DNA of 29,034 nt, from contig JAEOSH010000022.1 of NCBI GenBank assembly GCA_016840465.1, positions 1-29,034 of the forward strand, in the 5' to 3' direction. Position 1 is the stretch's first letter; each line of letters starts with the position of its first letter. Made by a program: the position numbers and the translations under genes. Positions 1 to 29,034 of this stretch are shown here, piece by piece. The DNA comes from Candidatus Baldrarchaeum yapensis. GTDB lineage: Archaea; Asgardarchaeota; Baldrarchaeia; Baldrarchaeales; Baldrarchaeaceae. The notes under the pieces are model-generated. The model saw only the letters and a program-made list of their open reading frames with translations. It searched no databases and had not been told where the DNA came from.

Positions 1-612
1 GGTGACGAATATGTCTATCTCCAACTCGGCGCCAACCGGGAGTATTTTACCGTCCGGATCGGTGACCCTCAGCCTCCTTATCTCGGAAATCTTAACCCCG
101 AATCTGCTCAACGCATCGCTATAGGTCTCCAGAATTAGAACTTCAAGATTCCTCCCGAGTCTTCGACCCAACGCCCCGACCTGCACCCTTAAGTTCTTCA
201 CCTCGACGGACAACTCGCTTATCCGTCGTGATAATTCCGCAATTTGGTTCTCGACCCTTAAGAATCTTTCATTGTACTCTCTCCGCATTTCTTCAAATCT
301 TTCGTTGTATTCTCTCCGCATTTCCTCGAGTCTTTCATCAATTCGTGCAAATCTCTCGTTATACTCTCTGCGCATCTCCTCAAGTCTTTCATCGATCTTT
401 GCAAACCTCTCATTGTACTCTTTTCGCATCTCCCGCATTTCCCTTAACATCTCATCGAACTTCTGCAGGAACTTCTCGAAGTAGTCCTTAGGTACAAAGT
501 GCTCTCTTAACTCCTCGTATAGTTTAAAGGCCAGATCCGGCCTTTCCCTCAGTAGTTGTGGCAACATTTCGAGAACCTTCCTGGCCATGACCTCCACGTT
601 CTCCGCACTCAC
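1..612 (-). CDS. Coiled-coil protein with PD-(D/E)XK nuclease-like C-terminal domain (DUF3782-like), partial
   Basis: The minus strand is open from a GTG at 612 to the window edge, so the C terminus is missing. The first 55 residues are helical and charged. About residues 57-115 are a coiled coil built from near-identical repeats of the type EMRREYNERF and IDERLEE. After a short heptad region the last visible residues, DPDGKILPVGAELEIDIFV, look like the Asp and Glu-x-Asp core of a restriction-endonuclease-like fold. This arrangement is known from archaeal DUF3782 / COG5493-type proteins, whose function is unproven. The GTG start is preceded by GGGGTG on the minus strand; an ATG at 588 is the alternative. 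The gene lies next to the IS607 element and transcribes away from it. The family call is from pattern recognition; the nuclease role is inferred. Confidence 0.7.
   Translation of the reverse strand, partial: MSAENVEVMARKVLEMLPQLLRERPDLAFKLYEELREHFVPKDYFEKFLQKFDEMLREMREMRKEYNERFAKIDERLEEMRREYNERFARIDERLEEMRREYNERFEEMRREYNERFLRVENQIAELSRRISELSVEVKNLRVQVGALGRRLGRNLEVLILETYSDALSRFGVKISEIRRLRVTDPDGKILPVGAELEIDIFVT
266..440 (-). repeat. In-gene tandem repeat encoding coiled-coil units
   Basis: Imperfect tandem DNA repeats, readable on the plus strand as recurring CTCTCCGCAT and TCTTTC blocks, encode successive EMRREYNERF / IDERLEE modules in the minus-strand coiled-coil gene. The units vary between 33 and about 54 nt, which suggests expansion and contraction by slippage or recombination. 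Confidence 0.7.
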
Positions 613-691
613 AAGCCACACCCCATACTTATGTCCGGACGGAGCACATTTAAACCCATAGATCCCGCGTCGCGGCAAGGTATAGACGCAA

Positions 692-732
692 AATTATATC
701 TTAACGTGTCGTATGTATTCATGTGATACATA
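692..732 (+). promoter_or_regulatory. tnpA promoter region and 7-bp inverted repeat at the start codon
   Basis: A TATA-like AATTATAT lies at 692-699. About 25 nt downstream is an inverted repeat, TATGTAT (712-718) and ATACATA (726-732), with a 7-nt spacer, that overlaps the weak ribosome site (GTGAT) and the first base of the ATG at 732. It could bind the MerR-like domain of TnpA for autoregulation, or fold in the mRNA to occlude the start. Both roles are inference. Confidence 0.4.
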
Positions 733-1333
733 TGAAAGCGTCTGAAGTAATGAAACCTTTGAGGATCTCCCGATCCACTCTCTACCGTCTCGTGAAAAAG
801 GGAGTGATCAGAGCGAGAAGGCTCCCCAACGGCAGGCTCGACTATGACGAAAAATCCGTTTATGAGTATCTTCTCAAAATGCACGGTGTTGAACCTAAAA
901 GAAAGACAGTAATCTACGCAAGAGTTTCTACAAGGAAGCAACTGAAGGATTTGGAAACCAGATCCAACTTCTGGTCAACTTCTGTGTTTCACGGGGTTGT
1001 AAAGTGGACGGGATATACAAGGATGTCGCCTCCGCCCTCGACTTCGACAGCCGCGAAGCCTTCATGGAACTACTAGAGGAGGTAATGAACTACCGGATAG
1101 AGAGGATTGTGGTGGCGTACAGGGACAGGCTCACACGCATAGGTTGGAATTTCTTCGAGAACTTCTTTAGAAAGTTCGGAGCCGAGGTCGTGGTCGTTCA
1201 CGATTACATTCCCGAGAAGACGGACATGGAAGAACTGATGGAGGAGATTATGACCCTTCTCCATTCATTTTCAATGAAGTTCTACTCAAGGCGGAGGAAA
1301 ATAAGAAAAGTGCTTGAGGAGGCTCTTAGTTGA
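732..1333 (+). pseudogene. tnpA: IS607-type serine recombinase TnpA, frameshifted
   Basis: The 5' frame (ATG 732) gives an N-terminal MerR/excisionase-like helix-turn-helix (ASEVMKPLRISRSTLYRLVKKG) and the start of the catalytic domain, YARVSTRKQ, with the nucleophilic Ser in RVS. After LET at about 957 the frame loses sense. Reading one base back, from 959, restores the family sequence (QIQLLVNFCVSRGCKVDGIYKD) and continues through YRDRLTR to the stop at 1331-1333. One missing C near 958 would explain the shift. The C terminus (HSFSMKFYSRRRK) is typical of IS607 TnpA. Programmed frameshifting is possible, but no strong slippery heptamer is visible, so inactivation or a sequencing error is more likely. 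The stop overlaps the TTG of tnpB. Confidence 0.8.
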
Positions 1334-2904
1334 AACTGAAACTTGCCGAGCGAATTTGGATCTCGGATAGGAGGAAGGTCGAGAGGCTGAAGAAACTGGT
1401 ATACGATCTAGCCCACTTCAGAAACTTGACGCTTATCTTCATAAGAGAGTACCATCGGAAGACGGGAAAGTGGATAACATCCGCATCGGTGCTATACTCC
1501 CTGTTTGCGGATCGCATGAACCGAAAGAGCGGTGAGGAGAAACGGAGAAAAGTGGAGGAAATAAAGAAAAACTTGGATGAGGGCTTGAAAGAGTGGTATC
1601 TGAAGATCTTGGAGCAGAAAAGGAAGATTGACAACAACTGGCTGGTTCAGCAGGTTCTAAGGCAGATCGAGAGTGACTTCAAAAGTTACTTCTCCTCGAT
1701 TAAAGAGTACCGCAAAAATCCGAAGAAGTTCTGTGGGGAACCGAAGCCTCCCAAACCGAAGAAGTTGCAGAACTTGCCGAGGTTCACAGTGGAGTTCAAC
1801 GCAAACGTCATGCGCCAGAACGGAAGGAAACTGTATCTTAGGCTCAGGGTTAAGGGGAACAGGTGCTTCTGTATCAAATTGTCCCGTAGCTTCAAGGTGA
1901 CATCGGCAAGACTCTGTTATTTTCTGGGATCGGTGTACGTGGATGTCATCCGTGAGGAGGAGTTTCCCGATGTCAAGCCCCTTGGAAACCACATCGCGGC
2001 GGTAGATCTAAACTTGGACAACTTCGTGGTTCTCGTGTCCACAAAACCCGCCGTTCCCTCGATAATAATTTCGGGTGGGGCGATCAAGGCTTTCAACCAA
2101 TGGTTCAACAAGGTAAAATCAAAACTTCAGAGCGAGGCTGACAGGATTCGGAATGAGATAGAGAAGTTCGATGAACCACCGGAAGAACTCGTAAAAAAGG
2201 AAAGAGAATTGCGTGCAAAAATAAGGATACTATGCGTTCACAGAAAGAAGTGGTTTGACACTCACTTTCACAGACTTACTAAATATCTCGCCTTGTTCCT
2301 CTACCGTACAGGTCACAAAACTCTGATTATTGGAAACGGTGCCCTTAACGCGAAAAGGGGATGCAACCTCGGTCATAAGATTGCGGAAAAGTTTGTTCAG
2401 ATCCCGTACCGTTCCTTCATCGAAAAACTGAGGTATAAATGTCAACTTCTCGGAATAGAGGTCAAAGAGGTTTCAGAGGAGAACACATCTAAAATAAACT
2501 GCCTTTGCGATTCCCCGGATGCGAGAAAGATGCTTTCCGGTCAGAGGATAAGAAGGGGGTTGTACCTCGCTTTCTTGAAAGGTAAAAAGGTTGTGTTGAA
2601 CGCCGACTGCAACGCCGCCTTCAACATTTTGAGGAGGGGAGCGTCGCTCCCCAACCTGACTTCTATTCTTGACCCGAAGGTTCTGATGTGGAAGTTGTGC
2701 AACCCCGTAAAGTTCAAATTTTTCAGGTTCATAGAACTCCTACAGCGTAACCCCCGAATCCCGCGAGGGATAGGGGGTAGTACAGCCCCGGAGGGGCAGG
2801 GTATAGCCCCCGCATCCCTGAAGTCTTCAGAAAATTTCATTCGACACTTTCTGAAACAAAAGGGATGTGCGGGGCTACCTGCGACACCACTAACTCCTTT
2901 ATGA
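1330..2904 (+). CDS. tnpB: TnpB RNA-guided nuclease, rearranged-RuvC-site subgroup
   Basis: 524 residues starting at TTG 1330, which overlaps the tnpA stop (TTGA). TnpB proteins are RNA-guided RuvC nucleases that maintain IS200/IS605 and IS607 elements. The REC/wedge half contains the family signature GEPKPPKPKKLQNLPRF (about residues 137-153). RuvC-I is AVDLNLDN, with Asp226. The RuvC-II position reads TLIIGNGALN, without the usual Glu. A Glu is found instead at SEENTSK (Glu383/384), as in TnpBs with a rearranged catalytic site. RuvC-III is LNADCNAAFNILRR, with Asp426. The usual CxxC...CxxC zinc finger is not evident; only CLC is present. The C-terminal 80 residues after RuvC-III are unusual in composition and overlap the hairpins of the element's right end. 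The reading frame is intact, although tnpA is broken. Confidence 0.85.
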   Translation: MKLKLAERIWISDRRKVERLKKLVYDLAHFRNLTLIFIREYHRKTGKWITSASVLYSLFADRMNRKSGEEKRRKVEEIKKNLDEGLKEWYLKILEQKRKIDNNWLVQQVLRQIESDFKSYFSSIKEYRKNPKKFCGEPKPPKPKKLQNLPRFTVEFNANVMRQNGRKLYLRLRVKGNRCFCIKLSRSFKVTSARLCYFLGSVYVDVIREEEFPDVKPLGNHIAAVDLNLDNFVVLVSTKPAVPSIIISGGAIKAFNQWFNKVKSKLQSEADRIRNEIEKFDEPPEELVKKERELRAKIRILCVHRKKWFDTHFHRLTKYLALFLYRTGHKTLIIGNGALNAKRGCNLGHKIAEKFVQIPYRSFIEKLRYKCQLLGIEVKEVSEENTSKINCLCDSPDARKMLSGQRIRRGLYLAFLKGKKVVLNADCNAAFNILRRGASLPNLTSILDPKVLMWKLCNPVKFKFFRFIELLQRNPRIPRGIGGSTAPEGQGIAPASLKSSENFIRHFLKQKGCAGLPATPLTPL

Positions 2905-2905
2905 C
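2750..2905 (+). ncRNA. Probable TnpB guide RNA (reRNA/omegaRNA) scaffold at the element's right end
   Basis: Overlapping the last codons of tnpB is a chain of hairpins. ATCCC-GCGA-GGGAT is flanked by CCCC and GGGG at about 2753-2776. CCCC-GGA-GGGG is at about 2786-2796. A long stem pairs 2805-2819 (AGCCCCCGCATCCCT) with 2861-2876, and inside it TTCAGAAA (2826-2833) pairs with TTTCTGAA (2848-2855). The guide scaffold of TnpB systems is known to overlap the tnpB 3' end and run to the right end of the element. The structure is seen in the sequence; its function as reRNA is inferred. Confidence 0.55.
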
Positions 2906-2952
2906 AGAACCTCGGCAACTGCAAGTCTGAATACTACTCCTTGGTGATGTGA

Positions 2953-4224
2953 GTGGAGAAGGAAATCCTTAAGGTGATAGAACAGAAGGAAAGAGAAGTG
3001 GCATCGCTGTGCTCCGAGCTGATAAAGAGAAAGAGTGAAAATCCGCCGGGTGATGTGAGCGAGGCGGCGTTCTTCGTCAGAGATCTGCTTAAAGAATGGG
3101 GGCTCGATGTAAAAACCGTGGAGCCGGAAAGGGGAAGAGTCAACGTGGTTGCAATCTTAAAAGGTCATGGAGAGAAGAAATTGTTGTTTAATGGGCATTT
3201 AGACGTTGTTCCTGCTGGAGACCCGAAAAACTGGAAGTACGACCCGTATGAGGGCAGAATATCAGGAGGGATTGTGTACGGCAGAGGGGCGTGCGACATG
3301 AAAGGCGCAATAGCGTCGATGCTGACAACCCTCTCCGTGATTCTCGAAAAGGACGTGAAACTTGGTGGTGACCTGATATTCCATTTCGTCTGTGATGAGG
3401 AAACGGGCGGCCAGTTCGGCACCGGATACCTCGCTAGGGAGGGATACGTTTCCGCCGACGGTTGCATCATAGGAGAGGGGTCCGGAAACAGCGTTCTCGG
3501 CTATACGCTGGTCGTTGCGGAGAGGGGCGTGATATGGGCCAAAATAAAGGCTAAAGGCAGAGCAGCACACGGATCGGTTCCCATGCTTGGAGACAACGCG
3601 ATACTGAAGCTTATGAGGGTCATAGACGTCATCAGGACACTCCCCGACATGGAGTTGAGAATAGACCCCGAGATAGAAAGGCTTGCAGAGAGTTCTATGG
3701 AGTACCTCGGCCCCTTCATGAGGGCGTACAAGATTGATCCCGAGGACTTCAAGAGGAATATGTTAAGGATGTCGGTGAACGTGGGAGTGGTGAGAGGGGG
3801 AACAAAGGTCAACGTGGTTCCCGAGTATGCCGAAGCCGAAATCGACGTGAGGGTTCCACCCTCTGTTTCGTTAGAAGAAGCGATAAACCTGCTTAGGGAC
3901 AGGATCGAGGGAACTGGAGTTCCGGGAGTGGAACTGGAGTTAATGGCGACATCGGAGCCCTCATATCAGGACGTGAGCCACCCGTTTGTCAACTTTGTGA
4001 GGAGGTGCGTTGAGGAGGTCACCGGGAGAAGCGTCCCGCTCATAATGATGCCTTGGTCGACGGACGCGCGCTACATAAGAAACCTAGGTATACCGACGGT
4101 AATGCTGGGTCCTCTGAACGAAAGTCCGCACATGGCGAACGAATATGTTCCGATAAGAGATTTGGTAATGTGCGCAAAGATGTATGCGCTGATAGCATTA
4201 AGATTTCTGGGGCATGAAGCTTAA
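2953..4224 (+). CDS. M20 family metallo-deacylase/peptidase (ArgE/DapE-like)
   Basis: 423 residues, GTG start with GGTGA five bases upstream. M20 enzymes are di-metal amidohydrolases that remove acyl groups from amino acids or cleave peptides in the cytoplasm. The metal ligands are in place: NGHLD (His82, with Asp84), the bridging Asp115 in ACDMKG, Glu149-Glu150 (CDEETGG), a GEGS motif in place of the usual GEP, and His393 in SPHMANEYV. The dimerisation domain carries AAHGSVP and a typical conserved NVVPEYAEAEIDVRVPP. Length and motif order match archaeal proteins annotated as succinyl-diaminopimelate desuccinylase or acetylornithine deacetylase. No biosynthetic operon surrounds it, so the substrate stays open. 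It follows the IS607 element with its own ribosome site. Confidence 0.85.
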   Translation: MEKEILKVIEQKEREVASLCSELIKRKSENPPGDVSEAAFFVRDLLKEWGLDVKTVEPERGRVNVVAILKGHGEKKLLFNGHLDVVPAGDPKNWKYDPYEGRISGGIVYGRGACDMKGAIASMLTTLSVILEKDVKLGGDLIFHFVCDEETGGQFGTGYLAREGYVSADGCIIGEGSGNSVLGYTLVVAERGVIWAKIKAKGRAAHGSVPMLGDNAILKLMRVIDVIRTLPDMELRIDPEIERLAESSMEYLGPFMRAYKIDPEDFKRNMLRMSVNVGVVRGGTKVNVVPEYAEAEIDVRVPPSVSLEEAINLLRDRIEGTGVPGVELELMATSEPSYQDVSHPFVNFVRRCVEEVTGRSVPLIMMPWSTDARYIRNLGIPTVMLGPLNESPHMANEYVPIRDLVMCAKMYALIALRFLGHEA

Positions 4225-4308
4225 CGCCATCATGGCTCCAATTTACTACACTTAAATGCCGCTCAGCGAAAAAATATAGTCTGAGAAAATAACCCTTCGT
4301 GGCCCAAA

Positions 4309-4764
4309 ATGACGTATGAGTACTGCCCATACTGCGGCACCCCCCTACCACCTGGTGCAATGTTTTGTCCCAAGTGCAATGCCTCGCTTATGGAGCCTCC
4401 AGAAGAGTTGGAAAGCATGACCGCTGGCGAAAAGATCTCAATTTCCTCATCCCGCGAAAAAGCAGTCACGGAAACTCCTAGAATCGTAAGAAAGAGGCCG
4501 ATGATTGCGGCAGCCCTCTCAGCTATCGTGCCCGGGCTTGGACATCTGTACGCCGGAAGGAAGAGGAGAGCGGCTTTAATCATGCTTCTGATGGTTCCAT
4601 CTTTCTTCGCAATATTGTTTTTGGTTTTCGCGATGAGCAAGTTCTTCGGAATGCTCCTCTTCCTATCATGGGTACTGGTGTGGGTATGGCAGGTGCGTGA
4701 CTCCTACGATCTGACAGAGCGTATGGCCACGCAGAGGCACATGCGAAGTGCCCCTCGTATGTGA
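4309..4764 (+). CDS. Zinc-ribbon/TM2-like small membrane protein (paralogue 1)
   Basis: 151 residues. The N terminus is a double-CxxC zinc ribbon (Cys6, Cys9, Cys20, Cys23: YCPYCG...FCPKC). A polar linker leads to a glycine-containing hydrophobic hairpin typical of TM2-like domains (ALSAIVPGLGHLYAGRKRRAALIML), then a second hydrophobic segment ending in WVWQVRDSYDLTE. A close relative lies at 10621-11058 with the same cysteine spacing. Proteins of this type are predicted to sit in the membrane with the ribbon in the cytoplasm; their function is unknown. A TATA-like stretch (AAAAAATATAG, about 4267-4277) lies so close to the ATG that the transcript may be nearly leaderless, and no GGTGA is present. 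Confidence 0.7.
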   Translation: MTYEYCPYCGTPLPPGAMFCPKCNASLMEPPEELESMTAGEKISISSSREKAVTETPRIVRKRPMIAAALSAIVPGLGHLYAGRKRRAALIMLLMVPSFFAILFLVFAMSKFFGMLLFLSWVLVWVWQVRDSYDLTERMATQRHMRSAPRM

Positions 4765-4788
4765 GAGACCCCGATACGTGACGGTAAC

Positions 4789-4796
4789 TTTTATTT
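4789..4796 (+). promoter_or_regulatory. TATA-like box for the box C/D sRNA candidate
   Basis: TTTTATTT lies 26-30 nt upstream of the inferred 5' end of the sRNA at 4819, the normal spacing for an archaeal TATA box. The assignment rests on position only. Confidence 0.35.
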
Positions 4797-4818
4797 CCAC
4801 TCCCTGCAATATATTGCT

Positions 4819-4880
4819 GTACCGATGATGAATGGGGACCTCTCGAATACTGATGAAGAGGGTCTACAGCGCTGAGGTAC
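4819..4880 (+). ncRNA. Box C/D guide sRNA candidate
   Basis: A 62-nt stretch has all box C/D elements in order. There is a terminal stem half GTACC (4819-4823), box C ATGATGA (4825-4831), box D' CTGA (4850-4853) overlapping box C' TGATGA (4851-4856), box D CTGA (4872-4875), and the matching stem half GGTAC (4876-4880). Archaeal C/D sRNAs bind L7Ae, Nop5 and fibrillarin to direct 2'-O-methylation of rRNA or tRNA. The guides would be the bases just upstream of D' (CTCTCGAATA) and of D (GTCTACAGCG). The D'/C' overlap and the first guide interval (18 nt) are atypical, and one G separates the stem from box C. I could not assign a target. It lies in the leader region of gatC. Confidence 0.55.
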
Positions 4881-5003
4881 CCAATACCCTCAAAAGCCGC
4901 TCCATGGCCACCTCATCTTTGCCGCCCTTTTACCACAACCTTGGAATCGAACAGTATAGCAATTGTTAAATTGAGAAAGGGTGGGAATATTCCGGGGATC
5001 GGG

Positions 5004-5288
5004 TTGAGTGTAGGTCCCGAAACTGTGCGCCACATCGCAAAACTTGCCCGCGTGAAGGTCGAAGAGGAAGAGGTTGCGAAGTTCTCCGAACAGTTCTCAA
5101 GAATACTCGAGTTCTTCAACGAACTTGACAAGATAGACGTCTCAAACGTCGAGCCAATGTACCACGTGATCCCCCTCGAAAACGTGTTGCGGGAGGATAA
5201 ACCCTCCCAGCCGCTCGACGTTGAGGATGCGCTCAAAAACGCCCCCGAGAGGAAGGACAAGTACTTCAAAGCCCCGCCAATAATCTGA
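5004..5288 (+). CDS. gatC: Asp/Glu-tRNA amidotransferase subunit C
   Basis: GatC is the small subunit that clamps GatA to GatB in the GatCAB amidotransferase, which converts Asp-tRNAAsn (and in some organisms Glu-tRNAGln) to the amide form. The protein shows the family pattern ETVRHIAKLARVKVEEEEVAKFSEQFSRILEFFNELDKIDVSNVEPMYH followed by LREDKPSQPL and a C-terminal ERKDKYFKAPPII. With the TTG at 5004 it has 94 residues, the usual GatC length, and begins MSVGPETVRHIAKL like its relatives. In-frame TTGs at 4971 and 4941 would add 11 or 21 residues that do not look conserved. The stop overlaps the gatA ATG by one base (TGATG), so the two are probably translationally coupled. Confidence 0.9.
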   Translation: MSVGPETVRHIAKLARVKVEEEEVAKFSEQFSRILEFFNELDKIDVSNVEPMYHVIPLENVLREDKPSQPLDVEDALKNAPERKDKYFKAPPII

Positions 5289-6784
5289 TGCAAGTGGTTG
5301 CAATGAAAATTTATGAGATGACCGCGTTAGAACTGCGGGATGCGATAATCCGTGGGGAGTACAAGGTCGAAGAAGTGGTATCAGCATTCTTAGAGAGGAT
5401 AGAAAAGGACCCGCTCAACTGCTACATAACCGTCGTTAAGGAGCAGGCACTGGAGGAGGCCCGCAAAAAGGACAAGGAGATAAAGGAGTACACCCCGGAT
5501 AAGGTTCCGCCCCTCTTTGGAGTACCGATCGCCGTCAAAGACAACATCTCAACTAAGGGTATAAGGACCACGTGTGCATCCAGAATGCTCGAAAACTACG
5601 TGCCCGTCTTCGATGCGACCGTTGTTGAATTACTTAAACAGGCGGGAGCAATAATCGTCGGTAAAACGAATATGGACGAATTCGCGATGGGAAGCACTAA
5701 CGAAACCAGTTACTTTGGCCCGGTCCTTAACCCCTGGGACAGAAGTAGGGTCCCAGGAGGATCCTCGGGAGGAAGTGCGGCAACTGTCGCCGCGCGCCAA
5801 GTACCCTTGGCACTTGGAACCGACACCGGAGGCTCGATAAGGGCGCCAGCAAGTTACTGTGGAATCGTTGGTCTGAAGCCCACTTACGGGATGGTAAGTC
5901 GATACGGCCTGATAGCCTACGCCGATAGCCTAGAACAAATAGGACCCATGGCAAGGACTGTTGAAGATTTGGCTCTGTTATTTGACGTTATAGAGAGATA
6001 CGATCCCCGAGACTCCACCTCGGTTCCGCCGAAGTTCCGCCCCTCGACTGGGAGGCATCTACAGGAGTTGAGAACCATATTTCCGGAGGAGATAAGTGGG
6101 CTGAGAATGGCGCTGATATCGGAACTCATGAGCGAGGGCATCGAATCGGAGGTCTCGCACAGCATAATGAGAAGCGTTGAGATATTCGAGAAATACGATA
6201 TCATGGTCGACGAGATATCGATCCCCGAGCTGAGGTACGCGCTCCCCGCGTACTACATAATTGCAATGGCGGAGGCAAGTTCAAACCTCGCAAGATACGA
6301 TGGTATAAGGTACGGATTCTCCTCGGGTGCCCCCGGGAAGTTCTACGACGTGATCGCCGAAAACAGAAGGCTGGGATTTGGGGAGGAGGTAAGGAGGAGG
6401 ATCCTTCTGGGAACGTTTGTCCTCTCGGCCGGGTATTACGGACAATATTATCTGAAGGCGCTGAAGGTGCGGAGACTGATAAAAGAGGCCCTCGACAGAG
6501 CGTTCAAATCATTCGATATTCTCATTTCACCAACTATGCCCATTCTCCCTCCGAAACTGGGTGAGCGGATAAAGGATCCCCTCACGCTCTACCTCATGGA
6601 TCTATGTACCGTCCCCGCAAACCTCGCCGGGGTTCCCGCATTGTCCATTCCATGCGCATTCGTTAATGGGTTACCCGTTGGGATGCAACTCATGGCCCCG
6701 CCCTTCCACGAAGACGTTCTCTTCAAGGCCGCCTACATCTTCCAAAAGGAGACCCGCCTCTATGAAATGAGTCCTCCCGTGTAG
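5288..6784 (+). CDS. gatA: Asp/Glu-tRNA amidotransferase subunit A (glutamine amidase)
   Basis: 498 residues. GatA hydrolyses glutamine and passes ammonia through a tunnel to GatB. The amidase-signature catalytic triad is complete: Lys84 (VPIAVKDN), cis-Ser159 (GGSSGGSAA) and the nucleophile Ser183 (GTDTGGSIRAP), with the spacing seen in characterised GatA proteins. The C-terminal part has the expected ISPTMPILPP and GVPALSIPCAF segments. The ATG at 5288 overlaps the gatC stop; an internal ATG at 5306 is a possible alternative start. gatB-aspS begins 10 nt after the stop, with GGTGA in the gap. The tight C-A-B order implies one transcript and stoichiometric assembly. Confidence 0.95.
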   Translation: MQVVAMKIYEMTALELRDAIIRGEYKVEEVVSAFLERIEKDPLNCYITVVKEQALEEARKKDKEIKEYTPDKVPPLFGVPIAVKDNISTKGIRTTCASRMLENYVPVFDATVVELLKQAGAIIVGKTNMDEFAMGSTNETSYFGPVLNPWDRSRVPGGSSGGSAATVAARQVPLALGTDTGGSIRAPASYCGIVGLKPTYGMVSRYGLIAYADSLEQIGPMARTVEDLALLFDVIERYDPRDSTSVPPKFRPSTGRHLQELRTIFPEEISGLRMALISELMSEGIESEVSHSIMRSVEIFEKYDIMVDEISIPELRYALPAYYIIAMAEASSNLARYDGIRYGFSSGAPGKFYDVIAENRRLGFGEEVRRRILLGTFVLSAGYYGQYYLKALKVRRLIKEALDRAFKSFDILISPTMPILPPKLGERIKDPLTLYLMDLCTVPANLAGVPALSIPCAFVNGLPVGMQLMAPPFHEDVLFKAAYIFQKETRLYEMSPPV

Positions 6785-6794
6785 GTGAGGGGGT

Positions 6795-9644
6795 ATGGGT
6801 AAGGAGCAACCCGAAGTGAGGATAGGATTAGAGATTCACTGTCAGATGTCGAACCTGAAGACGAAGCTCTTCTGCAGTTGCCCTTCCGATTACCGGGATA
6901 AGGATCCAAACACAGTGACGTGTCCCGTATGTTTGGGACTCCCCGGTGCGCTCCCCGTAGTCAATAAAGAGGCAATAAAGATGGCGATAAAGACGGCCCT
7001 CGTACTCAACTCCCAAATCTCGAGGAAGACCTACTTCTACAGGAAACACTACTTCTACCCCGACCTCCCCAAGGGCTACCAGATATCCCAATACGACAGG
7101 GCGGGCGCGGTCCCCTTCGCCGTTGGAGGCTACCTTGACATAGAGGTAAACGGGCGCAGGAAGAGGATAAGGATTCGGAGGATACAGATAGAGGAGGACC
7201 CCGCAAAACTCACATATAGTGGTGCGTCCATCGATGTCGCTCAATTCACAATGATAGACTATAACAGGTCCGGAATTCCGCTTCTGGAAATAGTAACGGA
7301 GCCCGACCTCTCCTCCGCGGAGGAAACCGTGGAATTCCTAAAGAAGTTGCGGATGCTTCTGGAACATATCGGTGTATTTCAAGGAGATCTGGAGGGCGTG
7401 ATGAGGGTAGACGTGAACCTCTCGATAGGGTCCGGCGCCAGGGTCGAGATAAAGAACCTATCCTCCCTGAAGGATGTTGAGAGGGCGATTTCATTCGAGA
7501 TTCTGAGGCAGACGAGACTCATGCGTGAAGGGATAGAGGTAAGAAGGGAAACGCTCCACTGGGACGACAAGGCACGTAGAACCTATACTCTGAGAGAGAA
7601 GGAGGAGGAGCAGGACTACAGGTATTTCCCCGATCCCAACCTCCCTCCCCTCATGATAACGGATGAAATGATAGAGGAAGTCAAGAAGGAACTCCCGCAT
7701 CTGCCGGAAATGCTCGTCGAGAAGTATGTCAGCGAACTCGGAATCCCGGAGAATATGGCGAGAGTGATAGTGCAGGACGTAACGCTCTCCAGATTCTTTG
7801 ATGAATGTGTGGAATCCGGTGGAAACCCGGCAGAGGTTGCTCGCTGGCTCCTAAAACTCCCGAAGGAGGACAAGGAAACCCTCCTCTCAAAGTGGGACAC
7901 ATCCGGGTTCGCCAAGGTCGTCGACGTACTAAAGAACTATGAGGTTCCGGACGACATAGGCGTCAACCTGATTCATGATTACCTCTCGGGGAAGATAACG
8001 CTAGAGGATGTGGAGGAGGGAGGAAGGAAGATCGCAGAGTCACGTAAATATCTTAAGGAGAAGATAATCGAAATCCTATCCTCAATAGAAGTTCCAAAGA
8101 AGGTAATTGAGAGGATAGGCGGAGATGAGGAGAAGTTAAGGGGTTTCGTCATAGGGCAGGTGAAAAAGCTTCTTTCCAAAACGTATGGCAGATTCATAGA
8201 CTCCAAACTCGTCGCCGAACTGGTATCGGAGAACTTTGGTGTTGTAAGGGAAAGAGTAAAGCTGGAGAAGAAAGAAGAGGTCACCCCCACCGTCACAGTT
8301 AGGGAAAGGATCGTAGAGGGTCTGGAGGGTCTTCGGAGGACCCACTTCACGGATGAGGTCACTTCTGATCTCGAGGGAGAAGAGGTAGTGGTGTACGGCT
8401 GGGTCCAAAGAATAAGCCGCCTCGGAAAACTCACCTTCCTGGTGCTCAGAGACGGAAGAGGAATAATCCAAGTGAAGATCTCCAGAAAGGAGTGCCCCGA
8501 GGAGGTCGTCAAGAAACTGAAATACATAACGCCGGAGTCGGTGGTAGCGGTCAAGGGCACCGTTAGGGTCGACAAGAGGGCGCCCACCGGAGTCGAAATA
8601 GTTCCCAGCGAGATGAGGGTTCTCGCAATTAGTGAGAAACTCCCATACACCCTAGAGCAGGCCCGTGAGGTCGACCTTTCCACACGGCTCGACTACAGGT
8701 ACATCGACATAAGGAGGGAGAGCGTCAGGGCGATCTTCAGAATAAGGTCCACGGTGCTCCACAGCATCAGTAACTTCTTCCACGAGCACGGCTTCGTCGA
8801 GATCAACACCCCCAAGATAATTGCAACAGCGGCAGAGGGAGGCGCTGAACTATTCTCCCTTCTCTTCTACGGAAGAGAAGCGTACCTCAGCCAAAGTCCT
8901 CAACTTTACAAGCAAATGGCAACTCTCGGGTTTGAGCGCGTCTTCGAGATAGGACCATGCTACAGAGCGGAAAAGTTCCACACGACAAAGCACCTAGTAG
9001 AGTTCTGGGCCCTCGATGTCGAGGTGGCATTCGCAACATACCATGACCTCATGAAGATCCTCGAGGACCTGATGGTGCACGTGTACAGTGATGTTATAGA
9101 GAAGCACCCGAAGGAGTTGGAGATACTGGGTGTGGAGCTGGAGGTCCCGAAGCCCCCGTTCCCCAAGATAACCTACGATGAGGCGCTCAAAATAGCGGCG
9201 AGCAAAGGATATGAGGTAGAGTGGGGCGACGACGTACGTGGTGAGGCCTTCAGGGCGGTGTCAAACGACTTTGCAGAACGTGGACACGAGTTCTTCTTCA
9301 TAATAGACTTCCCAGCGTCCGCAAGAGCATTTTACTACAAGCCACATGAGAAGGATGAACGACTCACTAAGAGTTTTGATCTAGTGAACAGCGTCAAGGG
9401 AGGAATAGAACTCTCAAGTGGAGGGGAGAGAATAAACGACATAGACCTCCTAGTAAAGAGACTTAGGGAGCGGGGTCTCGACCCCGAGAAGTACACGTGG
9501 TACCTTGATATGTTCAAATACGGGGTCCCACCACACGGAGGATTCGGTCTAGGAATAGAAAGACTCCTGCAGGCGATGCTTCGCCTCGACAACATAATGG
9601 AGGCAGTGTTCGTACCGAGAACGCCTCAGAGACTCACACCATAA
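6795..9644 (+). CDS. gatB-aspS: GatB-AspRS fusion: amidotransferase subunit B joined to archaeal-type aspartyl-tRNA synthetase
   Basis: 949 residues in one open frame; ATG 6795 with GGTGA six bases upstream. Residues 1 to about 490 are a full GatB: the zinc site Cys27/Cys29/Cys43/Cys46 (FCSC...CPVC), YPDLPKGYQISQYD, the kinase-like cradle with IEEDPAKLTY, and the helical tail domain ending KTYGRFIDSKLVAELVSENF. A charged linker of about 20 residues follows. Residues 513-949 (437 residues) match a complete archaeal AspRS: OB-fold anticodon domain (LRRTHFTDEV, YGWVQRISRLG), flipping loop region SPQLYKQM, class II motif 2 (YRAEKFHTTKHL, Arg724) and motif 3 (GFGLGIERL, Arg923), ending VFVPRTPQRLTP. 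Gln538 and Pro597 occupy the two positions that set tRNAAsp specificity in characterised archaeal-type AspRS; Pro fits a non-discriminating enzyme. The product could charge tRNAAsn with Asp and amidate it on the same polypeptide together with GatA and GatC. A short, possibly regulatory hairpin follows the stop. Confidence 0.93.
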   Translation: MGKEQPEVRIGLEIHCQMSNLKTKLFCSCPSDYRDKDPNTVTCPVCLGLPGALPVVNKEAIKMAIKTALVLNSQISRKTYFYRKHYFYPDLPKGYQISQYDRAGAVPFAVGGYLDIEVNGRRKRIRIRRIQIEEDPAKLTYSGASIDVAQFTMIDYNRSGIPLLEIVTEPDLSSAEETVEFLKKLRMLLEHIGVFQGDLEGVMRVDVNLSIGSGARVEIKNLSSLKDVERAISFEILRQTRLMREGIEVRRETLHWDDKARRTYTLREKEEEQDYRYFPDPNLPPLMITDEMIEEVKKELPHLPEMLVEKYVSELGIPENMARVIVQDVTLSRFFDECVESGGNPAEVARWLLKLPKEDKETLLSKWDTSGFAKVVDVLKNYEVPDDIGVNLIHDYLSGKITLEDVEEGGRKIAESRKYLKEKIIEILSSIEVPKKVIERIGGDEEKLRGFVIGQVKKLLSKTYGRFIDSKLVAELVSENFGVVRERVKLEKKEEVTPTVTVRERIVEGLEGLRRTHFTDEVTSDLEGEEVVVYGWVQRISRLGKLTFLVLRDGRGIIQVKISRKECPEEVVKKLKYITPESVVAVKGTVRVDKRAPTGVEIVPSEMRVLAISEKLPYTLEQAREVDLSTRLDYRYIDIRRESVRAIFRIRSTVLHSISNFFHEHGFVEINTPKIIATAAEGGAELFSLLFYGREAYLSQSPQLYKQMATLGFERVFEIGPCYRAEKFHTTKHLVEFWALDVEVAFATYHDLMKILEDLMVHVYSDVIEKHPKELEILGVELEVPKPPFPKITYDEALKIAASKGYEVEWGDDVRGEAFRAVSNDFAERGHEFFFIIDFPASARAFYYKPHEKDERLTKSFDLVNSVKGGIELSSGGERINDIDLLVKRLRERGLDPEKYTWYLDMFKYGVPPHGGFGLGIERLLQAMLRLDNIMEAVFVPRTPQRLTP

Positions 9645-9650
9645 CTCAAT

Positions 9651-9678
9651 CCCAGAGGGGATTTCTCTGGGGAAATCC
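9651..9678 (+). terminator. Two mutually exclusive hairpins after gatB-aspS
   Basis: CCCAGAG (9651-9657) can pair with CTCTGGG (9665-9671). GGATTT (9659-9664) can alternatively pair with AAATCC (9673-9678). The two stems share bases and cannot coexist. They lie 7 nt after the stop codon, a place for a terminator or a 3' stability element. No U-tract follows directly. Confidence 0.35.
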
Positions 9679-10560
9679 GCATAAGGCCCCATCTCATCAC
9701 AGGTCAGCCGAAACCTCCTTCCGTCATCTTTCCTTTCCATCCCTTTTCGGGAGTTCTCCTCGACAATTATGGTAACTAAGTCTCTTATAAATATAGTTAT
9801 TGGAGCCGAGCTTGTTGAAGTTTTTAGTATTTTATTTTTCCTCGCAAGTTCAATGGCGAAGTATCCCTAGCACGAGAAATATTGTCATGTTCGCGTAAGC
9901 CACTGATACGCTCTGCGGAGAGCAGATCCATGTTTTCATGGCAGTATAAAGAAGAAAGACCAGCATGCAATCAATCTCAGGGCCACTTGCACGCATGAAG
10001 AGGCTGACCATCTCCTTGAGCCTTAACATACGCTTCATGTTATGCATTGCCGCCCTGAAAAAACAACAAAGAAGACCATAATCTCCGAATTCCTTCCCGC
10101 TCCCTCTTCTTCCTCCTGTGGTACCTCTGAGCCGAGAAACTCTCGGCCGCCCGGCGGGGAGAATACGACCAAGATCTGCACTAAACATTTGCGATGGCTT
10201 CACCTGAAAGTCGATGCCTTCCCGAAACGCCGTCATGCAATTCCTTCTCACAAAAAATCGCTATCTGCATAAAGAACCGAACTCCGCGGAAGTGCCTCCA
10301 TGACCCTGAAATGCCCACGACGCATCGCTTACGTGAAAGCGAACATGTCCACCCCTATGTCATAGACGAATTTATGTCGATAACGGTCCTCGAAAGCACT
10401 GTTCTCCCCGCACCACCCTCTCCTCAAGAAATTCCGCCGGGACGGCAGTCCTGTCCGCAACGAACTCTTCCAGGTCATCACGGCATTCCGAATTTTCATG
10501 TAAGCATGAAAGTGCAGATTCCAAGTTGTAATGTCACTTTCATAACCACGTATTAACGGC
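9679..10560. other. Gene-poor 0.9-kb stretch with hairpins; no recognisable gene
   Basis: No open frame here resembles a known protein. The longest minus-strand frame (9850-10251, 133 codons) has mixed, low-complexity-like composition, and a second minus-strand fragment (starting near 10500, ending HKFVYDIGVDMFAFT) stops early; together they might be remnants of a decayed gene. A strong TATA-like CTTATAAATATA sits at about 9783-9794. Perfect short hairpins occur: GCCGAGA-AAC-TCTCGGC (10131-10147) followed at once by a CCGCC/GGCGG hairpin; CGCTT/AAGCG (about 10326-10341); and TTTCATG-TAAG-CATGAAA (10494-10511). The stretch could be a structured RNA, a decayed mobile element or plain spacer. 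Confidence 0.4.
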
Positions 10561-10572
10561 TATATTTTATAA
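10561..10572 (+). promoter_or_regulatory. TATA-like box upstream of the second zinc-ribbon gene
   Basis: TATATTTTATAA lies about 50 nt upstream of the ATG at 10621. Transcription would start near 10595, leaving room for the GGTGA ribosome site at 10611. Confidence 0.45.
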
Positions 10573-10620
10573 TCTCAAGAGGAAAAGTTAGACTATGAGT
10601 AGAGTGCACAGGTGAAAAAT

Positions 10621-11058
10621 ATGAGTACCAAGTACTGCCCTTATTGCGGAGCACAGTTACCACCAGGCGCATCTTTTTGCCCAAAGTGTGGCGCCAGTGT
10701 CCAAGTTGCACCTGCAACGCCCACAACCCAGCAACCAGCGACCCCAGTGACGACAACTCCAGTCTCACCGCCCCCCACTCGTCCACCGACTACTGTCGTG
10801 GTTGGGGCTAAGAGTCCGGGGGTTGCTGCAATCCTATCGTTGCTGATCCCAGGCCTCGGGCAGATATACGTCGGAAGAGTGGGAAGGGGCTTATTGATAT
10901 TGTTCATAGTGATGCCACTTACATTCGTGATAGCGTCTCTCACGCTCATATTTGTGTTCCTACCGCTCATCATATGGATCTGGCAAATCTTCGACGCATA
11001 TAATCTTGCGAAAAAGTACAACGACTACCTGTTAAGCATAGGCCAACCTCCTTGGTGA
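10621..11058 (+). CDS. Zinc-ribbon/TM2-like small membrane protein (paralogue 2)
   Basis: 145 residues from ATG 10621, chosen because GGTGA ends five bases before it; an in-frame GTG at 10612 overlaps the ribosome site. Cys6, Cys9, Cys20 and Cys23 form a double-CxxC zinc ribbon with exactly the spacing of the 4309-4764 protein. A Pro/Thr-rich linker (about residues 28-60) is longer and less charged than in that paralogue. The hydrophobic domain has IPGLGQIYVGRVGRGLLILFIV and a second segment ending IWIWQIFDAYNLAKKYN, a TM2-like hairpin. The function of the family is unknown. A hairpin plus T-rich tract downstream would end the transcript. Confidence 0.7.
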   Translation: MSTKYCPYCGAQLPPGASFCPKCGASVQVAPATPTTQQPATPVTTTPVSPPPTRPPTTVVVGAKSPGVAAILSLLIPGLGQIYVGRVGRGLLILFIVMPLTFVIASLTLIFVFLPLIIWIWQIFDAYNLAKKYNDYLLSIGQPPW

Positions 11059-11059
11059 A

Positions 11060-11095
11060 TAAGGCAAAATACCTTAACGTTCCTTTTTCTTTTTT
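11060..11095 (+). terminator. Hairpin and T-tract terminator
   Basis: TAAGG (11060-11064) pairs with CCTTA (11072-11076), and a T-rich run follows at 11083-11095. Oligo-T stretches are sufficient terminators for archaeal RNA polymerase. It lies just after the stop of the zinc-ribbon gene. Confidence 0.5.
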
Positions 11096-11311
11096 ATCAA
11101 TGGGAGTATGGAAGTATCCACGCATCCACTCAAGAAACTTTACGAAATCCATAAACGTAAATTTTCGCCATAATACGTATATCCTGGGATCTGATCTTAG
11201 TATGCTACACTCCTACTTGTATCATTTCAATTTTCAATTATGCTTTCTTCAAACATTCCATTTGAAGAAGTTCTTGTTAGCTTTGACAAAAGGAAACCTT
11301 TTGGTGGGCTC

Positions 11312-12493
11312 CTATAACTTCGAAATTAGGAATTCGAGAGCAGTTAGTGCGTAGACTTTCGATGCTATCATCACGTCCTTTGTGCAAATGTGTTCATATG
11401 GTGTGTGAGCAACAGCGCAATCTCCGGGCCCAAAGATAACTACCGGAATTTTTGCCTTAAGAAAGAGGGTTTCCGCATCTGTCCACGCGGTAAATGGCAT
11501 GTGCTCGACATCTTTTCCGCAAACCGTACGAAATGCTCTTGAAATTGCGGACACTATTTTCTCATGCTCGTTAACCGAAAACGCCTCCCCATAGTTCGAA
11601 GTCTCCACGTGATAACCCAATATTACGCCTTTCCTCCTCAAATTTTCGAGGATCACCCTAGCCTCCCTCTTAACATCCTCTTCCTTGACCCCGCTCTTGA
11701 GGTTCAGGTTTAACTCCAAACGGCAGGAAAGAGGAACTACTACCGACCGCGTCCCCCCCACAAACCTATTGATATTCATTGATAAAACCTCCCCCTCCTT
11801 TACAATCCTAGACTCCTTAAACATGCTGAGAAACTCTATCGCCCCCTCCACCGCATTTACTCCTCTCTGGGGGAAACTCCCGTGCGCGGCCTTTCCGAAG
11901 ACCATTACTGTGAGATCCACATACCCCAGTTGTGAGGTGCAGATGCGTAAAGAGGTGGGCTCACCGACTATTGCAGCATCCGCAAGAATTCCCTTCTCGA
12001 CGAGGTGTTGTGTACCCCTCCCCTGTTCCTCCTCATCTACAACAAATGCCAGAATAACTCTCCCGCCAATCTGATTCTCAAACGGTAGTAAATTCTTAAA
12101 AGCTAATAGCATCGCGGTAAGCCCACCCTTCATATCCACAGCCCCCAATCCGTAAATGTAATCTCCGCATACCACCGCCTTAAACGGTGGAGTATTCCAG
12201 TCTTCCGGGGCAACAGTGTCGAGATGGCCGTTCAGCATAAGGACTCGTCTTCCCTTCCCTATTTCGGCTATAAGATTGTACCTGTTCGGAAGAACCTCCT
12301 CAAGCCTTACAGATACTCCCCACCCTTCTAATAACTCTCTTATGTAGAACGCAATTTCGGCCTCGTATCCCGATACGCTCGGAATCTCTATTAGCTTCGA
12401 TAGAAGATCCACTACCTCTTCCCTGCTAACTCTCATGGAGTCCAGTAGTGCCCGCCTCGTATCGATACCGCACATGTGCGTAAGTAATAGCAC
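11312..12493 (-). CDS. M20 family metallo-deacylase/peptidase (ArgE/DapE-like), second copy
   Basis: 393 residues. The M20 metal site is complete: His90 in NGHLDTV, Asp120 in GAVDMKGG, Glu154-Glu155 in VVDEEEQG, a GEPTS motif, and the late His in AVAHTPYEH. AAHGSFP marks the dimerisation domain. It is only distantly similar to the M20 protein at 2953-4224: GEPTS against GEGS, and a different C terminus. The GTG at 12493 overlaps the stop of the upstream minus-strand gene (TAGTG), which argues for coupling. A start at the internal ATG (residue 20, MRVSREEVVDLL) would fit the usual N terminus of the family but has no clear ribosome site. The substrate could be an N-acyl amino acid or a small peptide; the neighbours do not decide it. 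Confidence 0.85.
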   Translation of the reverse strand: MLLLTHMCGIDTRRALLDSMRVSREEVVDLLSKLIEIPSVSGYEAEIAFYIRELLEGWGVSVRLEEVLPNRYNLIAEIGKGRRVLMLNGHLDTVAPEDWNTPPFKAVVCGDYIYGLGAVDMKGGLTAMLLAFKNLLPFENQIGGRVILAFVVDEEEQGRGTQHLVEKGILADAAIVGEPTSLRICTSQLGYVDLTVMVFGKAAHGSFPQRGVNAVEGAIEFLSMFKESRIVKEGEVLSMNINRFVGGTRSVVVPLSCRLELNLNLKSGVKEEDVKREARVILENLRRKGVILGYHVETSNYGEAFSVNEHEKIVSAISRAFRTVCGKDVEHMPFTAWTDAETLFLKAKIPVVIFGPGDCAVAHTPYEHICTKDVMIASKVYALTALEFLISKL

Positions 12494-12930
12494 TACTCTT
12501 TAATTGATTTCTCAAACGACCTCGTGACGCCTATTATCAGCGTCGAGACCCTCTCGGGCCTCGTGAAGAGGTTCGATATTAAAAGAGTTGCAGACTTTGG
12601 GTCATCCTTAAGGTACTCCGCAAGCGCCTGGGGCCACACCGCCACAACATCAGCGCCCATCTCCGAAAACTTCATGAGGAAGCCCATCGGCATTCCCATG
12701 AACCGAAGCATCATTACCATGTAGTCCTCCTCCGACTTCTCATTGCCCTCCGGGTCACTTAGCTCCTCAATTATGAACCTTTGTGCTCCTTTGATCCTCA
12801 TATAATTCTCAAAAATCGCAAACCACCGCTCGCTCAGCCCCACAACGTCACCACTTATGTCCTTGAGATCGTAAAATGTAAAATCATGAACCTCCTGTGC
12901 CGTCTTCGCCCGAAACTTCCACGTCTTCAT
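12493..12930 (-). CDS. Uncharacterised 145-residue protein
   Basis: Not recognised. The ATG at 12930 has GTGAG five bases upstream. The protein is soluble-looking, with an acidic stretch (ELSDPEGNEKSEEDY, about residues 56-70), then a Met-rich amphipathic segment (MVMMLRFMGMPMGFLMKF, about 71-88), and a C-terminal half with GADVVAVWPQALAEYL. No metal site, nucleotide motif or signal peptide is visible. Its stop overlaps the GTG of the M20 gene by one base, so the two are probably co-translated and the protein may act with that enzyme. A TATA-like ACTATTATAGT lies upstream (about 12970-12980, minus strand). Confidence 0.6.
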   Translation of the reverse strand: MKTWKFRAKTAQEVHDFTFYDLKDISGDVVGLSERWFAIFENYMRIKGAQRFIIEELSDPEGNEKSEEDYMVMMLRFMGMPMGFLMKFSEMGADVVAVWPQALAEYLKDDPKSATLLISNLFTRPERVSTLIIGVTRSFEKSIKE

Positions 12931-13011
12931 AGCTACTCACTCTCGAATTTGAAGAATAAGTTGCAGAAGATACTATAATAGTCTATCGGAACACATCCAC
13001 ATCCATTAAAA

Positions 13012-13368
13012 TCACTCTTTCCAAGAAAGTTCCTTCTCCAAATTTTCAATAAATTCACTTATTTTTTCTCCGTTCGGCGTTGTGATCAGCGGTAATATTC
13101 TCACTCTTCCTCCAAACATCTCCTCTATTTCCCTTGCAGCATTCTCCACACAATTCCTCATTTCGAGACAATCCTCCTTCAAGACAACAAGTACGTTTGC
13201 ATCGTCAACGAAAATGTCCTCATACGGCGACGCAATAACCATCAACACGTTCTCGCGCAGAAGGTGTTGCACCTTCGCGACAAAAATAAAAACGGCCAGG
13301 TCCCACTCGGAAATAAGACTAAAAATTCTCGGCAAAATCCTTAATTTATCGAAAACATCGCCCCTCAT
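13012..13368 (-). CDS. Small protein with degenerate nucleotidyltransferase-like motif
   Basis: 118 residues, ATG 13368 with GTGAT five bases upstream. The central part, VLMVIASPYEDIFVDDANVLVVLKED, resembles in outline the strand-GS-helix-DxD-strand core of minimal nucleotidyltransferases, but the GS is AS and the DxD position reads DDAN, so catalysis is doubtful. The C-terminal part is helical (NCVENAAREIEEMF). It stands alone between the 145-residue gene and the divergent HAD gene. The resemblance is weak and by eye only; it may be an unrelated archaeal hypothetical protein. Confidence 0.5.
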   Translation of the reverse strand: MRGDVFDKLRILPRIFSLISEWDLAVFIFVAKVQHLLRENVLMVIASPYEDIFVDDANVLVVLKEDCLEMRNCVENAAREIEEMFGGRVRILPLITTPNGEKISEFIENLEKELSWKE

Positions 13369-13485
13369 CTTGCATCACAACGTACATCATCCTTTAAAAT
13401 GATATTACCGAAGGTAAAGATAATTTTTACTAGTACGGCCATAGTGCAACCATTATGGCAATCTAGGACAACAGCAAAATGCATG

Positions 13486-13499
13486 TATTTTTTAAAAAG
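13486..13499 (+). promoter_or_regulatory. TATA-like box of the HAD gene
   Basis: TATTTTTTAAAAAG is centred about 60 nt upstream of the GTG at 13551. Transcription would start near 13518, leaving a leader that contains GGGTGA. Confidence 0.4.
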
Positions 13500-13550
13500 A
13501 CATAAATCAAGAGCCGAAGCCGGAAATATGCACTGTAAAGGGTGAATATC

Positions 13551-14249
13551 GTGAAGTGGCGCCTCGTGGCGTTTGACTTTGATGGCGTTCTTGCCGACAG
13601 TTATACGTGCCTTCCGGATGTTTATAGAAAGTTAGCGGAACATATTGGCCTAAAGGGGGATCTTAGGGAGGAGTTCGTGAAAAGAGCAATAATGTTTGAA
13701 GACAAAAGAGACGCCATTGGAGATTACGACCGGATCGGATGGTGGCCGGAACTACTAGACGGGTTTGGAATTTCGTACGATGAGAGGATGCTGGAGGAAC
13801 TACTGAGTATCTACTGGGAGACGAGAATAAAACTGACGAAAATAATGGACGGCGCAGTCGAGCTGCTTAACCTCCTAAAGAGGAAGAATGCGATCCTAAC
13901 AATAGTCGCAGGACACGACGGCAAACGTAGCATCAAGAGGAGAAGGATAAGGGAAAGTGGACTTGCCGGGTTCTTCGATGACATTATAATAACCGGCGAG
14001 GACATGAGAAACAAGGTCGAGGCCCTAGCTTTCCTTATTGAGAAGTACCGGGTGAAACGCGAGGAAACCATGTTCATCGACGATAAACCCGCACTCATAA
14101 ACAATGTAAACAGGGCGCTGAGCGGCGTTACCACGGTGAAAATGGAATTTAGAAGCGTGCTTTCAACAAGTTGGTCGCAGAAGTGCTCGCCAACTTTCAG
14201 AATTTCGAGCCTCCGCGACCTCATAAGGATAATTGAGCGCGGAGAATAG
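13551..14249 (+). CDS. HAD-superfamily hydrolase (phosphoglycolate-phosphatase-like)
   Basis: 232 residues from GTG 13551, chosen because GGTGA ends five bases before it; the in-frame GTG at 13542 overlaps that ribosome site. HAD motif I is FDFDGVLADS (Asp9 nucleophile, Asp11 acid/base). The helical cap (about residues 20-95) is rich in aromatic and acidic residues. Motif II reads TIVAGHDG, with Ala where Thr/Ser is usual. Motif III is a Lys in MRNKVEAL, and motif IV is FIDDKPAL (Asp177/Asp178). It should be a cytoplasmic phosphatase acting on a small molecule; the substrate is not evident. The cupin gene follows about 50 nt later but has its own promoter-like signal. Confidence 0.85.
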   Translation: MKWRLVAFDFDGVLADSYTCLPDVYRKLAEHIGLKGDLREEFVKRAIMFEDKRDAIGDYDRIGWWPELLDGFGISYDERMLEELLSIYWETRIKLTKIMDGAVELLNLLKRKNAILTIVAGHDGKRSIKRRRIRESGLAGFFDDIIITGEDMRNKVEALAFLIEKYRVKREETMFIDDKPALINNVNRALSGVTTVKMEFRSVLSTSWSQKCSPTFRISSLRDLIRIIERGE

Positions 14250-14256
14250 CCTCCCA

Positions 14257-14265
14257 AAATTTATC
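14257..14265 (+). promoter_or_regulatory. TATA-like box of the cupin gene
   Basis: AAATTTATC lies about 44 nt upstream of the TTG at 14301. The expected transcript start near 14287-14290 would exclude an upstream in-frame ATG at 14271, which supports the TTG start. Confidence 0.4.
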
Positions 14266-14300
14266 TTCCGATGCAATCATGTAGGAATCGGGTGGTGGTC

Positions 14301-14654
14301 TTGAAGGTCTTCCACTACCGGGACGTAAAGGCCGAGGACGTAACGGAAGAGGGAGCGGAGAAAATAAAAATAAGATGGCTGATAGATGAGCGCATCGGCG
14401 CGGAGAATTTCTTCATGCGAATGTTCGAAATAGAACCCGGTGGGTGTTCCCCGTTGCACTCTCATCCATGGGAGCATGAGATTTTTATCCTAGAAGGGGA
14501 AGGCGTGGTCATCGGAAAAGATGGAGAGAGGAAAATAGGGCCCGGGGACGTAATATTCATTCCGCCCAACGAAATACATCAGCTTAAGAACACCGGGAAC
14601 AGCCTAATGAGGCTTCTGTGCTTAATTCCCAAATCCGGAAAGCAAACTCGCTAG
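14301..14654 (+). CDS. Single-domain cupin protein
   Basis: 117 residues from TTG 14301, preceded by GGTGG and five bases. Cupin motif 1 is GGCSPLHSHPWEHEIFILEGEG (metal ligands His53, His55, Glu60) and motif 2 is GDVIFIPPNEIHQLKN (His93), so the metal-binding set is complete. Small cupins of this type act as isomerases, dioxygenases or binding proteins, and the sequence alone does not choose. The stop codon shares the palindrome CTAG (14651-14654) with the stop of the convergent DHH gene, leaving no spacer between the two genes. Confidence 0.8.
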   Translation: MKVFHYRDVKAEDVTEEGAEKIKIRWLIDERIGAENFFMRMFEIEPGGCSPLHSHPWEHEIFILEGEGVVIGKDGERKIGPGDVIFIPPNEIHQLKNTGNSLMRLLCLIPKSGKQTR

Positions 14655-15535
14655 AACTTCCACTTCGCTTTTCGAAAGGCCTCCTGCAGATCCCTCATGA
14701 AAACTTCAAGCGGAACTTCCCCTCTGGCCTGCACACCCCCAACCTGCGCCTTTCCTCCCGCATTATATCCCCTATTTCTGAGAAACTCGAAAATCACCGC
14801 TAGATTTACCCTTTCACTCCTAGTTCCAATAGTTGCCCTCGAGAACCTCCCGCTTTTGGCACCTATTGCCACAACCACATCGTAAGTTTCCTCAAGCCTC
14901 AACATGGCGTCCTTGGAAGCCCCTCTCTCGACCTTATCATCAGGATCGTATGTGAGAATTGCAACTCCTTCGACCCCCTCAAGTGGGCACCCCCTCTTCA
15001 CCAACTCGGGAACCTTCTCCTCTATCTTTCTGTACTCTTCCGCCCTCTCCACAACCAGTCTGTAAAGGTCTTCCCATCTCCCGTCCCTTATCATCTCAGC
15101 AACCTCGCGTCTGGGGAAGTTCTCAACATTCGCCCTGTAGGCCGCCCACATTTTCTTTGCAAGATCCGAAGAAACTCTCGCAGAATCTATCTCGGAAAGC
15201 GCACCCAGCCACTCTCGTGGGACCTCTAACTCCCAGACCTTAGCCACGATCTCCGCCGCACTTCCCGCGCTCATGTCAACTAGCATCTCACAACCGGATG
15301 GCAACTCCGGGACCTCATGATGGTCTATTATCAGGCAGTCCCTCATGGCCCTCACCTTCGTGGGCCCTATTTCCACGGTCACAACTCTTTCCAATTCGGC
15401 GCTCGGCAACTCGGAAGGTCTTGGAAACTCCACCGGCAAATCAGTAACTCTCATAAGAAGGCCGCTCGCAAACACACCATCCCAGTCTCCATCGGACACT
15501 ATCTTCCTATACCTGCTAAGGTCTGGTTTTCTCAT
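14651..15535 (-). CDS. DHH-family phosphoesterase
   Basis: 294 residues, ATG 15535 with GGAGGG upstream. Motif I is SDGDWDGVFASGLL (Asp15, Asp17, Asp19), and the name-giving DHH is Asp71-His72-His73 in CLIIDHHEVP. The C-terminal DHHA1-like part has RVNLAVIFEFLRNRGYNAGGKAQVGGVQA, with a GG substrate loop. DHH proteins are Mn-dependent phosphodiesterases or exonucleases (RecJ, oligoRNase NrnA, archaeal GAN). This one is much shorter than RecJ/GAN and may act on short oligonucleotides or cyclic dinucleotides. It is cytoplasmic, with no operon partner in the same direction. Confidence 0.8.
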   Translation of the reverse strand: MRKPDLSRYRKIVSDGDWDGVFASGLLMRVTDLPVEFPRPSELPSAELERVVTVEIGPTKVRAMRDCLIIDHHEVPELPSGCEMLVDMSAGSAAEIVAKVWELEVPREWLGALSEIDSARVSSDLAKKMWAAYRANVENFPRREVAEMIRDGRWEDLYRLVVERAEEYRKIEEKVPELVKRGCPLEGVEGVAILTYDPDDKVERGASKDAMLRLEETYDVVVAIGAKSGRFSRATIGTRSERVNLAVIFEFLRNRGYNAGGKAQVGGVQARGEVPLEVFMRDLQEAFRKAKWKF

Positions 15536-15697
15536 ACAAAACCCTCCACTCCCGATACCGGAACCCTTACATCAGCACTCTAACAACTTCAAAATGGACA
15601 GTCGCGATTAAAAAATTACGCACCAACGGCAACACGGGCCACGCATCATCACCCATCTCGAAATCCGAGGGCAACACCGGCAGAGGTAGACCGGCAC

Positions 15698-16777
15698 ATG
15701 TCCCGGCAACAAATCTGTAAACACTTTGGAAAGTGTGGAGGGTGCATGTATCAGCATCTGAAGTACGAGGAGGAGCTGGAACTGAAAAGAAAGATGGTGG
15801 AGGAATTATTTAACCTAGAGGTTGATGAAATAACTCCCTCTCCCAGAAGCGAATTTTATAGGAATAGAATGGACTTCGTCGTGCACAGGGGAAAAATCGG
15901 ACTGAGAAAGAGGGGCAAATGGTGGAAAGTGATAAATCTGGAGGAGTGCCTGATCTTCTCCCCGAAAACCGGAGAGTACCTCAACTTCCTGAGAAAAAAC
16001 ATGAACCTCGAAGAGTACTCCTATGACCTCTTCAGAAAGAGGGGCTTCCTGAGGTACCTCGTAATAAGGGAAGCGAAGTTCGCAAAGAACACGATGGCAA
16101 TCTTGGTAACGACATCGGAGCGCAACCCCGACCTCTCACCCTTCCTCGAAGTCTTCGACTCGGTGGTCTGGGAAATAAACGACTCACTATCCGATGTCTC
16201 GTATGGCGAAGTAAAGGCGGTCCTAGGAGATGAATTCTGGAAGGAAAAAATCCTGGACATGGAATTCATGTTCTTACCGAACGCATTCTGTCAGACCAAC
16301 AGCTATGCCGCGCAGGAACTCTACAAACTCGTGAGGGAACTCGTAGAGGGCGGAAAAACATTGGTAGACGCGTACGCCGGAATTGGCACCTTCGGTATAA
16401 TTCTCTCAGAAAAGTTTGAAAGAGTGGTGGGGATAGAGGAGGCACCCCACTCCATCGAAAGCTTCCACGTCAACGTGGAAAACCTGGGAATAAAAAACTA
16501 CGAAATGAAGGAGGGAAAGGTGGAAAAGATCCTGCAGAACATTACCAACGTTGACGTCCTCCTACTCGATCCCCCGAGGGCGGGAGTCCACCCGGCGGTC
16601 GTCGAGGCGATAAATCGGATAAAACCCAGGGAAATAGTATACGTCTCCTGCAACCCGAAAACGCAGAAAAGGGACATAGACCTGCTGGAAGGATACAAAA
16701 TCGAGTTCATACGCCCGATAGACATGTTCCCGAGAACAACTCATGTGGAAAATGTTGTAAAACTGGTGAGGGAATGA
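15698..16777 (+). CDS. TrmA/RumA-like RNA (uracil-5-)-methyltransferase, Fe-S type
   Basis: 359 residues, ATG 15698 with GAGGT upstream. The Fe-S cysteines are Cys7, Cys13, Cys16 and Cys84 (CKHFGKCGGCMYQ, EECLIF). The SAM-binding methyltransferase domain has QTNSYAAQELY, DAYAGIGTFGI, LLDPPRAGVHP and YVSCNPKTQ with the catalytic Cys318. This set is diagnostic of the TrmA/RlmD family. In archaea such enzymes methylate U54 of tRNA or a 23S rRNA uridine and are thought to descend from bacterial RlmD-type genes. No TRAM domain is present; the protein begins directly with the Fe-S region. The exact target base cannot be told from the sequence. Confidence 0.87.
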   Translation: MSRQQICKHFGKCGGCMYQHLKYEEELELKRKMVEELFNLEVDEITPSPRSEFYRNRMDFVVHRGKIGLRKRGKWWKVINLEECLIFSPKTGEYLNFLRKNMNLEEYSYDLFRKRGFLRYLVIREAKFAKNTMAILVTTSERNPDLSPFLEVFDSVVWEINDSLSDVSYGEVKAVLGDEFWKEKILDMEFMFLPNAFCQTNSYAAQELYKLVRELVEGGKTLVDAYAGIGTFGIILSEKFERVVGIEEAPHSIESFHVNVENLGIKNYEMKEGKVEKILQNITNVDVLLLDPPRAGVHPAVVEAINRIKPREIVYVSCNPKTQKRDIDLLEGYKIEFIRPIDMFPRTTHVENVVKLVRE

Positions 16778-16786
16778 CATGCATGT

Positions 16787-16900
16787 ACGACATCAGAGAT
16801 ACCACGATAGGATTGGGAACCCGTCTCCAGAAGCAACAACATTTCTAATGTCGTGGGTTTTTAAATGAATTTGTCGTCATGTATATAAGTTTGCGACATT
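16787..16900 (+). promoter_or_regulatory. Promoter with repeated ATGTCG/CGACAT operator-like sites
   Basis: A TATA box TATATAA lies at 16882-16888, about 40 nt before the GTG at 16926. Around it are AATGTCG (16847-16853), TGTCG (16872-16876) and CGACATT (16894-16900); a further ACGACAT is at 16787-16793. The first and third form a 7-bp inverted repeat that brackets the TATA box. This fits binding by a repressor that blocks TBP, most simply the HTH protein encoded downstream. Binding is inference. Confidence 0.5.
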
Positions 16901-16925
16901 ATCAGGGAAGATACTGGTGACTATA

Positions 16926-17813
16926 GTGGTTAACATCAAAAGAATCTGGGAGGTATATAGTGCAGTTCGCGCCCTAGGAGGTCGTGCCACTAGCAGGAGA
17001 ATAGCAGAGATATTAGGGGTCTCCGAAAGGACCGTCCAAAGATACTTGAAAATTCTACTCGAAAACGAATACGTTGAGGCGATCAGGGTCGGTATGAGAA
17101 TCTATTACCGTGTTGTTAAACCGCTGACGGAAGAAGAAGCTAAAAGGTTGGTAGTGCGTGGTGGAAGGGCGGATGCTCCCGTGTATCAGCTCGCCAGGTC
17201 CATTAACGACATTATTAAAGAGGGGGGCTTTCACGCAGATCTCATAGGGGCTGCCAAAATTCACCTCTTGGTGCCGACACACTCACGCATAACTCACGAT
17301 GTGGACGTTATAGTTGCCAGAGAGCACACTTCAATGCTGGTGGCATCGCTGAAATACGGACTAGGGCTAATACCTGAGAAAAGTGGAGGTGTGCATGCCG
17401 ATCATAGATTCAGACACCCGGTGGAGGACATTAAGATAAATGTCATTATTGACGGATTCAAGGAGGAGGGGGTGGTTGTATGGAACTTGGCGCCGATTCT
17501 CAGAAGGGGCGGTGGCCTCACTCTTGAGCATGCCGTGATTGCCAAACTTACGAGAAGGAGTTTTGATGAACGGACGGACGCTTACGACGTAGCGGTGTCA
17601 TTACCCCACCTAAATATTGATAGATTTATTGGAATTTACATGGGACTGAGGAAAGAGAATCCGACTTTAGCGACAAGGGTACCAAGGCATCTAGAATTAG
17701 TGGGACAATATGTTCTAAGGGAATACACTGGTGTTGATCTGGAAATAATCTCAAGAAGTCTCCAGAAGGTGAAGGAAAGAATAGAATACATGGAGAAAAG
17801 CCGCAGAACATGA
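16926..17813 (+). CDS. HTH-nucleotidyltransferase protein (AbiEii-like C-terminal domain)
   Basis: 295 residues from GTG 16926 (GGTGA five bases upstream; an in-frame GTG at 16917 overlaps it). Residues about 5-60 are a winged helix-turn-helix (TSRRIAEILGVSERTVQRYLKILLENEYVEA). Residues about 85-290 look like an AbiEii-type nucleotidyltransferase: LIGAAKIHLL, then the acidic pair in RITHDVDVIV (Asp125, Asp127), a later DIKINVII strand, and the helical tail with LEHAVIAKLTRR. In AbiE systems the HTH antitoxin (AbiEi) and the transferase toxin (AbiEii) are separate genes; here the two activities appear on one chain with no partner gene. The upstream inverted repeats suggest autoregulation. A role in toxin-antitoxin or phage defence is inferred, not shown. 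Confidence 0.7.
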   Translation: MVNIKRIWEVYSAVRALGGRATSRRIAEILGVSERTVQRYLKILLENEYVEAIRVGMRIYYRVVKPLTEEEAKRLVVRGGRADAPVYQLARSINDIIKEGGFHADLIGAAKIHLLVPTHSRITHDVDVIVAREHTSMLVASLKYGLGLIPEKSGGVHADHRFRHPVEDIKINVIIDGFKEEGVVVWNLAPILRRGGGLTLEHAVIAKLTRRSFDERTDAYDVAVSLPHLNIDRFIGIYMGLRKENPTLATRVPRHLELVGQYVLREYTGVDLEIISRSLQKVKERIEYMEKSRRT

Positions 17814-17933
17814 CTCGTATTAAAGTAATTAATGTTTTGACATCTTTATGGACTTAATGGAAAGAACAATTCTCCTTTTAGACAGTATATTCAGAAATTC
17901 ATTATTTTGGGCCAGGCGCGGCACCAAAGTATT

Positions 17934-17948
17934 AATATTGCGAATATT
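17934..17948. promoter_or_regulatory. AATATT-GCG-AATATT element upstream of the PAP2-like gene
   Basis: Two AATATT hexamers separated by GCG lie about 45 nt upstream of the ATG at 17991. They could serve as the TATA region and/or an operator. The rest of the 17814-17990 gap is AT-rich and holds no visible gene. Confidence 0.3.
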
Positions 17949-17990
17949 GATAATGCGTTAAGCGCACGTGCTTGCGGGTGAGGTGTCCCT

Positions 17991-18602
17991 ATGGGTACTG
18001 TGCAACACGAAAGTATAGCAAAGGTCGTGTCCTCGATATCATCACCCTACATGGTGGCTCTGGTAGTCGTCATCGTAGTGGCACTAGTCCCGCCATTCCC
18101 TCAATGTCTGCCTCCGTATCTGACAATCCCCGTCGGAATACTCTTCTTATCCGTAATGCCGCTCGTGATAACGCTAGGATACGCCAAGATTAGGGGAATA
18201 AGACTTGAACAGTACGCAAAGGAATACAGAGCGGCTCCGTATGCCCTCGGGATCCTGGCATACTCTGCGGGTGCACTGGTATTCTTCCTGTCGGGAGATG
18301 TCGCCATGACGCTGATCTCGATGGCATACGCCCTCGTGACCGGGGGAATGTTCCTAGTAAATTTCAAGATAAAGGCAAGTGCTCACGTGGCGGGAATAGT
18401 TGGACCGTCTGTTGTGATGTCCTTTCTGTACGGAGTATATGGACTCTTGTTACTAATGTTCCTACCGCCCTGCGTCTGGGCGCGCCTTGCCCTCCGAAGA
18501 CATACCCCCCTCGAAATGCTCGTGGGAGCACTCGTTTCAATAGCCTTTACAAGTCTTTCGTATTACATCTGGTTAGAAATCACACCACGACGATACTTTT
18601 AG
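17991..18602 (+). CDS. PAP2-like membrane phosphatase
   Basis: 203 residues, ATG 17991 with GGTGAGGTG just upstream. Five or six hydrophobic helices are separated by short loops. The motifs KIKASAHVAG and VWARLALRRHTPLEML match the second and third PAP2 (type 2 phosphatidic acid phosphatase) motifs in relaxed form, with histidines in both. The classic first motif KxxxxxxRP is not evident. Such proteins dephosphorylate lipid phosphates or polyprenyl diphosphates in the membrane. The family assignment is moderate; it may be a PAP2 relative with altered chemistry. It stands alone and converges on the ThDP-enzyme gene. Confidence 0.6.
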   Translation: MGTVQHESIAKVVSSISSPYMVALVVVIVVALVPPFPQCLPPYLTIPVGILFLSVMPLVITLGYAKIRGIRLEQYAKEYRAAPYALGILAYSAGALVFFLSGDVAMTLISMAYALVTGGMFLVNFKIKASAHVAGIVGPSVVMSFLYGVYGLLLLMFLPPCVWARLALRRHTPLEMLVGALVSIAFTSLSYYIWLEITPRRYF

Positions 18603-18607
18603 ATCAA

Positions 18608-18630
18608 AAACAAAAGAGGATCTCTTGTTG
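18608..18630. terminator. Weak hairpin between convergent genes
   Basis: AAGAG-GAT-CTCTT lies six to twenty bases after the stop of the PAP2-like gene, in the 100-nt convergent gap with the ThDP-enzyme gene. It is a possible bidirectional terminator; the stem is short. Confidence 0.25.
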
Positions 18631-18704
18631 CTATCGTTTGGCACAAAAATTGTGAGAAGGACAAATAATGATAAAAAGTACTCAGAGGAGCGCGAAAACT
18701 CGGA

Positions 18705-20426
18705 CTAGAAACTCCAGTGTTTTCTCCAAAGGTTGGGATCCACCGTTGTGGCAAAGTACTGGTCGAGCAGGTTTATCGCCTCGGGATCTATCCTCACGTC
18801 GATAACCGCAGGCATACCAGACTCTATCGCCCTCTTTATTGCCGGCTTTATCTCCGAAGGATCCGTTACCATCTCCCCATAGCACCCGAGGCTCTCCGCA
18901 AACTTGTCATACCTCACCTTCTCGCCGAGCCTCGTGCCAACAGCCGCCTTCCTCTTGTCCTTCCACGTCAAAACGTTCTGGTGATACACCATGCCCCAAG
19001 CGCTGTCATTCACTATGATCACTATGATCGGAATCTCGTGTCTCGCTGCTGTCTCCAGCTCAACCCCGTTAAATAGAAAGCTACCGTCACCCGTTATCAC
19101 AAAGACCGTCTTGTCCGGATGCGCAAGCTTAGCCCCTATTCCCATCGGAACCCCGGCCCCGAGATATCCGAGGTTCGCCTGAGATCCTATTATTTGTCCG
19201 GGTGCCTTTGCTCTGAGGTAGATGTAAGCCCACACGGTTGTGTCTCCTCCGTCGAGAATTGCGATCGTGTCCTTCGTCAGAAACTCCCTTATCTCCTTCA
19301 TTAGCTTCTGAGGCTTAATGGGCTTGCTGGTATCCTCTGCCTGAGCCTCAAATGCAGAAACAAGAGCCTTCCTGGTGTTAGACGCAACATTTATCCAATT
19401 CCTCTCCTTGACCCCCTCGGGACCCAAGACCTCCCGGGCTGCCTCGAGCATCTGTGAAAGGACGGCTTTCGGATCACCAATTATCCCGATGTCTATGGGC
19501 CTGTTCTTCCCCACAACCGTCGGGTCGATATCAACGTGTATCACTTTCACATCTCTCGCGTACATTCTCTCCTCGGTTCCAAAGCCCAGTAACTCCCCGA
19601 ACACCACCCCTACCGCAAGTATCACGTCTGCCCTTGAGGTCAAGGGGTTCCCAATCACATTTCCAACACATAGGGGATGCTCATCCGGGATGCACCCCAT
19701 GCCCATCTCAGTATACGCCACTGGGATCTTGAGAAATTCCGCCAATTGCACGACTTCATTCCACGCACCCGACCAGTATGCACCACTTCCGATGATCATC
19801 AGGGGACGCTCGGCCTCTATCAGCATCTGCACCGCTTTCTTCACAAGAACCGGATCTCCATATACTGGCGATGTTGCCCTATATCTCTCCGGAGGGAGAA
19901 TTGCCACTCTCTCTTCATCGCACTCCATACAAACAGTATCGAGAGGGAAAGCTAGTAAAACCGGCCCCCATCTCCCGCTCATTGCATGCCTAAACGCCAT
20001 CTGAACGTACTCCGGAATCCTATGTGGAAATGCGCACAACCTCGCCCACTTCACTATGGGAGCTGTTATCCCAACACTATCTATCTCCTGAAACGCCTCT
20101 TTATCCGAAAATACGAAGGGCGTGTGCCCGGTGATCGCAACAACAGGGCTCCCAGCAGACTGCGCCTGAATGAGAGCTGGGAGCAGGTTTGCAAGCCCGG
20201 GACCCGCGGTTACGAGACAAACTCCAGGGGTTCTGGTAACTCGAGCCCATCCGTCCGCGGCATTCCCCGCGCCCTGCTCATGTCTCATCCCTATGATCTC
20301 TATGCCCTCATCCATCAATCCCTCATAAATGGGGCTAATGTGCCCGCCGGGGATCGAAAAAACGTACTTTACACCCTCCGCTTTCAGAGCCTTTGCAACT
20401 AGGCGCCCTCCCGAGATGCGCGCCAT
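18705..20426 (-). CDS. ThDP-dependent enzyme, acetolactate synthase large-subunit-like
   Basis: 573 residues from ATG 20426, chosen because GGGGGTGA ends four bases before it; longer in-frame starts add an unconserved N terminus. The three ThDP-enzyme domains are present: the Pyr domain with catalytic Glu50 (MRHEQGAGNAADGWAR) and AFQEIDSVGITAPIVKWA (Gln113) as in acetolactate synthases; a central Rossmann-like domain (RPLMIIGSGAYWSG); and the PP domain with the GDGS...N ThDP/Mg site (Gly446 to Asn473, ITGDGSFLFNGVELETA). Acetolactate synthase makes the first branched-chain amino-acid intermediate. No regulatory subunit or other ilv gene is nearby, and the region after AWGMVYHQ differs from typical IlvB, so a related decarboxylase or oxidase is possible. 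It is transcribed divergently from the pilus-like locus. Confidence 0.8.
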   Translation of the reverse strand: MARISGGRLVAKALKAEGVKYVFSIPGGHISPIYEGLMDEGIEIIGMRHEQGAGNAADGWARVTRTPGVCLVTAGPGLANLLPALIQAQSAGSPVVAITGHTPFVFSDKEAFQEIDSVGITAPIVKWARLCAFPHRIPEYVQMAFRHAMSGRWGPVLLAFPLDTVCMECDEERVAILPPERYRATSPVYGDPVLVKKAVQMLIEAERPLMIIGSGAYWSGAWNEVVQLAEFLKIPVAYTEMGMGCIPDEHPLCVGNVIGNPLTSRADVILAVGVVFGELLGFGTEERMYARDVKVIHVDIDPTVVGKNRPIDIGIIGDPKAVLSQMLEAAREVLGPEGVKERNWINVASNTRKALVSAFEAQAEDTSKPIKPQKLMKEIREFLTKDTIAILDGGDTTVWAYIYLRAKAPGQIIGSQANLGYLGAGVPMGIGAKLAHPDKTVFVITGDGSFLFNGVELETAARHEIPIIVIIVNDSAWGMVYHQNVLTWKDKRKAAVGTRLGEKVRYDKFAESLGCYGEMVTDPSEIKPAIKRAIESGMPAVIDVRIDPEAINLLDQYFATTVDPNLWRKHWSF

Positions 20427-20442
20427 GCGATCACCCCCATCG

Positions 20443-20460
20443 GTTATATACATATATTGA
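20443..20460 (-). promoter_or_regulatory. TATA-rich promoter of the ThDP enzyme gene
   Basis: The minus strand reads AATATATGTATATAAC, two overlapping TATA-like boxes 17-35 nt before the ATG at 20426. The distance implies a short leader carrying the GGTGA site, or leaderless transcription. Confidence 0.4.
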
Positions 20461-20626
20461 ATTACGTCATAAAAAGGCAGAGGTTGTACGGAGGGTTGCA
20501 TTTTCACCCTTATCGACTAAAATATTTGGAGGCGAAAACTGTGCATCTGCCTCTACTAATGAGGACAAGAAGGTGTATTTTCTTGTTTGTGTCGCGCTGG
20601 TTTCTTCCCACGCGGCTGTTTAGAAA

Positions 20627-20636
20627 ATTTTTATTA
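20627..20636 (+). promoter_or_regulatory. TATA-like box of the KaiC-like gene
   Basis: ATTTTTATTA lies about 50 nt before the ATG at 20681. The inferred start near 20657 leaves a leader with GGGTGA. Confidence 0.4.
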
Positions 20637-20680
20637 GGCGCGAATGATGTAGTATCACGTACAACATTTGGGTGAAAAAC

Positions 20681-21394
20681 ATGCACGAGATAACACGCCT
20701 AGGTATCGCCGAAATGGACGGCAAGATACCGCCGATACCCCGAGGATACTCAATCCTTCTCGCGGGGCCCTCCGGATCAGGCAAGACCATTTTCGGGCTC
20801 CACTTTCTATACGGATCTGCAACGAAGTACGGGGAGCGCGGCATATACATATCCCTCAGAGACCTCCCACAGGAAGTGAGAAGAAAGGCGGCGTCCATAG
20901 GATTCAATATCTCAAACCTTGAGGGGGAAGGAAAAATAATACTCGTCGACGGGGTCTCCTCCCGGATAGGCCTCGACTCAAGCGAGAAATTCTTCTTACT
21001 TGAACCAACGTACGGGGAAATCCTCAGAACGATCAGGGACGTCATCGATGAGTACGAAAAGTTAGATAGGGTCGTGATAGACCCCATATCGGTGATATTC
21101 AAGGGAAGGAAGGACCTAGGGAAGGTCCTCGATCTGGTGCTCTCACTATCATCTCTCGGAATCACCTCCCTCTTCATCTCCTTCCAGGACGATAGGCCCA
21201 TCCTCGGGTACGTTTTCAACGGGGTAATAGAACTGGAGAACCTCGAAAACGGAACCCGCAGAATTGTCATAAGGAAAATGGAGGGCCTCCGAATAAGGAC
21301 CCCCGTCGCGTACCCCTACGAGATATACCGCGGCATAGGAATAAAGCTCGTGGAGAGGGGAATCGAAACCGAAAGAGAGGGGGGAATTGTTTGA
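20681..21394 (+). CDS. KaiC/FlaH-like RecA-fold ATPase
   Basis: 237 residues from ATG 20681, chosen because GGTGA ends five bases before it; an in-frame GTG at 20672 overlaps the ribosome site. Walker A is GPSGSGKT (29-36, Lys35), the Walker B strand is RVVIDPIS (Asp134), and YISLRDLPQEVRRKAASIGF is the typical KaiC-family helix after the first strand. It is a single-domain KaiC-like protein of the size of archaellum FlaH/ArlH, which binds ATP and regulates the FlaI motor. The stop overlaps the TTG of the coiled-coil gene (TTGA), so the two are coupled. Together with the downstream TadA-type ATPase and TadC-like proteins this suggests a FlaH-like regulatory role; other KaiC-like proteins act in signalling. 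Confidence 0.8.
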   Translation: MHEITRLGIAEMDGKIPPIPRGYSILLAGPSGSGKTIFGLHFLYGSATKYGERGIYISLRDLPQEVRRKAASIGFNISNLEGEGKIILVDGVSSRIGLDSSEKFFLLEPTYGEILRTIRDVIDEYEKLDRVVIDPISVIFKGRKDLGKVLDLVLSLSSLGITSLFISFQDDRPILGYVFNGVIELENLENGTRRIVIRKMEGLRIRTPVAYPYEIYRGIGIKLVERGIETEREGGIV

Positions 21395-23295
21395 ACTTGA
21401 TGCTTTCCGACGATGCGAAAGAAATCCTGAAGAAAATGTCCTCCGAGAGGGTCATGGATATAAACAATCTCCAGAGCGAAACCTCCAAGGATATCGATAG
21501 CATAAACGAACTCGTTAGGGCCGGGTTGCTGAAGTATATTGAGATAAACGGCGGAATCTGCGTCCTTCCGTTTCTATCGTCCATCATGAATATTAGCATC
21601 GATGTTTTGTCAAATGTAGAGGGAATAAGAAAGAACATCGAAGAAATAAGCCGAAACTTGGACGAAGTTAATCGAATAGTCACGCGAGGCGCTAGGGAGA
21701 TAATAGAGGAGGTAAAGAGGAAAATAATAACCGACGCGATGCGCGCCTTGGAGAAGTACTTGGACGAAGTCCTTGAACCCGTGATCGGAGACTTCTGCGA
21801 AAGAGTCGAGAAGAGCCTCTCCACGAGGATAAAGGACAAAAGCTCCGAGATAGAGTCCCTGAAAAAACCCGTCATGGTGATGTCGAGTACAATCGATGAG
21901 GTCTTCAGAAAAACTCTGGACAGGATTTCAGAGGCACTAGTGGAGCATATAAGAACGATAGAGGAGAGGCTTAAGAAGCTAAAGGCAGACCTCGAGTACG
22001 TGGTATCCGAAAAAGTGGAGGGAGTGATCAGAGAAAGAGAAAGCCCCCTAGTACGCCCGATCGAGGAAATGAACTCGCTAAGCCAGAGCATGACCTCCGG
22101 ACTCACCGATGTGGAGAGCATCCTCGGAAGAACACTCTCCACGACGAAAGACTCCCTCGAAGAAATACACATGATTGTGGAGAAAATGCTGGAAGATGCA
22201 AACAGGGAACTGAGGTCCCTAGATATAGTATTAACGCCGGACGACAGGAGAAGGCTGGAAGAGACGTTATCATCCATTTTCAAAAGAATAAAGGAAGAAC
22301 ACGGAAGATTAATCGACCAGACACGTGAGGACGTTTCGATAATACTATCCGAGATGGATAAGAGAATTAAGAACCTAAAAGGCCTCATGGAGAAGAAGCG
22401 TGAGGAAATAGAGTCACTAGCCAGAGGGAAAATGGAGGAGTTCGAAAAATACATATCGGAAATGGCACGATCCGCCGCAGAACTGGTATTCCTTCAGGTG
22501 GAGTGCTGGACGAAGGAGGTATCGGATTCATTAAAAAACTTCTCGGCGGATCTCCTCGCAGTGGTAAGAAGAGAGGCGTCCAGAGCAAAAAACATGAGCC
22601 TCTCAGCGGTAACCGGATTCATAGAGAACGTCGCAAGAAAGTTCGAGGAATTGTTCCCCATAGTGAAAGGCATCATCGAGGCTCAGAAACTTTACATGGC
22701 CGCTCAACTATCAGCCCTGCTCACCGAAAGGATCTCACAGGAGGCCGCAAAACGTGCAACAATGGAACTAGAATCCATAATGCGGATCGCAGACCACATT
22801 AGGAAGACTACAAGGGCGGCGGAAAAGGCCCTTAACGCCATCCAGACATCGACGTCCACGATCTCTGATATGATAAAAGATTTTCCCGATAATATACACG
22901 CTTACCTGAAATCTGACGACACATGGATCATCGATGAAGAAGAAGGAATTAAAATAATAAAGTCCATCATCGCCAAAATGAATGAGGAAAAGACAACAGT
23001 AGTCATCCTGCCATCGGATAAACACGCACGAGAAGTAATACCCGCCGTCTCCGAGAAGGGAAGAACGCTAATAATCCACGGAGGCGAGCGGATAACCGAT
23101 ATGGAAATCCCAGAAAACGTGGAGATAAAAAGGATGGGAATATCAGGTATTATGGGACTACTAAGCGACCGCATCTCCATGTTTCTACTGTCAACCGGGG
23201 ACAAAATGCTCGGCATTGCAACGAGCAATGAAGTCTTCCGAATACTGATAGACGCAGCAATCAGGTCAATCGTGCTGGCACTTGAAGGAAGATGA
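21391..23295 (+). CDS. Large coiled-coil protein with winged-helix-like N terminus and distinct C-terminal domain
   Basis: 634 residues, TTG 21391 overlapping the KaiC-like stop, with AGGGGGGAA upstream. I do not recognise a named family. Residues about 1-60 resemble a winged helix (DDAKEILKKMSSERVMDINNLQ...LVRAGLLKYIEINGG). About 70-515 are almost continuous amphipathic helix with heptad spacing and many Glu/Lys/Arg. About 535-634 form a globular domain (VVILPSDKHAREVIPAV, GRTLIIHGGERI, LSDRISMFLLSTGDKMLGIATSN) that recalls the C-terminal sensor domain of TrmB-like regulators. There is no transmembrane helix. It is coupled to the KaiC-like ATPase, so the pair may act as an ATPase with its scaffold, comparable in position to FlaH with FlaC/D/E or FlaX in archaella. 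This comparison is inference. Confidence 0.75.
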   Translation: MNLMLSDDAKEILKKMSSERVMDINNLQSETSKDIDSINELVRAGLLKYIEINGGICVLPFLSSIMNISIDVLSNVEGIRKNIEEISRNLDEVNRIVTRGAREIIEEVKRKIITDAMRALEKYLDEVLEPVIGDFCERVEKSLSTRIKDKSSEIESLKKPVMVMSSTIDEVFRKTLDRISEALVEHIRTIEERLKKLKADLEYVVSEKVEGVIRERESPLVRPIEEMNSLSQSMTSGLTDVESILGRTLSTTKDSLEEIHMIVEKMLEDANRELRSLDIVLTPDDRRRLEETLSSIFKRIKEEHGRLIDQTREDVSIILSEMDKRIKNLKGLMEKKREEIESLARGKMEEFEKYISEMARSAAELVFLQVECWTKEVSDSLKNFSADLLAVVRREASRAKNMSLSAVTGFIENVARKFEELFPIVKGIIEAQKLYMAAQLSALLTERISQEAAKRATMELESIMRIADHIRKTTRAAEKALNAIQTSTSTISDMIKDFPDNIHAYLKSDDTWIIDEEEGIKIIKSIIAKMNEEKTTVVILPSDKHAREVIPAVSEKGRTLIIHGGERITDMEIPENVEIKRMGISGIMGLLSDRISMFLLSTGDKMLGIATSNEVFRILIDAAIRSIVLALEGR

Positions 23296-23636
23296 CATGT
23301 CTTCGCAATGACAGAGTATTTCATTTCAAATGAGCCGCTTGGGGTGTGAAATATGGCAACGAAATGAGGGAAAACCCAAGAGAGCAAGTTAAGAAATAGA
23401 CAGATGTGCAAGGTTGCCATCTCTCGCAAAAGTTCGTCGACGAATGTGGGAGGCGAGAAGCCCCTCCGCCATAAATGCATCAAAAAATACATCAAAGCAG
23501 TGGAGAGTCAGAACGAGTACTTCTCATAACATCATTACGATATTTATAAATAATTTTGAGCAATTATCTCATATGACAACAGCAAACTCCATACGCTCAT
23601 ATTCCTTATGAATTCTGACAGGGGTGATTTCTCTTT
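23296..23636 (+). promoter_or_regulatory. Gap with promoter of the pilus ATPase operon
   Basis: This 341-nt gap holds no convincing gene; frames such as the one ending ESQNEYFS are short and unlike known proteins. A strong TATA box TATTTATAAATA is at 23541-23552. The transcript would start near 23575, giving a leader of about 60 nt with GGGGTGAT (23622-23629) a little farther than usual from the ATG at 23637. The pilus genes can thus be expressed apart from the KaiC/coiled-coil pair. Confidence 0.55.
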
Positions 23637-25214
23637 ATGAAAGAATCTTCGATCATGGAGGAACTTAAGAGCCTCACCGCAAGGCTCAAAATGGAAATAG
23701 GGAAGCAGATTCTAACCTCTTACCCCGTTATACCCCCTTACGCCTATGTCGTAATATATAATGACCCTGCGACCGGAAGAAAGTTCTACGAGGTCGTAGA
23801 ACCCCCGCTCAATGAAGACGAAAACCAGAAACTCAGGCTCATCTCAAATATACTGATGAACGAAATAGATGTGGAGTTCTCCGAACTCACAACAAAGGAG
23901 GAGAGGGCAAGCTACCTCAAGAAGAAGGTCCAGGAGATAATAAAGAAGTACAGGATCCCCGTCTCCGAAGAATCCCTCAAAAAGATACTGTACTACGTCG
24001 AGAGGGACTTCGCCGGCCTCGGAAAAATAGAACCCCTCATGTGCGACGACGAAATAGAAGACATCAGCTGTGACGGTCCCGGAATCCCCGTGTACGTCTG
24101 GCACCGAAGATACGAGTCCATGCCCACAAACGTAATATTCGAATCCGCAGAGGAGTTGGACGCCTTCGTCATAAAACTCGCCCAGCGTTGCGGAAAGTAC
24201 ATCTCGATAGCGCAACCCCTCCTCGACGCATCCCTACCCGACGGATCCCGTGTCCAGATAACCTTCCAGAAGGAGGTAACCCTCAGGGGTAGCACCTTCA
24301 CAATAAGAAAGTTCAGGAGAGACCCCTTCACGATCGTCGACCTGATAAAACTGGGCACCCTTTCCAGCGAAATGGCCGCATACTACTGGCTGTGCATAGA
24401 GAACAGAATGTCAATACTGGTGGCGGGAGGAGTCGCCGCCGGAAAGACAACACTCCTCAATTGCCTCGCGATGTTCATACCCCCGGACTTTAAGATAGTC
24501 TCAATTGAGGACACCCCCGAACTCAACCTCCCAACCGAGCACTGGATACAGTCGGTCGCAAGGCCCGGTTACGGGGAGAAAACACCAACCGGAGAGAGAA
24601 GAGGAGAAATATCAATGTTCGAACTCCTGAAGGCAGCCGTGAGGCAGAGACCCGATTACATAATCGTGGGAGAGATACGTGGAGAAGAGGCATACGTCAT
24701 GTTCCAAGCAATGGCAACCGGGCACCTCGGTATGGCGACAATCCACGCCGAGGACTACTATGCGGTTATAAACAGGCTACAAAGCCGCCCCATGAACATA
24801 CCTAAGAGCTTACTGGTGACTCTGGATCTAATCGCAATTCAGAGAAAGGTGCGCACAAAAGATGGACGCATGGCCCGTAAAAACATAAAGATACATGAAA
24901 TAGTCGGCCTCGACCAAACCAGCGATGAACTCCTCCAGAACGTGGTTTATGAATGGGACGCCATCGAAGACGAATTCAAGTACACCGGACGAAGTTACAA
25001 ACTCGAAGCAATTATGAAGACTCGCGGAATGAGTGAAACCGAAGTATTCGATGAACTTGAAAGGAGAAGGACCGTCCTCGAGTGGATGGTTGCTAAAAAC
25101 ATAAGAAGATACGTAGACGTCGCAAGCATCATCAGAAAGTACTACGCGGATCCCGACAGGGTCTACATGACCGCCGTCCGGGAACTCGGTAGCGCGCCCG
25201 GAGGAAAATCCTAA
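23637..25214 (+). CDS. Type II/IV secretion ATPase (TadA/FlaI/EpdL-like)
   Basis: 525 residues. This is the hexameric cytoplasmic motor that powers assembly of archaeal pili or archaella. The N-terminal domain (to about residue 130) is charged and leads to GKIEPLMCDDEIEDISCDGPGIPVYVWHR, typical of the family. Walker A is GGVAAGKT (264-271, Lys270), the Asp box is SIEDTPELNLP (Glu291, Asp292), Walker B is IIVGEIRGEEA (Glu346), and the His box is MATGHLGMATIHAE. The C-terminal segment is longer than in bacterial GspE and fits archaeal members. The TAA stop overlaps the next ATG (TAATG). The gene order with two TadC-like proteins resembles Tad/Epd-type pili more than the archaellum, where a single FlaJ follows FlaI. 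Confidence 0.9.
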   Translation: MKESSIMEELKSLTARLKMEIGKQILTSYPVIPPYAYVVIYNDPATGRKFYEVVEPPLNEDENQKLRLISNILMNEIDVEFSELTTKEERASYLKKKVQEIIKKYRIPVSEESLKKILYYVERDFAGLGKIEPLMCDDEIEDISCDGPGIPVYVWHRRYESMPTNVIFESAEELDAFVIKLAQRCGKYISIAQPLLDASLPDGSRVQITFQKEVTLRGSTFTIRKFRRDPFTIVDLIKLGTLSSEMAAYYWLCIENRMSILVAGGVAAGKTTLLNCLAMFIPPDFKIVSIEDTPELNLPTEHWIQSVARPGYGEKTPTGERRGEISMFELLKAAVRQRPDYIIVGEIRGEEAYVMFQAMATGHLGMATIHAEDYYAVINRLQSRPMNIPKSLLVTLDLIAIQRKVRTKDGRMARKNIKIHEIVGLDQTSDELLQNVVYEWDAIEDEFKYTGRSYKLEAIMKTRGMSETEVFDELERRRTVLEWMVAKNIRRYVDVASIIRKYYADPDRVYMTAVRELGSAPGGKS

Positions 25215-26068
25215 TGCTTGAAAAACTGATGACCCTCAGCTATCTCTGGATAGGAAGAAGACTGGAAAAGAAGTTCAATGAGAACAGTTGGCTAACAAGA
25301 ATGCTCGAAAGAGCCGCCATAAGAATAAGCCCCGCAACGTACGCAGGCACCGCAATCCTCGTAAGCCTAATAACGTTACTGGGCGCTGCAGTACCCTTAT
25401 CCTTGATACTCCTCCTAGTGTTCAATTTAGGAATACTTTCCCTTCTACCTCTGTTGTTCTGGGTCCCGATACCTCTAGGGTTTCTCGCATACCCCTTCTT
25501 TAGGCAGGCGGGACGCAAGGAAAAAATAGATGGGGCACTGCCCTTCGCCGCCGGGTACATGTCAGTACTCGCAAGCGTCGGAATACCCCCTGACAAACTC
25601 TTTGAATCTCTAGCAAGGCAAAACTTAGGAGAAGTATCGGAAGAGGCGAAGATGATCGTCAGGGATATGTACTTCTTAGGGCTGGACTTCCTGTCCGCCA
25701 TCAAGAGGGCCGCCGACAGAACACCCTCCAGCACCTTCAGAGATTTCCTCGACGGAATAAGAGTAACACTGCTGAGCGGAGGGTCCCTCGCACGATACCT
25801 CGAGGAGCAAACCGTGAGCCTAATGAAACTCAGAGAGGAAAAGGAGAGGGAGTTCATAAAATCCCTGGGAATATTCGGGGAAATGTACGTAGTGCTGGTC
25901 GTTCTAGCACCCCTGCTGTTCATAGTGCTCCTCATATTCCTCGGATCATCCGCCGGAATCCCAATACCCCTCCCCGTGTTGCTGATGCTGATAGCCTACT
26001 TCCTAATTCCCCTCGCCGGAATAATCGTCATAACCCTGCTCGAAATGTCAATGCCGAAGGGTGAATGA
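25214..26068 (+). CDS. TadC/FlaJ-like (GspF-domain) membrane platform protein 1
   Basis: 284 residues, ATG 25214 overlapping the ATPase stop. Hydrophobic segments at about residues 36-60 and 65-95 are followed by a cytoplasmic helical domain of about 120 residues (GALPFAAGYMSVLASVGIPPDKLFESLA, the T2SSF signature region, then SAIKRAADRTPSSTFRDFLDGIRVTLLSGGSL) and two C-terminal membrane segments (MYVVLVVLAPLLFIVLLIF and VLLMLIAYFLIPLAGIIVITLL). These proteins anchor the filament base and convert ATPase motion to subunit extrusion. The length is about half that of archaellar FlaJ, as in TadB/TadC and Epd systems, where two such proteins cooperate. Confidence 0.87.
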   Translation: MLEKLMTLSYLWIGRRLEKKFNENSWLTRMLERAAIRISPATYAGTAILVSLITLLGAAVPLSLILLLVFNLGILSLLPLLFWVPIPLGFLAYPFFRQAGRKEKIDGALPFAAGYMSVLASVGIPPDKLFESLARQNLGEVSEEAKMIVRDMYFLGLDFLSAIKRAADRTPSSTFRDFLDGIRVTLLSGGSLARYLEEQTVSLMKLREEKEREFIKSLGIFGEMYVVLVVLAPLLFIVLLIFLGSSAGIPIPLPVLLMLIAYFLIPLAGIIVITLLEMSMPKGE

Positions 26069-26069
26069 A

Positions 26070-27065
26070 ATGCCCCTCGCGAGACTCTTCACCAAATCGG
26101 AAAAGGAGAAAATATGGGTCCTCTCACTAGTAATATCCATCGCGGTCTTCACCGGCATATGCATGCACTCGGCCGCACCCCAAAACGTATTGTCCGCACT
26201 GCAAGAGTCCGGAATGTCAATCCAATACTTGCTTAGGAGTCCTGATAGCTCCATCGCCCAGAAATTCCTAAAAGGACTGCAAGATATGACCCTCGCCCTA
26301 CTCGTATCACTACTGGCAATGCTGACACCCCTCGCAATAATGTACACCATGGAAGACCGGTGGATCGACGGAGTGGACGAGAAAATCGCAGCCCTGCTAA
26401 GGGACCTATCTGACAGCATGTCCGCCGGAATATCAATATCACAAGCCCTAATAATGACCTCCAAGGGTCAAGGATTCGGAATCCTCAACGAACCCCTCAG
26501 AAAACTCGCTGTAAGAGTATCATGGGGCGTACCGTTCACAGAAGCAATAAGGGACTTCGCAAACTCCCTCGGCACACCGCTCTCCAAACGTCTGGAAGGA
26601 ATAATCATAGAAGCTTATAGATGCGGCGGAAACGTCGAGGAAATATTCTCAACCGCCGCAGAACACATAAGCAAACTGTGGGAACTCAAAAGAACAAGAA
26701 GAGGAGAAGTCCGCCCCTTCATGTTCACAATCTACATAGCCTTCTTCGTCTTCCTAATAATAACACTAATATTCGCAAAAATCCTCTTCCCCATCCTCAG
26801 CCAAATGAGCTCCCTCGCCGCCATGGGAGCAGGAGGGGGCACCGCTGGAGCCACGCTAACCGCGATATCAGAGGCGGAAGTCAAATTCGCAAACATTATC
26901 CTCTTCCACGCCGTGATACTAGAAGGACTGGTCGGAGGACTCGTAATAGGAAAAACCATACGCGGTCGTATCACCAGCGGCTTCCTCCACGCACTGATAA
27001 TGTTAATAATAGGAGTAGTATTCTACATATTGATGTTCGTGGCTCAGCTCCAGTTCGTGTGGTGA
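26070..27065 (+). CDS. TadC/FlaJ-like (GspF-domain) membrane platform protein 2
   Basis: 331 residues from ATG 26070, chosen because GGTGA (26060-26064) ends five bases before it; the in-frame GTG 26061 lies inside the ribosome site. Two N-terminal membrane segments (WVLSLVISIAVFTGICM and LALLVSLLAMLTPLAIMY) precede the T2SSF cytoplasmic domain (DEKIAALLRDLSDSMSAGISISQAL, then VSWGVPFTEAIRDFANSLGTPLSKRLEGIIIEAYRCGGNVEEIF). Three C-terminal hydrophobic segments follow. It begins one base after the stop of platform protein 1 and differs clearly from it in sequence, so the pair is probably an obligate heteromer like TadB/TadC or EpdJ/EpdK. The next gene starts 5 nt after its stop. Confidence 0.87.
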   Translation: MPLARLFTKSEKEKIWVLSLVISIAVFTGICMHSAAPQNVLSALQESGMSIQYLLRSPDSSIAQKFLKGLQDMTLALLVSLLAMLTPLAIMYTMEDRWIDGVDEKIAALLRDLSDSMSAGISISQALIMTSKGQGFGILNEPLRKLAVRVSWGVPFTEAIRDFANSLGTPLSKRLEGIIIEAYRCGGNVEEIFSTAAEHISKLWELKRTRRGEVRPFMFTIYIAFFVFLIITLIFAKILFPILSQMSSLAAMGAGGGTAGATLTAISEAEVKFANIILFHAVILEGLVGGLVIGKTIRGRITSGFLHALIMLIIGVVFYILMFVAQLQFVW

Positions 27066-27070
27066 ACACG

Positions 27071-27742
27071 ATGTCCTTCCTCAAAAAGAAAAATGAAGGT
27101 AGGGGGACCGTAGGGGTAGAACAGGCACTCTCCATGATGATCGACCTCCTCAAAGCAATCATCGATAAACTCGAGGATTATAAGGTCCTCCAAACCTCAT
27201 GCCACTCCGAAATAAAAAGCCTCAGGGAAAACCTCGCATCCATACCGTCCGTCGGCCCGGGCGTGGCGTTCAGAGAAGAAATCGACGAAATAAAGAGCAA
27301 AATAGATGAACTCTCATCCCGGCAAAACTCAATAGAAAAAGCCGTGGAGCAATTAACGTCCGAACTCGCAGAAATAAAATCAATGCAATCATCAATGATG
27401 TCCGAAATGGAAGGAATTAAATCCTCACCCGCCCACTCGCCCGAACTCGAACAACTGATAAATGAACTATCCTCACGGCAGGAATCCCTCGAAAACTCCA
27501 TAAACAACCTGATGGGAGAAATCAAAGAGATAAAGGAGAAAATAACCCGCCTCGAAAGCATAGATAAAGCCGCCTCCCTGCTTGAAGAAGCACTGCACCT
27601 CCTCGACCTCCCAACATTCTTGGCCCAAACCACTCAAAAACTGGACGAAATATCGAAACGTTTAGAGAGACTGGAAGCCCAAAAAGCCCCAGCAGTGCCG
27701 GAGGAAACGGAAAGTGAGCAAACTGCCGAGGAAATTGTTTAA
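27071..27742 (+). CDS. Coiled-coil protein of the pilus-like operon
   Basis: 223 residues from ATG 27071 with GGTGA (27061-27065) five bases upstream; the longer open frame upstream is only the shadow of platform gene 2. No named family is recognised. A basic N terminus (MSFLKKKNEGRGTVGVEQALSMM) precedes a long heptad coiled coil. A 52-residue internal repeat is visible: ELSSRQNSIEKAVEQL at residue 80 and ELSSRQESLENSINNL at 132, each followed by an EIK segment. The C-terminal 20 residues are acidic. It occupies a position that could correspond to archaellum FlaC/D/E or FlaX-like ring proteins, which are also coiled-coil. The pilin-like gene starts inside its last 29 bases. Confidence 0.75.
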   Translation: MSFLKKKNEGRGTVGVEQALSMMIDLLKAIIDKLEDYKVLQTSCHSEIKSLRENLASIPSVGPGVAFREEIDEIKSKIDELSSRQNSIEKAVEQLTSELAEIKSMQSSMMSEMEGIKSSPAHSPELEQLINELSSRQESLENSINNLMGEIKEIKEKITRLESIDKAASLLEEALHLLDLPTFLAQTTQKLDEISKRLERLEAQKAPAVPEETESEQTAEEIV

Positions 27743-28583
27743 GCTCAGAAGAGCAATAAGCTATGTAACATCAGTCGCACTAATCCTTAGTATAAGTATA
27801 GTCGCAATCACATGGGTCTACATGGCAATCCAACCATACGCACAAGCCGAAACCGCAAGAATAGAAATATCAAGAGCAATCACATGGATCGAAACCATCG
27901 GAGAAAAATCAAAATCAATAATAACACAAGGCATCAACGCAAGCGCGGCCGTTGACATCTATCTGACGAGCGGGCACCTAAAACTCATCCCGCGGGCAGA
28001 TAATTACTCAATATACGTAAATAACGGCACCAGAAATATAGCACTCGTAAACAACGCATACATTTCACACATCACAATCGCCACCAAAACCCCCATGAGA
28101 ATGCTATCAGGCTACCGAATACTTAAAGGAGGAAACTACCACTTCCTCAACGCGACAATGAGCGGCGACAGAGAATGGTACCACGTCATAGAAAAACAAA
28201 CAGCCCCAGACTACCACTACGTATTCCTGAGGTTTAAAATTCTTGTACAAAACATAACCTATACGGACCCCAGCGGGCAATCAATAACACACATAACAAT
28301 TTTAATTGTAAACTTCACGTCTCCCTTCACCCACGTCGGCATGACCGGACAGTTCCGCCTCACAATTAGGTACTCGACAATGGAACTGTTGCAAGCATAT
28401 GAAGAAAGAACCCCGGCGGGACAGCAAAAAACGTATAAGATCCTGATATACGGACACGATAACATAACAGAATCGGATTTCTCAGAAACCGCTGCCCAAC
28501 TGACAATTAACGGCGGAACTAATGGCGCCCTGATACGTATATATGTCTATCTGATATCATTAGAAATTGGAGTTGTTGACTAA
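27714..28583 (+). CDS. Type IV pilin-like protein
   Basis: 289 residues, GTG 27714, with GGAGG nine bases upstream inside the preceding gene. The N terminus, KLFKLRRAISYVTSVALILSISIVAITWVYMAI, has the features of an archaeal class III signal peptide: a basic stretch ending RRA, then an uninterrupted hydrophobic helix. Cleavage by a PibD/FlaK-type peptidase is likely after RRA (about residue 14). The remaining part is a beta-rich ectodomain with many Asn/Thr/Ser and NxT/NxS sites (NGT, NAT, NIT, NFT), typical of glycosylated archaeal surface proteins. At 289 residues it is long for a major pilin and could be a minor or tip subunit. Confidence 0.75.
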   Translation: MSKLPRKLFKLRRAISYVTSVALILSISIVAITWVYMAIQPYAQAETARIEISRAITWIETIGEKSKSIITQGINASAAVDIYLTSGHLKLIPRADNYSIYVNNGTRNIALVNNAYISHITIATKTPMRMLSGYRILKGGNYHFLNATMSGDREWYHVIEKQTAPDYHYVFLRFKILVQNITYTDPSGQSITHITILIVNFTSPFTHVGMTGQFRLTIRYSTMELLQAYEERTPAGQQKTYKILIYGHDNITESDFSETAAQLTINGGTNGALIRIYVYLISLEIGVVD

Positions 28584-28600
28584 AAAGCTGAGGGTCGAAA

Positions 28601-29034
28601 ATGCATGAGGTCGTGGGATATGCTCTCCTCATGTTCATCGCAGTGGCAATCGTCAGCGCATGTGCAATAACCTCCTACACTCTGCAGTCCTCAATCGCCA
28701 GAGAAACCCTCCTCCTCGAATCCGAACGAATAGTAAACTACGTCATTGACGAAATCCTCCACGGATACTCCCTCGTATCATCATCACCGACCGCTCGGGT
28801 AACAATAACCCTCGACCTCCCCACAAATATCCGTGGATACACCTACATCCTGAAACTCGGATCCTCGGACGGAACACACACCGTCGCCCTCACAATACCC
28901 GATAGAAACTTGACCGTAAACAAAACAATCGTGAATTCCCTTCCTCAAAACCTGATCCTCGACGGTGAACTCAGAAGCTCCGAACTATCATGGTCTCAAG
29001 CTTATCTAATAATCACTTCCTCCGTAATAACCCT
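28601..29034 (+). CDS. Pilin-like or FlaF/FlaG-like secreted protein, partial
   Basis: ATG 28601 with GAGGGT upstream; the frame is open to the right edge (144 codons), so the C terminus is missing. The N terminus is MHEVVGYALLMFIAVAIVSACAITSYTLQ, an early acidic residue followed by a single hydrophobic helix and then a helical extension (SSIARETLLLESERIVNYVIDEIL). This resembles the N-terminal helix of pilins and of FlaF/FlaG stator proteins but lacks a basic leader. The visible ectodomain is beta-rich (VTITLDLPTNIRGYTYILKLGSSDGTHTVALTI). It follows the pilin-like gene by 17 nt and probably belongs to the same filament. Confidence 0.65.
   Translation, partial: MHEVVGYALLMFIAVAIVSACAITSYTLQSSIARETLLLESERIVNYVIDEILHGYSLVSSSPTARVTITLDLPTNIRGYTYILKLGSSDGTHTVALTIPDRNLTVNKTIVNSLPQNLILDGELRSSELSWSQAYLIITSSVIT

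Follow-up and report, generated by a model that had tools for sequence, protein, structure and literature searches.

The window, a stretch of 29,034 nucleotides from Candidatus Baldrarchaeum yapensis (contig JAEOSH010000022.1), carries a gat operon on its + strand in the order gatC-gatA-gatB::aspS, the third gene of which is one open reading frame of 949 codons with an ATG start and no internal stop in its translation (Table 1). gatC and gatA share one base, and gatA is separated from gatB::aspS by ten bases. Matches to GatB span residues 5-480 of the encoded protein (NF004012, 495 bits, cut-off 338; TIGR00133, 467.3 bits, cut-off 314.8), and matches to archaeal AspRS span residues 515-949 (NF003483, 526-529 bits, cut-off 353; TIGR00458, 476-479 bits, cut-off 368.4). 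The in-frame GatB/AspRS fusion proposed in the first-pass annotation is thus confirmed by an uninterrupted frame and by both halves scoring above curated cut-offs, and a whole-genome search found the frame, free of stops, at C23:6795-9641 of the host genome. GatA retains its catalytic triad when aligned to A. aeolicus GatA, with the Lys in AVKDN and the two Ser in GGSSGGSAA and TGGSIRAPAS.

Table 1. Features of the gat operon and domains of the fused protein (positions in the window)
Feature	Position	Strand	Evidence or remark
gatC	4941..5288	+	TIGR00135 105 bits, match over residues 27-115; true start may sit downstream of the annotated one
gatA, amidase subunit	5288..6784	+	profile matches and alignment to A. 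aeolicus GatA
gatB::aspS, fused frame, 949 aa	6795..9644	+	ORF and profile matches
GatB catalytic (cradle) domain, residues 1-294	6795..7676	+	PF02934 342 bits
GatB helical and YqeY domain, residues 295-482	7677..8240	+	helical in model, sequence strongly diverged
Linker, charged, residues 483-512	8241..8330	+	without in-frame start codon
AspRS anticodon-binding OB fold, residues 513-620	8331..8654	+	PF01336 57 bits
AspRS class II catalytic domain, residues 621-949	8655..9641	+	PF00152 293 bits

The operon is flanked on either side by a gene for a zinc-ribbon protein with a membrane helix (4309-4764 and 10612-11058; 34% identical to each other), and two M20 peptidases (28% identical) are encoded just beyond these. 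A gene for a TnpB-like RNA-guided nuclease lies at 1330-2904 (NF040570, 117 bits).

Our evidence comes from one draft genome, the sole representative of its family in the genome collection, and the draft state of the assembly (100 contigs), together with the presence of the fusion as a single copy and with no relative found to carry it, could suggest that an assembly or sequencing error merged two genes. Such a merger is nevertheless very improbable, because the join lies near the ends of both domains, in frame and with unbroken codon bias: the codon-usage score is highest in the GatB/AspRS frame at each step across 8000-8690, linker (8240-8360) included. The GC3 values of the GatB part (0.637) and the AspRS part (0.643) agree with the contig, the other measured genes of the window lying at 0.48-0.65. 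Moreover, the frame contains no ATG, GTG or TTG between codon 456, in GatB, and codon 532, in the OB fold of AspRS. From 8200 up to the AspRS domain, the remaining two frames offer starts only at 8236-8242, which run directly into a TAA at 8245, and at 8353, already in the AspRS fold. A free full-length AspRS made from an internal ATG, GTG or TTG was rejected, since no frame offers a suitable start. For the same reason a single-base merging error, such as one indel, would leave aspS without a standard start ahead of its OB fold, which favours a genuine fusion over a separately translated AspRS. Continuous codon bias through a short linker, matching GC3 and the startless aspS make an assembly artefact unlikely, a conclusion that the first-pass annotation had drawn from the domain-complete halves, the open frame and the short charged linker.

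Composition of the two halves

The catalytic domain of the GatB half is ordinary, with a PF02934 score within the range of ten relatives (338-364 bits), 104 of the 117 conserved GatB columns retained, and zinc cysteines (C27, C29, C43 and C46) that align with nearly invariant columns. The C-terminal helical/YqeY domain, in contrast, reaches 27.1 bits with PF02637 (cut-off 27) against 127-168 in the same number of relatives, and keeps 11 of 27 conserved columns. The earlier description of a full GatB therefore holds for the catalytic domain, but not for this strongly diverged C-terminal part. Relative to the N-terminal region, the identity of the C-terminal region is the lowest among 31 archaeal GatBs (ratio 0.43, against 0.651 +/- 0.054 with a minimum of 0.503 in the 30 others); the predicted model, at moderate confidence, retains helices there. 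Yeast GatFAB showed no measurable activity once YqeY had been deleted, either by itself or together with the helical domain, and both domains have been modelled on the tRNA D-loop (PMC4027206), while the GatB tail of bacterial GatCAB reads the tRNA elbow (PMC4810234). The tRNA-holding part of GatB is thus the one that has drifted, and this in the sole GatB joined to a synthetase, a correlation seen in a single lineage. The best reading is that the AspRS module may have assumed some of the tRNA-holding role of the GatB tail, but the drift is also compatible with a simple loss of function.

The claim of a complete AspRS with its class II motifs is borne out. The motifs are present in the alignment, as are R879 and the motif 3 Arg (R923); 59 of the 63 columns conserved across 77 other AspRSs are retained; and the predicted model fits Thermococcus AspRS (1b8a) with a Z of 42.2 at 3.0 A over 434 residues. 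The Foldseek and VIA-align matches listed for the fusion model all fell to this half, and the core of the linker before it (residues 490-501) is predicted to be disordered (pLDDT below 50). The four conserved positions that were lost correspond to Tk R29, R148, Y180 and H370, with S541 standing in place of R29, an Arg within the anticodon-binding fold that is kept in 96% of AspRSs. The idea that the fused synthetase is really AsnRS-like and attaches Asn directly draws on its basal, long-branched position in the trees and on three AsnRS-like residues (Y697, Y900 and T943), but it has hardly any probability. Eight of 11 Asp/Asn-diagnostic columns are AspRS-type, and K706, D741, F907 and P912 each differ in most AsnRSs (Leu in most of them at K706, Glu at D741); likewise, the domain scores 529 bits as AspRS and 345 as AsnRS, the latter below the AsnRS cut-off of 414. 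At Tk positions 26 and 85 the fused AspRS has Gln and Pro, and the separate AspRS of the same genome has His and Pro, a pair which we take to be the signature of a non-discriminating AspRS. Given Q26 and the lost R29 and H370, the tRNA preference of the fused AspRS is uncertain from its sequence.

Host genome, origin and distribution

The host genome (2.27 Mb, 96% complete, 1.7% contaminated) contains two adjacent ESCRT-III (Snf7) genes above the family cut-off, which fits an Asgard archaeon. Its only PF00152 genes are those for LysRS, a separate AspRS (438 residues, C67:98837-100153, intact) and the fused AspRS. Neither AsnRS nor AsnA was found in the host genome, nor was AsnB, since matches to Asn_synthase were confined to two segments, each some 75 residues long, in frames of 290 residues. 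GatD and GatE are encoded side by side, so that Gln would be served by the archaeal route and GatCAB left over for Asn. Archaeal GatCAB is an Asp-tRNAAsn amidotransferase that acts in a stable ND-AspRS:tRNAAsn:GatCAB complex (review, PMC9499178), and the genome encodes GatC, GatA, GatB and AspRS while AsnRS is absent, the gene set expected for an Asn-transamidosome. Amidation of Asp-tRNAAsn is the only route to Asn-tRNAAsn detected in this host. The first-pass annotation had reasoned that a separate intact aspS together with asnS would make the fused domain redundant or inactive; the genome has the first of these but not the second, and with asnS missing the fused pathway is not bypassed despite the separate aspS. 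tRNAAsn was not recovered among 40 tRNA matches in the 96% complete genome, for which introns or an assembly gap are possible reasons. Many tRNA genes of the host (loci L158-L201) appear to contain introns. Two sister-family genomes (G002, L119; G003, L124) encode, in contrast to the window's genome, a synthetase-like protein of 342-357 aa without an OB fold that resembles archaeal asparagine synthetase A.

In the AspRS trees the separate AspRS groups as sister (support 100/99) to homologues from its own order and was vertically inherited, while the fused AspRS is long-branched and placed beyond this well-supported clade. Given that placement and an identity of 46% between the two proteins, the fused AspRS is not a recent duplicate of the separate one; the tree position suggests instead a divergent second copy, either old or acquired. 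The GatB tree gives no resolution around the fused protein, and no GatB was among the matches listed for the three sister-family genomes.

The search for other proteins with both domains, proposed with the first-pass annotation, was run on three slightly overlapping sets that amount to about 500 other archaeal genomes, and no second fusion was among the matches listed, where a full-length match would rank first. This applies to 226 other genomes of the phylum, to 165 other archaea and to 147 genomes of the class of Desulfurococcales archaeon SZUA-1508 (G227), where the long frames of G484, G419 and G490 were left unopened. One pattern scan of genome contigs likewise gave no second fusion, and none was found in plasmids. 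Long open frames in G235 and G298 were rejected as fusions, being adjacent genes with a stop between them. SZUA-1508 has a separate gatB, ending at position 1135, followed by an aspS that begins at 1144 (G227:C34, 2-2457), so linkage of both genes occurs outside the window's lineage too. The AspRS of this pair belongs to a different clade from the fused AspRS in the tree, and the pair is a possible unfused counterpart of the fusion. The SZUA-1508 genome encodes three related synthetases, namely a divergent AspRS-like copy, the gatB-adjacent AspRS and an AsnRS, and divergent AspRS-like copies of 425-433 aa occur in Desulfurococcales/Acidilobaceae (L036:1950-3224 and L037:1126-2424).

Function of the fused protein

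The architecture of the protein, the conservation of its residues and the pathway context of the host were observed directly and make it fairly probable that gatB::aspS encodes a covalent subunit of an Asn-transamidosome; catalysis, tRNA choice and channelling are what we infer from them. Since archaeal AspRS is a dimer, the fusion should assemble with GatC and GatA into a 2:2 particle. In it, tRNAAsn would be bound and charged with Asp by the AspRS module, the CCA end would swing to the GatB/GatA site within the same dimeric particle, and ammonia derived from GatA would amidate the Asp-tRNAAsn before its release, so that Asn-tRNAAsn departs. With the tRNA held by the tethered AspRS, the elbow-gripping C-terminal domain of GatB would be less constrained and free to drift, while the separate AspRS would serve tRNAAsp and possibly tRNAAsn too. 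Forced channelling and fixed stoichiometry, both suggested by the first-pass annotation, are plausible consequences of such a fusion. More tentatively, the fused AspRS may have replaced the tRNA-gripping domain of GatB as the selector of tRNAAsn, with the fused AspRS working for Asn and the separate one for Asp. What counts against the covalent transamidosome is that it is seen in a single draft genome from which tRNAAsn was not recovered, that the separate AspRS has both H26 and P85 and might charge tRNAAsn alone, and that the fused copy has Q26 and is deprived of R29 and H370.

These same residues speak for a distinctly unlikely alternative, in which the AspRS half is a mere tRNA-binding arm for GatB and the separate AspRS makes the Asp-tRNAAsn: both presumed non-discriminating residues are found in the separate enzyme, the fused copy having P85 alone, and the native arm of GatB has drifted. 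An arm of this kind is difficult to reconcile with intact catalytic residues and motifs, with the conserved columns retained and with the close fit of the model to 1b8a. It is also unlikely, to a lesser degree, that the fusion is a neutral event within the operon, in which the stop between two neighbours was lost, both enzymes remained unchanged and the tether is functionless, with no channelling. The unfused gatB-aspS pair of the Desulfurococcales MAG would be a plausible precursor state, the genome has a second AspRS, and a short disordered linker is permissive. However, a neutral fusion does not readily account for a tRNA-anchoring domain of GatB that, relative to the catalytic domain, drifted beyond all 30 unfused GatBs, nor for an AspRS that retains nearly all conserved positions despite the presence of a second AspRS.

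If the reading of gatB::aspS as a transamidosome subunit is true, it is the covalent form of a complex otherwise known only as a loose assembly. Channelling of Asp-tRNAAsn is usually studied in dissociable complexes, and a natural single chain would permit a direct test by cutting the linker. The drifted tail of GatB also suggests an evolutionary prediction, namely that tethering of the synthetase frees the amidotransferase from having to hold the tRNA itself.

Comparison with known systems

The first-pass annotation knew of no characterised enzyme of this architecture, and our survey of the open-licence literature agrees with it, as neither a published GatB-AspRS enzyme nor a description of one was found there. 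The closest systems are the Asn-transamidosomes of T. thermophilus (3KFU) and P. aeruginosa (4WJ3), complexes of ND-AspRS, GatCAB and tRNAAsn whose two enzymes are those joined here and whose two reactions the fusion would share. Those particles are non-covalent and scaffolded by the tRNA, whereas gatB::aspS is a single chain with a diverged GatB tail. An AspRS covalently linked to an amidotransferase subunit is likewise described by the AspRS-GatC fusion model PRK12820 (NF009460), but there the subunit is GatC and not GatB, and the window's protein scores 154.5 bits against a cut-off of 1379 and so falls outside the model. The GatC-GatA protein of Mycobacterium smegmatis, whose paper reports mistranslation in its title, is also a covalent fusion in the GatCAB pathway, but joins two amidotransferase subunits and no synthetase (PMC7541841). 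The PSTK-aSelB protein of Bathyarchaeota places two steps of an indirect aminoacyl-tRNA route in one archaeal open reading frame as well, a fusion suggested by its authors to protect the intermediate, but it belongs to the selenocysteine pathway and combines a kinase with an elongation factor (PMC8762117). The reactions, the partners and other covalent fusions in indirect aminoacyl-tRNA routes are thus already known, and what appears to be new at this locus is the join of GatB to AspRS.
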